Shown: positions 1 through 64,000 of the stretch, one piece after another | Layout: the number at the start of each line of letters is the position of its first letter | How positions within the stretch are numbered: position 1 is the stretch's first letter | Source: Rhodospirillaceae bacterium | Lineage (GTDB): Bacteria > Pseudomonadota > Alphaproteobacteria > GCA-2731375 | Length of the DNA: 64,000 nt | Assembly (NCBI GenBank): GCA_018660265.1 | Contig: JABJKS010000085.1 | Span: 1-64,000 of the forward strand | Reading direction: 5' to 3' | Made by a program: the position numbers and the translations under genes | Notes under the pieces: model-generated | Database searches by the model: none | Told to the model about the DNA's origin: nothing | What the model saw: the letters and a program-made list of their open reading frames with translations, nothing else

Positions 1-181
1 CAGGCGGCAAGAGCCGCCGAATGAACCCCGAACGTCAATCCCTAACACCTCTAAAAATTAGCCGCTGAAAACCGCCGTTGATCCGGCTGAAGCCGTGTGC
101 TCAGATCAAAGCTGATCGCGATCATGAATAATGTGGGTTAGCAATGCTATCACGCAGTATATAGTGCATCTGTGCGCTACG

Positions 182-1117
182 TCACTCCAAACCTTCAATC
201 AATGTCCCTTCAGGTAGATTTCTCCAATCTTCTACCAAGCGTCGGGATATGGAATCTTCGGGCGGCAAAATTATTTCGTCTGCTGCCACGGCACGAACAA
301 TATCCTGGCGTGTGAACCAGGCCGCTTCGCTGATTTCCTCACCATCAACCTTAATCAACGTTTCCGTGGCTCTGGCCCAAAACCCCATCATTAACGAGGA
401 TGGGAACGGCCAGGGTTGAGACGCACGATACATAACGGCACCGGTTTTCACACCGACTTCCTCTGCGACCTCTCGTCGCACCGCATCCTCCAACGTCTCG
501 CCGGGCTCAACAAAGCCGGCGACCGTGGAAAAGCGGGGAATATTTATGGTCGCCCGCTTGGCCAACAAACAGCGCTCGCCGTCGATGACCAAGGTGATCA
601 CGGCGGGGTCCGTGCGGGGAAAATGTAAGCGGCCACAATCAGGGTTCAAACAGCGTCGCGCATGGCCGGCCCGTTCTGCCCGGGTATCGGCACCGCAACG
701 GCCGCAACATTGATGATCACCATGCCAGACCGACATGCCACGACCGAATGCCAAAACGGCGGCCATCTGGTCGTTCAGGTGCATCGCAACATCGCGCAAA
801 TCATGAGTGCTGCCGGCGACATCCCGATCCAAACCATCTTCGGACAGTTCAGAGACATCCAAAGTAAAGTGCGCCACATCATCGATCAGGCCCAGCAATA
901 CAGCCTGCCCGACCTCGCCCAATGTCCCCGCCGCAGCCGGTGCCAGGGCAACGGGCGCGTGGTTTTCCTCGAACGAGAACCGGTGCCGCCAAATTGGATA
1001 GACCTTGGTGGTGGAAGCGGTCAGACGTGCGGCCAGCCAATCCGCATCCTCGCGCCATTCCGCCGCGCGATCGAATTCCCCATCCGCATATCGCATACTT
1101 GTTGTCATCTGGAACAA
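182..1117 (-). CDS. nudC: NAD(+) diphosphatase (NADH pyrophosphatase), Nudix family
   Basis: 311 aa. Expected to hydrolyse NAD(H) to NMN(H) and AMP and possibly to remove NAD caps from RNA. A zinc ribbon is visible (Cys138/Cys141 and Cys156/Cys161), followed by a complete Nudix box: Gly201, Glu207, Arg215-Glu216, Glu219-Glu220 and Gly222. The family signature SQPWPFPSS follows at residues 233-241 and separates NudC from other Nudix enzymes. The N-terminal NudC-like domain covers roughly residues 20-130. Methionines at residues 4 and 8 are alternative starts. It is divergent from the nitronate monooxygenase gene with a 76-base gap. Identification is firm. Confidence 0.95.
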   Translation of the reverse strand: MFQMTTSMRYADGEFDRAAEWREDADWLAARLTASTTKVYPIWRHRFSFEENHAPVALAPAAAGTLGEVGQAVLLGLIDDVAHFTLDVSELSEDGLDRDVAGSTHDLRDVAMHLNDQMAAVLAFGRGMSVWHGDHQCCGRCGADTRAERAGHARRCLNPDCGRLHFPRTDPAVITLVIDGERCLLAKRATINIPRFSTVAGFVEPGETLEDAVRREVAEEVGVKTGAVMYRASQPWPFPSSLMMGFWARATETLIKVDGEEISEAAWFTRQDIVRAVAADEIILPPEDSISRRLVEDWRNLPEGTLIEGLE

Positions 1118-1133
1118 AACCCTCGCTTCTTAA

Positions 1134-2180
<1,047 letters not shown>

Positions 2181-2224
2181 CTGGGGCCTAAACGACCAAA
2201 TCCATCAGGGAGGAGCTCGCCTAA

Positions 2225-2902
2225 ATGAATGTACATGAAGCCATTATGAGCCGGCGGTCGGTGCGCAAATTTTTACCGACCCCGGTACCCAAGGATAGCC
2301 TGCGCCGCATAATTGAAGGTGCCGGCATGGCGCCCAGTGGCCATAACATCCAACCATGGAAGCTATATGTGATCGGTGGCGCAACCAAGGATGCCATGAG
2401 CGCTGAGATCCTGGACGCAATCGCCAATGGAGACGCAAAGGATCATCAACCGGAGTATCCCTACTATCCGACGAACTGGTTCGAACCATTTAAAACCCGC
2501 CGTCGGGAGACCGGGTTTGGCCTTTATGCGGCTTTAGGTATCGGGCGAGATGACATGGCGGCCCGCGAAGCGCAAATGAACCGCAACTTTGAATTCTTCG
2601 ATGCCCCCATCGGCATGTTCGTGGCTTTTCACCGGGAACTGGCGACGGGGACCTTTATGGACATGGGCATGTTTATCGAAAATATTCTGATCGGTGCCCG
2701 TGGCGAAGGCCTGCACACCTGCGGCCAGGCAGCCTTTACCTGGTACCATAAGATCATCCGACACCATCTCAAGATGGGGGACGAGGAATTGCTGGCCTGT
2801 GGCATCGCCCTGGGCTTTGAAGACACAACGGCGGCGGAGAATAAATTCCGGGTGGAAAAACTGGTGATCGAAGACTTCACCACGTTCATGGATGTTGAAT
2901 AG
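2225..2902 (+). CDS. nitroreductase family protein
   Basis: 225 aa, about the usual size for the FMN-binding, NAD(P)H-dependent nitroreductase fold. The N-terminal SRRSVRKF segment is the characteristic FMN phosphate-binding motif, and MAPSGHNIQPW is the typical second FMN contact. The C-terminal region with the CGIALGF motif matches the family. A strong GGGAGGAG ribosome site precedes the ATG. It lies 44 bases after the nitronate monooxygenase and 9 bases before the Gfo/Idh gene, so co-transcription is likely. The substrate could be a nitro compound, a quinone or a flavin, and the sequence does not decide. Confidence 0.88.
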   Translation: MNVHEAIMSRRSVRKFLPTPVPKDSLRRIIEGAGMAPSGHNIQPWKLYVIGGATKDAMSAEILDAIANGDAKDHQPEYPYYPTNWFEPFKTRRRETGFGLYAALGIGRDDMAAREAQMNRNFEFFDAPIGMFVAFHRELATGTFMDMGMFIENILIGARGEGLHTCGQAAFTWYHKIIRHHLKMGDEELLACGIALGFEDTTAAENKFRVEKLVIEDFTTFMDVE

Positions 2903-2911
2903 CAAACGGTC

Positions 2912-4180
2912 ATGACCAGGGACAAGGCCCATACGATCCTTATTTACGACCCGGGCCATTTTCACGCCGCCCTGCTATTCGCCCAGCGCAACAGCCGGGT
3001 CGCACGGTGCATCCATCTCTATGCCCCACCGGGACCGGAGGTCGAGAAATTCATTGCGCTGATTGACGGCTTCAACAGCCGGGCGGAGGCACCGACGAAT
3101 TGGCAGCTTGAATGCCACATAGGTGCCGATAGCCTGGATGCCATGATGGCCGAGCGTCAAGGTGAAATTGTCGTCCTGGCGGGGCGCAATGGCCCGCGCC
3201 TGGCCTTGATGCATCGCCTGCATGATGCGGGCTTTCAGGTACTGGCGGATAAGCCCTGGCTGACCAACAGTGACGCCCTGCCCCATTTAAATGCCATTAC
3301 CGAGGCCGCACCGCTGGCTGTTGACATCATGACCGGGCGTCACGATGCCTTTGCCGCATTGCGCAACCGGATCATTCGAACCCCATCTGTATTTGGCACC
3401 TTAGGTGAAGACCGCAGCCAGCCGGCGCTTGAATTCACCTCGCGCCATCATTTCCTGAAATTGGTCGACGGCCGGCCTTTGCAACGACCACCCTGGTTTT
3501 ACGATTCATCCATGCAAGGCGACGGCCTGGTGGATATCCATTTCCACTATGTGGATCAGGTGCAGTGGATCATTGCACCACTGGTTGATGATAATGCGGA
3601 ATTGTTGACTGCTGGGCGCTGGCGCATTCCCGTCCCCCTGGACCTGTTTCGCGAGAGCACGGGCGAAACCGCCTTCCCATCCTATCTTGCCCAGCAGGTC
3701 AACGACGACGTGTTGCAGCTTGCCTGCAATGGCCGGATTGACTACCGAATGGCCGGTGTATGGGTGCGCCAGATTGCCGAATGGGGTTTGTGGGAGGCTC
3801 CAGGTGGCGGCGATCTGCATGGCTTTACAGCGCGGGGCGGCAATGGCCTTCTGAGGGTTAATGTTGATCCCGACACCGGCTTCCAGCGGCAAATGCGCCT
3901 CTCGCTGGCCAACAGCGACGCGCTTAAGCCAGCCCTGGAACAATGGCGAGAAGAGTTTCCCGGCCTTGAGGCTGAAGCATCGATGGACGGCTATTTGATG
4001 CACCTGCCGATCCAGTCCCATATCAAGCACGAATTTCAGTTCCCCTTGATGCTGGCGCAGTTTCTGGACTTGGTAGACAATGCCGCCCTGGGTGCCTGGC
4101 CCGCGGATTTGGCGGCCCGTATCCGCACCCGCTATACCTTACTGGCCCAGGCCTGGGCGCAAGCGACTGATAGACCTTGA
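2912..4180 (+). CDS. Gfo/Idh/MocA-like oxidoreductase with family-specific C-terminal domain
   Basis: 422 aa. The N-terminal half has a Rossmann-like pattern that begins ILIYDPGHFHAAL instead of the usual GxGxxG loop. This opening marks the putative-oxidoreductase subgroup of Gfo/Idh/MocA proteins. A DKPW segment at about residue 115 occupies the place of the EKP motif of classical members. The large C-terminal part carries several Trp-rich stretches. It sits 9 bases after the nitroreductase and 12 bases before the LLM gene. The substrate is unknown. Whether it binds a nicotinamide cofactor is uncertain given the altered glycine loop. Confidence 0.72.
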   Translation: MTRDKAHTILIYDPGHFHAALLFAQRNSRVARCIHLYAPPGPEVEKFIALIDGFNSRAEAPTNWQLECHIGADSLDAMMAERQGEIVVLAGRNGPRLALMHRLHDAGFQVLADKPWLTNSDALPHLNAITEAAPLAVDIMTGRHDAFAALRNRIIRTPSVFGTLGEDRSQPALEFTSRHHFLKLVDGRPLQRPPWFYDSSMQGDGLVDIHFHYVDQVQWIIAPLVDDNAELLTAGRWRIPVPLDLFRESTGETAFPSYLAQQVNDDVLQLACNGRIDYRMAGVWVRQIAEWGLWEAPGGGDLHGFTARGGNGLLRVNVDPDTGFQRQMRLSLANSDALKPALEQWREEFPGLEAEASMDGYLMHLPIQSHIKHEFQFPLMLAQFLDLVDNAALGAWPADLAARIRTRYTLLAQAWAQATDRP

Positions 4181-4192
4181 GGAGACGACGTT

Positions 4193-5116
4193 ATGACCGC
4201 AAACAACATCCGCTTTGGCACCGCCCTACGATCCCCCTATAACGTGGCGCAATTATCCCGGCAGATAGAAGACTTGGGCTACGATGTTCTGGGCTGTGGT
4301 GAACATGTCAGTTTCTATGGTGATACGGCAAACGGCTTTGTCTCACTCTCCGTCGCCGCCGGCGCCACCCAGCATATTCAATTGATGAGCACGATTACCT
4401 TGGTGCCCCTGTACCCGGCGGCCCTGTTGGCCAAAATGGGTGCCGCACTTGATGTCGCCTCTGGCGGGCGCTATTCCCTGGGCGTTGGCGTGGGCGGTGA
4501 ATTCGCCAACGAGTTCGCGGCCTGTGGCGTTCCAATAAATGAACGCGGTGCCCGCACCGATGATGCTTTGGAAGTGATTACCCGCACCTGGACGGCAACG
4601 GATGTTACCTATGATGGCCGTTTCACCAAGCTGGAGAACTTCTCGTTAAAGCCCCTGCCAATCCAAAAGCCGCGCCCACCGATCTGGGTTTCCGGACGGT
4701 CGGATGCGGCTATGCGCCGGGCCGCGAAATACGCCGATGGCTGGCTACCTTATATGTACACACCGGAACAATTGGCGGACAGCATCACCAAGATCCGCGC
4801 CTATGGCGAAGACCTGGGGCGGGATATGTCCGACTTCACATTCGGGATGTATGTTTTCACAGCCATCAACGAAGACAATGACCTGGGCGTGAAGTATGCC
4901 GCCGATCGCCTCAGCGTTCAGTATTCCCAGGATTTCAGCCAGTTGGTACACAAATTTGCCCTGGCCGGCGATCCTGACCATTGCCAGGCCCGCCTGCAGG
5001 AATATGTCGACGCCGGGGCCAGCCTGGTATTTGTCTCAAGCGCCTGTCCCGATGATTATATCGATAGGAATTTGCAGATGATCTCCTCCGACCTGATCCC
5101 AAATTTCAGAGCTTGA
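4193..5116 (+). CDS. LLM-class flavin-dependent oxidoreductase (F420 or FMN type)
   Basis: 307 aa, luciferase-like TIM-barrel fold. Family landmarks include FGTALRSPYN at the N-terminus, the GGRYSLGVGVGGEFANEF segment and PPIWVSGRSDAAMRRAAKYADGWLPYM, which is typical of the F420-dependent TIGR03619-like branch. Whether this organism uses F420 or FMN cannot be told from the sequence. The start is supported by GAGGAG seven bases upstream. It is last in the 1194-5116 same-strand set and converges on another LLM gene 36 bases away. Confidence 0.85.
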   Translation: MTANNIRFGTALRSPYNVAQLSRQIEDLGYDVLGCGEHVSFYGDTANGFVSLSVAAGATQHIQLMSTITLVPLYPAALLAKMGAALDVASGGRYSLGVGVGGEFANEFAACGVPINERGARTDDALEVITRTWTATDVTYDGRFTKLENFSLKPLPIQKPRPPIWVSGRSDAAMRRAAKYADGWLPYMYTPEQLADSITKIRAYGEDLGRDMSDFTFGMYVFTAINEDNDLGVKYAADRLSVQYSQDFSQLVHKFALAGDPDHCQARLQEYVDAGASLVFVSSACPDDYIDRNLQMISSDLIPNFRA

Positions 5117-5152
5117 GGCGCATCCTCGACGCCCAAGCTATTGCCGCGCCAA

Positions 5153-6412
5153 TCAGTCTGCGGCACCATCGGCAACCTTGGCGGCCTCTCGTTGCGCAGC
5201 CTCCTTGGCGGCCATGTGGGCTTTCAGCTCATCCGGACTTAAGCGCACGATGTCTTCGTTCTGATGGCTGAAGATATCGTAGGGTTGTGTATCCAGATCA
5301 TCCAACTTGACGGTACCGCCCATCACCTGCTCCTTCCAGGCCTGATGTTCGGGTTCCCGGGCGTGGAATTCCGGCATCACCTCATCGGCGAACAACTGCA
5401 GGCTGTCGCAAATATCCTGATGCGACGTTTTGCCGGCCTGGTTCAATAGGATCACCTGATCCACATGGGCCGCCTCATACTGGCGCAGTTTGTCCCGAAT
5501 GGTGGCGGGAGAGCCGATTAAGCCGGCCTTCAAGGCGTCCTGGGCTTTTTCCGATTTGCGCCAATCCTGATACAGGTTCCACAAATCCGACTTACCCGGG
5601 GCATCGATGCCTGCCCGGCCGTAATGGGACAGGGCAAAGATAAAGAAAGTCCAGCCCGCGGCCTTTTCAATGGCCTCCTCGTCGGTGTCCGCGCACATGA
5701 ACCCGGACACCATGGCAACGTTGGGATTGACCGGATACTCGGTGATCAATTGCCGATTATTCAGCAGATTATTGTAATAGTGATTAACCCATGCCGTGGC
5801 CGCATCAGGCGAAACAAAGGTAAAGCCCAAGGCACCCATGCCCCACTGCCCGGCCAGGGTTATGGTCTGGATGTTGGAACAGGCAACCCATAGGGGCGGG
5901 TGCGGCTTTTGAAACGGCTTTGGCAACACGCTGCGGGCGGGAAAGTCGTGGAATTCGCCATGGAATTCCCAATCCTCCTTGGTGAACATGGGGATGATGG
6001 CCTGCACGGCCTCCAACCAGCGATCCCGCTTGCTGCGCACCTGGGTGCCAAAGGGATGCAGTTCCGCCGGGCCGGCACCTTCACCCATACCGAATTCAAC
6101 CCGCCCACCGGACAGCAAATCCAGGGTCGAGACCTTTTCGGCCACGCGATGGGGTTGATTGGTGGTCAATTGGATGATGCCGTATCCAAGGCGAATATTT
6201 TCCGTCCGTTGCGAGGCCGCACCCAGAAATGTCTCGGGTGAGGAGGCATGGGAATATTCTTCCAGGAAATGATGCTCCACCATCCAGGCGTAGTCATAAC
6301 CAAGTTTGTCCGCCAATTCGATCTGGGTCAGGGAGTTCTGCAGCAAATTATATTCGCTGTCGTCTTTCCAAGGCCGGGGTAATTGGTGCTCGTAAAAGAT
6401 ACCAAACTTCAT
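5153..6412 (-). CDS. LLM-class flavin-dependent monooxygenase
   Basis: 419 aa, a long luciferase-like enzyme. The N-terminus MKFGIFYEHQLPRPW, the WMVEHHF motif and GGRVEFGMGEGAGPAEL are typical of the bacterial luciferase alpha-like branch that uses FMNH2 and oxygen. The C-terminal 60 residues are an alanine- and glutamate-rich tail beyond the barrel. A GAGGAG ribosome site precedes the ATG. With the epimerase and SDR genes upstream it forms a - strand run of three. It is only distantly similar to the LLM protein at 4193-5116, so this is not a recent duplication. Confidence 0.87.
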   Translation of the reverse strand: MKFGIFYEHQLPRPWKDDSEYNLLQNSLTQIELADKLGYDYAWMVEHHFLEEYSHASSPETFLGAASQRTENIRLGYGIIQLTTNQPHRVAEKVSTLDLLSGGRVEFGMGEGAGPAELHPFGTQVRSKRDRWLEAVQAIIPMFTKEDWEFHGEFHDFPARSVLPKPFQKPHPPLWVACSNIQTITLAGQWGMGALGFTFVSPDAATAWVNHYYNNLLNNRQLITEYPVNPNVAMVSGFMCADTDEEAIEKAAGWTFFIFALSHYGRAGIDAPGKSDLWNLYQDWRKSEKAQDALKAGLIGSPATIRDKLRQYEAAHVDQVILLNQAGKTSHQDICDSLQLFADEVMPEFHAREPEHQAWKEQVMGGTVKLDDLDTQPYDIFSHQNEDIVRLSPDELKAHMAAKEAAQREAAKVADGAAD

Positions 6413-6433
6413 GACTGCGTCTCCTCAAATTCT

Positions 6434-7429
6434 TTATTTCTTCCAGAATGCCCCATGTTGGGCCATCCAATCCAGAAAATCCACGAATGCGGCTTCCGGG
6501 TCATTGGGCAGGCTATACCCGATATCCGCCGCCAAACGTGCACCCGACAGCGACCGGCGATCATAGGCACCGTGTAAATTAATATTCGCGGCCTCTCCGT
6601 CCCCGGTCAGCCTATATTGGAACGCTGAATATTGCTTCGACAATGCAGCGCACCAGTCCATTACACCACAAGGTGTGGCAGAGGCGATATGATATAGATC
6701 ATGGCCCGGATCAGGGGCAGCCATCAAGGCCAACAGCGCCGTGGCGACGTCCCGCGAATAAACCCAGTCCTGGACATCATGCCGGGGCAATACCGCCAGA
6801 CCATCCGCCATCGCCACTAAGGCCGCCTGCATCAGGGGGCTAAGGGTATCGCGGGCACCGCTGTCGATTTCCCAGGGACCATAGACCGCCGCCAGACGGA
6901 CCGAGCGGACATCGATCACCAACAATTCCGCCAGACGGCGGCTTACCGCCTCTGTCGCAAGCTTGGATATGGCATACAGGCTTTCCGGATCCGACGGCGT
7001 TGCGGCTTCATCAATGGCACCGTCGCCTTCCAGACGGTGACGACCATAGGCGGAGCCTGAACCGATGTTGATAATACGGTTTACACCGCCCGCATCCGAG
7101 GCGGCTTTGATGACGTTGACCAGGCCCAGCAGATTGACCTGCAATATCTGGGCCGGGTCCTCCCGCTCCCGCGCCGGGCCGGAGGTCATGGCGGCGCCGT
7201 AATAGACCCCGTCAATGTCCCGACCGGCGAAGGCGGCGGCGACGGAAGCAGGCTCCCGCACATCACCTGCAATAATCTCGAAGCTGCCCGGCAAGTCTTC
7301 AAAGGCCGCCTGCGCGACAGGGTTCAGGGGATTGGCGTCGAACAACACTGCCCGGTCGCCGCGCCGCAAAAGCGCCTCGGCTATATTCAGTCCGACAAAT
7401 CCGCAACCGCCAACGATCAAATGGGCCAT
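6434..7429 (-). CDS. NAD(P)-dependent epimerase/dehydratase (extended SDR)
   Basis: 331 aa. The N-terminal nucleotide-binding motif GGCGFVG follows the extended-SDR pattern GxxGxxG. The catalytic pair YAISK (YxxxK) occurs near residue 150 after SGSAYG. The ribosome site is GGGGGA before the ATG. It lies 12 bases downstream of the SDR gene and 21 bases upstream of the LLM monooxygenase, so the three are probably one transcript. The substrate may be a nucleotide sugar or a catabolic hydroxy-acid. The context of monooxygenase plus SDR favours catabolism, but this is inference. Confidence 0.85.
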   Translation of the reverse strand: MAHLIVGGCGFVGLNIAEALLRRGDRAVLFDANPLNPVAQAAFEDLPGSFEIIAGDVREPASVAAAFAGRDIDGVYYGAAMTSGPAREREDPAQILQVNLLGLVNVIKAASDAGGVNRIINIGSGSAYGRHRLEGDGAIDEAATPSDPESLYAISKLATEAVSRRLAELLVIDVRSVRLAAVYGPWEIDSGARDTLSPLMQAALVAMADGLAVLPRHDVQDWVYSRDVATALLALMAAPDPGHDLYHIASATPCGVMDWCAALSKQYSAFQYRLTGDGEAANINLHGAYDRRSLSGARLAADIGYSLPNDPEAAFVDFLDWMAQHGAFWKK

Positions 7430-7441
7430 GCAACGATCCCC

Positions 7442-8215
7442 CTACACGACCGCGTTGCCACCGTCGACATTCAACACCTGTCCGGTCAGGAATGCGGCAG
7501 CCTGGCTGGCCAGAAAGACGGCGGCACCCGCTATTTCATCAGGCTCTCCAATGCGGCGCAGGGGGATCAGGTTCTCCACCCGGGCCAAGCGGGCCGGGTT
7601 GGTCCATAGGGTTTTGGCAAAATCCGTCTTGATCAATCCCGGCGCAATGGCGTTGACGCGTATGCCCTTGGGACCGTATTCCACGGCCAGATTGCGGGCG
7701 ATCTGATGCTCGGCCACTTTCGAAATGGAATATCCCGATAATTCGACCGAACCCTTCAGCCCGGAGTTGGAGGCAATGATGATGATCGAACCGCCCGCCG
7801 CCGCCGTCATGCCGGGCAAGACCATATGGCATAATTTAAAGACGCTTTTAACATTGACCTCCCAAATCTTGTCAAACGCACTTTCAGGCATTTCGGCCGA
7901 GGGGCCATAGTAGGGGTTGGCGGCCGCGTTGGGGACCAGGGTCGTAATTTTGCCCCATTTATCCAGGGTCTGATCAACCAGTCGGCGCAAATCCTCCTCC
8001 ACCCCGACGTGGGCGGGAATGGATATTGCCTCACCACCGTTGGCGGCATAATCGCGGTTGATTTCTTCCATCACTGCGGCGCAGGCATCGCCCTTGCGCG
8101 ACGAGATCACCACCTTGGCACCATGTTGGCACATGCGCGCCGCAATTGCCTTGCCAATACCTTTGGTCGAACCAGTCACAATCGCAACCCGGTCGCTCAA
8201 ATCAAATAATTCCAC
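7442..8215 (-). CDS. SDR family oxidoreductase
   Basis: 257 aa, classical short-chain dehydrogenase. Motifs are TGSTKGIG (cofactor loop), the NAAANPYYG region replacing NNAG, IIIIASNSG with the catalytic serine, YSISK (YxxxK), and a C-terminal GQVLNVDGGNAV. I prefer the GTG at 8215, because a GGAGA ribosome site lies about nine bases upstream and the product then starts MELFDLSDRVAIVTG. An upstream GTG at 8230 would add five residues. First gene of the - strand set 8215-5153. Substrate unknown. Confidence 0.88.
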   Translation of the reverse strand: MELFDLSDRVAIVTGSTKGIGKAIAARMCQHGAKVVISSRKGDACAAVMEEINRDYAANGGEAISIPAHVGVEEDLRRLVDQTLDKWGKITTLVPNAAANPYYGPSAEMPESAFDKIWEVNVKSVFKLCHMVLPGMTAAAGGSIIIIASNSGLKGSVELSGYSISKVAEHQIARNLAVEYGPKGIRVNAIAPGLIKTDFAKTLWTNPARLARVENLIPLRRIGEPDEIAGAAVFLASQAAAFLTGQVLNVDGGNAVV

Positions 8216-8311
8216 GCTGATTGTCTCCACCCGTCTGCTGCATCTGCCAGCAACTATATAGCAACGGCTCTTGGACGGGGAGATTTCAAACCTGTAGGAT
8301 TATCTTCAAAG

Positions 8312-9298
8312 CTATCCCAGGACGGCGCGGATGAGGTCGCCTTGCACTTTGCCAATTTTGGCAACTTCGCCGCTGATTGCATCATCATCATCGCCCTGCT
8401 CATGCTCCAGCTTAGAGGCGACGCGGAGGGCCAGGGCGCTTTGTTCCAGCAACTCAAAACTCTTTTCCGAAGGTGGCTTGCCGAACATGCCGCCCAATAC
8501 ACCGGTGAGAGAGTTGCACAAGGCGCGCAAGTTTTCACCATCCAGCGGCAACAATGTTTTGTGATAGATGATCACTGACTTGCGCAATGTCACCAATTCC
8601 CGCTCGTATCGATCTGGCAATGCAGGGTCGGAATAAGATTCCTTTAAACGATTAGCCAAATACCAGATCCGCCGGGCCAAGTTTCGGATTTTCAATCGGC
8701 GCAGTTGGGCAAACGTATCTTCAATACGTTCAACATTTGGTGCCGCGCTCCGATCTGCCAAGGCGTGGGCCCGCAAAGCATTGGGAACGACAATCGATGT
8801 CGGATCATTCCGCAACAAGTTGGTCGCCCGGCGGTCAGGGCCGAAATAATCTTCGGTTACGACAAAGGGTTTTCTGTCATGAACCAGATTATTGATACGC
8901 TGTCCCATCTGCGCGGTCGAAAATGGGTATAGCAAAACATCATCGGCACCGGATTCAAGGACGGGGCGAAGGGACTGCAGCTTTGCATCCCACGTGGTCA
9001 ACAGTATCGGCACGAATGGGTCAATGCCAAATCGACGCCCACGCAAATCCTGGATCAGGCGCAGCACGCCACAATCGACCGCATCCAAATTCAACACCGC
9101 CACATCAACCCGTTGTCCGCATAAAGCCAGACGGACCGATTCCAAATCCTGAAACTCCTGAAAAGTCTTGAAACCCAAGACATTCAAGACTGACCGGGTT
9201 TGCTTGCGTACCACCCGCGTTCGGTCAAACAATAGGATGTTCGCATCAATATAATGTGACTTTTGCATACTTATTGCGACTCTACTAATTTTCTTCAC
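8312..9298 (-). CDS. pseudo-receiver domain protein, paralogue 1
   Basis: 328 aa from a GTG start. Residues 20-140 align with the CheY-like receiver fold, but the active site is altered. Only one acid (Asp25) remains of the N-terminal pair, the phospho-acceptor position is Asn70 (VLNLDAVDCG), and the conserved lysine before Pro-Phe is Tyr124 (LLYPF). A DYFGPDRR motif follows at residues 150-157, then a helical C-terminal half of unknown function. The gene 9517-10503 is a paralogue of identical length carrying the same substitutions. Phosphotransfer is therefore unlikely and a conformational or scaffolding role is possible. I do not recognise a named function. Confidence 0.75.
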   Translation of the reverse strand: MKKISRVAISMQKSHYIDANILLFDRTRVVRKQTRSVLNVLGFKTFQEFQDLESVRLALCGQRVDVAVLNLDAVDCGVLRLIQDLRGRRFGIDPFVPILLTTWDAKLQSLRPVLESGADDVLLYPFSTAQMGQRINNLVHDRKPFVVTEDYFGPDRRATNLLRNDPTSIVVPNALRAHALADRSAAPNVERIEDTFAQLRRLKIRNLARRIWYLANRLKESYSDPALPDRYERELVTLRKSVIIYHKTLLPLDGENLRALCNSLTGVLGGMFGKPPSEKSFELLEQSALALRVASKLEHEQGDDDDAISGEVAKIGKVQGDLIRAVLG

Positions 9299-9363
9299 GC
9301 CCTGAGCTCACGTTAGCTCAAGCGATTTTTTTACTAGATTGTGGCGATTTTCAGGGCATATTC

Positions 9364-9465
9364 TTAATGTTTAACTAATCGTCGCCGCAAAAATTCCGCA
9401 TAGGACATTATGGGACGATACTGTTCTAATTTGGTTGAGACGGCAGATGAAATGTCGCTGGCCAT
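9364..9465 (-). CDS. possible 33-aa small protein between the two pseudo-receivers
   Basis: ORF of 33 codons in the 218-base gap between the paralogues, same strand as both. A perfect GGAGG at 9471-9475 lies five bases from the ATG at 9465, one of the clearest ribosome sites in the window. A second ATG directly upstream (9468) is too close to that site. The product begins MASDISSAVSTKLEQYRP and ends LRRRLVKH, so it is basic at its C-terminus with no membrane segment. It could be a real small protein co-expressed with the receivers or a regulatory leader peptide. Nothing known was recognised. Confidence 0.5.
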   Translation of the reverse strand: MASDISSAVSTKLEQYRPIMSYAEFLRRRLVKH

Positions 9466-9516
9466 CATATCCTCCACTTTTTCGCGGGCGCGGCGGTCAA
9501 AATCAAACGGTCCGAA

Positions 9517-10503
9517 TTACTTCAGAACCAAGCGGTCCAGTTTCTTGCGAACTCTGCCAAAATTGGCGACCTCTTCCATGATAGCATCATCGGCTTCGCC
9601 CCCTTCATGGTCCAGCCTGGAGGCCAGGCGCAGGGCCAGGGCACTTTTCTCCAACAATCTCAGATCTCTCTTAGACGGCGCAAGACCGAACATGCCATCC
9701 AACAGATTGGAGAGTGTCTCGAACAAACTTCGCACTATTTCTTCGTCTTCCGCGATCAAGGTTTTTCGGTAGATAGCGAGAGAATTCCGTAAAGTTATCA
9801 ACTCTTGTTGGTAGAGTTTCGGTTGTTTCTTATCCGTGAATGTTTCCTTTAAGCAATTGGCCAGATACCAAATGCGACGTGATGAATTACGTAATTTCAT
9901 CCGACGTAATTTCACAAGTGTTTCGTCGACGGACTGCGTGTTTGGGGCTTCTTCGCGTAGGCCAAAGGCCTGGGCCCGAAAAGCATTGGGTACTTTGATC
10001 GAAGTCGGATCTTTCTTAATCAGGGCGGATGACCGTCGATCGGGGCCAAAATAATCCTCCGTCACGACAAAGGGTTTTCGCTCCTGCGCCAGAAGGTCAA
10101 TGCGTTGGGCTAATTGTGCGGTGGAAAAAGGATACAGCAGCACATCGTCGGCACCGGAATCCAGAAACGATTGAACCGATTCCAATTTTGCAAGCCAACT
10201 TGTCAACAAGATTGGCATAAACGGATCCAAGCCAACTTTACGTCCGCGAATATCCTTGACCATGCCTAAGATGCCGCAGTCCAACGTGTCCAAATTCAAG
10301 ACCGCGATATCAACACGTTGCGAGCTTAAGGCGTGACCGACGTCCTCTAAATTATCAAATTCCAGGAACTTCCGGAAACCAAACCCATTTAGAACAGACC
10401 GGGTCTGTTTACGCACATTCCGGGTGCGATCAAATAATAGGATGCTTGTATCGGCATAGTTTGGGCTTTGCATGATTTGATTAATTCTACCAACGTTAAT
10501 CAC
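9517..10503 (-). CDS. pseudo-receiver domain protein, paralogue 2
   Basis: 328 aa if started at the GTG at 10503. An upstream ATG at 10557 would add 18 residues, but the GTG aligns with the start of the neighbouring paralogue and gives the same length. The two share FDRTR, VRKQTRSVLN, AVLNLD, SGADDVLLYPFSTAQ, KPFVVTEDYFGPDRR and a helical C-terminal region. As in the paralogue, the phospho-acceptor position is Asn and the conserved Lys is Tyr. The gene lies upstream of paralogue 1 with a small ORF between them, consistent with tandem duplication followed by divergence. It is divergent from the DUF455 gene. Confidence 0.75.
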   Translation of the reverse strand: MINVGRINQIMQSPNYADTSILLFDRTRNVRKQTRSVLNGFGFRKFLEFDNLEDVGHALSSQRVDIAVLNLDTLDCGILGMVKDIRGRKVGLDPFMPILLTSWLAKLESVQSFLDSGADDVLLYPFSTAQLAQRIDLLAQERKPFVVTEDYFGPDRRSSALIKKDPTSIKVPNAFRAQAFGLREEAPNTQSVDETLVKLRRMKLRNSSRRIWYLANCLKETFTDKKQPKLYQQELITLRNSLAIYRKTLIAEDEEIVRSLFETLSNLLDGMFGLAPSKRDLRLLEKSALALRLASRLDHEGGEADDAIMEEVANFGRVRKKLDRLVLK

Positions 10504-10669
10504 GCCCTCAGTCCCGGCTGGCTTAAACACCATTTTGCGCGGGCTTGAGGAAATCATCGCCCGTAAATATTAATGAATTGCTAAGCGCAATAGCAAAAAT
10601 TCCAAAATTTGATGTAAATGGAGCGATATTGGCGCAGAACTAATGAGATGGGATACGAAGGCAAGACTT

Positions 10670-11524
10670 ATGACGCTTGATGGACGAACGCTTTGCGAAG
10701 AAGCCTGCATAATTTTGCGAACGGCTGACCCGACGGCCAAAATTGCCGTCGGTGCAGCTTTGGCGAAAAGCTGGCGTGACGGCGAGATTTCAGTGCTCCA
10801 TGGCGGGCATTCAGCTCTACCGCCGCCCCCAGCGCCCCCAGCGCCATCGCAGAGACCGCAGAGACCACCGTGGCGACCGGCCCGGCCCGACCGCCCCGAA
10901 CTACGCCGTCCAGGCGATATGCCCAGACGAACAACATCCGGCCTGCGCGGTCGCGTTGCCCTGCTCCACGCCATCGCCCACATAGAATTAAACGCCGTCG
11001 ATTTGGCCTGGGATCTGATCGCCCGCTTTGCAAACGCTGACCTGCCCCGCGCCTTCTACGACGATTGGATTGGGGTCGCGGCGGATGAAGGCCGGCATTT
11101 TAATTTATTGAGCGCCCGGCTCAATGAATTGGGCGCATGCTATGGAGATCTACCGGCCCATGATGGTCTATGGCAGGCGGCCATGGACACTGCCGATGAT
11201 CTGACGGCCCGCCTGGCAATCGTGCCCATGGTCTTGGAGGCGCGCGGCCTGGATGTCACGCCGGCGATGGCGCATAAACTGCGAAACGGGGGCGACAGCC
11301 CATCAGCTGACATTCTGCAATTGATCCTGGAAGACGAAATAAGCCATGTCGCCGCCGGCCAGCGCTGGTTCGAATGGTGCTGTAGCCAACAAAATCTATC
11401 ACCGATAGAATATTGGCATACACTGGTCGGGAAATATTTTAAAGGTGCCCTAAAACCGCCCTTTAACCACGCGGCCCGAAAACAAGCCGGCATGTCAACG
11501 AAATATTATGAACCACATGCTTAG
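10670..11524 (+). CDS. DUF455 family ferritin-like protein
   Basis: 284 aa. The diiron-type four-helix pattern is visible: IAHIELNAVDLAW, then ADEGRHF, VLEARGLD and EDEISHVAAGQRWF, each supplying the Glu or Glu-x-x-His ligands expected of the MiaE/DUF455 group. A proline- and arginine-rich linker occupies residues about 50-85 before the helical core. I chose the ATG at 10670, which has GAAGG about eight bases upstream. An in-frame ATG at 10643 would add nine residues. The family's substrate is not established, and oxidation or hydroxylation chemistry is inferred from the metal ligands only. Confidence 0.85.
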   Translation: MTLDGRTLCEEACIILRTADPTAKIAVGAALAKSWRDGEISVLHGGHSALPPPPAPPAPSQRPQRPPWRPARPDRPELRRPGDMPRRTTSGLRGRVALLHAIAHIELNAVDLAWDLIARFANADLPRAFYDDWIGVAADEGRHFNLLSARLNELGACYGDLPAHDGLWQAAMDTADDLTARLAIVPMVLEARGLDVTPAMAHKLRNGGDSPSADILQLILEDEISHVAAGQRWFEWCCSQQNLSPIEYWHTLVGKYFKGALKPPFNHAARKQAGMSTKYYEPHA

Positions 11525-11540
11525 ATACTTATTCCAGAGT

Positions 11541-11571
11541 GATTGGTATAGATTTGTACAGATTGGTATAG
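11541..11571. repeat. 20-base-phased direct repeat
   Basis: GATTGGTATAG occurs at 11541-11551 and again at 11561-11571, so the copies start exactly 20 bases apart, close to two helical turns. They lie between the DUF455 stop and the M23 peptidase start. This could be a tandem operator, but no matching regulator is identified. Confidence 0.5.
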
Positions 11572-11603
11572 CGGTCAAAATATGTCTCAACATTTTCCAT
11601 TGC

Positions 11604-11628
11604 ATTGCATCGTGGGATCGGATGCAAT
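11604..11628. repeat. inverted repeat upstream of M23 peptidase
   Basis: ATTGCATC at 11604-11611 and GATGCAAT at 11621-11628 form a perfect 8-base inverted repeat with a 9-base spacer. It ends 45 bases before the M23 peptidase ATG, so it may be an operator or a leader hairpin. Confidence 0.45.
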
Positions 11629-11672
11629 AATGACATTGCGACGCGTGTATGCGTTGAAAGAGAGAATACGGC

Positions 11673-13139
11673 ATGAGTGAGGGCAAAGCAGTCGCGGCAA
11701 AGCGACTGTTGGATCGGGTTTTCCCGGAACGGCAAATCCTGCTGCGTAGTCGTGGCGAGGTCAGCTTCGTTACGCTTGGACAAGGCAGCCAAATCGGCCT
11801 TTGCCTGGTGGGCTTTTCCCTGCTTGGCTGGCTGGCATATGCCAGTACGGGGGTCTATTTTCAATCCGATATCATCGCCGGCAAGGACGCTCATATTGCC
11901 AGGATGGTCTCTGCCCATGACCGCCTGAATGCAGATATGCGCGCTGTGGAAAGCCGCTATCAGCAAATCACCGCGAATTTAGAAAGTAACCAAAAAGTCC
12001 TGGGAAATGTTCTGCAACAACGTTCTGACCTGGGACGGGTGCGCGCCGAATTATTGCGCGAATTGAAGCAGGCCCGGAAGCAACGCGATGTCGCAATCAG
12101 CCGCAGCGAAAAATTGAATTCGCGCTTGGCGCAGCTGGAAAACAGCCTGCGTCAAACCTTAAGCGACTCGACCCACCTGCAGACAAATTTAAGCCACGTT
12201 ATGGATCGCCTCGCCACCTCGGAAAACGTTCGCAGTAAGGCGCAACAGGAACGCAGCGCCTTAAGCGCAAACCTGAATGTCATGCGGGAAGATTTATCGG
12301 GATTAAAAGACGCCCGGAAAAATCTACAGGTGGACCTGGAAAGCAGTGAGGAGATGGTTGCCCGCCTGACAGATCAGCGCGACCATGCTTTTTCGACAAA
12401 TCTGAAGTTAAACAAACAGATCGGCAACTTGGAAGGTCGCCTGAAACAGCTGCAAGTGGCCCAAAGCGCCCTGGTCGGAAATATCCAGGACCGCACCAAT
12501 GCCAATATTACCGAGCTGGAAACGGTCATTGAAATTACCGGATTGAACGTAAACAGTTTGTTGGGTCGGGTGGATCACCAAGAAATCGGAACTGGCGGGC
12601 CGCTTATCTCCTCGTCGAATTCAACTGAAGAGAAGGCGCTTTTGCAGCTTAAGACGGGCGACGGTTCGTTGGGTTTGCTGGAAAACCGCTTGGTTCATTG
12701 GACTGCCCTTAACGCGGTGTTGGAGCGGTTGCCCATTGCACCGCCAGTAGACAATTTTTCAATCTCTTCCTCGTTCGGAAAACGCCAGGACCCATTTACC
12801 AAACGGCGGGCGTTTCACAGCGGCATGGACCTGGCAGGCGCGAAACGAACCAGCATCTATGCAACATCACCGGGCGTCGTAACTTTTGCTGGCTGGAAAG
12901 GCCCGTACGGGCGGTTGGTGGAGATCGACCACGGCCTGGGTTTGCGCACCCGATATGGTCATTTGCGGAAAACCCTGGTCAAAAAGGGTCAAAAGATAGA
13001 TTTTCGTCACAAGATCGGTTTGATGGGCAGTAGCGGCCGCAGTACCGGCACCCATGTTCATTACGAAGTCGTGTTTGATGGCAAACCGCTTAACCCAAGG
13101 AAATTCCTGAAAGCGGGGAAATATGTTTTCAAAGGCTGA
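11673..13139 (+). CDS. membrane-anchored M23 (LytM) metallopeptidase with coiled coil
   Basis: 488 aa. There is one transmembrane segment near residues 40-62, then a long periplasmic coiled coil (about 65-280) rich in Leu, Gln, Arg and Glu, then a C-terminal LytM domain from about residue 365. The domain keeps its zinc ligands: FHSGMD, YGHL and HVHYE near residue 461. It should be an active DD-endopeptidase cutting peptidoglycan cross-links. The last 17 bases overlap the bactofilin gene, so translation is probably coupled. M23-bactofilin pairs are known to shape the cell wall, with the bactofilin placing the peptidase. Confidence 0.9.
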   Translation: MSEGKAVAAKRLLDRVFPERQILLRSRGEVSFVTLGQGSQIGLCLVGFSLLGWLAYASTGVYFQSDIIAGKDAHIARMVSAHDRLNADMRAVESRYQQITANLESNQKVLGNVLQQRSDLGRVRAELLRELKQARKQRDVAISRSEKLNSRLAQLENSLRQTLSDSTHLQTNLSHVMDRLATSENVRSKAQQERSALSANLNVMREDLSGLKDARKNLQVDLESSEEMVARLTDQRDHAFSTNLKLNKQIGNLEGRLKQLQVAQSALVGNIQDRTNANITELETVIEITGLNVNSLLGRVDHQEIGTGGPLISSSNSTEEKALLQLKTGDGSLGLLENRLVHWTALNAVLERLPIAPPVDNFSISSSFGKRQDPFTKRRAFHSGMDLAGAKRTSIYATSPGVVTFAGWKGPYGRLVEIDHGLGLRTRYGHLRKTLVKKGQKIDFRHKIGLMGSSGRSTGTHVHYEVVFDGKPLNPRKFLKAGKYVFKG

Positions 13140-13614
13140 TAAATCCAAGGCCGCCAATACGGTGGCGCGTGCCGCACCATCGTTGATTTCCACGGATCTG
13201 GAAATTGCCGGTAATCTGCAAACCCCTGGTGAAGTTCAGTTGGACGGCACCATTGAAGGGGACATTGTCTGCGGCAAGCTGTTGATTGGCGCAAAGGCCA
13301 TAATCACGGGCCATATTGAGGCGGATGAAGTTATCATCCGGGGTCGGGTCACCGGCCGGGTAAAAGGTAAGAACGTACACCTGGCCAGTACGGCCCGTGT
13401 TGTCGGCGATATCTGGCATGATAGCCTGGCCATTGAAGCCGGTGCCTTCCTGGAAGGCCATTGCAAACGCAATGATGCGGCCGCCGCCATTGAAGCGACC
13501 CCGGCCAAGATGCCAAGCACGACAAACCACAGCGCCGATGTGGTTCCGGCCCGGCAGAACCCTGTACAAGACAGCGCCGGTAACACAGTGGCAAAGACAG
13601 CCGCCCGGAACTGA
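13123..13614 (+). CDS. bactofilin (polymer-forming cytoskeletal protein)
   Basis: 163 aa. The bactofilin (DUF583) beta-helical core spans about residues 20-115, with repeated short beta motifs such as GEVQLDGTIEGDIVCGKLLIG and IRGRVTGRVKG. It is flanked by a basic N-terminus (MFSKADKSKA) and a disordered, Ala- and Asn-rich C-terminal tail, as is usual. It overlaps the M23 peptidase gene by 17 bases. It is predicted to polymerise at the inner membrane without nucleotide and to localise the peptidoglycan hydrolase. Confidence 0.92.
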   Translation: MFSKADKSKAANTVARAAPSLISTDLEIAGNLQTPGEVQLDGTIEGDIVCGKLLIGAKAIITGHIEADEVIIRGRVTGRVKGKNVHLASTARVVGDIWHDSLAIEAGAFLEGHCKRNDAAAAIEATPAKMPSTTNHSADVVPARQNPVQDSAGNTVAKTAARN

Positions 13615-13656
13615 TTTAGAACGTATCTCGGCCAATCCGAGCCATTTGATAGTGCA

Positions 13657-14791
13657 CTAACTGTCGTCGTTGTTTTTGACGTTCGGATCAATTCCGCCCA
13701 CGCGCGCGGCCAGGGAAGCTTCCATAAAGCGGTCCAGATCACCATCAAGCACCCGCTGGGCATCGCCCCGCTCCACCCCTGTCCGTAAATCTTTGACCAT
13801 TTGATAGGGGTGCAGGACGTAGGATCGGATCTGGTGGCCCCAGCCGATGTCGGTCTTCTGATCCTCGATCGCCTGCTTCTCAGAGTCCCGGCGCTGCAAT
13901 TCCGCCTCGTACAGGCGGGCCTTCAACATCTTCATGGCAGCAGCGCGGTTCTTATGCTGGGAACGTTCCGCCTGGCATTGCACGACAATGCCGCTTGGTT
14001 CATGGGTGATGCGCACGGCACTGTCAGTTCTGTTGACGTGTTGTCCGCCCGCGCCCGAGGCACGGTAGGTATCGACCCGCAAATCGCCTTCGTTGATCTC
14101 GATCTCAATATCGTCGTCAATTTCCGGATAAATCCACACCGAGGCGAAAGAGGTATGCCGGCGGGAGGCTGAATCGTAGGGAGAAATCCGCACCAGGCGA
14201 TGCACCCCGCTTTCCGTTTTCATCCAGCCATAGGCATCCGCGCCGCGGACATGCAGGGTGGCGGATTTAAGACCCGCCTCCTCGCCCGCGCTGGCTTCCA
14301 CCAATTCGCTTTTGTACTTACGCTGATCGCTCCACCGACTGTACATGCGCAAAAGCATTTCGGCCCAATCCTGGCTTTCCGTACCGCCCGCGCCGGCATG
14401 TATTTCCACATAGCAATTGTTGCCATCGGCCTCACCTGACAGCATGGATTCCAATCGCAGGCGGGAGGCGCGGGCACAAATCTCAGCCAATTGCACTTCT
14501 GCCTCGTCGACGATTTCGGTATCGCCCTCAATTTCGCCCAGCTCTATCAACTCAATCGCATCGGCAAGCTCGCTTTCCATTTCGCGCATGCCATTGATGC
14601 CGTTGTCCAGGTTCGTACGCTCCCGCATCAGGGTCTGCGCCCGGGCCGCATCGTTCCAAAGGCTGGGATCTTCGATCAGTTTATTCAGTTCGTCGAGACG
14701 TTTTAAAGATACATCCCAGTCAAAGATGCCTCCTCAGAAGGGCCAGGTTCTGGCCTATCTCATCTATAAGTGCCTGGGCTTCGGCGCGCAT
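13657..14791 (-). CDS. prfB: peptide chain release factor 2, with programmed +1 frameshift
   Basis: The gene starts at the ATG at 14791 (GGAGAGG upstream), reads 23 codons to CTT at 14723-14725, meets an in-frame TGA at 14720-14722, and continues after a +1 shift from GAC at 14719-14721. The product is then about 377 aa. Before the shift site is AGGAGG (14729-14734), the internal Shine-Dalgarno-like stimulator, spaced as in the classic RF2 site. After the shift the protein reads [15 protein letters not shown]. It carries the GGQ catalytic motif ([18 protein letters not shown]) and the RF2 recognition region around [14 protein letters not shown] single-frame reading beginning at 14628 would lose the first 55 or so residues. 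Confidence 0.96.
14719..14734 (-). promoter_or_regulatory. RF2 autoregulatory +1 frameshift site
   Basis: On the - strand the order is AGGAGG, CAT, CTT, TGA, C. The internal AGGAGG pairs with 16S rRNA while CTT is in the P site, and slow termination at TGA when RF2 is scarce allows slippage. All elements of the known mechanism are visible. Confidence 0.93.
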
Positions 14792-14824
14792 TAAACCTCT
14801 CCGGTACTAGATAATTGAAACAAA

Positions 14825-17296
14825 TTAATAGAGGCCACCCGTGCCGGCCCGCTTGGACGCACTAATTGCCTCTCCAGCCAGGGTGCCGTCAAGCACCGGG
14901 CCGGATCTTTTTGGCACCGTGCCGGGTTTAAAGGCTTCCAAGACCACCCTGCGGTCGTTCGGACCAGCCAATAGACCGGTGCTTGATGCGATCCGCACCA
15001 GCTGAATACCAGGGGGAATTCTGAACGGTATTGCAGGTTGCTTCGCCAAGGCCTCAGCCATGAAATCCCTGAAGACAGGCACCGCCACGGAACTTCCCGT
15101 CTCACGCCGGCCCATACTGCGCGGGTTGTCGAAACCAATATAGACGCCGACTGCCAGGTCGGGGGAAAATCCCATGAACCAGGTATCCCGGCTTTTATTC
15201 GTGGTCCCTGTTTTGCCTGCCAAAGGCTTTCCCACCGCTTTGATCCGCACGCCGGTTCCACGCTGGACCACACCTTGCAACATAGAGACCACCTGATAGG
15301 CCGTGCCCGGCTCAATAATCTGGGCCCGAAGGTCAGGTAGTACGGGAACGGCTTGATCATGCCAGCCGCTGCTGACACAACCCCGGCAATCACGTTCATC
15401 ATGGCGAAACACCGTCTGGCCACGGCGGTCCTGGATCCGGTCAATCAAGGCAGGCACAATCCGTTTACCGCCGTTGACCAGCATGGCATAGGCCGTGGTC
15501 AACCGCAGCAATGTCGTCTCCCCCGCGCCCAGGGACATCGGCAGCAGGGGCGGCATATTCTCCATTATGCCAAAGCGCTCCGCGTAATCGACGACCTTGT
15601 CCATACCGATATAGTTGGCCAGCCGCACCGTCATTAGGTTGCGGGATTTTTCAATTCCCAGACGCAATGTCGATGGCCCATAGAAACGTTTCGTGTAGTT
15701 TGCCGGCTTCCATTTACCCTGACCCTTTCCCGCATCGATGACAAAGGGCGCATCCAGGACCATGGATGAGGGTGTAAAGCCGTTTTCCAATGCGGCGGCA
15801 TAGACAAACGGCTTGAAAGCTGAACCGGGCTGACGGCGCGCCTGGGTGGCGCGATTGAATTGCGATGCGCGATAGGTATAGCCACCTGACATGGCCAGGA
15901 CCCGGCCGGTATGAGGATCCATGGCGACCAGGGCACCGTTGATGGCGGGGATCTGTTGCAGGGTATATCGGCCGGGTACATAGTCTTCATCATCCTTGGG
16001 CACGGCGGCAACGGCCACCACATCGCCAATGGCCAGGACATCGCCGGGGCGGCGCACTTTCGGGCCCAACGTCTCCCCTTTGCGCCAAGGCCGGGCCCAG
16101 GCGAGATGTTTAAGGAGGATCTGCCCCTCAACACCATTGGAAAAGCCAATTTCCGCCTGCGCGCCATCCAGCGCCAACACCACGGCCATGTACCAACCGC
16201 CAATGGCCTTTGGGATGGCCACCTTGGCCAGCGCGGCCATCCATTTGGCTTTGTCATCGGATTTCTCATTGGATTTCTCATTGAACCTGTCGCCACTGAT
16301 CGCGGTTACTGCAATGCTATCCAAGGGTCCGCGCCAGCCGTGCCGACGGTCGTAGGCTTCCAACCCGGCGCGCAGGTTCCGATCCGCAATGGCCTGGAGG
16401 GCCGGGTCAAGAGTGGTCCGCACCGACAGCCCCTCCTCATAAAGGCGTTGTTCCCCATAACGTTGCAGCAATTCCCGGCGGACTTCTTCGGCGAAAAAAC
16501 TCCCTTCCGCCACACCGTTCGAAACCGGTCTGCGCAACAACAAAGGACGTGCCGAGGCCCGTTTTGCATCCAACGGGCTGATCACCCGGTTTACCGCCAT
16601 ACGGCCCAGAACCCAATTCCGCCGGTCCACCGCTGCCTGGTGACGACGAATGGGGTGATAATTGTTCGGCGCCTTTGGCAGAGCGGCCAGTAGGGCCGTT
16701 TCCTCCAAATTCAGATCATCAAGGGGCTTATCGAAATAGTTCAAAGCGGCAGCGGCCACACCATAGGCACCCAGACCGAGATAAATTTCGTTCAGGTACA
16801 GCTCCAGTATCTGATCCTTGGTAAAGGCATGTTCGATACGGAAGGCCAGGATCATCTCCTTTATCTTCCGCACGATGGAGACTTCGTTCGTGAGCAGGAA
16901 GTTCTTGGCTACCTGTTGTGTGATGGTTGAGGCACCAACAGGCCGCCGTTTGCCACCCATATTGCGAACGTTACGCAGCGCGGCAGAGGCGATGCCCGCA
17001 AAATCCACCCCGGGGTGGGTGTAAAAGGTCTTATCTTCCGCCGATAGGAAGGCTTGAATAACCCGCCGGGGCATGGCGGCAATGGGCACAAACAGGCGGC
17101 GTTGACGGGCGAATTCGGCAATCAATGTGCCATCGCCCGCATGCACCCGGCTCATCACGGGCGGGCGATAGTCGGCCAGCTGGGTATAGTCAGGCAAATC
17201 CCGCCCAAACTGCCAAAGGACATATAAGCTGCCGCCCCCCGCAGCGATTATTGCCAGCAGGAGTAGCGAAAACAAAACCGCCAAGACCCGTATCAT
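14825..17296 (-). CDS. mrcA: penicillin-binding protein 1A (glycosyltransferase-transpeptidase)
   Basis: 823 aa bifunctional peptidoglycan synthase. It has an N-terminal membrane anchor (residues 5-29), a GT51 domain with catalytic Glu87 in EDKTFYTHPG and the GASTITQQ and LYLNEIYLG motifs, an OB-like insertion (about 320-440), and a transpeptidase domain with Ser492-x-x-Lys495, SRN (551-553) and KTGTT (695-699). A short NEKSNEKSDDK stretch near residues 339-349 is a local repeat in the insertion domain. It lies upstream of prfB on the same strand, 33 bases away. The arrangement of amidase, PBP1A and RF2 is common in alphaproteobacteria. Confidence 0.95.
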   Translation of the reverse strand: MIRVLAVLFSLLLLAIIAAGGGSLYVLWQFGRDLPDYTQLADYRPPVMSRVHAGDGTLIAEFARQRRLFVPIAAMPRRVIQAFLSAEDKTFYTHPGVDFAGIASAALRNVRNMGGKRRPVGASTITQQVAKNFLLTNEVSIVRKIKEMILAFRIEHAFTKDQILELYLNEIYLGLGAYGVAAAALNYFDKPLDDLNLEETALLAALPKAPNNYHPIRRHQAAVDRRNWVLGRMAVNRVISPLDAKRASARPLLLRRPVSNGVAEGSFFAEEVRRELLQRYGEQRLYEEGLSVRTTLDPALQAIADRNLRAGLEAYDRRHGWRGPLDSIAVTAISGDRFNEKSNEKSDDKAKWMAALAKVAIPKAIGGWYMAVVLALDGAQAEIGFSNGVEGQILLKHLAWARPWRKGETLGPKVRRPGDVLAIGDVVAVAAVPKDDEDYVPGRYTLQQIPAINGALVAMDPHTGRVLAMSGGYTYRASQFNRATQARRQPGSAFKPFVYAAALENGFTPSSMVLDAPFVIDAGKGQGKWKPANYTKRFYGPSTLRLGIEKSRNLMTVRLANYIGMDKVVDYAERFGIMENMPPLLPMSLGAGETTLLRLTTAYAMLVNGGKRIVPALIDRIQDRRGQTVFRHDERDCRGCVSSGWHDQAVPVLPDLRAQIIEPGTAYQVVSMLQGVVQRGTGVRIKAVGKPLAGKTGTTNKSRDTWFMGFSPDLAVGVYIGFDNPRSMGRRETGSSVAVPVFRDFMAEALAKQPAIPFRIPPGIQLVRIASSTGLLAGPNDRRVVLEAFKPGTVPKRSGPVLDGTLAGEAISASKRAGTGGLY

Positions 17297-17399
17297 TTCG
17301 CTTTAGAACCGTCCCCTAACCAAGACCTGAAACACATTATCCAAGCACCTACTATCGCGCTATTATGGCCCTTTTAAGGCATATGTCATGGCCACCAAC

Positions 17400-18428
17400 T
17401 CATTCGCCATTGGCCCGTTCTATACGGCCATCGGGAAATTTTGCAAATCGTTCGTTATCCCTTGGATGCACGGGGCCATGGGCCGGCCATTGCCAGCCGC
17501 CAAAACCCGTTCGTTGATAGTCCGAAAAGGCCTGCTGTAGTTCCGCATGGCTGTTCATGACGAAGGGGCCATGTTGGGCCACGGGCTCTCCAATGGGGCG
17601 GCCTTGAAGCAGCAGGATTTCTGACGCTGCGGGGCCATTTTGCAGCTGCAAATCAGCCCCCGCGGCCCAGGTGATGCCATGGCCGACGGGAAGTTCCTGG
17701 CCGTCGATGATCAACGTCTCGCCAGAAAAAAAGAACAATTGGCGATTAAATCCGGGGACTGCCGCCGGCAGGGTCCAATTGGCATTTGGGGTCATGTTCA
17801 ATGTCCAAATGATCACGCCGTTGTCCTCATTCACGGCCCAGGAATGGGGCGGCGGTGCAGGCGGCTTGGAACCATCCGCCAAAGCCCCGGCATAACTGAC
17901 AATTGTCGTTTCACCACCCAAGCCATCGTCGACTGTAAGGCGGGGGATCTCATTTTGCCAGAACATGGAAAAATGCGCTTCCACCATCTTATCCTTTGCC
18001 GGCAGATTGAGCCAGATTTGAAACAATTCCGTATGGTTGTCGCCGTCTTTCTTACGCAGGGGAAACATTTCTGAATGCACAATGCCCCGCCCGGCGGTCA
18101 TCCACTGCAGGTCCCCTTCGCCAAAGCGGGCGCAGGCACCCATGGAATCCGCATGATCGATAAAGCCATGGCGGGCGACGGTGACGGTTTCAAATCCACG
18201 ATGGGGATGCTGGGGGAAACCGGGCACGCGATCCCCGTGATACATGCTCCAGCCGTCCTTGCCGCTGAAATCCTGGCCAATGGATCGCCCGGCCAGGGAG
18301 GCAGCGGGGGCCATGTCTTCATCCCCCGCCGGGTACCTATCGTTGTGATAAGCGCAAAATAAAAACGGATCCAGCGTCGGCCAATGGGTGCCCAGGCGAA
18401 ACACGTCCAGTAAATCAGTCTTGCTCAT
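17400..18428 (-). CDS. pirin family cupin protein
   Basis: 342 aa from the ATG at 18428; an ATG at 18464 would add 12 residues. The pirin N-terminal domain contains the metal-site motif QHPHRGFETVTV and later WMTAGRGIVHSE, which are the His and Glu ligands seen in pirins and YhhW-type quercetinases. The C-terminal half has the second cupin with a conserved GRPIGEPVAQHGPFVMN segment. The function may be quercetin or related dioxygenase activity or a regulatory role, and the sequence does not settle it. It stands alone between PBP1A and the amidase, all on the - strand. Confidence 0.9.
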   Translation of the reverse strand: MSKTDLLDVFRLGTHWPTLDPFLFCAYHNDRYPAGDEDMAPAASLAGRSIGQDFSGKDGWSMYHGDRVPGFPQHPHRGFETVTVARHGFIDHADSMGACARFGEGDLQWMTAGRGIVHSEMFPLRKKDGDNHTELFQIWLNLPAKDKMVEAHFSMFWQNEIPRLTVDDGLGGETTIVSYAGALADGSKPPAPPPHSWAVNEDNGVIIWTLNMTPNANWTLPAAVPGFNRQLFFFSGETLIIDGQELPVGHGITWAAGADLQLQNGPAASEILLLQGRPIGEPVAQHGPFVMNSHAELQQAFSDYQRTGFGGWQWPAHGPVHPRDNERFAKFPDGRIERANGE

Positions 18429-18506
18429 GCGAACCGTCCCATCATTATGCAGTCTTGCCCCCACATAAGAAGCGGATGCCGCTATAACTATATCTTTTGG
18501 CGAAAC

Positions 18507-19700
18507 TCACCGTTTCTGTACCCTAAAATAGTTGTCCACGGAACGGGCAATGGCTTTCGCAATTGCAGCGCGGGATCTGGGAGAGGTCAGCATTTTCTCG
18601 TCCCGGCGGTTTGAAAGGTAACCCAATTCTATCAAGACCGAAGGGACATCGGGCGCCTTCAGGACGACAAAACCGGCAAACCGGTGCGGTTTGCGGCGCA
18701 TTTGGATTAGTTGGCGCAACTCTGGCACCAGGGCAGCGGCAAATTGCGCCGAATAATTCATGGTTTCCCGCTGTGTCAAATCAATCAGGATCGAGGCGAC
18801 TTCATCATCATGGCCGCTTAGATTGACCCCGGCAATTAGATCGGCCCGATTTTCCTTGGCGGCCAGGGCGGCGGCTTCCTTGTCCGAGGAATTCTCCGAC
18901 AGGGTATAGATGCCGCCACCACGAACCCTGCGATTAGCGATGGAATCGGCATGTATCGAGACGAACAATTCCGCGCCCGCAGCCCGCGCAATGGCGACAC
19001 GGCGGCGCAATGGGATAAATATGTCCCGATTGCGCGTCAGTCGAACCCGCTGTCGCCCCAAGGCCTGAATGGCCTTGCCAACCTGCCGGGCCATGGCGAG
19101 GGTGACCCGTTTCTCAAATATGCCACTGATGCCTATGGCACCCGGGTCAACGCCACCATGGCCAGGATCGATGACCACCAGGGGCCGTTCGGCCGGCTTT
19201 CGGGTCGGTTTCAGGACAATTTTTTGCGTCGCCCGGGGCACCTTTTTGGCTGGTGGTCTGATGGAAGCCAGAAAAGCCTTGCGCGAGACATTCTTTATAT
19301 CGATGACCAGACGCGGCCCATATCCCTCCCCAGGGGGCAGCATGAAGGATTTACCGACAGTACCCGGCGCGCGCAAATCCAAGACAACGCGCGATTTACC
19401 CGGTTGGTATTGGCCATAGCGCAAACCGGCGATCAGGCCACCATTCCGCCGTGCCGCCGCCGCCGGAACTTGCCACCTGATATCAGGCAGATCCAGGACA
19501 ATACGATAGGGATCCGCCAAGGCAAAAATTGTGAATTTGACGTTCGTTGTCAGATCCAGAACAACCCGTGTTTTGCTTTTATGAACACCAATCCTGATAT
19601 CCCGGGCAACGATTTCCGCGCCGGCGCTGCCTACCGATGCCCAACAAAGGCAACTGACGAAGCTTAGGAAAATAGCCCTTTTAAGGAACGCTATGCACAT
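18507..19700 (-). CDS. amiC: periplasmic N-acetylmuramoyl-L-alanine amidase, AMIN + Amidase_3
   Basis: 397 aa. A signal peptide (residues 1-29), an AMIN domain (about 30-130) that targets the septum or cell wall, and an Amidase_3 domain (about 172-390) are visible. Zinc ligands and catalytic residues are present: IDPGHGG, FEK, SIHAD and the late VLIELGYLSN glutamate. It cleaves the bond between MurNAc and L-alanine during daughter-cell separation. An alpha-helical regulatory insertion like that of E. coli AmiB/AmiC, normally relieved by EnvC- or NlpD-type activators, may lie between SENSSD and MNYSAQ. It is divergent from rne. Confidence 0.9.
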   Translation of the reverse strand: MCIAFLKRAIFLSFVSCLCWASVGSAGAEIVARDIRIGVHKSKTRVVLDLTTNVKFTIFALADPYRIVLDLPDIRWQVPAAAARRNGGLIAGLRYGQYQPGKSRVVLDLRAPGTVGKSFMLPPGEGYGPRLVIDIKNVSRKAFLASIRPPAKKVPRATQKIVLKPTRKPAERPLVVIDPGHGGVDPGAIGISGIFEKRVTLAMARQVGKAIQALGRQRVRLTRNRDIFIPLRRRVAIARAAGAELFVSIHADSIANRRVRGGGIYTLSENSSDKEAAALAAKENRADLIAGVNLSGHDDEVASILIDLTQRETMNYSAQFAAALVPELRQLIQMRRKPHRFAGFVVLKAPDVPSVLIELGYLSNRRDEKMLTSPRSRAAIAKAIARSVDNYFRVQKR

Positions 19701-20052
19701 GCGCTGGGGATATGTTGTGGTACAGAATCATAAAACCACGATATCTGATGTCATTGCAGATAGCCATTCCCCCGCCAGCCACTTTTCCGGGATATAGACA
19801 TGGGTTCAATAGGGGAACGTATTTCTCTTTGAGAATCCGACAATTAGGCGTATATCATTGCGTTGTGTATTAGTTCCGTCGCCCCTTCGCCGCATATTTT
19901 GTATGGCGATGGCATGGCAGCGAAAGGCGAACTTTTCCGGTAGCACGGTTTTCCACAGTTGAATTCCTTGGCGACCGAGAATTTCGGACCAACGTTGCTA
20001 TGCAATTGGTAAGACGGATTGGATAGGTGAATTCGAAGCCAAGCTTGCTGTG

Positions 20053-20223
20053 ATGCGAACTGCGAGATGCAAACTGCATGACGGTCGGCGGGTGATGGTA
20101 GAAGGATCCCCGTCCTGGTCGGTAAAAGACGTTAGGGCCCATGACATTGGTATCGCGGCAAACCGCCGCTTTGATGATCTGGGCAGGACTATTGCGAAAG
20201 CAGTCTTAGACCGTACCGTTTGA
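20053..20223 (+). CDS. possible 56-aa small ORF upstream of rne
   Basis: The open frame runs from 20053 (ATG, preceded directly by GTG) to a TGA at 20221. It reads protein-like, for example DGRRVMVEGSPSWSVKD and RRFDDLGRTIAKAVLDR, and the same frame stays open upstream with no start codon for about 30 more codons, as if it were the end of a decayed gene. There is no clear ribosome site and third positions are not GC-biased, which argues against it. Possible gene remnant. Confidence 0.2.
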   Translation: MRTARCKLHDGRRVMVEGSPSWSVKDVRAHDIGIAANRRFDDLGRTIAKAVLDRTV

Positions 20224-20227
20224 CGGG

Positions 20228-20258
20228 TTGATATCCCCATAACCGGCTTCGCTATAAT
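20228..20258 (+). promoter_or_regulatory. candidate rne promoter
   Basis: A perfect TATAAT at 20253-20258 is preceded by TTGATA at 20228-20233. The 19-base spacer is long, so the -35 assignment is weak. It would place transcription about 45 bases before the rne ATG. Confidence 0.4.
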
Positions 20259-20310
20259 TAGGGGACCGCGGAATTCGGCGAAAAACGCCGAGTGACTGCG
20301 GCAAATATAT

Positions 20311-23052
20311 ATGACGACGCGTATGTTGATTGACGCGACGCATGCGGAAGAGACCCGCATCGTTGTTGTTGACGGTAAGCGACTGGTTGATTTCGATTTC
20401 GAAACCGCCACGAAACTACAACTCAAGGGCAATATTTATCTGGCCAAGGTAACGCGGGTGGAACCTTCGTTGCAGGCGGCTTTTGTGGACTATGGCGGCA
20501 ATCGCCATGGCTTTTTGTCCTTCAATGAAATCCATCCCGACTATTACCAAATCCCGGTCGCCGACCGTGAGGCATTGCTGCAGGACGAGGCGGAACAAGC
20601 CGCCCGTCAGGCCGCACTGGAAGACCGGGTGGATGGAAACGGTAATGGCGATGCTAACGGCGATCTGGATGACGATGATGAGCAGCCAGAGCACACCGCC
20701 GAAAGCCTGGATGATACCGAAGACGGTGCAGATCTAGCCCCAGATGCGGTGGCTGATACGGTGGCGGAAGCTGACGCACCGGAGGGCGAAAGTGAAGACG
20801 GTGTCGAAGCCGGCACAGACGAAGACGCCGCTCAAAGTGCCGGTGAAAGTGCTGCTGAAAGCCCGGATGACAGTGCTGGCGAGGAAGCCGGCCATGTGGC
20901 CGATAACGACAATAACAACGACAATGACGATACCGATGATGCGGACGACGGACCGGAAGTGGCGCAAGAAGCCGGCGCGGTCGATGTCATGGATGAAGTG
21001 CCCCGGCCCCGCGGTCGCAGCCGGCGCAGCTACAAGATCCAGGAAGTCATCAAACGGCGACAGATCCTGCTGATTCAAGTCGTCAAGGAAGAACGTGGCA
21101 ACAAAGGCGCGGCACTTACCACGTACCTGTCCCTGGCCGGTCGTTATTGCGTTCTGATGCCCAACACGGCGCGGGGCGGCGGCATTAGCCGAAAAATCGC
21201 CAACCAGACCGCGCGGCGCAAACTAAAAGATATCGTCAGCGACTTGGATGTCCCGCAAGGCATGGGCGTCATCGTCCGGACAGCCGGGCAATCACGGACG
21301 AAATCGGAAATTCGCCGGGACTTTGAATATCTGCTGCGACTGTGGGACAGCGTCCGTGATCTGACACTGGATTCTACAGCCCCCTCCGTCGTCTATGAAG
21401 AGGCCGACCTGATCAAGCGGGCAATCCGCGATATGTATGCCAAGGACATCGACGAAATTCTGGTCGATGGCGAAGAGGGCTATCGCGTTGCCAAGGACTT
21501 CATGCGCATGTTGATGCCGTCACATGCCAAAAAGGTACAGCCCTATCGTGAGCGCATTCCCCTGTTGCACCGCTATCAGGTGGAACAGCAACTGGACAGC
21601 ATGCATTCCAATGTGGTGCAGCTGAAATCAGGCGGTTATCTGGTCTTTGCCCAGACCGAAGCCTTGGTCGCCGTCGATGTTAACTCGGGCCGTTCCACCA
21701 AGGAACGCAATATCGAAGAAACCGCCCTGAAGACCAATCTGGAGGCCGCCAGCGAGGTTGGCCGGCAATTGCGTTTGCGGGATTTGGCGGGCCTGGTGGT
21801 TATCGATTACATCGATATGGACGAAAACCGCAATAACCGTGCGGTTGAACGCCGGATGAAAGATGCCCTAAAAGATGATCGCGCCCGCATACAGGTAGGC
21901 CGGATATCGTCTTTTGGCCTGATGGAACTATCCCGGCAACGCCTGCGCCCAAGCTTGTTCGAGGCATCGACCAAGGTCTGCGAGATTTGCGCCGGCTCCG
22001 GCTTTGTCCGGACCACGGAATCCACAGCCCTGCATGTTCTGCGCACCATTGAGGAAGAAGGCATTCGCGGTCGCGCGGCGCAATTGACCGTGCACGCACC
22101 GGCGGACGTCGCCTTGTATTTGCTAAACCAAAAGCGGGACCATCTGGCGGAAATCGAGCAACGCTATGGCATGGGTGTGCATATCCTGGGCGATGACGAA
22201 TTGGTCTCGCCCGACTGCCGGGTCACCATTGACCGCACCCGCACGGCGGAAGAGATTGAAGAGATCGAGGCCGAGCGCCGCCGCACTGCCGCATTACTGT
22301 CGATCCCAGATGACGATGACGAGGCGGCAGCGGACGAGGCTGCCAACGCCGCCGAAGCTCCTGACGGTGACGATGAAGACGGCGAAAAAGCCAAGGAACG
22401 CCGCCCACGCCGACGCCGTCCACGCCGACGCCGCGGCAAATCAGAAGATAATGGCGATGGTACGGAGGCCAATGCAGATGCGGGTGCCGGTGCCAGTGCT
22501 GGCGCAGACCAAGGCGACGGTTCTGAAAACGCTGAGGCCGAAGCTTCCAAGCCCGCAGATGGAACGGCCGCTGACGATGGGACAGAGGGTGAGGAAAAGC
22601 CCGCCCGCCGACGCCGTGGCCGCCGTGGTGGCCGCCGCCGGCGCAGCAATGGGGACGCAGCGGAAGCTTCAACGGAAACATCGACGGAACCTTCTGAAGA
22701 TGCGGAAACTGCCACACCAGGCGAGGCGTCCGCACCTGTTGTACAGGTCGCGCCAATTGGCTTCACCACGTCGGGTATTACGGGCGCTACCGTAACGCCG
22801 GAGCCTGTTGTCGATGGGGAACCAATTGTGGCGGCTGAAGCAGCCGTTGAAGCCCCCGCCGAACCGACAGTCCAAACAGCCCCGGAAGCAGTACCAGAAG
22901 CAGTACCGGAAGCTGTACCAGAAGCGGCACCGGAAGCTGTGGCCGTGGCTGAAATAGAAGTAGCGGTCGAAGCTGTTGCCGAGACAACGGAACCTGTCGA
23001 TCCGGACAAGCCGAAGCGGCGCGGTTGGTGGCAGCGGGCGAAGCTTTTCTAG
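20311..23052 (+). CDS. rne: ribonuclease E/G
   Basis: 913 aa endoribonuclease for mRNA decay and rRNA/tRNA processing. The S1 domain (about residues 37-255) is split by a large acidic insertion (about 90-232, rich in Asp, Glu and Asn). The RNase H-like and DNase I-like catalytic region includes VDVNSGRST and the DYIDMDENRNNR metal-binding segment, and the Zn-link is CEICAGSGFV. After about residue 650 comes a disordered tail with alternating acidic stretches, two Arg clusters (RRPRRRRPRRRRGK and RRRRGRRGGRRRRS), an EAVP repeat and a terminal RRGWWQRAKLF. The tail would bind RNA and degradosome partners. The acidic insertion in S1 is typical of alphaproteobacteria. Confidence 0.95.
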   Translation: MTTRMLIDATHAEETRIVVVDGKRLVDFDFETATKLQLKGNIYLAKVTRVEPSLQAAFVDYGGNRHGFLSFNEIHPDYYQIPVADREALLQDEAEQAARQAALEDRVDGNGNGDANGDLDDDDEQPEHTAESLDDTEDGADLAPDAVADTVAEADAPEGESEDGVEAGTDEDAAQSAGESAAESPDDSAGEEAGHVADNDNNNDNDDTDDADDGPEVAQEAGAVDVMDEVPRPRGRSRRSYKIQEVIKRRQILLIQVVKEERGNKGAALTTYLSLAGRYCVLMPNTARGGGISRKIANQTARRKLKDIVSDLDVPQGMGVIVRTAGQSRTKSEIRRDFEYLLRLWDSVRDLTLDSTAPSVVYEEADLIKRAIRDMYAKDIDEILVDGEEGYRVAKDFMRMLMPSHAKKVQPYRERIPLLHRYQVEQQLDSMHSNVVQLKSGGYLVFAQTEALVAVDVNSGRSTKERNIEETALKTNLEAASEVGRQLRLRDLAGLVVIDYIDMDENRNNRAVERRMKDALKDDRARIQVGRISSFGLMELSRQRLRPSLFEASTKVCEICAGSGFVRTTESTALHVLRTIEEEGIRGRAAQLTVHAPADVALYLLNQKRDHLAEIEQRYGMGVHILGDDELVSPDCRVTIDRTRTAEEIEEIEAERRRTAALLSIPDDDDEAAADEAANAAEAPDGDDEDGEKAKERRPRRRRPRRRRGKSEDNGDGTEANADAGAGASAGADQGDGSENAEAEASKPADGTAADDGTEGEEKPARRRRGRRGGRRRRSNGDAAEASTETSTEPSEDAETATPGEASAPVVQVAPIGFTTSGITGATVTPEPVVDGEPIVAAEAAVEAPAEPTVQTAPEAVPEAVPEAVPEAAPEAVAVAEIEVAVEAVAETTEPVDPDKPKRRGWWQRAKLF
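22882..22941 (+). repeat. five 12-base tandem units inside rne
   Basis: Five imperfect copies of a 12-base unit (CCGGAAGCAGTA-like) encode repeated Glu-Ala-Val/Ala-Pro in the RNase E tail. It is a low-complexity coding repeat that may vary in copy number between strains. Confidence 0.7.
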
Positions 23053-23085
23053 AATATTTCGACAGAATACTAAATCGAACGAACG

Positions 23086-23113
23086 GGGCGGCCTTTGCAG
23101 GTCGCCCTTTTTG
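23086..23113 (+). terminator. intrinsic terminator of rne
   Basis: GGGCGGCCT at 23086-23094, loop TTGC, then AGGTCGCCC at 23099-23107, followed directly by TTTTTG. One G-U wobble, otherwise a perfect 9-base stem. It lies 33 bases after the rne stop. Confidence 0.88.
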
Positions 23114-23124
23114 TTTGCAACCGG

Positions 23125-24279
23125 TTATTTGGCGGCCTGCAAAAACGGTCCCAGGCGCTTGCAAGCTTCGGCCATATCCTCAGTTGAACCGGCAAAGGAA
23201 AAGCGCACATAAGAGGCCCCGTTCACGGGATCGAAATCATTTCCGGGCGTGGCCGCTATGCCCGTCTGCTCCAACATCCGGGCACAGAAATCCAGGGCAT
23301 CATTGGTGAACTTGCGCACATCGGCGTAAATATAAAAAGCACCATCCGCCGGGGCGAACTCATCCAGGCCGACTTTTGGCAATTCCGCCAACAGCAATTC
23401 CCGGTTCCGGGCATAGCGGGCGACATTGCCATCCAGTTCCTCGGCACATTCAAAGGCGGCGATGGCGGCATGCTGGGCCAGGGAAGGTGCAGATATAAAG
23501 AGGTTCTGGGCCAGGCGTTCCACGGGGCGCAGCATATCTTCGGGCAGCACCATCCAACCCAGACGCCAACCGGTCATGGAATAATATTTCGAGAAGGAGT
23601 TGATCACCACGGCATTGGCATCGAAGGCGGCAGCCGTCGCCACTTCCGTGCCGTAGGTGATGCCGTGATAAATTTCGTCCGAAATATAACGGATTTGTTT
23701 TTCCCGGCAGTATTCGAGAATTTGCTTCAATTCATCCTCCCGCAGCATGGAGCCGGTGGGATTGGCGGGGGAGGCAATCAGCAAACCGTCAAGGTCTGCT
23801 CCGCCGGCGGCATCCAACATATCCAGGGTTGGCTGAAAACGGCTGTCGGGGCCTACCGGGACCTCTACCGCCTCAATATCGAGGGCACCGAGAATGTTCC
23901 GATAGCAGGGATAGCCGGGACGCAGAATGGCCACTTTGTCGCCAGGATCAAACGCTGCCAGGAATGTCAGCAGGAAGGCAGCCGATGACCCGGTGGTGAC
24001 ACATATCCGCTCCGCCGAGACATCGAGGTCGTAGAATTCCTGATAGTGGCGGGCAATCCGATCCCGCAGACCCTCGATCCCCGTGGCCAGGGTATAGCCC
24101 AACAGATCGCCATCAAGGGCCTGTTTGGCAGCCTCAACCACGCCTTTTGGTGCCCGTGTGGACGGCTGGCCCACTTCCATATGCAAGACGCCCGCGCCCG
24201 AAGCCTCGCGCTCGGCGGCGGCCTTCATGACGTCCATGACGATAAAACGGGGGATGGCCCCGCGTTGGGAAATTTTCAT
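23125..24279 (-). CDS. class I/II pyridoxal-phosphate aminotransferase
   Basis: 384 aa from the ATG at 24279 (MKISQRGAIPRF), the usual start for this family. A longer frame up to 24402 would overlap the gamma-glutamyltransferase gene. The PLP-binding lysine lies in SFSKYYSMTGWRLGW, with the substrate-binding ASPANPTGSM and SDEIYHG motifs. It is a fold-type I enzyme of the aspartate-aminotransferase superfamily; the amino donor and acceptor are not determined. It begins 7 bases after the gamma-glutamyltransferase-like gene, so the two are probably co-transcribed. Confidence 0.9.
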   Translation of the reverse strand: MKISQRGAIPRFIVMDVMKAAAEREASGAGVLHMEVGQPSTRAPKGVVEAAKQALDGDLLGYTLATGIEGLRDRIARHYQEFYDLDVSAERICVTTGSSAAFLLTFLAAFDPGDKVAILRPGYPCYRNILGALDIEAVEVPVGPDSRFQPTLDMLDAAGGADLDGLLIASPANPTGSMLREDELKQILEYCREKQIRYISDEIYHGITYGTEVATAAAFDANAVVINSFSKYYSMTGWRLGWMVLPEDMLRPVERLAQNLFISAPSLAQHAAIAAFECAEELDGNVARYARNRELLLAELPKVGLDEFAPADGAFYIYADVRKFTNDALDFCARMLEQTGIAATPGNDFDPVNGASYVRFSFAGSTEDMAEACKRLGPFLQAAK

Positions 24280-24286
24280 GACAGCC

Positions 24287-25612
24287 TCAAAATTTGTCGA
24301 ACACAGCCAGGCCAAAGCCTTTGGGATCGGTGGCGAACCGGCAGGTTTTCGGCCCAACGCGGATGCCTTTCGGGCACCAAAGGGCCTGGACGCCGGCGCC
24401 ATTTTTTCCCGCCATGGTTTTGGCTAATGGCGCGCCCTGTCCCATTGTTGCCAAACTAACCCGCACGGCTGCCGCCGCCGCCTTGGGCCCACCCGTCCCG
24501 ACAGCCGCCATAACCGCCTGCCCCAGCGGTTCGTTGACGCCCAAAAGCGGCAAGGGATAACCAGGCCAGGTCGCATCGCCTCTCTTGGTCGCCGGGGCCA
24601 GGAACAGACCCAGGTTCGGGGCCATTTTGCCGCTGCCGAACGCCCCGTTCATTTGATAAACGCAGGCAGCGGCGGAACCGAAACTATCACCGATGACAAA
24701 GCCCCCTTCGCCCCGATCTACGCTCATTTCGATATCGGCCTGCCGGAATACCTTAACGGCAATATTTTCACCCGAATTACCTGATGCCAGGTTGATCAGC
24801 TTAAGTGCCGGGTTATCAAGTTGGTCGGCGCTTCCAAACGTCGGGACATGGAGCATATGATTGCCGACCTCGTGCGTCGCCGATTTTCGCCAAACGGCAC
24901 GATAGCCGCGCAAATCGGTAATTGTCATTTTGCCGCCGTGAGCAAGGGCGGATTGCTGTAGCCGTCGCCCGGCCTCTCCACCATACAAATCGCCGACGCC
25001 GCGGGTCCGTATCCGGGTCAGGGTCGCGGCCAGCTCCACCTGCACCAGATCCTCCGCCTCACCCTTCGGGGTACCATCCGGGTGCAGGAACAGGCCTGCC
25101 GCCATGTCATCATTTTTCAGGCGCGCGGCTTGAGGTGCTATGCGTTTAGCCAGTGCCCGGCTGATCCGATGGCCAAATCGGGCCGATTTTTCCGCCGGCG
25201 ATAACAACTGGCTCCATCGTATTCTGCCGTAACGGCTGTGCAACATTGCCATGCCCCGTAATGCGCCGGGCACCCATATAGCGCCACCGTTTTCCGGTGG
25301 GCGTAATCTGAAGTCCACGGTTTCCACTTTATCCGCGCTGCGATCATAATACAGACAGGCACCGCCGCCGCCCAGACCAACGGCAACGGGATATGTCACA
25401 GTCAACGTGAAGAATGCCGCCGTCGCCGCATCAGCCGCTGTGCCACCGGCAGAGAGGATGTCACGCGCCACCAGGGCGGCTCGTGGCTCCTCCACAATCG
25501 CGCCGCCGACAAATCCTTCAATGGCACCTATTTCGCCGAATTTCGGTGCCGGATCACTGCAGCCCGCTAGCGCCAGCACAGAAACGGCCAACGCCGCCAG
25601 TTGACGACGCAC
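24287..25612 (-). CDS. gamma-glutamyltransferase-like lipoprotein lacking the catalytic Thr motif
   Basis: About 441 aa from a GTG at 25612; an ATG at 25669 is possible but would overlap the divergent protease gene. A lipoprotein signal with lipobox LALAGC is evident. The N-terminal half is clearly GGT-like: ARDILSAGGTAADAATAAFFTLTV, VGLGGGGACLYYD and an IWVPGALRGM segment. The region that in real GGTs carries the autocleavage nucleophile (a TTH-type motif) instead reads SVDRGEGGFVIGDS, and the stretch before it is shortened. The family is normally about 570 aa. The protein may be an inactive or repurposed member. Confidence 0.7.
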   Translation of the reverse strand: MRRQLAALAVSVLALAGCSDPAPKFGEIGAIEGFVGGAIVEEPRAALVARDILSAGGTAADAATAAFFTLTVTYPVAVGLGGGGACLYYDRSADKVETVDFRLRPPENGGAIWVPGALRGMAMLHSRYGRIRWSQLLSPAEKSARFGHRISRALAKRIAPQAARLKNDDMAAGLFLHPDGTPKGEAEDLVQVELAATLTRIRTRGVGDLYGGEAGRRLQQSALAHGGKMTITDLRGYRAVWRKSATHEVGNHMLHVPTFGSADQLDNPALKLINLASGNSGENIAVKVFRQADIEMSVDRGEGGFVIGDSFGSAAACVYQMNGAFGSGKMAPNLGLFLAPATKRGDATWPGYPLPLLGVNEPLGQAVMAAVGTGGPKAAAAAVRVSLATMGQGAPLAKTMAGKNGAGVQALWCPKGIRVGPKTCRFATDPKGFGLAVFDKF

Positions 25613-25637
25613 CGTGTCGAACCTAGTTTGAATAGTA

Positions 25638-27011
25638 ATGCTAAATGGAGCAGTGGGCTTGCAGTACATAATTCGGCTTCTACTACTTTCTATTGTGGCG
25701 CAACTGGCGCTGTCAGGACCGGCCCAGGCGCGACAATTTTCCTTTATCCGCGACGCGGAGATTGAGGATACCATTCGTCTGTTCGGGACACCACTGTTCG
25801 CGGTTGCCGGACTTGAACCCTCTTCCGTGCGGGTATACTTGGTTAAGGACCCTTCCCTTAATGCCTTTGTGGCCGGCGGGCAAAGAATTTTTGTCAACAC
25901 AGGGCTGCTCGTCGCCTCGCGCAACGCCAATGAAGTCATCGGCGTCCTGGCACACGAAACCGGCCACATCTCCGGCGGCCATTTGGCCCGCTCCCGCGAT
26001 GCGATAAGCGATGCCTCGGCACAAACGATTATGGCCATGATCCTAGGCGCGGCGGCGGCCGTGGCAGGTGCGCCGGGCGTCGGCCAGGCCATCGCCGCAG
26101 GCGGGACACAGATCGCGCAGCGATCATATCTAAAATACAGCCGGGTCCAGGAAAGCTCCGCCGATCAGGCCGCACTTTCGATGCTGAATGAGACCAAGCA
26201 AACATCACGCGGCATGTTGACGTTCTTTGAACAGCTGGGCGATCAGGAAGCCCTGCTGACGGCCAGCCAGGACCCTTATGTGCGCACCCATCCCCTTACC
26301 AGGGAGCGGGTAGATACCATCCGCGCCCATGTGGAACGCTCCCCTTATGCCAATGCCGTTGAGCGCCCCTTGTATGTTGAGCGGCACAATCGCATGCGGG
26401 CGAAATTGATCGCCTTTCTGGGGTCACCGGCAGCCACTTTTCGCAAATACCCCGACAGCGACAACAGCATTTCGGCCCGTTATGCCCGTTCCATCGCCCG
26501 ACATAAACAGCGGCAAACCGACAAGGCCCTGGCCCTGATCCAGGATTTGATCGCGGAACATCCAAAGGATCCTTATTTCCACGAATTCCACGGCCAGATC
26601 CTGTTGGAAAGCGGCAACGCAGAGGCCGCCATCGCCCCCTACGAACGGGCCGTCGCCCTGGCCCCCAACAAGGTTCTGTTGCGCCTTGGACTGGGTCAGG
26701 CACAGGTCTCGGTGGAGGATGATCGCTATATCCAGGCGGCAGTGGACAATATGGGACGGGCCGTACGTTTGGCCCCCGGCAATCCCTCTGCCTGGCGCTG
26801 GCTGGGCATGGCCCTGGGCCGCAAAGGCGACGTTGGCCAGGCATCATTGGCCACGGCGGAACGCTATTACCTGACCGGCAAGTTTCGCGACGCCGTTGGT
26901 CAGGCGGCCCGGGCGGAACATGTTTTGCCAAAAGGTTCACCGGGCTGGCTAAGGGCCCAGGACCTCAAAGTCGCGGCGGAACAAAGAATAAAACGAAAAA
27001 AGCAGCGCTAG
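25638..27011 (+). CDS. M48 family metalloprotease with TPR repeats, BepA-like
   Basis: 457 aa. A signal peptide ends at about PAQA. The M48 peptidase domain has the zinc motif HETGH (HExxH) with the downstream SADQAALSML ligand region, then a C-terminal tetratricopeptide region (about 285-450). The architecture is that of BepA/YfgC, a periplasmic protease and chaperone for outer-membrane protein assembly. A TTG near 25659 with GGAG upstream is an alternative start that gives a tighter signal peptide. The TAG stop codon is formed by the border of the repeat element starting at 27009. Confidence 0.87.
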   Translation: MLNGAVGLQYIIRLLLLSIVAQLALSGPAQARQFSFIRDAEIEDTIRLFGTPLFAVAGLEPSSVRVYLVKDPSLNAFVAGGQRIFVNTGLLVASRNANEVIGVLAHETGHISGGHLARSRDAISDASAQTIMAMILGAAAAVAGAPGVGQAIAAGGTQIAQRSYLKYSRVQESSADQAALSMLNETKQTSRGMLTFFEQLGDQEALLTASQDPYVRTHPLTRERVDTIRAHVERSPYANAVERPLYVERHNRMRAKLIAFLGSPAATFRKYPDSDNSISARYARSIARHKQRQTDKALALIQDLIAEHPKDPYFHEFHGQILLESGNAEAAIAPYERAVALAPNKVLLRLGLGQAQVSVEDDRYIQAAVDNMGRAVRLAPGNPSAWRWLGMALGRKGDVGQASLATAERYYLTGKFRDAVGQAARAEHVLPKGSPGWLRAQDLKVAAEQRIKRKKQR

Positions 27012-27120
27012 AGCATGTTTCTTTTAAACATGCCCAAGGCGCTGGGAATCTTAAGAATAGAGCAATTGAACCAATCACTTAGATCGCGCAAGCGATCCCA
27101 AATAATTGAAAATTGCGCTA
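27009..27120 (+). repeat. short bipartite hairpin element A
   Basis: The TA at 27009-27010 is part of the M48 stop codon, and the element ends with TA at 27119-27120, directly before the glpK ATG. Layout: hairpin GCATGTTT/AAACATGC, a CCCA/TGGG mini-stem, a palindromic linker at 27046-27059 around TCTTAAGA, then a second arm from GAGCAATT (27060-27067) to AATTGCGC (27111-27118). The first 79 bases are nearly identical to element B at 35760. Confidence 0.8.
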
Positions 27121-28626
27121 ATGAGCGGTAAAGACTTCATCCTTGCCTTGGACCAGGGTACCACCTCCAGCCGCGCCATATTGTTTGATCGTGATGGCGT
27201 GGCCCAGGCAAGTGCGGCCCGGGAATTGCCACAGATATTCCCCCGGCCCGGCCTCGTGGAACACGACCCGGTCCAAATTTGGCAGGATACGCTAACGACG
27301 GCGCGGGAGGCTTTAGCGAAAGCAGACATTCGCGCGGACCAAGTCGCGGCCATCGGCATCGCCAATCAACGGGAAACGACCGTGGTCTGGAACCGGGAAA
27401 CCGGGCAACCCATTCACAACGCCATCGTCTGGCAGGACCGGCGTACCACCGACCTGTGTGAGAGCCTGCGACAATCCGGACATGGGGCGATGATCCAGGC
27501 ACGCACCGGGCTGATTATCGATCCCTATTTCTCCGCCACTAAAATCGCCTGGCTGCTGGACAATGTCGCGGGCGCGCGGGCGGCAGCGGAAGCGGGTGCG
27601 CTGGCCTTTGGCACGATAGATAGCTGGCTGCTATGGAACCTGACAGGCGGGGCCAATCATAGTACCGATGCGACCAATGCATCACGCACCATGCTGTTCG
27701 ATATTCATCGCCAATGCTGGGATGATGAGCTGTGCGGTTTATTTAACATCCCGATGAATGTGCTGCCGAATGTATTGGATAGTGCCGACGATTTTGGCCT
27801 GTCTTCGCAGGACTTGTTTGGCTCCAGCATCCCCATTACCGGTATGGCAGGTGATCAACAGGCCGCAACCGTTGGTCAGGCCTGCTTTACACCCGGCATG
27901 ATCAAATCCACCTATGGCACTGGCTGTTTCGTCATGCTGAACACCGGTACTGAGGCCGTTACCTCGGAAAACCGCATGCTGACCACCGTCGCTTATCGAC
28001 TGGATGGCCAGACCACATATGCTTTGGAGGGGAGCATTTTTATCGCCGGTGCGGCCATGCAATGGCTGCGGGACGGCCTGAAGTTGATCGACACCGCCCC
28101 GGATTCCGAGGCCCTGGCGCATGGTTTGGAATCCACCAATGGGGTCATCATGGTGCCTGCGTTTACGGGCCTTGGCGCGCCCTATTGGGATGCCGATGCC
28201 AGAGGCGGGATTCTGGGGCTAACCCGCGACAGCTCCATCGCGCACATTGTTCGTGCCGGGTTGGAGGCGGTTTGCTATCAGACCCGGGATTTGTTGCTTG
28301 CCATGCAGGCGGATGCCGGCAACGTACAGGGCCTGTCCTTGGATGTTCTACGGGTGGATGGCGGCATGTCGGAGAATAACTGGCTGATGCAGTTTCTCTC
28401 GGACATCCTTGATGTGACGGTGGATCGCCCCATCGTGACCGAGACGACGGCCCTGGGTGCAGCCTATTTGGCGGGTTTGCAGGTTGGCCTGTTCCCCTCC
28501 ACCGCGGCCATTACGGGACAGTGGCGGCGGCAGGCCTCGTTCACCCCTGATATGGACCCCGATCGCCGGGATGAACTATATACTGCCTGGCAAGAGGCCG
28601 TGGCCAGGGTGCGCACAGTTGCGTGA
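27121..28626 (+). CDS. glpK: glycerol kinase
   Basis: 501 aa FGGY-family kinase that phosphorylates glycerol to glycerol-3-phosphate. Visible motifs are [16 protein letters not shown] (ATP phosphate 1), the [10 protein letters not shown] region, and the late [17 protein letters not shown] and [12 protein letters not shown] signatures. The ATG at 27121 gives the standard [15 protein letters not shown] start; a TTG at 27106 lies inside the repeat. No recognisable Shine-Dalgarno sequence precedes the start, because the 15 bases upstream are the right arm of repeat element A. No glycerol facilitator or glycerol-3-phosphate dehydrogenase gene is adjacent. Confidence 0.95.
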
Positions 28627-28717
28627 TCATCCCTTGCATCGCGTGCCATACCACCCCATCATCCCGAAATATCAATTGCCCTAAAATATCAGTTTAAATG
28701 TCTATCCGAGGATAAAA

Positions 28718-29500
28718 ATGGTCTTAGTAATCATCCGGTCTGTTGTATTTTTACTCGCGTTTGCGGTTTTAGCTGCCGCACTGCCCACCTCAACCCCATT
28801 GGCGGCAGGCAGCAGCACGGCCCAGCAATCGACAGACCCGGAAACCGTACGAATTGAAAAGATCATCCGGAACTATCTATTGGAAAACCCGGAACTACTG
28901 GTGGAAGTCATGCGCAAGCTGGAGGCCCGGCAAAAGGCGGCTGAGAAAAAAGATCTGGTCGGCACCATAATGGCCAATCGTAAGGCGTTGTTCGCCTCAG
29001 CCAACGACTATATCGCCAATCCAATGGGCAAAATTCCCGTGGTCGAGTTCTTTGACTATCAATGCGGCTATTGCAAGCGCTTTAAGCCCAGTGTGGACCG
29101 GCTGATAAAGTCTGACAAATCAGTGCGGTTTGTCTTCAAGGAATTCCCAATTTTGGGTGAGGTTTCCGTCACAGCCTCAAAGGCCGCCCTCGCCGCCAAG
29201 CTGCAAGGCAAGTACCTGGCCTTCCACGATGCCTTGATGGTCTTGCGCCGGCGTCTCACAGATGCGGCAATTTATCAGACCGCCAAGGATGTTGGCCTGG
29301 ATGTGAAACGCCTGAAAAAGGATATGACCAGCGCAATCGTCCTGCGCACTATCAAGGAAAACCGGGCCTTGGCCTCAGCCATGGGTATTCGCGGCACCCC
29401 CTCCATCGTGGTCGGCGAGCAAATGGCCCCCGGTGCTATCAGCTATGAACAGCTGTTGGCGATGATCGAACAGGCACGGACCAACTGCTCTGTCTGTTAA
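28718..29500 (+). CDS. DsbA-family thiol-disulfide protein with N-terminal helical domain
   Basis: 260 aa, exported (signal peptide about residues 1-30, ending near PLAA). A charged helical segment at residues 45-85 precedes a thioredoxin-fold domain with active site CGYC in FDYQCGYCKRF and a cis-proline loop GTPSIVVG. The helical N-terminal domain resembles ScsC/Com1-type proteins, where it mediates oligomerisation. The likely role is oxidation or isomerisation of periplasmic disulfides. The start has a GAGGAT ribosome site. No dsbB or dsbD partner is nearby. Confidence 0.88.
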   Translation: MVLVIIRSVVFLLAFAVLAAALPTSTPLAAGSSTAQQSTDPETVRIEKIIRNYLLENPELLVEVMRKLEARQKAAEKKDLVGTIMANRKALFASANDYIANPMGKIPVVEFFDYQCGYCKRFKPSVDRLIKSDKSVRFVFKEFPILGEVSVTASKAALAAKLQGKYLAFHDALMVLRRRLTDAAIYQTAKDVGLDVKRLKKDMTSAIVLRTIKENRALASAMGIRGTPSIVVGEQMAPGAISYEQLLAMIEQARTNCSVC

Positions 29501-29610
29501 AATTCCGCCAGGCCTCTGCTGTACCGCCGTCCCATCGCTGCCACCGCCAAGGCATCCTCCAGGTGGGAACGCAAATGTTCTTTGTCCCAGGGGCTCCATG
29601 GGGTAGGCAT
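29497..29610 (-). CDS. possible 37-aa ORF or gene remnant
   Basis: ATG at 29610, TAA at 29497-29499, antisense to and touching the DsbA-like stop codon. The product begins MPTPWSPWDKEHLRSHLEDA and ends RRYSRGLAEF. It looks protein-like and is GC-rich at third positions (about 25 of 37), and the frame stays open upstream without a start. There is no clear ribosome site. It could be a small gene or the surviving 3' end of a lost one. Confidence 0.28.
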   Translation of the reverse strand: MPTPWSPWDKEHLRSHLEDALAVAAMGRRYSRGLAEF

Positions 29611-29647
29611 ATAGGCATCGATACGGGCTGACCGGTTAGGAATAACA

Positions 29648-30619
29648 TTGTCTGAGACACTACGTGTTGCCGTCGTTGGCGTCGGCCATTTTGGCAGTCT
29701 GCACGCACAAAAATATGCCGCCCTGGACGGCGTCGAACTGGTCGCTGTCGTGGATGCGGACGCCGAACGCGGGGCGGAGATCGCCGCTCTGCACGACTGC
29801 CGTGCCTTGACGGACTACAAAGACCTGGCCGGCCTGGTCGATGCCGCCTCTCTGACGGTCCCAACCTCTCTACATCACCAAGCGGGCCTTGAATTGCTGG
29901 AGATGGGCATCAATCTGTTGGTGGAAAAACCCATCACCGAGACCGTGGACAGTGCCAATGCCCTGATCGCCACCGCCAAGGCCCGGGGGCTGACACTGCA
30001 GGTGGGGCACTTGGAACGCTTCTCGCCGGCCTACTTCGCCCTGGCGGAGCGGGTCTCTAAGCCGTTGTTTATTGAGGCCAACCGTATCGCGCCATTTCGC
30101 CCACGGGCAACGGATGTAAACGTGGTGTTGGATCTGATGATCCATGACATTGATCTGATTATGGCCTTAGTCAAATCGCCCTTGATATCCGTCGATGCGG
30201 TGGGTGCCGCCGTGGTCTCCGAGGGGGAGGATATCGTTTCCGCCCGGCTTGGTTTTGCCTCGGGCTGCGGGGCTAATCTGACCGCCTCCCGCGTCTCGTT
30301 AAAGACCGAACGCACGGTAAGAATTTTTCAGCCCGATGCCTACCTGGTGGCGGATCTGGCGCAGCGCAAAGTCACCTCCCGGCGCAAGGGAGAGGGGGAG
30401 ATGTTCCCCGGCATCCCAAACATCGAGACGGAGGAATTCAGCTTTGATGAAGCAGATGCCCTGGCCCATGAAATCAGCGATTTCGTCAGGTGTGTGCGCG
30501 GCAAGGAAACCCCAGCCGTAACAGGCGAAGCGGGCCGCGACGCCGTGCAGGCCGCATTGATGATCACAGACAGCCTACAAGCCCACCGCCGTTTGTTGGA
30601 GCAAAGCGGCGTTATTTAG
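29648..30619 (+). CDS. Gfo/Idh/MocA family oxidoreductase
   Basis: 323 aa NAD(P)-dependent dehydrogenase. A Rossmann motif VVGVGHFGSLHAQ at the N-terminus, VEKPIT (EKP motif) near residue 97, and LQVGHLERFSPA then LDLMIHDIDLIM with the catalytic-region His and Asp are present. Overall pattern and length resemble GnnA-type UDP-GlcNAc 3-dehydrogenases of lipid A variants, but the GnnB aminotransferase partner is not adjacent, so this is only a suggestion. It ends 3 bases before the convergent nitrile hydratase beta gene. Confidence 0.83.
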   Translation: MSETLRVAVVGVGHFGSLHAQKYAALDGVELVAVVDADAERGAEIAALHDCRALTDYKDLAGLVDAASLTVPTSLHHQAGLELLEMGINLLVEKPITETVDSANALIATAKARGLTLQVGHLERFSPAYFALAERVSKPLFIEANRIAPFRPRATDVNVVLDLMIHDIDLIMALVKSPLISVDAVGAAVVSEGEDIVSARLGFASGCGANLTASRVSLKTERTVRIFQPDAYLVADLAQRKVTSRRKGEGEMFPGIPNIETEEFSFDEADALAHEISDFVRCVRGKETPAVTGEAGRDAVQAALMITDSLQAHRRLLEQSGVI

Positions 30620-30622
30620 AGC

Positions 30623-31294
30623 CTAACCCGGCGCTTCCAAATGGCCGTCCCATAGGTCTACATAGACGCAGTCGTTGGGCGCGGCATCCGGGCCCCAAAG
30701 CTCCCGCGCGGTGAAACAAACACTGTAGATGTTCTGTGGAATTCTGTTGTTTTGTCCCTTGGCATTTTCATCGGCAAATACGAAAACACCATGGCAACGT
30801 TCAATGACACCCTTATGGCCGCGCGTGTAGCGAGGCGCACGGGTATGGTGGGTGGGGTGATTGTTCAGGACGCGAACCCGGTCACCGACCGCAAACTGCT
30901 GGGGGATGTCATCATCCATGGTGAAATTGTCACCCCGGCCTAAAACTTCCGGCACCGCTTCCGCCGTCAAGGCCCGTTTGGCAAGGTCTTCGGGCAGGGG
31001 ACCGGCGGCTGTCCCACTGGATAGTTCGTCCGCTGTAATCAACGCCGCATTCACCAGCAGCTTTTCCAGGCCCGCCAACCAAATCTGATAATAGCTGCTG
31101 GCGAGATATTGTACTGGTGGTTGGTTTTCCCGGGCGTGGCGGGAGATATCGATATTCCATTTCCCCATGGCACCCGCAGCCAGGTTAAGGGCCATAACAC
31201 GGCGTTCCCATTCGTGATGAAAGACCGGTTCGTCCACCTCCGCATTAATTGGGCCCAGGCCATGCATGCCGCCCAGATCATGTGCACCATTCAT
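30623..31294 (-). CDS. nthB: nitrile hydratase subunit beta
   Basis: 223 aa, the usual beta-subunit length. The N-terminus [16 protein letters not shown] and the C-terminal SH3-like barrel with [24 protein letters not shown] and [11 protein letters not shown] are diagnostic. It pairs with the alpha subunit to hydrate nitriles to amides. The ATG overlaps the alpha-subunit stop by four bases (ATGA), so translation is coupled. The order alpha then beta follows the upstream tpiA gene. No activator (P14K/P47K-type) or amidase gene follows. Confidence 0.94.
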
Positions 31295-31890
31295 AGGGCT
31301 GATACCTTCTCGACACCGATCATGGCATTACGACCGACCAGGGCCGCCAGCTCTTCCTGGTTCATCCCCTCGGTGCCTTTCGGTTGTTCGGGCAGCACCA
31401 GATAACGCAGCTCCGCCGTACTGTCCCAGACCCGCACAGAAACATCCACTCCCACCTCTGTGCCGAATTCGGCCAGCACACCACGGGGGTCGATCACGGC
31501 CCTGGCGCGATAGGGCGCGGATTTGTACCAGGTCGGCGGCAGGCCCAGAACCGGCCAGGGATAACAGGAGCATAAAGTGCAGACGACAAGGTTATGAACC
31601 TCCGCCGTGTTCTCCACCACATACATATGTTCGCCCTGACGACCGTGATAGCCCATATCCGCAATCGCCGCTGTTGCATCTTTCAGCAGCCAGGCCTTGA
31701 AATCCGGCTCTGACCAGGCCCGGGCCACAACGCGGGCACCGTTTTGCGGCCCCACCTTATGCTCGTAGGTTTGGATCAGGGCATCAAGGGCATCCGGGTT
31801 GACCATGCCTTTATCCACCAGAAGAGACTCCAGGCTACGGACCCGCAGCTCCGTATCGCTTAGATGACTGTGATCATGGCTTTCACTCAT
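31291..31890 (-). CDS. nthA: nitrile hydratase subunit alpha, cobalt type
   Basis: 199 aa from the ATG at 31890 with a GGGAAGGGG ribosome site; a longer frame to 31947 would run into tpiA. The metal claw is Cys104-Thr-Leu-Cys107-Ser-Cys109. Threonine at the second position marks the cobalt (non-corrin) form, while iron enzymes have serine. In known enzymes two of these cysteines are oxidised to sulfinic and sulfenic acid. The gene is 22 bases downstream of tpiA, so it may share its transcript. Confidence 0.94.
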
Positions 31891-31912
31891 GCCCGATGTC
31901 CCCTTCCCTGAT

Positions 31913-32683
31913 TTAGATACTGCTCTCAACGATGGGCCAGAAGTCATCAGCGGTCAAGGATGCCCCGCCGACCAAAGCACCGTTCACGTTCGCGACGGCC
32001 ATCAACTCAGCCGCGTTGGAGCCTTTGACCGAGCCGCCATACAACAGGCGCATGGCCGCCCCTTCATCCTTAAAGCGGCGTTTCAGGCGGGCCCGGATAT
32101 TGCCGTGAACCACGGCGACGTCATCCACCGTCGGTGTCAGGCCGGTACCAATGGCCCAGACAGGTTCATAGGCCACCACTGTATTTTTAGCGGTCGCACC
32201 TTTCGGCAGGGACTCCGTCAGCTGCTTGCCGACCACGGCCAGGGTCTGGCCTTTTTTGCGTTCCGCCGCCGTTTCGCCGACGCAGATGATGGCGCGCAAC
32301 CCGGCGCGATAGGCGGCTTCGGCCTTGGCGCGGACTTCCCTGCTGCTTTCCCCGTGATCGGCCCGGCGCTCTGAATGACCAACAATGATATAGGTGCAGC
32401 CCGCATCGCCCAGCATCTCGGCTGATAGGTCCCCCGTATGGGCACCACTGACGCCGGCGTGGCAATCCTGCCCGCCAAGGGCGATACGGCTGCCCTTCAG
32501 GGCCTCACGCAAAGGCACCACCAAGGTGGAGGGGGGGCATAACAATACATCGCAACCCGGACGGCCCAACTGGCCCTGCTTACGCATCTTTGCCGCAAGC
32601 TTTTTCGCCTCACGCAGGGCGTTGGTTTTCAGACCATTCATTTTCCAGTTGCCCGCGATCAGGGGGCGAATTCTAGGGGCCAT
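31913..32683 (-). CDS. tpiA: triosephosphate isomerase
   Basis: 256 aa, normal length. Catalytic residues are visible: Lys in GNWKMNG near the N-terminus, His in GHSERR, and Glu in [11 protein letters not shown]. The phosphate-binding loop [11 protein letters not shown] is present. It interconverts dihydroxyacetone phosphate and glyceraldehyde-3-phosphate. An AAGGAA ribosome site precedes the ATG. It is followed closely by the nitrile hydratase genes on the same strand and is divergent from the dioxygenase-like gene at 32770. Confidence 0.97.
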
Positions 32684-32769
32684 ATTGATTATTTCCTTAT
32701 TTCGGGCAACGAGATGAACATCTATTGTATCGTAAATGCCAGAGATAAAAGAACAGGTAAAGTTTTGCC

Positions 32770-33603
32770 ATGACGAAGATGACGAAAGCCGCCATCGCCG
32801 ACCATCTGAGCCAATTGGATCAACATGGTTATACAGTTTTAGAAAATGTCATTCCCAATGGCTTGCTGACAGAGCTTAAGGCAGCCCTGGCACAGATAGA
32901 GGGTGAACATCACATCGGCTATCGCGACACGGCGTTTGAGGGCACGCGCACAACCCGGATTTATAACCTTTTGGCCTATCATCCGGCCTTTGCCAAAATT
33001 CCCATTTTCGACGGCATCCTACGCTTGATGGAGAAAATTCTGGATCCTGGTCTGCAGCTTTCCTCCCTCTCCGCGATCTGTCCAGGCCCGGGCCAGGAAC
33101 CGCAACCCCTGCATTCCGATAGCCAGATGATCCCGCTGCCCCGGCCCCATGTCCCCCTCGCTGTCAATTCCATGTGGGCCCTGACCGATTTTACGGAAGA
33201 AAACGGCGCAACGCGGATTGTCCCTGGCAGCCACAGGTTGGACCATGATCCAGACTATGATGGTCAATACGACAGCATCTGCGCCGAAATGTCAGCGGGC
33301 AGCATTCTGGTCTGGCATAGCACGTTGTGGCATGGCGGCGGCCACAACCGCAGCCAAATGCGCCGCGACGGCATCGCCTGTTATTATTGCGCCGGTTGGA
33401 TCCGACAGCAGGAAAACCAGCAATTGGGCGTCCCCGTGGAGCGCCTGCGTGGTTTCCCCCGACGCCTTCAGGAACTCTGCGGCTTTAGTGTTTATCGCGG
33501 CATCTATGGCCATATTGAAAACGCCGACCCGATTGAGCTGTTGGGTCGGAAGCGTACAGGCAAAATGGTCTGGCAAGCCTCTGATGACAGTGGAAATTCA
33601 TGA
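32770..33603 (+). CDS. phytanoyl-CoA dioxygenase family protein
   Basis: 277 aa, Fe(II)/2-oxoglutarate-dependent dioxygenase fold. The iron-binding HxD occurs as LHSDSQM, and the distal His is likely in [10 protein letters not shown], followed by an Arg for 2-oxoglutarate (SQMRRDG). An [23 protein letters not shown] segment is typical of PhyH proteins. The substrate is unknown; bacterial members act on diverse small molecules. It stands alone, divergent from tpiA, and its 3' end meets hairpin element D. Confidence 0.87.
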
Positions 33604-33605
33604 CC

Positions 33606-33726
33606 TAGTGGTGCGAGCGAAACAGAAGAGTCCTTCTGTTTCGTGTCTCGCGCACCACGATTCTTAAGAGTCTAGTGGTCTTTCGATCCTAGCGGATGGG
33701 AACCATCCGTTAGAATCGGACCACTA
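33606..33726. repeat. short bipartite hairpin element D
   Basis: Bordered by TA at 33606-33607 and 33725-33726. Hairpin 1 (33608-33658) pairs GTGGTGCGAG with CTCGCGCACCAC around an inner perfect 11-base stem (CGAAACAGAAG/CTTCTGTTTCG). The linker GATTCTTAAGAGTC is at 33659-33672. Hairpin 2 (33673-33726) pairs TAGTGGTC with GACCACTA and encloses CGGATGG/CCATCCG. It starts two bases after the upstream gene's TGA, so it can also end transcription. Confidence 0.82.
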
Positions 33727-33860
33727 GGGCGAGGTACGGCTCACAGCATCGGGACTTGCCCCCAAGGCCAACGGTTTCTATGATGCCGCGCCGATGAAGC
33801 AGGCAATATTTGTGCCCGTCGGCTTGAAATTCGTGTAATTGAACTGGACCGGAAGACAGC

Positions 33861-35762
33861 ATGCTGAACGCGTTGAGAAATAGTGCCGGCACTTGGGTGG
33901 TTAAAGTTTTTTTGGGCCTGCTTGTGCTCAGCTTTGCGGCGTGGGGCATTGGCGATATCTTCCGCCTGCAACCTGATGCCGCCGTGGTCAAAGTGGGTGA
34001 TACCGAAATCACCGGCTATGAATTCCTCAACGATTTCAATCGTCAGGTCCGCCGCATGCAGCAATCTCTGGGCCCCAGTTTTGACACCCAGCAGGCGCGT
34101 CAGTTGGGCATGGTGGATCAGGTCTTACAGCAAGCCATCACGCGGGCGCTTTATGATCAGGAGGTGGCGGAGCTGGAATTGACCATGTCGGATGCCGACA
34201 TTGCCGCCTGGATCAAACAGTCCTCTACCTTCAAGAACAGTTTCGGGCGCTTTGACAAGTTGTTGTTTGAGCGCCGCCTGTCCGAGAATGGTTTTAACGA
34301 ACAAAGCTATATCGCCGCCTCACGCCGGGATTTGTCCCGGGAGCAATTATTCGATTCCATGATGAGCGGCACCAAGGCGCCAGCTTCCATGGTCAGAAGT
34401 TTTTTCCAATTCCAGTTGGAGAACAGGACGTTTGAAGTTCTCAACCTGGCCTATGACAAGATAGGGAATGTCGCTGCCCCCGGCGCGGCGGATCTGGCGG
34501 CCTATCACGAGGCCCATAAGGATCAATTCATGGCGCCTGAATACCGCGCCTTGTCCTATCTGACCCTGCGACCGGAAGATCTGTTAGAGGAGACGTTAGC
34601 CAGCGCGGATGAAGTTGCAGATGCCTACGAAGCCCGGTTGAACGAATTCACCACACAGTCCAGCCGGGAGGTAGAACAAATTGTCGTCGCTGATGAAGAT
34701 GCGGCGAACACGATCGCCGGGCGTCTGAAAGACGGTGGTGATTTTTACGCCGTGGCCATGGAATTGGCGGACCTGGATAAGGAGTCCGTAGGGCTGGGCC
34801 GCGTTCTAAAAGATGATCTGCCCGATGGCACTGCGGATGCTGTTTTCGCCATGAGCAGCGGCCAAATCAGCGAGCCTGTGAAAACCGACCTTGGCTGGCA
34901 TATTTTCCGGGTCCTGAAGGTCACCGAGGGGGGTGCCAAGACCCTTGATCAGGTGCGCAGCCAATTGACCCGGGATGTAAAGCTGGAAAAGGCAGGTGCC
35001 GCTATGTTCGAGCTGGCCAACAAGGTGGAAGATGAACTGGCCGGTGGCTCCTCCATCAGAGAGATTGCCGAGGCGCTTAATCTAAAGCACGGTGTCGTAG
35101 GTGCCGTGGATAATTTCGGTCGCGGCCGTGACGGAGAACCGGCGGCTGGCCTACCCAAGGCACCGGAGTTCATACCCGATGCCTTCACGGTGCGGCCGGG
35201 AGATGATGGGCAGCTGAAGGAATCCAGCGATGGCAGCTACTTCCTGGTCCAGGTTGATAAAGTCACTGAGACAACCTTGAAGCCGTTGGCCAAGGTTCAT
35301 GACGATGTGGTCAATGCGGTCCTGGCGGAACGCCGGGCCGAGGCGGGTGCGGTCGAGGCTGGCAAAGTCGCGGCAGAAGCGGGCCGGGGCAAAACACTGG
35401 CCGAGTTGGCGCAAACTGGTGCCTGGAAATACGCCGCCCTGAAGCCTATGAACCGGCAGCAGGCTGCGGGCAACACTCAGCTTAGTACAGATCTGGTGGA
35501 TAAGCTGTTTCAACTGCGCAACGGTGAGGTCGCGGAAGGGGTCAGCACAGACGGCAAAAGCCATTCCGTGGTTCGAATTGTTAATATTACCGCTGCCACC
35601 GCACAACCCGACGCAATGAAGAAAATGGATGACGCTGTACGTGCCTCCATGACCGAGGATATACTTTCTCAATACCGATCCGCCTTGCAGCGTAAATATG
35701 ATGTTGAGATAAACGATGGTATTATCGACTCTCTGTTTGATGAATTGAATGTCCGCGGCTAG
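33861..35762 (+). CDS. ppiD: SurA_N/PPIase domain chaperone, PpiD-like
   Basis: 633 aa periplasmic folding factor anchored by one N-terminal membrane helix (residues about 12-32, VVKVFLGLLVLSFAAWGIGDIF region). A SurA_N-like domain follows (about 35-180), then a parvulin-type domain at about 265-355 (the SREVEQIVVADED to FRVLKV region) and a helical C-terminal part. The parvulin active-site residues look only partly conserved, so chaperone action may dominate. Its TAG stop is formed by the border of repeat element B. Identification as PpiD rests on architecture and length. Confidence 0.85.
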   Translation: MLNALRNSAGTWVVKVFLGLLVLSFAAWGIGDIFRLQPDAAVVKVGDTEITGYEFLNDFNRQVRRMQQSLGPSFDTQQARQLGMVDQVLQQAITRALYDQEVAELELTMSDADIAAWIKQSSTFKNSFGRFDKLLFERRLSENGFNEQSYIAASRRDLSREQLFDSMMSGTKAPASMVRSFFQFQLENRTFEVLNLAYDKIGNVAAPGAADLAAYHEAHKDQFMAPEYRALSYLTLRPEDLLEETLASADEVADAYEARLNEFTTQSSREVEQIVVADEDAANTIAGRLKDGGDFYAVAMELADLDKESVGLGRVLKDDLPDGTADAVFAMSSGQISEPVKTDLGWHIFRVLKVTEGGAKTLDQVRSQLTRDVKLEKAGAAMFELANKVEDELAGGSSIREIAEALNLKHGVVGAVDNFGRGRDGEPAAGLPKAPEFIPDAFTVRPGDDGQLKESSDGSYFLVQVDKVTETTLKPLAKVHDDVVNAVLAERRAEAGAVEAGKVAAEAGRGKTLAELAQTGAWKYAALKPMNRQQAAGNTQLSTDLVDKLFQLRNGEVAEGVSTDGKSHSVVRIVNITAATAQPDAMKKMDDAVRASMTEDILSQYRSALQRKYDVEINDGIIDSLFDELNVRG

Positions 35763-35884
35763 AGCATGTTTCTTTTAAACATGCCCAAGGCGCTGGGACT
35801 CTTGAGAGTCGAGCAATTGAACCAATCACTTAGATCGCGCCAATCGACCGACGGGGGCGATTCTAATTAATTGAAAATTGCTCT
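35760..35884 (+). repeat. short bipartite hairpin element B
   Basis: It begins with TA inside the ppiD stop codon. Hairpin GCATGTTT/AAACATGC, a CCCA/TGGG mini-stem, a perfect linker palindrome GACTCTTGAGAGTC at 35797-35810, then a second arm from GAGCAATT (35811-35818) to AATTGCTC (35876-35883). The right border is TT rather than TA. The first 79 bases nearly match element A, and the inner part of the second arm differs. Confidence 0.8.
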
Positions 35885-35959
35885 TGGAGACCATAGCCAC
35901 GCGATCCAAAGGCGTTTTACGAAGCATCTGCGAATTCTTCATTTGAGGACTGAGGTGTC

Positions 35960-36772
35960 ATGCGACCCGATGTCATAGACCTACGGGAATTTTACGGCAG
36001 CCGCCTGGGCCAGGTGGCCCGCAAGCTGTTGCGCCGCCGTATCCGCCAGATGTGGCCCGATGTCCGGGGCATGGATCTGCTTGGTTTGGGATATTCGTCC
36101 CCCTACTTGCAGCAATTCCAAGGCGAGGCGACCCGCGCCATAGCCTTTATGCCGGCCCAACAAGGGGTTCATCGCTGGCCGGTCCGAGATGGTAATCGGG
36201 TCGCCTTGGTCGATGACAGGGAACTCCCCCTGCCTGACGCCTCGATCGACCGGGTGTTGTTGGTGCATGGATTGGAAAACGCCGAACAGGTGACACCGCT
36301 GCTGCGGGAGGTTTGGCGGGTATTGGCGCCTGGCGGGCGTCTGTTGGTGGTGGTGCCGAACCGTCGCGGGATCTGGGCCAGGATGGAACGAACCCCTTTT
36401 GGTCATGGCCATCCCTACAGTCCCGGCCAGTTATCAAGGCTGTTACGCGACAACTTATTCCAACCAAACGAACGGGCGTCCGCACTGTATATGCCGCCTG
36501 CGACATCGGGCGTGGTTCTACGGGCCGCGGGCGCGTGGGAGCAACTTGGGCAACGCTGGGGCCATGCCTTTGCCGGCGTCCTGATGGTGGAGGCGGATAA
36601 GCAGATTTACGCGGTATCTACCAAAGTCTCCCGCCGCCGCCGCCGGCCCATCGCCGTTGCCCTGCCGGCCCCGCCAACAGGCGCGGTCGGCTTGACCATA
36701 GGCGATCACCGTGCGAGCTTCGATTATGGAAAGACAGTTTCCATTGTCAGACCATCAAAGGATAGAGGCTGA
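35960..36772 (+). CDS. class I SAM-dependent methyltransferase
   Basis: 270 aa. The Rossmann motif I is modified (LLGLGYSSPYLQQF), followed by DRELPLPDASIDRVLLVHGLE and LREVWRVLAPGGRLLVVVPNRRG, the post-motif and motif III region of class I methyltransferases. The C-terminal third has a basic patch (KVSRRRRRPIAV). The start has a GAGGACTGAGG ribosome region. It is followed directly by a secreted-protein gene. The substrate is not identifiable; similar proteins are widespread in alphaproteobacteria. Confidence 0.8.
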   Translation: MRPDVIDLREFYGSRLGQVARKLLRRRIRQMWPDVRGMDLLGLGYSSPYLQQFQGEATRAIAFMPAQQGVHRWPVRDGNRVALVDDRELPLPDASIDRVLLVHGLENAEQVTPLLREVWRVLAPGGRLLVVVPNRRGIWARMERTPFGHGHPYSPGQLSRLLRDNLFQPNERASALYMPPATSGVVLRAAGAWEQLGQRWGHAFAGVLMVEADKQIYAVSTKVSRRRRRPIAVALPAPPTGAVGLTIGDHRASFDYGKTVSIVRPSKDRG

Positions 36773-36799
36773 ATGTTTTTGTCACCGAAGGGACCCGCA

Positions 36800-37618
36800 A
36801 TGCGCCGCAAGCTGATGGATAATTGTTTCGCCGCCCTGGTCTTTACGGGCTTAACGTGGTTAAGCCTATCTCCAACCCTGGCTGCCCCACAGATGATGGG
36901 CCTGGTGGCATCCAACACGGCCCAGCCCTTGCAATGCCAACGGGGGCATTGTTTCGCGGAATTCACTGCTTTTTGCCTGCAGCCAGAGCGCGCCTCCCCC
37001 GTCAAAGGCACCGCCTATCGCCTGCACGACAGCACCCACCTGGTCGCCACGGCAACAACCAAAGATGGCCGCAGTATCACTTTGGACGGCAACCAAAACT
37101 TTAAAATATTGGCGGAACGTAGCCATGTTGCGGTGCGTATCGGAATGTCCGTACAAGATATGGCCCGCCTGGGCCTGCGCCAGGTACAGATCAAAATTGC
37201 CCGCAACGCCACCCTGATACCTCTTACGGTAAAGGGCGACAAATCGCCTCTGGGGTCTGAAGAAATTATCGCCGGTGCCGGCCCCTTGCGGGAATTCGGT
37301 GCCAGCTATGTGGACCGGGAACAGCATTGGATGCCCATCGCCCAACTGACCAACCACCTGATCAATGCGCTGCCGCCCGGCGGGCGCGCAACGGAAGGCC
37401 AACGGCAGGGTCTATGGCGCAAGGTTGTCGATGCGGCGGATATTAAGAGCACACCATCGGGAACGGAACTCCGACTACGCGCCATCTATGACAATTGTCA
37501 AAGTGCGGTGGAGCTTGGCCGCCTATCCAGCCTGCGCCGATGTCTGGAGAGCAAGCACGACAGCATGGTCGGCACCCTGAACAACCGCTATTGGCACGCC
37601 ATCAAAACCGGCAGCTAG
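36800..37618 (+). CDS. secreted protein of unknown function
   Basis: 272 aa from the ATG at 36800 with GAAGGGA upstream. An ATG at 36773, right after the preceding stop, would add nine residues. There is a signal peptide with a hydrophobic core FAALVFTGLTWL and a likely cleavage after TLAA. The mature part has four cysteines spaced as two pairs (residues in QCQRGHCF and FCLQPE near the N-terminus, later CQSAVE and RRCLES). I recognise no family. It probably shares a transcript with the methyltransferase. Its TAG stop codon is the left border of the 37616 element. Confidence 0.65.
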   Translation: MRRKLMDNCFAALVFTGLTWLSLSPTLAAPQMMGLVASNTAQPLQCQRGHCFAEFTAFCLQPERASPVKGTAYRLHDSTHLVATATTKDGRSITLDGNQNFKILAERSHVAVRIGMSVQDMARLGLRQVQIKIARNATLIPLTVKGDKSPLGSEEIIAGAGPLREFGASYVDREQHWMPIAQLTNHLINALPPGGRATEGQRQGLWRKVVDAADIKSTPSGTELRLRAIYDNCQSAVELGRLSSLRRCLESKHDSMVGTLNNRYWHAIKTGS

Positions 37619-37883
37619 TGTCCTGGTTCAGAGATACGCCGTATTTAGGACGGTCTAAGAGGCCCCTCGGCTAGGCGTGTGGCCCGCCGTGATGTGTTGC
37701 ATCATGAGGGCCGCACAACGACGTCCGAGGGGCCTCTTAGACCGCCAATTTGGTCGGTTCTCCCCGGACCTCCGGTGGCGTCGGCATCCCTTGACGATGT
37801 GCCGCCTCGCCGGCGGTATGCCTCCTACCCGGTGGTCCGGAGAACCGATCCTAAACATGACGTATGTCTGAACCAGGACACTA
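37616..37883. mobile_element. 268-bp nested-palindrome element (MITE-like) II
   Basis: Bordered by TA at 37616-37617 and 37882-37883. The ends read TAGTGTCCTGGTTCAGA on each strand and match at 22 of 23 positions. Inside is arm 1 with a perfect 20-base stem (37651-37670 with 37725-37744) and arm 2 (37754-37770 with 37834-37848), each enclosing further small stems. CGGCTAGG (37668-37675) and CCTACCCG (37824-37831) sit about 52 bases from the left and right ends. There is no ORF of note. The three-way folded shape is not a tRNA. Confidence 0.8.
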
Positions 37884-37895
37884 GAGCGCTTCCGA
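37882..37895 (+). repeat. solo end of a 61744-type element
   Basis: TAGAGCGCTTCCGA at 37882-37895 is identical to the first 14 bases of the element at 61744. It shares its TA with the right border of the 37616 element. No matching second end was found before the DUF1272 gene, so it may be a remnant into whose TA the 37616 element inserted. Confidence 0.55.
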
Positions 37896-37922
37896 CTTGG
37901 AAATTCTCCTTCACTTAAGGAT

Positions 37923-38111
37923 CTAGGAATTCGTCTTAATTCGGGTGGGCCGGGGTACGAGCTGTCCGCCACAATTGGGACAGACACTTTTCATTGCCGC
38001 GCTGCATTCCTGGCAAAACGTGCATTCGTAAGAGCAGATCAGCGCCTCTGCGCAATCCACAGGCAATGATGCTTGGCAACGTTCACAGTCCGCCCGCATC
38101 TCCAATGCCAT
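37923..38111 (-). CDS. DUF1272 zinc-ribbon-like small protein
   Basis: 62 aa from the ATG at 38111 (GAGG six bases upstream); a TTG at 38123 would add four residues. It is cysteine-rich with CERC, CSYECTFCQEC and CPNCGG, giving eight cysteines able to bind two zinc ions. The MALEMRADCERCQASLP start and the ECTFCQEC motif match the DUF1272 family. Function unknown. It lies between the 37616 element and the outer-membrane protein gene. Confidence 0.87.
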   Translation of the reverse strand: MALEMRADCERCQASLPVDCAEALICSYECTFCQECSAAMKSVCPNCGGQLVPRPTRIKTNS

Positions 38112-38161
38112 TGCATGCCTCAATTTAAACGTTGATCAAAAGAACTCCGATACCGCCCGGC

Positions 38162-39535
38162 TCAAAACCTCATGGAGGCTCCAAGCGACATGGCCCAATT
38201 GGTATAGGTGTAGTTCTTGAAGTTCGAATCCACCACCGTACGGGCCACGGTTGAGGTCACTGACCAGGCATCATTGACGGGTACGGACGTCAACAAAGTG
38301 GCACGATATTCCTGGTCTTTGCGTTTTCGAAATGAATCTACATCCGTGTCGATGGCATGATATCTCGTATATAGAACGGCACCCGACAGGGAGGTCGTCC
38401 AAGGGCCCGTCTTGACATTTTCGGGCGGTCCATAGGTGACACTCGCACCCAGACCGAGGGAATATTCCGAATTGGCAAAACGGCTGTCTTCCGTATCCAG
38501 GTTCGTCGTAGAGGTGGAGGCCGTGACGACAAATGCGTCCGTCACCTGATGGCGCACATCCAGAGCCAAGTTAGTCTCGGAGCCATTTTGCAGCCGTGCC
38601 GTCGTACGACCAATATCGGGGCGATAGGATTTATGCACGAACGATGTGCTCAACGCGCCGTTGGTTTTGGCCGTAAATTGTTTATCCAGGTCAACCCCGG
38701 CCCCGTAACTGTAATAATAGGGCGAATCATCGAGATTAACCAAAGAACCTATAATATGAGGCCGCCAGGACGCATTCTCTATAAATTCGCGCATAAACTG
38801 GCCACGCGGGCCGGAGGTGATTTCCGTGAAGACCAAGTCCAGCTGATGTTGATGGGCCTGTTGGGATACATACAACAAAACATTCGTCTCAAGCACGTCG
38901 CCGCTATGACTTTGTGGGTCATAAACATGCCGAAAATTAGCCGAAACAAACGCATTCCAATCCGTCTTCTTTGTAGATTCGCTGTCCAATTGGAATTCAG
39001 CATCAAAAACCCGGATTGCCGGTCTTTCAGGCCCGGCATTCGCATTATCCTGATAGCGAATTCCGCTATAGACAGAGCCAGAAAAGCGGTGATTGGAAAG
39101 TCGATTGTCAATTTCATCCAGGAAGACAGCCACCCGGGCGCGGACGTCATCGGGAACATTGTCCCCCTCCACCGCACGGGTCAGGTAAGTACGCGCAATC
39201 GCGTAGGAGCCGAGACGAAAATACAAAACGCCCAATTCCAGGCGAACACGGGGCAGATCCGGATTATACAAAAGCATCCGTTCCAGGGCGCTGATCGCGG
39301 CTTCATAGTCGCCGATCTGAATGCCCAATTCGGCATATTTGAACGACTTGTCCAGATTTGAGGGATCCTGCAACATATGTTGAAAGGCGGCATCAAACTG
39401 TTGCTGTATATTCGGTGTGGTTTGCGCTTGAGCAACACTTCCGGCAAACAGGCAAAGCGCTGCCATGAGGCCAAGCGCCCCGCCTTCCGTTGCGTCATGC
39501 CCTTTCGCAACATACCTCTCCCCATTGCATACCAA
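38162..39535 (-). CDS. TPR plus outer-membrane beta-barrel protein, SlaM/DUF560-like
   Basis: About 457 aa if a TTG at 39535 is used; the start is doubtful. A hydrophobic signal core GLMAALCLFAGSVAQA precedes two or three TPR-like helices (residues 45-150). The remaining 300 residues show alternating aromatic and polar strands ending in SMRF, the C-terminal Phe of outer-membrane barrels. This is the layout of surface lipoprotein assembly modifiers. An overlapping frame supplies MTQRKAGR just before the signal core, so a small frameshift near codon 20 is possible. The function as a surface exporter is inference. Confidence 0.68.
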   Translation of the reverse strand: MVCNGERYVAKGHDATEGGALGLMAALCLFAGSVAQAQTTPNIQQQFDAAFQHMLQDPSNLDKSFKYAELGIQIGDYEAAISALERMLLYNPDLPRVRLELGVLYFRLGSYAIARTYLTRAVEGDNVPDDVRARVAVFLDEIDNRLSNHRFSGSVYSGIRYQDNANAGPERPAIRVFDAEFQLDSESTKKTDWNAFVSANFRHVYDPQSHSGDVLETNVLLYVSQQAHQHQLDLVFTEITSGPRGQFMREFIENASWRPHIIGSLVNLDDSPYYYSYGAGVDLDKQFTAKTNGALSTSFVHKSYRPDIGRTTARLQNGSETNLALDVRHQVTDAFVVTASTSTTNLDTEDSRFANSEYSLGLGASVTYGPPENVKTGPWTTSLSGAVLYTRYHAIDTDVDSFRKRKDQEYRATLLTSVPVNDAWSVTSTVARTVVDSNFKNYTYTNWAMSLGASMRF

Positions 39536-39686
39536 ATTCTGATATTACCGAAACCGTAGCGATTATGAGTCTCAGTGCAAGCAAAATTTTCATCCGTTTC
39601 ATATAGTTGCTGGATTTCCCTAAATCTTAATTAACTATAACGCCCGTGCCTAACATTTTAGGATAATAAAGCCATCCAAAGACGAA

Positions 39687-39710
39687 ATTGACGTTTACGT
39701 TAACGTCAAT
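39687..39710. promoter_or_regulatory. 24-base palindromic operator of the MerR regulator
   Basis: ATTGACGTT (39687-39695) and AACGTCAAT (39702-39710) form a perfect inverted repeat with a 6-base centre. It contains TTGACG, which with TACCAT 17 bases later could be a promoter, the layout expected for MerR-family control. The sequence resembles published LiuR-type sites. It lies 55 bases before the regulator's ATG. Confidence 0.72.
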
Positions 39711-39764
39711 TACCATGGCATCGACGTTTCCAATTCGCATGTTCATCGCAAAAGGCGGGTGCCT

Positions 39765-40178
39765 ATGTCAGGTCCAAAAGAGACTGAACCAGCCGCTGAA
39801 TTGACCTATACAATCAGTGAGCTCGCCACCGAATTCGGCATTACGGCGCGGGCCATTCGCTTTTATGAAGATCGGAATTTGCTGCAACCTGGGCGCAACG
39901 GCATTAACCGGGTGTACGCTCGCCGTGATCGAGGCCGCCTGAAACTGATTTTGCGCGGCAAACGGGTGGGATTTTCCCTCGCAGATATCGGCGAAATGCT
40001 GGACCTTTACGACCCCAACGATGAGGGGCGGGAGCAATTAAGGCTAACTTTGGGGAAAAGCCGGGAACGTCTCGCAATTCTCCACCAACAACGCCGGGAC
40101 ATTGATGAAGTCATCGCGGAATTGGAAAACAATTGCCGCCAAATCAGCGATCAGTTGGAAGCACGGACCAACACATAA
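39765..40178 (+). CDS. MerR family transcriptional regulator, LiuR-like
   Basis: 137 aa from the ATG at 39765 (a GTG at 39759 adds two residues). The N-terminal winged helix is TISELATEFGITARAIRFYEDRNLLQPGRNGINRVY, and the C-terminal part is a dimerising coiled coil. It has no cysteine metal-binding loop, so it is not a metal sensor. Members next to acyl-CoA dehydrogenase and dienoyl-CoA reductase genes regulate branched-chain or fatty acid breakdown. A perfect palindrome just upstream supports autoregulation and control of the genes that follow. Confidence 0.85.
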   Translation: MSGPKETEPAAELTYTISELATEFGITARAIRFYEDRNLLQPGRNGINRVYARRDRGRLKLILRGKRVGFSLADIGEMLDLYDPNDEGREQLRLTLGKSRERLAILHQQRRDIDEVIAELENNCRQISDQLEARTNT

Positions 40179-40187
40179 ACAACATGA

Positions 40188-42242
<2,055 letters not shown>

Positions 42243-42298
42243 TTGCGGTCTAGTTGCGCGCCTGAAGAACGAGAGACGAAATTGAAGGAGTAGGCTTT

Positions 42299-43441
42299 AT
42301 GGCTTTTATCGAACGTACGTTATTTGATTCCGACCATGAAATTTTTCGCGACACCGTGCGCCGTTTTGTGGAAGAGGAAATTGCCCCCTACCATGCCCAG
42401 TGGGAGAAAGACGGCATGATCAGCCGCGAAGCCTGGTTGAAGGCAGGCAAGCTGGGTCTGTTGTGCGCCTCCATGCCGGAGGAATACGGCGGCGGCGGCG
42501 TGGATCGAACCTATAGCATCGTTTTGCTGGAAGAACTGGCCCGCGCCGGTGCCACGGGCCCCGGCTTTGGCCTGCATTCAGAAATTGTCGCGCCCTACAT
42601 CAACCGCTATGGCTCGGAAGAACAAAAACGGAAATTCCTGACGAAAATGGCCACCGGTGAAAGCATCGGTGCCATCGCCATGACCGAACCTGGCACCGGC
42701 AGCGATCTGCAGGGTGTGCGCACGACGGCGTTGAAGGATGGCAATGAACTGGTGATCAATGGTTCCAAAACCTTCATCACCAATGGTGCCATGTCCGACG
42801 TTGTCATTGTGGTCTGCAAAACAGACCCGGACGCGGGTGCCAAGGGTATATCGTTGGTTTTGGTAGAGGCCGACCGGGAAGGTTTTCGCAAAGGCCGAAA
42901 CCTGGAAAAAATCGGCCTAAAAGCCCAAGACACCTCGGAATTATTTTTCGATGATGTCCGCGTGCCCATGACGAATTTACTGGGGGAAGAGGGCAAGGGC
43001 TTCATCTATCTGATGCAGGAACTGGCCTGGGAACGCCTGCAACTGTCCATCTCCGCTGTCGCCAATACCGAGGCAGCCGTTGAATGGACCATCGATTACA
43101 CCAAACAGCGGGAAGCTTTCGGTCAACCGATCATCGATTTTCAAAATACCCGCTTTAAATTGGCCGAAGTTAAAACCCAGGCCACCGTGGCCCGGACATT
43201 CGTGGACAAATTGATCGGCCTGATGCTGGAAGACAAACTGGATCCTGAAACCGCCGCCATGGCAAAATGGTGGACCTCGGACACCCAATGCAAAGTTATC
43301 GATGAATGCCTGCAGTTACACGGCGGCTATGGCTATATGTGGGAGTTCCCCATCGCGCGCGCCTGGGCAGACGCCCGTATCCAACGCATCTATGCGGGCA
43401 CCAACGAGATCATGAAGGAGATCATTGGCCGGGGGCTTTAG
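42299..43441 (+). CDS. acyl-CoA dehydrogenase
   Basis: 380 aa, flavoprotein that introduces the alpha-beta double bond in acyl-CoA. Motifs include AMTEPGTGSDLQGVRT (FAD and substrate contact), TFITNGAMSD and the C-terminal HGGYGYMWEFPIARAWADARIQRIYAGTNEIMKEII. The position that in medium-chain enzymes carries the catalytic Glu (YEGT) is Ala here. That agrees with long-chain and isovaleryl-type enzymes, whose catalytic base sits elsewhere. A GAAGGAG ribosome site is present. Together with fadH and the MerR regulator this suggests breakdown of an unsaturated or branched acyl chain. Confidence 0.93.
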   Translation: MAFIERTLFDSDHEIFRDTVRRFVEEEIAPYHAQWEKDGMISREAWLKAGKLGLLCASMPEEYGGGGVDRTYSIVLLEELARAGATGPGFGLHSEIVAPYINRYGSEEQKRKFLTKMATGESIGAIAMTEPGTGSDLQGVRTTALKDGNELVINGSKTFITNGAMSDVVIVVCKTDPDAGAKGISLVLVEADREGFRKGRNLEKIGLKAQDTSELFFDDVRVPMTNLLGEEGKGFIYLMQELAWERLQLSISAVANTEAAVEWTIDYTKQREAFGQPIIDFQNTRFKLAEVKTQATVARTFVDKLIGLMLEDKLDPETAAMAKWWTSDTQCKVIDECLQLHGGYGYMWEFPIARAWADARIQRIYAGTNEIMKEIIGRGL

Positions 43442-43457
43442 TGACTGTCGCGGCCTC

Positions 43458-43949
43458 TCACCCCAACTCGTCGAAAGCCTCAACCTGGTGCACATGGTGG
43501 ATATTGATAACGCGTTCCTGAAACAGCCAGGTGCCGTCGGATTTGACCAGTTTATCGTCATAGCGCCCTGAGGAAACCTGCAGCGTGTTTGCGCTTTCGA
43601 GAACGGTGGATGAGTCCAAATAACAGACAGATGTCGCCGTTTCACCGTCAATGGTTATGAACGGTACGGAGATTTTATGTCGGCGGTGGCGGCGTCCTGC
43701 ACGGACGTCGCGATCATAGTCTTCATACCAGGTACGGATAGCAGCGCGGCCTTCGAATTTTCCCCCAAAACCGTCATTGTTTTGATAGGGCGTTAACAGG
43801 ACCGCGTCATCGGTGAACATCGCGACAATCTGTTCCACGCTGCCACGGTCCACCACATGGCAGTATTGGTTCAGGCATTGCATGATGGCCAGATAATCCG
43901 ACACGGGCTGGTCCAATCCGTCGACCATTTTGAATTTGTTGTCTGACAT
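43458..43949 (-). CDS. NTF2-like (SnoaL) family protein
   Basis: 163 aa from the ATG at 43949, which has GGGAG seven bases upstream; an ATG at 43955 overlaps the channel gene stop as ATGA. The cone-shaped NTF2/SnoaL fold is suggested by VVDRGSVEQIVAMFTDDAVL, the FEGRAAIRTWYEDY helix and WLFQERVINIHHV. Members include dehydratases, isomerases and ring-hydroxylating dioxygenase small subunits. His and Asp residues compatible with catalysis are present. It follows the channel gene on the same strand and converges on the acyl-CoA dehydrogenase. Confidence 0.8.
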   Translation of the reverse strand: MSDNKFKMVDGLDQPVSDYLAIMQCLNQYCHVVDRGSVEQIVAMFTDDAVLLTPYQNNDGFGGKFEGRAAIRTWYEDYDRDVRAGRRHRRHKISVPFITIDGETATSVCYLDSSTVLESANTLQVSSGRYDDKLVKSDGTWLFQERVINIHHVHQVEAFDELG

Positions 43950-43951
43950 CC

Positions 43952-45154
43952 TCATTCTCCCTCAAGAGGCCGGTTTTGCAATTCTTCGTCTGGAATATCA
44001 CCGTGGGACCAATCGCCTTTGCTCAGGCGCTCTGCAGCGACTTCAGCAATTTCCCGGCGCAGTTTGGGTTCCGTCTCCATCAGACCGTGGAAATCGCTTT
44101 TCATCAAAAGCATCAAACGGCATTCGGTCAGGGCATAGGCATGGGCCCGGCGCTGGGTATCGTGCAGCAGGGCGATCTCGCCAAAAAAATCGCCTTCCTC
44201 CAACGTGACCCGATGATCGTCAATATCAACCACCACTTCGCCGCCAACAATGAAATACATGCAGTCCGCCGGTTGCCCCTTATGGGCGATCTCGTAACCC
44301 GCGGGAACGGATTTGGAACGGAGCAGTCCGCCGATTTTGGCCAGCACCACCGGCTCCAGGTTGGCAAACAGCGGTACGCGCGCGACCATGCCCCAGGTTA
44401 TAACGAAATCCCGCCGGCGGCTTTCATTGGTAAAGCCTGCCGCGATAATGGCAATGGGCAGGGCATACATGGCCACGCCCAGCAAAGTCACCAGACCACC
44501 GAAAATCCGCCCCAGGGCGGTGATAGGCACCACATCGCCATAACCCACTGTGGACAAAGTGGCCAACGCCCACCACATGGCCGCGGGGATAGAGCCGAAG
44601 GCTTCCGGCTGGGCAGCACCTTCGATGATAGTCATGACCGAGGCCGAGAGCATCAGCAAACCGAACATGATGATGACCACGGCAAATAATGCCCGGCGTT
44701 CTTCATAGAGCACCCGGCCCAACGTAATGATGGTCGGGGAATAGCGGGCCAGCTTCAACAGGCGCAACAGTCGGAAGATGCGCAGGAAACGCAAATCCAC
44801 ACCGATGACGCTGACCACCAACGAGGGCAGGATCGCCACCAGATCGATGATCATGAAGGGGGAGCGGGCATAGCGCCAGCGCGCCTCTCCCGCCGACAGA
44901 CGCTTCAGAGGCGGGTGTTCCGTGCAGACCCAAAGTCGGATCACATATTCACCGCAGAATATTGCCAGGGAAATCAGATCGAAGGCCTTAAAATAAAGGC
45001 CGTATATGGCATCGATCCGGGGCACGGATTCCAATGCCACCGCGAGCACGTTGGCGACGATCAACAGACCCAGCAGAGCATCAATGCACCGTTGGCTGGC
45101 AGTGGACCGATTGCCACCTTCAAGCAGATCGTACAATCGTTGCTTAATCGCCAT
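43952..45154 (-). CDS. cyclic-nucleotide-gated K+ channel (six TM plus cNMP domain)
   Basis: 400 aa. Six transmembrane segments are visible, with an S4-like helix of regularly spaced Arg residues (about 122-137, FLRIFRLLRLLKLAR). The selectivity filter is TVGYGD at residues 202-207, followed by S6. The C-terminal cyclic-nucleotide-binding domain (about 265-385) has the phosphate-binding cassette GEIALL (325-330) and Arg336. The design matches the bacterial MlotiK1 channel, opened by cAMP. Its stop overlaps the start region of the NTF2-like gene. Confidence 0.92.
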   Translation of the reverse strand: MAIKQRLYDLLEGGNRSTASQRCIDALLGLLIVANVLAVALESVPRIDAIYGLYFKAFDLISLAIFCGEYVIRLWVCTEHPPLKRLSAGEARWRYARSPFMIIDLVAILPSLVVSVIGVDLRFLRIFRLLRLLKLARYSPTIITLGRVLYEERRALFAVVIIMFGLLMLSASVMTIIEGAAQPEAFGSIPAAMWWALATLSTVGYGDVVPITALGRIFGGLVTLLGVAMYALPIAIIAAGFTNESRRRDFVITWGMVARVPLFANLEPVVLAKIGGLLRSKSVPAGYEIAHKGQPADCMYFIVGGEVVVDIDDHRVTLEEGDFFGEIALLHDTQRRAHAYALTECRLMLLMKSDFHGLMETEPKLRREIAEVAAERLSKGDWSHGDIPDEELQNRPLEGE

Positions 45155-45183
45155 TGCCCCTGCTTTCCGGCATCTCTCTGCGG

Positions 45184-47862
45184 TTAGCCGGAGGTGGCTG
45201 CCGCAATCGCCTCTTCTATGGCAGCGATAGCCGTATCTGCGGCGTTCCCATCAGGCCCGCCGGCCTGGGCCATATCGGGACGGCCACCGCCGCCCTTGCC
45301 GCCGACCGCCGCAGCACCCACGCGAACCAGATCAACTGCGCTGAGCCGATCCGTCAGGTCATCGGTTACGCCAATGGTCAGGGCCGCCTTGCCGTCATTC
45401 ACCCCAATAAAGGCGACGACGCCGGAGCCGAGTTTTTTCTTTGCCGCATCGACCATGCCGCGCAGTTCCTTGGCAGGCACGCCATCCAGGCACCGGCCCG
45501 AAAAGGCAATGCCGGCGATATCCTTGCTGCCATCACCGCTGTCGCCTGCGCCACCACCACCAACGCTTCCGAGGGCCAGGGCCTGGCGCGCCTGGCTTAA
45601 ATCCCGTTCCAGCTTTTTACGTTCTTCCAACAACGCGCCGATACGCTCTGGCAAATCCGCCGGTGTTGTTTTCAAAATGTCCGCGGCCGCCCGCAACTGG
45701 CCGTCCTGGAGGTGGAAATGTTCCAACGCCGCCGCACCGGTTAAGGCCTCGATACGCCGCACACCGGCAGCGACGGCGCTTTCGCTGATCACCGTAAAGG
45801 CACCGATGTCACCAGTATTGTGCACATGGGTGCCGCCACAAAGTTCGGTTGAGAACGACGCGTCGTCGCCGGCCCCCATGGAGACGACACGAACCTCATC
45901 GCCATATTTTTCCCCGAATAGGGCCAGAGCCCCCTGCTCCACCGCTTCGTCCGGGGTCATTTGTCCCGTACGCACGGCGGTATTAATGCGGATCTGTTCG
46001 TTTACGTCCCGCTCCACCAAGGCCAATGCATCCGGCTTCACGGCTTCGGGATGAGAGATATCAAAGCGCAACCGGTCGGGTGCGACCATGGAGCCTTTCT
46101 GCGTCACATGCGCGCCAAGATGATTACGCAGGGCGGCATGCAGCAGATGGGTCGCGGAATGATTGGCGCGTAGTTGGCTGCGCCGGGTACCATCGACAAT
46201 CATCTCGACCGCATCACCAATTTTCAGGTTGCCGCTTTCCACCACGCCCCGATGAATATGCAGGTCCGCCACACGTTTTTGGGTATCGGTGATTTTTATC
46301 GCCAGACCACCAGGGCCGTCGGTGCCATTCATTTGACCGGCATCACCCTGCTGGCCACCGGATTCTCCATAGAAAGGCGTTTGGTTGACCAGGATGGAGA
46401 CTTCCGTGCCGGGACCGGCTTCATCAACCCGCGCGCCATCAACCACCAGGGCCTGTACCACACCCTCGGCCCTGTCTTTGTCATAGCCGAGGAATTCCGT
46501 AGCACCATATTCCTCCCGTAACTCAAACCAGATGACATCTGTGCCTGCATCGCCCGAGCCGGACCAACTGGCCCGCGCTTCGGCCTTTTGGCGTTCCATG
46601 GCCGCATCAAAGCCATCCGTATCCACGGCCCGGTTCTGGCCGCGCATGACATCCTGGGTCAGATCCAGGGGAAAGCCGTATGTGTCATACAGGCGGAAGG
46701 CAACTTCGCCTGGCAGGGCCTGACCATCGCCAAGTTTATCCACTTCACCCATCAACAGGCCCAGACCACGATCCAGTGTCTGGCCGAAACGATTTTCCTC
46801 CCCCCGCAGGGTCTCGGTGATCAACGCCTCGGCGCGAACAAGTTCGGGGAAATGTTGCCCCATTTTGCCCACCAGGGTGGGAACCAGACGCCACATCAGG
46901 GGATCGGTCGCGCCCATCATGTGGGCATGGCGCATGGCCCGGCGCATGATCCGGCGCAGCACATAGCCCCGGCCCTCGTTCGACGGCAAGACACCATCGG
47001 CAATCAGAAAGGATGAGGCGCGCAGATGATCGGCGATCACCTTGTGGCCGGATTTATGCGGACCCTCGACGGGAATATTGGTGATATCGGCAGAGGCATC
47101 CATGATGGAGCGCAACAGATCGATATCATAATTATCATGCGTACCCTGCAACAGGGCCGTCAGACGTTCCAGCCCCATGCCTGTGTCAATAGAAGGTTTC
47201 GGCAGCTCAACCCGATTATCCGCGCTCAACTGCTCGTACTGCATGAAAACCAGGTTCCAGATTTCGATAAACCTATCACCGTCTTCATCCGGGCTGCCGG
47301 GAGGGCCGCCAGGAATGGCGGGGCCGTGATCAAAGAAGATCTCGGAACAGGGACCACAAGGCCCCGTGTCGCCCATGGCCCAGAAGTTGTCAGAAGTCGC
47401 AATTCGGATTATGCGGTCCTCGGGCAGACCGGCGATCTTACGCCACAGATCGAAGGCCTGATCATCGTCATGATAGACCGTGACCAACAGGCGATCCTTG
47501 TCCAGGCCGTATTCCCGTGTGATCAGGTTCCAGGCCAGCTCTATCGCCTGATCCTTGAAGTAATCTCCGAATGAAAAATTGCCCAACATCTCAAAGAACG
47601 TGTGATGGCGGGCGGTATAGCCGACGTTATCGAGGTCATTATGCTTGCCCCCCGCACGCACGCATTTTTGCGATGTGACGGCGCGATTATAGGGCCGGGT
47701 TTCGGCACCGGTGAACACGTTCTTGAACTGCACCATGCCCGCATTGGTGAACATCAAAGTGGGATCGTTATGGGGCACCAGGGGGGAGGAGGAGACGACC
47801 TCGTGCCCCGCACCCGCAAAATAATCCAGAAACGTTTTGCGAATGTCGTTCGCGCTTTGCAT
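45184..47862 (-). CDS. alaS: alanyl-tRNA synthetase
   Basis: 892 aa from the ATG at 47862 ([15 protein letters not shown]), the normal start; the open frame continues 25 codons upstream. It has the class II catalytic core, then the editing domain with zinc ligands HSATHLLH and [13 protein letters not shown], and a C-terminal oligomerisation domain with Gly-rich stretches ([14 protein letters not shown] and [16 protein letters not shown]). The [12 protein letters not shown] motif is typical of the C-Ala domain. Length is standard. Hairpin element E lies 21-121 bases upstream of the start. Confidence 0.97.
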
Positions 47863-47882
47863 TTCGTTCGGTCCACCCACTC

Positions 47883-47983
47883 TAGAGCAATTTTCAATCA
47901 ATCGGATACGCTTTAGCGATCCAAATCTTTGCTTCAAATGCTCTTCTAAAGAAACTGAGTATGTCCAAATTGGACATACTCTA
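47883..47983. repeat. short bipartite hairpin element E
   Basis: Bordered by TA at 47883-47884 and 47982-47983. Read on the + strand: an arm opening with GAGCAATTTTCAAT and closing with AAATGCTC, a TTCTAAAGAA linker at 47944-47953, then a perfect 12-base-arm hairpin at 47957-47981 (GAGTATGTCC pairing with GGACATACTC). It lies downstream of the gene at 48057 and upstream of alaS, both on the - strand, so it may end the former transcript. Confidence 0.75.
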
Positions 47984-48056
47984 AACGTTTGATTTACCTA
48001 CTCATAAGGCCGGCGGAAAGTACCCTTCCCCCCTCACCCTGTCCACCAGACAGGTA

Positions 48057-48527
48057 TTACTTTTTCGCCATCGGTTTACAGGCGCCAAAATGCTGAAAAG
48101 TTTTTGGCGGTACACTGGCCATATGAACCGAATGGACGGCCAATAATTCCGTTTCATCCCGGCCAAATTGCGCCTGCACCGTTGTGAGGTTTATATCCCC
48201 ACCGGCGGTAAAACCTATGAAGTGCCGCACATTCGGTAGAGCCACCATCTCCAGATGCGAGGACCCGTGGGGGCTGACCGCTTTGGCGTTACCACGGGCC
48301 GTGACGATGTCATCAATGGTATAGGAAAACCCGTTGGTGGGCCGGTTCTTATACTCACCATGCGCCCGGACGGTTTCCACCGCGACCTTGAACACACAAC
48401 GCAGCGCCGTCGCGCCGGCCAGTTCTTGCCCAGCATCGGCAGCACCGGCGGAGGCCTTGCCCGGCAACATTGTACAAGCCAGCAGAAGCATTATAGGTAT
48501 GGCTGCGGCAGGCAGTTTTATTGACAT
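48057..48527 (-). CDS. secreted protein of unknown function
   Basis: 156 aa with a signal peptide (hydrophobic core AAAIPIMLLLACTML, likely cleavage after GKASA). The mature part contains one Cys near the N-terminus (ALRCVF) and one near the C-terminus (FGACKP), which could form a disulfide. The middle has SYTIDDIV and a beta-rich segment. I recognise no family. It is divergent from the glutathione reductase gene, with 123 bases between them. Confidence 0.62.
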   Translation of the reverse strand: MSIKLPAAAIPIMLLLACTMLPGKASAGAADAGQELAGATALRCVFKVAVETVRAHGEYKNRPTNGFSYTIDDIVTARGNAKAVSPHGSSHLEMVALPNVRHFIGFTAGGDINLTTVQAQFGRDETELLAVHSVHMASVPPKTFQHFGACKPMAKK

Positions 48528-48650
48528 GATTGTGATCTCTCTGTGTGCAAAATTAGCTACTGTTTTAGCGCCCTATCTTGGAATTGCCAACGGCGCACCT
48601 TAGATTGTTAGCAACGCAAATTTCCATGACTGGCGAAGGGGAAAACTTCC

Positions 48651-50027
48651 ATGGCTTACGATTTTGACTTATTTGTAATTGGTGCCGGTTCGGGCGGTGT
48701 TCGCGCCTCGCGTATCGCATCAACCCATGGTGCCCGCGTCGCCGTGGCAGAGGAATACCGCTATGGCGGCACCTGCGTTATTCGCGGCTGTGTGCCAAAA
48801 AAGCTGTTCGTCTATGCCTCGCATTTTTCCGAGGATTTTGAGGATGCGGAATCTTTTGGCTGGACGTTAGGCAAGGCGACCTTTGATTGGTCGAAGTTGA
48901 TCGCCAACAAGGACAAGGAAATTGACCGCCTGAATGGCATCTATATCAATTTGTTGGATGGTGCGGGCGTGAAGCGTTACGACGGGCGGGCCCGCCTAAT
49001 CGATGCCCACACAATTGAAGTCGCCGGCGAGACTGTGACGACAGAGAATATTCTCCTCGCCACGGGCGGTACCCCCACCATGCCGGATGTGCCGGGTATC
49101 GAACATGCCATCAGCTCCAACGAAGCCTTTCATCTCGACACCCTGCCCGATCACATCACCATCGTCGGCGGCGGCTATATCGCCGTTGAATTTGCCGGCA
49201 TTTTCAACGGTCTGGGCCGCAACGTCACACAGCTGTATCGGAGTGAGCAGATTTTGCGCGGCTTTGATCGTGACGTGCGGGACCACCTGGCAGGCGAAAT
49301 TCGCAAGAAAGGCATAGACCTGCGCACGGACACCAACGTCACCGCCATTGAGAAAATTGCCGACGGCTATCGCCTCAGCCTGACCAACGGGCAAACCCTG
49401 GATACGGGCCTGATCATGTATGCCACGGGCCGCCATCCCAATAGCGGCGACCTGGGCCTGGAAGCGGTCGGCGTGGAACTGGCCAAGGGCGGCGCGGTGA
49501 AGGTCGATGAATGGTCGCAAACCAATATTCCCAACATTCATGCGGTGGGTGATCTGACCGATCGCATCGCCCTGACGCCGGTGGCGTTGATGGAGGGGCA
49601 TGCCTATGCCGACACGGTATTTGGCAACAACCCGCGACAGCCGAACCACCGGGACGTTCCCGCGGCTGTCTTCAGCCAACCCAGTTGTGGCACCGTTGGT
49701 CTGACTGAGGAACAAGCCCGGGCTGAGATTGGCGATGTGGACATCTATAAGTCCAGCTTTACGCCCATGAAGCACACCCTGACGCCATCGGAAGAAAAAA
49801 CCATGATGAAATTGGTGGTGGATGCCAAAACGGATCGCGTCCTTGGCTGCCATGTGGTCGGGCCCGATGCTGCCGAGATGGTCCAGGGCATCGGCATCGC
49901 CCTGCGGTGCAATGCCACCAAGGCGCAGTTCGATGCCACGGTCGGCATTCACCCTTCAGCAGCAGAAGAACTGGTCACCATGCGCACGAAATGGACCCCG
50001 CCGCCGGAATCTCAGGCAGCGGAATAA
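48651..50027 (+). CDS. gor: glutathione-disulfide reductase
   Basis: 458 aa FAD-dependent pyridine nucleotide-disulfide oxidoreductase. FAD motif VIGAGSGGVRAS, redox-active Cys42 and Cys47 in GGTCVIRGCVPKK, NADPH motif GGGYIAVEFAGIF, and the C-terminal catalytic HPSAAEE. Length and motifs match class I glutathione reductases, including Arg residues in the NADPH loop (YRSEQILRGF). A GAAGGGG ribosome site is present. It is followed by a carboxymuconolactone decarboxylase-like gene 51 bases later. Confidence 0.93.
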   Translation: MAYDFDLFVIGAGSGGVRASRIASTHGARVAVAEEYRYGGTCVIRGCVPKKLFVYASHFSEDFEDAESFGWTLGKATFDWSKLIANKDKEIDRLNGIYINLLDGAGVKRYDGRARLIDAHTIEVAGETVTTENILLATGGTPTMPDVPGIEHAISSNEAFHLDTLPDHITIVGGGYIAVEFAGIFNGLGRNVTQLYRSEQILRGFDRDVRDHLAGEIRKKGIDLRTDTNVTAIEKIADGYRLSLTNGQTLDTGLIMYATGRHPNSGDLGLEAVGVELAKGGAVKVDEWSQTNIPNIHAVGDLTDRIALTPVALMEGHAYADTVFGNNPRQPNHRDVPAAVFSQPSCGTVGLTEEQARAEIGDVDIYKSSFTPMKHTLTPSEEKTMMKLVVDAKTDRVLGCHVVGPDAAEMVQGIGIALRCNATKAQFDATVGIHPSAAEELVTMRTKWTPPPESQAAE

Positions 50028-50078
50028 TTGGCGGAATAAGAACAAAAAGAAACATTCATAGATTAGGAAACGATCACC

Positions 50079-50603
50079 ATGGCACGACTGGATTACGCAA
50101 CCACCGACCACCTGTCCGAGCGGGGCAAAAAGATTATGGAGCGGGTGGGCAACAAGAACATTTTCCGCATGCTGTCCCATTCGGAATCCCACCTGACCAA
50201 CTATTGCCGCCTGGGCAATGTGATCCGCGACCACGGCATTTTAGACGCCTGCCTGCGGGAGCTGGCCATCACCCGTGTCGGCATCCAGCTGGGCGCGGAC
50301 TATGAAGTTATCGCCCATAAAGCCATTGGCCGCCGCGTCGGCATCCCCGAGAACCAGATCGAAGCCCTGGAAGCCGGTTCAGCCTCCGACGCCTTCAACG
50401 AATTGGAAAAAGCCGTCCTCGACTACGCCGACGACCTGGTCGACAACGCCAATCCCGGTGCCGGTGCCTCCGCCACCTTCGACGCTGTAGCCAAGCACCT
50501 GAACGCGGAGGAAATGGTCGAACTGACCATCGCCATCACTTACTACATCATGACCTCAAAATTCCTGCTGACTTTCGGCATTGATCTGGAAGATGCTGGT
50601 TAG
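50079..50603 (+). CDS. carboxymuconolactone decarboxylase family protein
   Basis: 174 aa, all-helical CMD fold. The core signature LRELAITRVGIQLGADYEVIAHKAIGRRVGI is present. The CxxC pair of AhpD-type peroxidase partners is missing, so thiol-disulfide chemistry is unlikely and a decarboxylase or unknown lyase role is more plausible. The gene follows glutathione reductase on the same strand and converges on the ornithine cyclodeaminase-like gene. Confidence 0.82.
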   Translation: MARLDYATTDHLSERGKKIMERVGNKNIFRMLSHSESHLTNYCRLGNVIRDHGILDACLRELAITRVGIQLGADYEVIAHKAIGRRVGIPENQIEALEAGSASDAFNELEKAVLDYADDLVDNANPGAGASATFDAVAKHLNAEEMVELTIAITYYIMTSKFLLTFGIDLEDAG

Positions 50604-50629
50604 GCGGTGATTATACGCGGCGCATCCGT

Positions 50630-51526
50630 CTAACCCTGATACTTTGCCAACACCAAACCGGCGGCGGCGATGTCTTCTATGGCCATGCCGATGCTGTCGA
50701 ATATCGTGGTTGCCTCTGCCGACGGTGCAGCAACGGCGCCATTGATGATCTGGCCGATTTCGCCATGAATGGCGCAGCCGGAACCGCGAATATTGCCGGC
50801 TCCTGACAGGGCACCGTCGCGGCTTTCGACGACGACGACATTGGTCATCGCGTCATCATCCAATTCCCGGCCCTCAGGCGAATTCCAACCCACTGCATTA
50901 ACGTGGGCACCGGGTTTCAACCAGGCACCGGACAGCACCGGCTCAAAGGCGGTAGTGGCGCAGACAACGATGTCGGCACCCTTTACCGCGTCTTCTATGC
51001 CCATGGCTGTGGCACCGTGGGTGTCGGCGAAGGCCTTGGCGTTCGCGGGCGTCCGGCTCCACACCCGCACTTCGTCAAAATCCCGGACCAGGCGCATGGC
51101 TTCCAGGTGGCTTTTCGCCTGCACGCCGCTGCCCAGAATGGCCAGGACACGGGCGTTTGGATCGGCCAGATGGCGCGTCGCCACGGCGGAGACGGCAGCC
51201 GTCCGCATCTCGGTGATCAAGCGACCGTCCATGACCGCCAGGGGTTCGCCGGTGGCAGGATTAAACATGGTGATCAGGGCGTGATGGGTATGCAGACCCA
51301 GATCCGCGTTGCCGGGAAACAGCGTTACCATCTTGATCCCCATGGCATCACCGATGGCAGGCATGGTGAGGAAAAAACCACCCGCCGCTTCCGCATTCAG
51401 GACCGTGCGTTCGGGCTGGATCACCTCGCCCCTGGAAAAGGCTGCGAGGGCTGCAGCCTCCACCTCTATCAGCGCCGCCATATCCAGCAGTTCGGCGATT
51501 TTCGGCTCATCAAGAAATGCAATCAT
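50630..51526 (-). CDS. ornithine cyclodeaminase/mu-crystallin family protein
   Basis: 298 aa from the ATG at 51526 (GGGGA upstream); the open frame extends 24 codons further. The NAD(P)-binding core ARVLAILGSGVQAKSHLEAM and the preceding ITEMRTAAVSAVATRHLA substrate region are diagnostic of the family. Members include ornithine cyclodeaminase, alanine dehydrogenase and ketimine reductases. The substrate cannot be read from the sequence. It stands alone on the - strand, divergent from the methyltransferase at 51767. Confidence 0.88.
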   Translation of the reverse strand: MIAFLDEPKIAELLDMAALIEVEAAALAAFSRGEVIQPERTVLNAEAAGGFFLTMPAIGDAMGIKMVTLFPGNADLGLHTHHALITMFNPATGEPLAVMDGRLITEMRTAAVSAVATRHLADPNARVLAILGSGVQAKSHLEAMRLVRDFDEVRVWSRTPANAKAFADTHGATAMGIEDAVKGADIVVCATTAFEPVLSGAWLKPGAHVNAVGWNSPEGRELDDDAMTNVVVVESRDGALSGAGNIRGSGCAIHGEIGQIINGAVAAPSAEATTIFDSIGMAIEDIAAAGLVLAKYQG

Positions 51527-51622
51527 GGTATCCCCGTCCCGTTTTCGTCCAATTTCCGGTAACACCAACCTACCCGGCCCGAACGGCAGAAGCCACAATG
51601 TTGCCGTTGCGGGCGCATTCGT

Positions 51623-51666
51623 TTAGCGCAACCTGCGTTCATCTAACCGCAGGCAAGTTGCGCTAA
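51623..51666. repeat. two-step inverted repeat in the intergenic region
   Basis: TTAGCGCAAC (51623-51632) pairs perfectly with GTTGCGCTAA (51657-51666), and just inside CTGCG (51633-51637) pairs with CGCAG (51648-51652). It could form a stem of 15 pairs with a small internal bulge. It lies between two divergent genes. Confidence 0.6.
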
Positions 51667-51676
51667 CCCTTTGAAT

Positions 51677-51728
51677 TAGATCAAACTATCAGCCGAAAAA
51701 CGATTCCGTTTCCAGGCCGTTTGATCTA
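51677..51728. promoter_or_regulatory. separated inverted repeat upstream of the methyltransferase
   Basis: TAGATCAAAC at 51677-51686 is the exact reverse complement of GTTTGATCTA at 51719-51728, with 32 bases between. The right copy ends 38 bases before the methyltransferase ATG. Two distant operator half-sites or a large leader hairpin are possible. Confidence 0.45.
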
Positions 51729-51766
51729 GTCTGCCGGCAACACCGATCACCAGGAAGGACTGGCAA

Positions 51767-52417
51767 ATGCCAACGCAGGATGATGATGATCGCCACTGGC
51801 TGAAACAGGGCAGCACCTCAAGCGCCGAAGTGGAGAAGACCTATGACGAATGGGCCGGAAAATATGACCATGATCTGGCGGATTGGGACTATCGCGCCCC
51901 GGCGCAGGCGGCTGAGATGTTGCGGGCGGCGGTGGCGCCAACGGCGGCGATCCTTGATGTCGGCTGCGGCACCGGTCTGACGGGAGCGGCGTTGCGGGCA
52001 GCGGGCTTCACCGGCCCTGTCGATGGCGTTGATCTGTCCCAGGCTTCCCTGGACCTGGCGGCAAAACGAAAGCTTTATCGCGATCTAACCCAGGTCGATT
52101 TACAGACCCTGCCCCTGGCTATCGACGACGATTGCTATGATGCCCTGATCTGCATCGGTGTCATGACCTATGTTTCAAACAGTGTGGAGGTGTTGCAGGA
52201 ATTCACCCGCATGGTTCGGCCCAAAGGCCGGATCATTGTCACCCAGCGGGACGATCTGTTCCAGGAACGGGCCTTCGGCGATACCATCAAGGCCATGGCG
52301 GACGACGGCGTCATCGCGCCGGACTTCACTATTTCCGCCCCACAGCCCTATTTGCCCGACAACCCCGACTTCGGATCAGAGATCAGGGTTATCTATATTG
52401 AGATGACGGTGACCTAG
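51767..52417 (+). CDS. class I SAM-dependent methyltransferase
   Basis: 216 aa. Motif I is ILDVGCGTGLTGAAL with the acidic residue in VDGVDLSQASL, then LPLAIDDDCYDALICIGVMTYV and LQEFTRMVRPKGRIIVTQRDD. The pattern matches small-molecule or Williams-Beuren-type methyltransferases. The N-terminus has a SAEVEKTYDEWAGKYDHDLADWDY motif found in this group. The substrate is unknown. A convergent peroxiredoxin gene lies 40 bases downstream, with a small inverted repeat between. Confidence 0.86.
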   Translation: MPTQDDDDRHWLKQGSTSSAEVEKTYDEWAGKYDHDLADWDYRAPAQAAEMLRAAVAPTAAILDVGCGTGLTGAALRAAGFTGPVDGVDLSQASLDLAAKRKLYRDLTQVDLQTLPLAIDDDCYDALICIGVMTYVSNSVEVLQEFTRMVRPKGRIIVTQRDDLFQERAFGDTIKAMADDGVIAPDFTISAPQPYLPDNPDFGSEIRVIYIEMTVT

Positions 52418-52430
52418 CAAAATTCAGAAG

Positions 52431-52452
52431 GTCATGCGGTATGAGGCATGAC
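52431..52452. terminator. possible bidirectional hairpin between convergent genes
   Basis: GTCATGC (52431-52437) and GCATGAC (52446-52452) form a perfect 7-base stem with an 8-base loop between two convergent genes. No T-run follows on either strand, so terminator strength is doubtful. Confidence 0.35.
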
Positions 52453-52457
52453 GCCGC

Positions 52458-52931
52458 CTAAATTTCCTTGGCTGCCACCAAAACCTTTTCGGCGTGGCCC
52501 TTGACCCGGACCTTACGCCAAACCTGGGCAATCTTACCCTTGGCATCAATCAGAAAGGTGGAGCGTTCGATGCCCATATAGGTGCGACCATAGTTCATCT
52601 TTTCCACCCAGACGCCATATGCCTCACAAATCGCGCCGTCCTCGTCCGCCGCCAGAGTAATGCGCAGATCGTGCTTGTCGGCGAACTTGTCATGTTTGGC
52701 CACACTGTCTTTCGAGACGCCGATGATGGCTATGCCGTTGGCTGAAAACTTGCGCTTCAGTTCGGTAAAGTCCTTGGCCTCGGTGGTGCAGCCCGGCGTG
52801 TCGTCTTTGGGGTAGAAATACAAGACGACCTTTTTGCCCTTTAGCGCCTTCAGAGACACCGTGCCGCCGCCACCGCCGCTTTTACCGCTTGGTGCTTTGA
52901 AGGCCGGCGCCTTGTCGCCAACATCAAGCAT
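52458..52931 (-). CDS. bcp: peroxiredoxin, Bcp/PrxQ type
   Basis: 157 aa. Peroxidatic Cys48 lies in DDTPGCTTEAKDF. The resolving cysteine five residues later found in many Bcp proteins is Ala here, so this is probably a one-cysteine form reduced by an external thiol. A Gly-rich loop (GGGGGT) sits near residue 20. It detoxifies hydroperoxides. Its start overlaps the end of the hydantoinase B gene by eight bases, making it the last gene of that operon. Confidence 0.92.
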   Translation of the reverse strand: MLDVGDKAPAFKAPSGKSGGGGGTVSLKALKGKKVVLYFYPKDDTPGCTTEAKDFTELKRKFSANGIAIIGVSKDSVAKHDKFADKHDLRITLAADEDGAICEAYGVWVEKMNYGRTYMGIERSTFLIDAKGKIAQVWRKVRVKGHAEKVLVAAKEI

Positions 52932-54675
52932 TTAGGGCTCTTCTTTTCTCTGTCGCCGGTACATCCACGACGCCTTGATCATCTAGAACAACGCCGTAAT
53001 GTTCTAACGCCGCCGCTGCTGAGACCATGCCATTACGTACGTCCATGGCAACTTGTTCAGCATCGCGCTTTAAGGGATTGCCATAGCCGCCGCCACCGGG
53101 CATTTCCAGATGCAGGCGATCACCACGGGGTATCGTTTGCGTACCCTTGTTGCGCAAAATCTCGCCGGACGTAAGCTCCACCCGGCCGGTAAATCCGTCC
53201 AGTCCCCCTTCCCGTCCGCGGGGTGCATGATGGACCCGGTCGAACGCCGCCGCGATGGCAAAGGGCGCATTCTCGGAGGAGGCGATTTCCATTATCTGGC
53301 CCGTGCCGCCGCGAAATTCTCCGGCACCGCCAGAATCCATGCGGTAGTCCTTGCGCCAGACAATGATCGGCGCAATGGATTCGTTGATCTCCACCGGCGT
53401 GTTGCGTACGCCCGACGGAAAGGCCGTGGCGGACAGGCCATCCTTAAGAGGCCGCGCGCCCGTCCCGCCCGTGTGGAATAAACCAACGGCAAATGGCGTG
53501 GCATCACCAAATTCTGCATCAGGCACCAGACCATGTCCCCCCATAAGGGCCGGGTTCCACAGGCATGAAGTGCCTTCCGCAGGTGCCTTATCGGGCATCG
53601 CCTGATGTAGCGCCCCCATCACCACATCGGGCAGCATCTGCCCGGTGATATGGCGGGCTGCGACGGCACAGGGATGCGGCGCGTTCAGGATCGTGCCTTC
53701 AGGGGCGGTCACTTTCACCGCAGCTAAAGAACCCGCATTATTAGGCACGGTCGAGCCGACGAGGCATCGCACCCCGAAGGAGGCATAGGCCTGGGTATAA
53801 GTGATGGGCACGTTGATACCCTTGTTGGAAACCCCGGTAGAACCGGCGAAATCCACATAGATGCCATCATCGGCAATGGTCAGTGCCGCGACTAAATCCA
53901 ACGGTTTATCATAACCGTCCACCCGCATTGAATTGTGATAGGTGCCCTTTGGCAATTTGGCGATTTCATCCAGCATGGCCTGGTGGGAATGCTCCACCAT
54001 GTATTGGCCCAGCTCATCCAGCTGGTCCAGGTCGAATTCATCCATCATCTCAACCAACCGGCGGCAACCGATATCGTTGCAGGCCATCAGGGAATACAAA
54101 TCCCCCACCACCTGGACCGGCTCCCGCACATTGGCGCGAACGATCTCTAAAATCGCCTCATCCATGGTCCCTGCTTTGGCCAGCGGCAGAATGGGCATAT
54201 AGAGCCCCTCGTCATAGACTTGCCGGCCATCGGCCCCAAAGCCGACGCCCCCCACATCCACCACATGGGTGGTCGAGGCGAACAGGCCGATACATTCACC
54301 ACGATAAAACGTCGGCGTAACCATGGTGAAATCATGCAAATGCCCGGTCCCCAGCCAGGGGTCGTTGGTAAAGTAGACATCGCCGGGGCTCATGGTTTTA
54401 GCAGGATACTTATCCAGGAAAAAACCCACTGAAGCCGCCATGGCATTAACATGCCCCGGCGTTCCGGTGATAGCCTGGGCCAGCATGCGGCCCTGGGTAT
54501 CAAAGACACCTGCGGATAGATCTCCTGCCTCACGGGCTGAGGTTGAAAACGCGGTGCGGATCAGGGTCTGGGCCTGTTCCTCCACAATCGCGATCAGGCG
54601 GTTCCACATGATCTGGTTTTGGATTTCCAATAATGCGGAATTTTGGGCGGAATTTTGGGCGGAATTCTTACTCAT
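52924..54675 (-). CDS. hydantoinase B / oxoprolinase family subunit
   Basis: 583 aa, HyuB-type subunit. Motifs include DLSAGVFDTQGRMLAQAITGTPGHVNAM, PGDVYFTNDPWLGTGHLHDFTMV and a C-terminal RGGTGQIMEIASSENAPFAIAAAFDRV. With HyuA it forms ATP-dependent hydantoinase, N-methylhydantoinase, 5-oxoprolinase or acetone-carboxylase-like complexes. The ATG overlaps the HyuA stop (ATGA). The N-terminus carries a QNSAQNSA local repeat. Confidence 0.93.
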   Translation of the reverse strand: MSKNSAQNSAQNSALLEIQNQIMWNRLIAIVEEQAQTLIRTAFSTSAREAGDLSAGVFDTQGRMLAQAITGTPGHVNAMAASVGFFLDKYPAKTMSPGDVYFTNDPWLGTGHLHDFTMVTPTFYRGECIGLFASTTHVVDVGGVGFGADGRQVYDEGLYMPILPLAKAGTMDEAILEIVRANVREPVQVVGDLYSLMACNDIGCRRLVEMMDEFDLDQLDELGQYMVEHSHQAMLDEIAKLPKGTYHNSMRVDGYDKPLDLVAALTIADDGIYVDFAGSTGVSNKGINVPITYTQAYASFGVRCLVGSTVPNNAGSLAAVKVTAPEGTILNAPHPCAVAARHITGQMLPDVVMGALHQAMPDKAPAEGTSCLWNPALMGGHGLVPDAEFGDATPFAVGLFHTGGTGARPLKDGLSATAFPSGVRNTPVEINESIAPIIVWRKDYRMDSGGAGEFRGGTGQIMEIASSENAPFAIAAAFDRVHHAPRGREGGLDGFTGRVELTSGEILRNKGTQTIPRGDRLHLEMPGGGGYGNPLKRDAEQVAMDVRNGMVSAAAALEHYGVVLDDQGVVDVPATEKRRALNA

Positions 54676-56759
54676 GCGGCGTCTCCTACCTTGCGTGTGA
54701 TCTCTATATGGCCGGCAGCGTCAATCCTGGCCTGAAAATGGCCGGTAACCGCCGTCGTCGTCTGATCCTCGGCTATAATGGCGGGGCCTTGTACAGTCAT
54801 GCCCGGCGTCAGATCATCCCGTTGATAAACCGGTGCCATGACAAAATCCGTCAGGTCCGCATCAAACAGTTTTCGTTCGCCGCTGGCACTGGCTGCAGCT
54901 GCCTCCGGGATGTCCGTTTGCCTGGGCGGCGGTGGTGCGATGGTCGATACGGACAAGGCCCAGGTCAGAATTTCAACTTCCATGGATGCAATTTCCCGCC
55001 CGAACAATGCTTCATAGGCTTCGTCATAAGCCGCCCGCAGCACTGCGCCATCGGCTTCCACCAAGGCACGGGCGGGCACCTCAACCACGATCTCGTGGCC
55101 CTGACCGATATAGCGCATGTAGGCGATACGGCGTTCCTCCAGCGCCGCCCCCGGCGCGCCGGAGGCTACAATCGCCTGGGCCTCATCATGCATTTCCGTG
55201 AACATCTTGTTTAAACCCTCAGGCTCAAAATGCGCCAATCGGCTATAGCGACTGCGCACCACGTCATAAGACACCGGCGCTGCCAGGAAGCCGATGGCGG
55301 ACCCGACGCCTGCGCCAGTGGGAATAATCACCCGGTCCATGCCAAGTTTCTCCGCCATGCGGCAGGCATGCAGAGGGGCCGCGCCGCCAAAGGCGATCAA
55401 GGTACGCGCCGCCAGTTCCTTGCCCTGTTCCACCGCATGGACACGGGCGGCATTGGACATGTTTTCTTCCACCATCTCGGACACCGCAAAGGCGGCGAGC
55501 GGTCCGTCCAGGTTCAATTTCTGTGCGATGGCCTTATCCAGGGCAGCTTGTGATAGTTCCGGCGAGAGCTGTACCGAACCACCCGCAAAACCATCCGGTG
55601 AGATCCGGCCCAGGGCCACATCCGCATCCGTGACCGTGGCACCCGTGCCGCCCTGGCCATAGCAGGCCGGACCGGGTTCTGAGCCGGCACTTTCCGGCCC
55701 CACCTGAATACGGCCCAGATTATCGACCTGGGCGATAGAGCCGCCACCCGCGCCAATCTCCACCATCTCGATCACCGGGATGCGCAGGGGCAGGCCGCTG
55801 CCTTTAGTAAAGCGGTATTGCCGATCAACCTCAAAGGTGCGGGAGGTTTGCGGCCGACCTTCATCGATCAAACAGATTTTTGCCGTGGTGCCACCCATGT
55901 CATAGGACAGCACTTTATCCAAACCGCACTCCAGCGCTATACGTCCCGCCAATATTGCACCGCCCGCCGGCCCGCTTTCGACCAACCGGATTGGATGACG
56001 CCGGGCGGTTTCAACCGTTGTCAGCCCGCCCCCCGATGTCATCATGAACAGCGGGCACTGCGCGCCCTCCGCCCGCAATCGTGCATCCAAATCTGCCAGG
56101 TACGAGGCCATCAAAGGCTGTACGTAGGCATTAGCACAGGCGGTCGAGGTACGCTCATATTCACGAATTTCCGGGCAAACCTCGCTCGACAAAGTGATCC
56201 ACAATTCGGGCAATTCGGCCTGCAAAATTTCAGCGACGCGCCGCTCATGTTTATCATTTGCATAGGCGTGGATCAGGGTGATGGCGACGCTTTCGATCTG
56301 TTGTTCCCTAAGTATGGGGACAAGGGCACGGACATCGTCCTCCACCAATGGCAGCAGAATTTCTCCCGTGGCGTTGCAACGTTCCCGCACGGGCAAACGC
56401 AGATACCGGGGCACCAAGGGCGCGGGCTTTTCAATATTGATGTCGTATTGATCAAAGCGATGCTCGTACCCCATCTCAACTGCATCGCGGAAACCATCAG
56501 TTGCGATCAGGGCCGTGTGCGCGCCTTTACGTTCGATGATCGTGTTGGTAGCCAGGGTGGTGCCGTGAACGATGAAAGCAAGATCAGCAGCGGTGATGCC
56601 CGCCTCCGGCAGCACGGCACGAACACCGGCCATGACGCCTTCCTCAGGCGCCTGGGGGGTGGTCAAAACCTTATTCGTAAACATCCTGCCACCCACATCA
56701 AGGGCAACATCGGTAAAGGTACCGCCAATATCGACGGACAAACGGGCTGTATCAGACAT
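54672..56759 (-). CDS. hydantoinase A / oxoprolinase family subunit (ATPase)
   Basis: 695 aa, HyuA-type subunit with the acetate-kinase/Hsp70-like fold. Motifs are VDIGGTFTDVAL (phosphate 1), VHGTTLATNTIIERKGAHTALIATDGF, and YDMGGTTAKICLIDEGRP (phosphate 2). It couples ATP hydrolysis to ring opening by HyuB. It sits in a five-gene - strand operon after an LLM oxidoreductase and a FAD amine oxidase. The exact ring substrate (hydantoin, N-methylhydantoin or oxoproline) is not decided by sequence; the amine oxidase points toward a methylated cyclic ureide. Confidence 0.93.
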   Translation of the reverse strand: MSDTARLSVDIGGTFTDVALDVGGRMFTNKVLTTPQAPEEGVMAGVRAVLPEAGITAADLAFIVHGTTLATNTIIERKGAHTALIATDGFRDAVEMGYEHRFDQYDINIEKPAPLVPRYLRLPVRERCNATGEILLPLVEDDVRALVPILREQQIESVAITLIHAYANDKHERRVAEILQAELPELWITLSSEVCPEIREYERTSTACANAYVQPLMASYLADLDARLRAEGAQCPLFMMTSGGGLTTVETARRHPIRLVESGPAGGAILAGRIALECGLDKVLSYDMGGTTAKICLIDEGRPQTSRTFEVDRQYRFTKGSGLPLRIPVIEMVEIGAGGGSIAQVDNLGRIQVGPESAGSEPGPACYGQGGTGATVTDADVALGRISPDGFAGGSVQLSPELSQAALDKAIAQKLNLDGPLAAFAVSEMVEENMSNAARVHAVEQGKELAARTLIAFGGAAPLHACRMAEKLGMDRVIIPTGAGVGSAIGFLAAPVSYDVVRSRYSRLAHFEPEGLNKMFTEMHDEAQAIVASGAPGAALEERRIAYMRYIGQGHEIVVEVPARALVEADGAVLRAAYDEAYEALFGREIASMEVEILTWALSVSTIAPPPPRQTDIPEAAAASASGERKLFDADLTDFVMAPVYQRDDLTPGMTVQGPAIIAEDQTTTAVTGHFQARIDAAGHIEITRKVGDAA

Positions 56760-56774
56760 TCAAATTCTTTCGGT

Positions 56775-57773
56775 CTAGCGAGGGAAATTTTCCGGCGTGA
56801 AGGCTTCGAATGTGCGTTGGACATCCTCCGCTGCCGCTGGCAAGGGTGCAATAATATGGGTATGGATACCGGTTTCACCGGCCCAACGGATGCGTTCACG
56901 ACATTCATCCGCAGTTCCGATGACGGCAATTTCATTGGCCAGGTCAAACGATAGGGCGCCCATGGTTTTTTCCCGGTCCCGTTCCGCCCAACCTTCGGAG
57001 ATTGTCTCGGCCACGTCCGCATAGCCGGCCCAGGCGAGGAAGTCGTTGTAGACCGGGGTTGCATAATAGGGTGCCATGCGGGCGCGAAACGCCTCCACCG
57101 CCGCTTCCTTGTCGTCGGTCACCAGAACAAGATAACGGTTTACGACCTCCACCTCATTCGGATCCTTGCCGGCGCGTTCAGCGCCGATGTGGACATGTTC
57201 GATCATCTTCGGCAGGGCCTCCTTGGGCCACATATTGAAGATCACGCCGTCGCCAATTTCCGCCGCCATCTCGATCATCTTGGGGCGCAGGGCGGCCAGA
57301 TAAATCGGCACCTCCTCCTCCAAAGGTGCCTGGCTGTAGCCCTTGGAATAAAGTGTTGAGAGATCAAAGTTGGATTTTTCCCCCGCCAGCATGGAGCGGA
57401 CCATGATCGTGGTCTCCTTCACCCGGGTCAGGGGCTTTTTCATGGGCACGCCATGCCATTGATCCATGATGGTCTGGGACGAGGACCCCAGACCCAGCAC
57501 CACGCGACCGGGCATCAACTGGCCCAGGGTATTGGCGGTCGCGGCCAGCACCGCAGGCGTACGGCTATAGACGGGGACAACGGCAATACCAAGGCGCAGG
57601 GTCGGGGCGTGTGCGGCCAGCGCGGCCATCATGGTCAGGCTGTCGGGCGGTCCTGAATCCGACATCCAGCCATCTTCATAGCCGTTCGCCTCGGCCCATT
57701 TGACCAGGTCAATGGTATCCTGAAGCTTGGGCCCGGCAGGAATGGTGACGGCAATACGTTGACGCGGTGGCAT
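56775..57773 (-). CDS. LLM-class flavin-dependent oxidoreductase
   Basis: 332 aa. It opens with MPPRQRIAVTIPAGPKLQDTID and has the family pattern TLRLGIAVVPVYSRTPAVLAATANTL, LMPGRVVLGLGSSSQT and IYLAALRPKMIEMAAEIGDGVIFNMW, typical of F420- or FMN-dependent LLM enzymes. A GAGGAAA ribosome site precedes the ATG. It lies between the FAD oxidase and HyuA genes, 30 bases after the first and 15 bases before the second, so it belongs to that operon. The substrate is unknown. Confidence 0.88.
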   Translation of the reverse strand: MPPRQRIAVTIPAGPKLQDTIDLVKWAEANGYEDGWMSDSGPPDSLTMMAALAAHAPTLRLGIAVVPVYSRTPAVLAATANTLGQLMPGRVVLGLGSSSQTIMDQWHGVPMKKPLTRVKETTIMVRSMLAGEKSNFDLSTLYSKGYSQAPLEEEVPIYLAALRPKMIEMAAEIGDGVIFNMWPKEALPKMIEHVHIGAERAGKDPNEVEVVNRYLVLVTDDKEAAVEAFRARMAPYYATPVYNDFLAWAGYADVAETISEGWAERDREKTMGALSFDLANEIAVIGTADECRERIRWAGETGIHTHIIAPLPAAAEDVQRTFEAFTPENFPR

Positions 57774-57803
57774 TTAGTTTCCTCAATTTCCGAGATGACA
57801 AGT

Positions 57804-58982
57804 CTAGACGACGGCAGCTTCGTATATTGGCCGGTTTTCTGCAATACGCTCATAACCGAAGGCCGATAAATCCAGGCTGCGCGAAGTGCCATGGATCAAC
57901 CATTCGGCAACCGCACGGCCTGCAGCTGGTGATTGCTGAATACCATGTCCGGAAAATCCATTACAGAACAAGATGCGATCAATTTCCGGATGCGGCCCCA
58001 AAATAGCGTTTTGATCGAATGTGTTGTAGTCGTACATACCGGCCCAGGCCCGCGACAACTTAATTGCCTCGAAGGCCGGAATGCGGTTGGCGAGCGTGGG
58101 CCATATCACATTCTCGAACAGATCATATTCCAATTCGAAATCGGTGCCCGGACCATCCTCGGCCTCGGGCGGGGACACCAGGCCCATGTGCTGTTGTCCT
58201 TCCGGCCGGGTACCGACGCCCGTGGGATCAATGGTCAGGGGCATACTGCTTAGATCTTCCCGACAGTCAAAGACATAGGTCATGCGTTTGCGCGCCTCTA
58301 CCGGCAGTTGGATATCCGCCGTCGCGGCCAGTGCACCGGCCCGCCAACCGGCTGCGTTGACGACCCAGCCTGCAGCAATTGTCTCGCCGTCCGTCAAGCT
58401 GACGCCAACCACGGCCTTACCCTGACGTTCCAGGGCGGCAACCTCTGCAATCCGGAATTCAACACCCAAAGATCGTGCCTTGGACCGGAACCCTTGCAAC
58501 AAAGCATAAGGATCCAACCAACCCTCATTTTCATAGCCAAAGGAACCCGCCGCGATGCCGTCCAGGTTCAACCAGGGAAAACGGCTTGCCAGTTGGCCAG
58601 GGTCCAGCATCTCAACCGTCGCACCCTCTGATTTCTGGATCGCATGCACGTCCCGTAAAGAGGCCTCACCCCGGGCTGAGGCCAGGAATAAATAGCCTTG
58701 TTCGCGAAGGGACAAGGCCGGGCCTTCGCCTGCAACTGCCAGGGTCTCGTGCGCGGACTTCAAAAAGGGGATATTGAAAGCCGCCATACGGATATTTTCC
58801 GGCGTGGAAAATTGCTGCCGAATACCGCCCCACGACAACGTGGTCGAGGCGAATTCATATGTGGGATCACGTTCCAGAACCAGAATGCGCCCGACAAAGC
58901 CAGGGTCTGCGGCCAGGAAATAAGCGACGGCACAACCCATAACACCGCCGCCTGCAATGACAACTTCATAATTATTCGACAT
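57804..58982 (-). CDS. FAD-dependent oxidoreductase, DAO/sarcosine oxidase-like
   Basis: 392 aa from the ATG at 58982 (MSNNYEVVIAGGGVMG). A longer frame to 59222 passes through the 59023 element and is not credible. The dinucleotide-binding motif is GGGVMGCAVAYFL, with STTLSWGGIRQQFS and the C-terminal FCNGFSGHGIQQSPAAGRAVAEWL typical of sarcosine/glycine oxidase-like DAO proteins. It oxidises a secondary or tertiary amine or an amino acid. It is the first gene of the operon leading into LLM, hydantoinase A/B and peroxiredoxin, with an element of 258 bp upstream in place of a normal divergent promoter. Confidence 0.87.
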   Translation of the reverse strand: MSNNYEVVIAGGGVMGCAVAYFLAADPGFVGRILVLERDPTYEFASTTLSWGGIRQQFSTPENIRMAAFNIPFLKSAHETLAVAGEGPALSLREQGYLFLASARGEASLRDVHAIQKSEGATVEMLDPGQLASRFPWLNLDGIAAGSFGYENEGWLDPYALLQGFRSKARSLGVEFRIAEVAALERQGKAVVGVSLTDGETIAAGWVVNAAGWRAGALAATADIQLPVEARKRMTYVFDCREDLSSMPLTIDPTGVGTRPEGQQHMGLVSPPEAEDGPGTDFELEYDLFENVIWPTLANRIPAFEAIKLSRAWAGMYDYNTFDQNAILGPHPEIDRILFCNGFSGHGIQQSPAAGRAVAEWLIHGTSRSLDLSAFGYERIAENRPIYEAAVV

Positions 58983-59022
58983 GCCCGCACCATAGCGCGA
59001 TGGCCACGACCGTGTCATGTTA

Positions 59023-59280
59023 TACCAAGTTGCGGTGATAAGGACCCATATAGACGCTTTACGAAGGTTTTCGGGTAGGAGCGTGTTGCGCCGTGGTACC
59101 AGTACCACAAGTAGCGCGCGACACCGCCGAAAGCCTTCGTAAAGCGCCGAAGTCGGTCGTTTCAGGAGCTCCTCGGCGGCGTCGTGAAACCTTGAAGGTA
59201 CCGGTACCGTCGGCGGCTCCACTCCTACCCGAGGAGCCCTTGAAGCGATCTATATGGGTCTTTATCACCGCAACTTGGTA
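59023..59280. mobile_element. 258-bp nested-palindrome element (MITE-like) I
   Basis: Bordered by TA at 59023-59024 and 59279-59280. Ends read TACCAAGTTGCGGTGATAA on both strands, and 32 of the first 33 positions match. Arm 1 pairs 59055-59074 with 59127-59146 (19 of 20) and holds an inner GTGGTAC/GTACCAC stem. CGGGTAGG (59072-59079) and CCTACCCG (59224-59231) lie about 49 bases from the two ends and are complementary. It fills the divergent intergenic region (58983-59318), so it separates the two promoters. No ORF is inside. Confidence 0.82.
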
Positions 59281-59318
59281 TTATAGGTAACAAACGAAAA
59301 AATAGTCGGAGATATGTT

Positions 59319-60248
59319 ATGAGTGCGCTACGTGAAGTTGCCACCGGCCTGCAGTTCCCGGAAGGCCCCATCGCCATGCCCAACGGCGACGTTATCCTGG
59401 TTGAGATCGCCCGGGGGACGTTAAGCCGGGTCAAGCCGGACGGCACAATCGAAGTCGTCGCGGAAACCGGCGGCGGTCCCAATGGCGCGGCCATAGGCCC
59501 GGACGGTGCCTGCTATGTCTGCAACAACGGTGGCTTTCGTTGGCACATCAAGGGCGACAAGCATTTCCCCGGCTATCAGGACGAAAATTATTCCGGTGGG
59601 CGAATAGAACGCGTCGATATTGAAACCGGCAAGGTCGACGTGCTGTATACGGAGTGCGACGGCAATCCCCTGCGTGGACCCAACGACATCGTCTTCGACA
59701 AGTCGGGCGGTTTTTGGTTCACGGATCACGGCAAAATCCGCCACCGGGACGAAGATCGCACCGGGGTTTACTATGCCAAGGCGGATGGATCATTCATCAC
59801 GGAAGCCATCTTCCCCATCAATGGCCCGAACGGCATCGGCCTGTCGGCGGATGAAAAGACCCTTTACGTTGCAGAAACCCACGCTGGCCGTTGCTGGGCC
59901 TATGATATCGAAGCTGAGGGCAAGATCGCACGCGGCAGAGGTGCCGCGCCGTGGGAGCCGGGCCGTCTGTTGCTGGGTGTATCGGACTATCGTTTCTTCG
60001 ATAGTCTGGCATTGGATAGTGCCGGCAACATCTGCATCGGCACCATCGTCCGCGGCGGCATCACGGTTGTTTCGCCCGAGGGGGGCGAGGTAGAGCACGT
60101 GCCCACGCCGATGGATATGTATGCCACAAACATCTGTTTTGGCGGTGAGGATTTGCGCACGGCGTACATCACGCTGTCATCAACCGGCAAACTGGTCGCC
60201 ATGGAATGGCCCCGCCCCGGACTGCCCCTGAATTTTCTGAACAAATAG
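59319..60248 (+). CDS. SMP-30/gluconolactonase family lactonase
   Basis: 309 aa six-bladed beta-propeller. Signature segments are LQFPEGPIAMPNGDVILVE, GGGPNGAAIGPDGACYVCNNGGF, GPNDIVFDKSGGFWFTDHG and NGPNGIGLSADEKTLYVAETH. The Asn in GPND and the Asp in DSLALDSAG are the expected calcium ligands. It hydrolyses sugar or related lactones. A GGAGA ribosome site lies close to the ATG, and the GGAGATATGTT leader is nearly identical to that of the dioxygenase at 62073. It begins 38 bases after the 59023 element and precedes a lactate-permease-like gene. Confidence 0.9.
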   Translation: MSALREVATGLQFPEGPIAMPNGDVILVEIARGTLSRVKPDGTIEVVAETGGGPNGAAIGPDGACYVCNNGGFRWHIKGDKHFPGYQDENYSGGRIERVDIETGKVDVLYTECDGNPLRGPNDIVFDKSGGFWFTDHGKIRHRDEDRTGVYYAKADGSFITEAIFPINGPNGIGLSADEKTLYVAETHAGRCWAYDIEAEGKIARGRGAAPWEPGRLLLGVSDYRFFDSLALDSAGNICIGTIVRGGITVVSPEGGEVEHVPTPMDMYATNICFGGEDLRTAYITLSSTGKLVAMEWPRPGLPLNFLNK

Positions 60249-60285
60249 CCGTCGCCACCACGTCAGAACCGGAAGCTAATTTGAC

Positions 60286-61746
60286 ATGATTGCTCTGTTC
60301 GCGCTGCTGCCCTGCGCCATGGTGATCGTTGCTGTCATGGGATTTCGGCAGAGCGGGGTTATCGCTGCTGCAATTGCCTGCCTGACCGCCTTGGCAATCT
60401 GGCTGTCGGCGATCTATTCCGCGCCGGCTTTGCTGCAATTAGGACAGACCGTTACCGACGCGCTGGTTATTGAGGCTTTGGTCGCCTCGGTTGTGCTGCC
60501 CGGTATTTTCTTCGTCGTCACGAGCAGTCGCATCGGTGCGCCGCAGGCAATCGCGACGGTTATGGGGGCCCTTGAACTCAGCCTGCCGCGCACGGCGATC
60601 CTGATCGCCACGGGCATCGGGGTCATGGTGGAATCACTGACCGGTTACGGCGTCTCCTTATTGGTGACCGTACCGCTTCTGCTTAACGTGGTGGACCGAC
60701 GCTGCGCCATCGGCCTGGCGCTTGTGGGGATGTGTCTGATGCCGTGGGGCGCACTATCCGTCGCGGCGCTGTTGGGGGCGGAACTGGCAGGACTACCCGT
60801 CGCAACATTGGCGGCGGAGATTGTCTGGACCTCCGGACCTGTTGCCGCATTTCTGCCCGCGCTCTGCCTACTGTTTGTTCCGAAGTGGACGGTCAGCGAT
60901 CTTGCCTACGGGGTTCTGATGGGCGTTGTCCTTTGGCTCGGGATCGGCCTGGGGAGCCATTGGATTGGGGTTGAAGTCGCGGGCGTCGCCGGCGGCATGG
61001 CTGTCATCGCGTTATCCGCGCTTGTGGCCCGGCGTAACGAGGGCCTTGGCGAAGCTCTTTCCGCACCTGCATTGCGGCCCTACCCCATGCTCATTGCCGC
61101 CGTGATCCTGCAAAAATGGGCGGTCTCCGAAATTGCCGTGCTGGGTTTCTCACCTGAACTTTCAACGGGGCGGGTCACCTTCGTCCTATTAAGCTCACCA
61201 GGGATTGCGCTTTTCGTCGTCGCATTACTGTTCTGGTTTGCCCAGCGCCAGAAAGTCCGTGAGACAAGCAACGGCGAGACAATTTCGTCAGAGGTCTTCC
61301 GGCGTGCCTGGCGCGCCTTGGCCAGCATTCTGCTGTTCATGATTACAGCGCGCCTTTTGGTTACCTGCGGCGCAATTTCTGCATTGTCCGATCTGCTGGC
61401 CAATCTTGGTGCCTATACCGCCCTGGCAGCGGTGACGATCCTGGGTGCCACTGGTGGCTATGTGACGGGAACCGGTTTGGTTGGAAACGCCCTGTTCATG
61501 ACCGGTGCCGCAGCCACGGGTGCAAATTTCGACGCCACCGCCCTTTTTGCGGCCTTGCAGCATAGTGCTACCAGCCATACCGCAATGTCTGCCCTGCCCG
61601 TCGCCGCGATATTATTGGCCGCCTTGCCCAACCGGCAAAGCAGCGACGATCACCTGGTCATGAAAACTGCCCTGAGCCTGGCCGGATTTAGCGTCATCGT
61701 TCTTATCCTGGGGGGTTGGCTACAACTCTATATGGCCTCGAACTAG
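60286..61746 (+). CDS. L-lactate permease (LctP) family transporter
   Basis: 486 aa, about 12-13 hydrophobic segments. The central motif GIGVMVESLTGYGVSLLVTVPLLL is the LctP-family signature near the permeation path, and the late GATGGYVTGTGLVGNALFMTGAA is the second inverted-repeat counterpart. It should import a small 2-hydroxy acid (lactate, glycolate or similar) with protons. The gene follows the lactonase by 37 bases and shares its transcript. Its TAG stop is formed by the left border of the 61744 element. Confidence 0.83.
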   Translation: MIALFALLPCAMVIVAVMGFRQSGVIAAAIACLTALAIWLSAIYSAPALLQLGQTVTDALVIEALVASVVLPGIFFVVTSSRIGAPQAIATVMGALELSLPRTAILIATGIGVMVESLTGYGVSLLVTVPLLLNVVDRRCAIGLALVGMCLMPWGALSVAALLGAELAGLPVATLAAEIVWTSGPVAAFLPALCLLFVPKWTVSDLAYGVLMGVVLWLGIGLGSHWIGVEVAGVAGGMAVIALSALVARRNEGLGEALSAPALRPYPMLIAAVILQKWAVSEIAVLGFSPELSTGRVTFVLLSSPGIALFVVALLFWFAQRQKVRETSNGETISSEVFRRAWRALASILLFMITARLLVTCGAISALSDLLANLGAYTALAAVTILGATGGYVTGTGLVGNALFMTGAAATGANFDATALFAALQHSATSHTAMSALPVAAILLAALPNRQSSDDHLVMKTALSLAGFSVIVLILGGWLQLYMASN

Positions 61747-62006
61747 AGCGCTTCCGAAATATTCTGACCCATTTGACCGCCCACCAAAGCCCCGTGGGTA
61801 GGCGCGGTTCGCCGGGCGATGCGGCACATCTTCCAAGAACCGTAACGCCGCCACGGAGCCTTGGTGAGCGGCCTTCGGTGGCGCCCCTAAGCCATTCGGA
61901 TGCGTTACGCCGCTTGCCCGATGAACCACATCGCGCTACGCGACGCGCCTACCCGAATGACTTATGGACGCCATCAAATGGATCACAATATTTCGGAAGC
62001 GCTCTA
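61744..62006. mobile_element. 263-bp nested-palindrome element (MITE-like) III
   Basis: Bordered by TA at 61744-61745 (inside the permease TAG stop) and 62005-62006. Ends read TAGAGCGCTTCCGAAATATT on both strands, matching at 33 of 37 positions. GGGTAGG (61796-61802) and CCTACCCG (61948-61955) sit about 52 and 51 bases from the ends and are complementary, as in the other two large elements. Further stems lie between. Together with 66 flanking bases it makes up the 326-base gap before the dioxygenase. No ORF of note. Confidence 0.82.
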
Positions 62007-62072
62007 GGATTTGTCGATTGCAGATGGCTGTCGCCGGGTGATAGCGTTAGGAAACCAATTGGGAGATATGTT

Positions 62073-63269
62073 GTGAGTGAAACTTCAATTTCGCAGGACC
62101 CCATAGACGACACAGCATCCAATAAGGGTCCGACGGCGGCCGAGCACGCAGCCGGGATGGCTGATTATCTGCGGGCGGGCGAACGCCTGGCCGATGAAAT
62201 CAACAGCCGCGGCCCGGTACGCTTTGATGCCAACGGCAACCTGCATCCGGATATTTTGGCGGCTTATTGGAAAAACGGCTTCTATGTGTTCGAAGGCGTC
62301 ATCGATCCGGGCGAAATTGCTGAACTGCGGGCTGATGCGGACAATATGCTGGCCCGCGCGCCGGTGAACCGGGAGGCGGATGTGGATGCCATGGGTCGAC
62401 CCGCGTTGGGCCGGGATTTCGCAGTGGAGCCTTACACGTTTGTTCGACCCCTTTCGGACCCGTGGGGCGGCACGTCCAAACTGGGTGGGCGGCACCCTAG
62501 TCAAATGACCCAGCCCCGCGCCGATGCGAATGCCCCCGAAGACGTCCCCTATCTGTTGCGTAGTATGTGCCAGACCATGCCATCGGGCCTGCGCCTGTAT
62601 GGCCACCCGCATTTGCTGGCCATTGCCGCAGGGGTCAACGGGGATGATTTCGTGCCCTTCAACGATGCCATATTCGTCAAACAACCAGGCCTGGGCGGGT
62701 CTGTTGCCTGGCATCAGGATGGGGTAACCCACTGGGACGCGGCGAACTGGGATGAAGGCATTCACGGTTTTAATTTTCAGGTTCAGCTCTATCAAACGAC
62801 GCCGGCCAACTGCCTTTGGGTCATCCCCGCCACTCACAAGGCGGGACGCGCCGACATCAAGGGTATGGTCGCGGCCAACGACGGCAGCGAAAGATTGCCG
62901 GGTGCCGTGCCTTTGATCTGCAAGGCTGGCGATGTCACCATGGTCAACCGGCAGATGGTCCATGGTTCCTTCGCCAATACGTCGCCAGACCTGCGCATCT
63001 CCATCACGTTTGGTTTTCACCGGCGCACATCAGTATTGGGTCAGACCGGGGCATTGAGTGTGGGAAAAGGCGATTACTATGATGCGCAACGGATATTTGA
63101 TCGATCCGCCGTCATCGCCGTCGCCATTGACGCCCGCCAGCAGACGCACCCGGACGAGGCGTCTTATCACTACCAACCTTTTGCGGGCCTGGAGGATGAC
63201 TTTCGTTTGAACGACGCCACCTTCGAGCGGGTTATCAAGGACTACAACGCAAAGGATCTGGCTATTTGA
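62073..63269 (+). CDS. phytanoyl-CoA dioxygenase family protein
   Basis: 398 aa from a GTG at 62073 with GGGAGA upstream. An open frame reaching back to 61716 crosses the 61744 element and is rejected. The Fe(II) ligand motif is WHQDGVTHWD, the distal His lies in NRQMVHGSFANTSPDLRISI, with an Arg for 2-oxoglutarate. Its sequence differs from the dioxygenase-like protein at 32770, so these are separate family branches. It is preceded by the permease and lactonase genes on the same strand. The substrate is unknown. Confidence 0.86.
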   Translation: MSETSISQDPIDDTASNKGPTAAEHAAGMADYLRAGERLADEINSRGPVRFDANGNLHPDILAAYWKNGFYVFEGVIDPGEIAELRADADNMLARAPVNREADVDAMGRPALGRDFAVEPYTFVRPLSDPWGGTSKLGGRHPSQMTQPRADANAPEDVPYLLRSMCQTMPSGLRLYGHPHLLAIAAGVNGDDFVPFNDAIFVKQPGLGGSVAWHQDGVTHWDAANWDEGIHGFNFQVQLYQTTPANCLWVIPATHKAGRADIKGMVAANDGSERLPGAVPLICKAGDVTMVNRQMVHGSFANTSPDLRISITFGFHRRTSVLGQTGALSVGKGDYYDAQRIFDRSAVIAVAIDARQQTHPDEASYHYQPFAGLEDDFRLNDATFERVIKDYNAKDLAI

Positions 63270-63279
63270 TATAGCTAAT

Positions 63280-63394
63280 TAGAGCAATTTTCAATTAGCA
63301 TGGATCGCCGCCGTCGCTTAATCGCCGAGACTTAAGTAATTGGTTCAATTGCTCGATTCTTAAGAGTCCGAGCGCATTCAGAATTAATGCGCTC
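63280..63394 (-). repeat. short bipartite hairpin element C
   Basis: Read on the - strand it has the layout of elements A and B: a hairpin GAGCGCATT/AATGCGCTC (63370-63394), the linker GACTCTTAAGAATC (63355-63368) and an arm from GAGCAATT to AATTGCTC (63347-63354 with 63282-63289). TA borders only the left end (63280-63281). It separates convergent genes, and its terminal hairpin supplies the last codons and stop of the AraC-family gene. Confidence 0.8.
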
Positions 63395-64000
63395 TGGCGG
63401 CGACCTTCGACGGCGACATCCCCATCACCTTGGCGAAGGCGGCGGAAAAGGCCGAAGCACTGCGATAGCCGTGCTGGGCTGCGACACGCGAAATAGGCTC
63501 CCCCCGCGACAACGCCTCCAATGCATTATGAAAACGGATGCGCTGGCGCCATAGATTGAAGCTCATACCCAGATCATGCTCAAACAACCGCGCCAGGGTA
63601 CGGGTGGATGCGCCTGCTACGGAAGACCAATCATCAAGGGTTCGGCGGTCAGAAGGATCAGCCAGCAGTTCCGCGCATAGCCGCTGCAATCTTGGGTCCT
63701 TTGGCAGTGGCACATTCAGGGATAATTCGTTGGCGCGGTCAATTTCCAGTTCGATCATTTGCGCGATCAGGCCGCCGCGACTGTCAGGTTCATAAACGAT
63801 GGGTTCTTCGTTCAAGGCCAGGATCAACTCCCGCAGCAGGCCGGATACGGCAACAACTGCCATGGTGCGCAGTTGCGGTGTACCAACGGGGGCATCGATA
63901 TACAAAGTGCGCATATCAACATCGCCATGCATATTGATAGAATGGTCGGTGCCGGCGGGAATATAGACGGCCCCATCGGGCGGTACGATCCACGCCTCCC
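63384..64000 (-). CDS. AraC family transcriptional regulator (5' end outside the window)
   Basis: Partial: the reading frame stays open to the right edge (the visible part begins EAWIVPPDGAVYIPAGTDHS), so the start lies beyond 64000. The N-terminal cupin-like sensing domain is followed by two helix-turn-helix units (WSSVAGASTRTLARLFEHDLGMSFNLW and GEPISRVAAQHGYRSASAFSAAFAKVMGMSPSKV). The PPDGAVYIPAG segment and MRTLYID are typical of this AraC subgroup. It converges on the dioxygenase at 62073 and may regulate a neighbouring unit outside the window. Confidence 0.88.
   Translation of the reverse strand, partial: EAWIVPPDGAVYIPAGTDHSINMHGDVDMRTLYIDAPVGTPQLRTMAVVAVSGLLRELILALNEEPIVYEPDSRGGLIAQMIELEIDRANELSLNVPLPKDPRLQRLCAELLADPSDRRTLDDWSSVAGASTRTLARLFEHDLGMSFNLWRQRIRFHNALEALSRGEPISRVAAQHGYRSASAFSAAFAKVMGMSPSKVAARAH

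Follow-up and report, generated by a model that had tools for sequence, protein, structure and literature searches.

A tandem pair of receiver-like proteins without a phosphorylation site, each ending in a putative degenerate histidine phosphotransfer domain

The window analyzed here, a stretch of 64,000 nucleotides, carries two related genes in tandem on the reverse strand, which we call W1 and W2 (Table 1). The W1 reading frame (8312-9298) encodes 328 amino acids when counted from a GTG, the W2 reading frame (9517-10557) encodes 346 when counted from its first ATG, and the two are 59% identical across 324 residues. A preliminary description of this DNA, made from the sequence alone, reported two paralogs of 328 amino acids; the pair of reading frames is as described, but the length is not, as all homologs align from a later methionine (MQ...) and the likely products are therefore 318 amino acids each. 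Residues are numbered accordingly throughout.

Table 1. Features of the W1/W2 locus, in window positions
Feature	Position	Strand	Basis
Short-chain dehydrogenase, next downstream of W1	7442..8230	-	Pfam; neighbor kept in genus
W1, paralog, 318 aa, from Met of MQKSHY	8312..9268	-	ORF open to 9298; start from homolog alignment
W1 PNxL motif and putative pseudo-HPt bundle, residues 161-287, Ile233 at phospho-His position	8408..8788	-	hhalign; His column
W1 conserved segment DRKPFVVTEDYFGPDRR, residues 131-147	8828..8878	-	Alignment; pairwise identity
W1 receiver-like domain, residues 1-130	8879..9268	-	PF00072, 30.6 bits; site residues as in W2
W2, pseudo-receiver/putative pseudo-HPt protein, 318 aa, from Met of MQSPNY	9517..10473	-	ORF open to 10557; start from homolog alignment
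W2 PNxL-like motif and putative pseudo-HPt four-helix bundle, residues 161-287, Ala233 at phospho-His position	9613..9993	-	hhalign against stand-alone HPt genes; His column; model
W2 conserved segment ERKPFVVTEDYFGPDRR, residues 131-147	10033..10083	-	Most conserved part of W2; pairwise identity
W2 receiver-like domain, residues 1-130	10084..10473	-	PF00072, 31.9 bits; AlphaFold model, CheY fold; site residues
DUF455 gene, divergent from W2	10643..11524	+	Pfam; in several genus members
M23 peptidase and bactofilin genes, divergent side	11673..13614	+	Pfam; M23 neighbor kept in genus

Both proteins begin with a domain that narrowly reaches the Pfam cut-off for Response_reg (PF00072; 30.2 bits), and the AlphaFold model of this part of W2 (pLDDT 86) has the CheY fold, with a Z score of about 16 and an rmsd of about 2. 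The site residues are the same in both proteins: Asp15 (DD1) is present, the second acid is lost to Arg16, Asn60 (codon 10294-10296 in W2) replaces the phospho-acceptor Asp, Thr91 is kept, and Tyr114 replaces the Lys. W1 and W2 thus lack the acceptor Asp, the second acid, and the Lys of a functional receiver; these substitutions, the single remaining N-terminal acid, and a DYFGPDRR motif shared by both proteins had all been correctly read in the preliminary description. W1 and W2 are pseudo-receivers (aspartate-less receivers), that is, receivers by profile without a phospho-Asp, and cannot be phosphorylated at the canonical Asp.

Within the genus, the locus is flanked by the short-chain dehydrogenase gene and an epimerase gene on one side and by the M23 peptidase gene and prfB on the other. 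A whole-genome search with HATPase_c found 65 places at E <= 0.001, none of which is on the window's contig (C13; 145,277 bases), which bears out the earlier remark that no histidine kinase lies nearby. The Pfam scan found no signaling genes among the window proteins tested, and the neighbors covered are metabolic and cell-wall genes; partners of W1 and W2, if any, would therefore be encoded elsewhere. Among more distant relatives, a Sneathiella family gene has a PilZ-like gene, read from sequence, directly upstream (L084 5584-5982), and a Terasakiella family gene (L099) lies between a REC-PAS-GGDEF-EAL-like gene upstream (3855-5909) and a STAS-like gene downstream (7080-7382). We considered assigning a function from genomic neighbors and rejected it: these are metabolic in the window's genus and PilZ-, GGDEF-EAL-, STAS-, or HPt-like beside some distant relatives, and so are too inconstant.

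The C-terminal domain had been left unassigned in the preliminary description, which called for a profile search. Pfam and NCBIfam scans gave nothing usable, DUF3336 being rejected at an E value of 0.025, below the cut-off, and the Pfam model for histidine phosphotransfer (HPt) domains (PF01627) had no match in W1 or W2 at an E value of 1. The assignment instead came from hhalign, in which 82 C-terminal domains matched 34 HPts over 144 columns with a probability of 95.9, an E value of 5.7e-9, and a score of 55.6, whereas the scores of the controls were at most 19.7 for 40 unrelated families, 15.5 for a reversed profile, and at most 14.3 for column shuffles. Where stand-alone HPts carry a PNxLxxK-like motif, W1 and W2 carry PNA[FL]RA; without the first 20 residues, which hold this PNxL segment, the bundle alone scores about 31.5, so part of the HPt signal comes from the segment. 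The match was weaker for the window clade by itself, with a probability of 82 for 30 sequences and of 39 for the 11 sequences of the W clade, and the link to HPts therefore runs through the outside relatives, which are tied to the window's family at 99.3. In the column that holds the phospho-His of the HxxKG motif, His is found in 32 of 35 HPts, in none of 52 outside members, and in 1 of 30 members of the window's bacterial family.

Structural comparison was less specific. In the fold search with the C-terminal model, the HPt domain of CheA (1tqg; Z 12.2, rmsd 2.4, 103 residues) ranked with the best natural matches, but designed bundles, FliS, and sensor domains fitted equally well, so that the result agrees with an HPt assignment without proving it; Foldseek gave no match at E <= 0.001 with the C-terminal model alone, and with the full model its matches were mostly receivers. 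The bundle might accordingly be an HPt look-alike, a widespread four-helix arrangement that arose separately, as the near-equal fit of the non-HPt structures and the HPt probabilities of 39 to 82 for window sequences alone would allow. We think this unlikely, given that the profile match is full length with the PNxL segment aligned, that the domain follows GPDRR in the same order as the HPts do, and that intact fusions in that order exist. The C-terminal domain of W1 and W2 is, on these profile comparisons, a putative degenerate HPt domain without the phospho-His, and since it is invisible to Pfam's Hpt model, such domains may be undercounted.

In the outside relatives (e.g., L079, L115, and L118), an Asp stands one residue after the His column in 36/52 sequences and an Arg four residues further in 44/52. 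These two residues apparently form a motif of their own where HPts have their His motif.

We aligned the receiver site in 83 two-domain homologs, of which 30 are from the window's bacterial family and 53 are outside relatives from other bacterial families. The first N-terminal acid is Asp or Glu in 79/83, and the second is replaced by a nonacidic residue in 82/83. Within the window's bacterial family, Ala occupies the acceptor position in 20 sequences, Thr in 3, Gly in 3, Asn in 2, Ser in 1, and Glu in 1, and the Lys position is mostly His (11), Trp (10), or Tyr (6), with Ala, Asn, and Ser also seen. The preliminary description had named restoration of Asp and Lys in close relatives as evidence against its reading; neither residue occurs in any of the 30 own-family members, and both are kept only in other families (Asp in 41/53, Lys in 32/53, with Arg at the Lys position in a further 13). 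What is conserved in the window's bacterial family is thus the absence of the site and not Asn or Tyr as such.

This variability also bears on the idea that the protein is switched by a small molecule bound in the emptied pocket or by another kind of modification there, as proposed for aspartate-less receivers (PMC4395418). In its favor, the family alignment shows little or no change at Asp15, Trp93, and Pro115, in contrast to the variable Asn60 and Tyr114. Against it, these pocket positions accept many different residues among relatives (A, G, T, S, E, N at one and H, W, Y, A, N, S at the other), as a conserved binding site would not, and we regard ligand or modification gating as quite improbable.

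A quick tree with a midpoint root and 23 open forks placed the window's bacterial family in a single clade (SH-aLRT 100) with three paralogue groups, namely, the W group and the two members of a second type of pair. W1 and W2 are sister copies (SH-aLRT 96), with branch lengths of 0.15 and 0.52, respectively, and share their Asn for that reason; the common Asn is best read as one event, inherited through a recent duplication. The second tandem pair in the window's genome lies near recA on contig C115 (G000 C115:124322-126496; L009 9290-11488), is 39% and 32% identical to W2, and carries Ala or Ser in place of the acceptor and Trp or His in place of the Lys. A pair of this type is also present in another genus (G011), which indicates that it is old. 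Genes related to W1 and W2 were found throughout the genus, and the nearest named records are metagenome-assembled Alphaproteobacteria, several of them marine, judged by isolate names. Tandem pairs were also observed in other bacterial families of the class (L058, L079, L085, L089, and L151). In the tree, the two members of each of the pairs L079, L085, L089, and L023/L058 are sisters, so tandem duplication arose repeatedly.

Loss of all catalytic residues, together with the long W2 branch, could suggest that W1 and W2 are decaying duplicates of a phosphorelay protein. However, the reading frames of the family are open throughout the genus, synteny is conserved, and pairwise dN/dS within the window clade is well under 1 in both domains (0.06-0.24 for the whole protein and, for the receiver part, about 0.03-0.15 in pairs with a finite dS; W1 against W2 is near saturation, with a dS of about 2), which makes a relaxed remnant highly improbable. 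Taken together, the low dN/dS, the genus-wide retention, and the conserved neighbors indicate that W1 and W2 are not decaying, and they argue for purifying selection acting on both domains of what are probably functional proteins. The earlier proposal of a selected, phosphorylation-independent function is therefore supported in part, resting now on dN/dS, synteny, and the missing acceptor Asp, but its own argument, that two copies had retained the same altered site, does not hold, since the copies are recent sisters and the residues vary across the family.

Conservation is highest in the RKPFVVTEDYFGPDRR segment and in helix D. In the window's bacterial family, mean pairwise identity is 0.77 for residues 131-147 against 0.45 for the receiver, and no helix is better conserved than helix D (0.67). 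Among the receiver helices, helix 1 shows the strongest conservation in groups W and II, though not in group III; in ordinary receivers, it is the docking helix for kinases and HPts. The conservation of helix D would also fit an output surface, as expected if W1 and W2 were constitutively active pseudo-response regulators, with the helical domain as true output (DNA, RNA, or enzyme), control by protein amount or by a partner on the receiver-like domain, and no phosphorelay link. Such constitutive action has been proposed for bacterial pseudo-receivers generally (PMC12632262), and no relay genes lie near W1 and W2. Nevertheless, the helical domain scores against HPt profiles well beyond the controls, it has the same PNxL motif as the HPt genes found after CheY-GPDRR genes, and no known output domain was matched in Pfam or NCBIfam, so we hold constitutive output to be rather unlikely.

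The window's genome contains three intact pairs (C11, C109, and C119) in which a CheY-like receiver with a GPDRR-like end is followed by a small HPt gene with a PNxLxxK-like start. Among the loci examined, there were 40 HPt reading frames of this type, 25 directly after a receiver gene and 5 fused to one, a scripted count that leaves out L168, though we read it as a fusion. The layout of the W1/W2 family is likely that of such a phosphorelay gene pair in one chain, with receiver and GPDRR first, followed by PNxLxxK and the HPt. Asp, Lys, and His are all retained in the fusions L032, L168, L171, L172, and L179, and these intact fusions and the W1/W2 family may have fused independently. One further receiver-HPt fusion (L180 925-1989) keeps Asp and Lys and has Leu at the phospho-His position. 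Intact HPts co-occur with the W1/W2 family (about 14/18 against 36/97 genomes; p 0.002, a value that ignores kinship and assumes that the two samples overlap). A W1/W2-family gene and a gene with an HPt domain point away from each other in L083, L088, and L093. Genome G003 has an intact receiver-GPDRR/HPt pair (L044 15314-16353) between the M23 peptidase gene and prfB, with the pseudo gene a few genes away.

The W1/W2 family has lost the relay chemistry, the HPt His being missing throughout with one exception, the second Mg-binding acid in nearly all members, and Asp and Lys in the window's bacterial family. The fold, the GPDRR segment, and, in two of the three paralogue groups, the first receiver helix persist under purifying selection, which leaves shape and surface. 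As W1 and W2 have no acceptor Asp, Lys, second acid, or HPt His, canonical phosphotransfer through them is excluded by established chemistry. We propose, in the simplest reading, which we would as readily believe as doubt, that they are unphosphorylatable look-alikes that bind intact relay components as competitors or scaffolds. The receiver-like face would bind an HPt or a kinase and the HPt-like bundle would bind receivers, so that the dose of W1 and W2 would set the output of intact relays, and the two tandem copies would differ in their partners or in expression. More tentatively, and with doubt outweighing confidence, the family might be a class-wide bacterial set of catalytically empty receiver-HPt proteins, diversified by repeated tandem duplication, that antagonize or scaffold a cell's own intact CheY-GPDRR/HPt relays and would thereby be the bacterial counterpart to the plant protein AHP6.

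AHP6 is an HPt relative without the His. It acts as a pseudo-HPt inhibitor of cytokinin signaling (PMC3572949); it is a plant protein without a receiver domain, and its likeness to W1 and W2 would be limited to the proposed way of working. VieB of Vibrio cholerae, a receiver protein with an unassigned C-terminal half, binds the hybrid kinase VieS and blocks phosphotransfer (PMC4352251); it keeps its Asp and sits in the vieSAB operon with the kinase, and so offers a precedent for the style of working but not for membership. By its receiver part, the pair belongs to a published class: like RitR, FrzS, ChxR, HP1043, and the PleD pseudo-receiver, W1 and W2 have a receiver fold without the phospho-Asp, and they agree with the commonest published pattern of aspartate-less receivers, in which the first N-terminal acid is kept and the second lost (PMC12632262, PMC4395418). 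They differ at the Lys position, where a basic residue is kept in 70% of published aspartate-less receivers and lost here, and in the partner domain, which is not a DNA-binding or enzyme domain but a putative degenerate HPt. The pairing with a pseudo-HPt was not found in the open-licence literature searched, in which papers on PDRR response regulators, degenerate Hpt, and REC-Hpt proteins gave no account of this family. Pseudo-receivers are common, and their switching was called a mystery in a 2025 review, in which HPt domains without the His are rare (90/10,312) (PMC12632262). W1 and W2 would join a dead receiver and a dead HPt in one protein, while the genome also encodes both parts in intact form, and their relatives in graded states of loss would form a natural series for asking what receivers and HPts do without phosphate. 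Compared with the CheY-GPDRR and HPt gene pairs on C11, C109, and C119, they have the same order, the same GPDRR-like receiver end, and the same PNxLxxK-like HPt start, but those are separate genes with the HPt His, whereas W1 and W2 are each one chain without Asp, Lys, or His; the five fusions named above have this two-domain layout in common with them and keep all three phosphotransfer residues.
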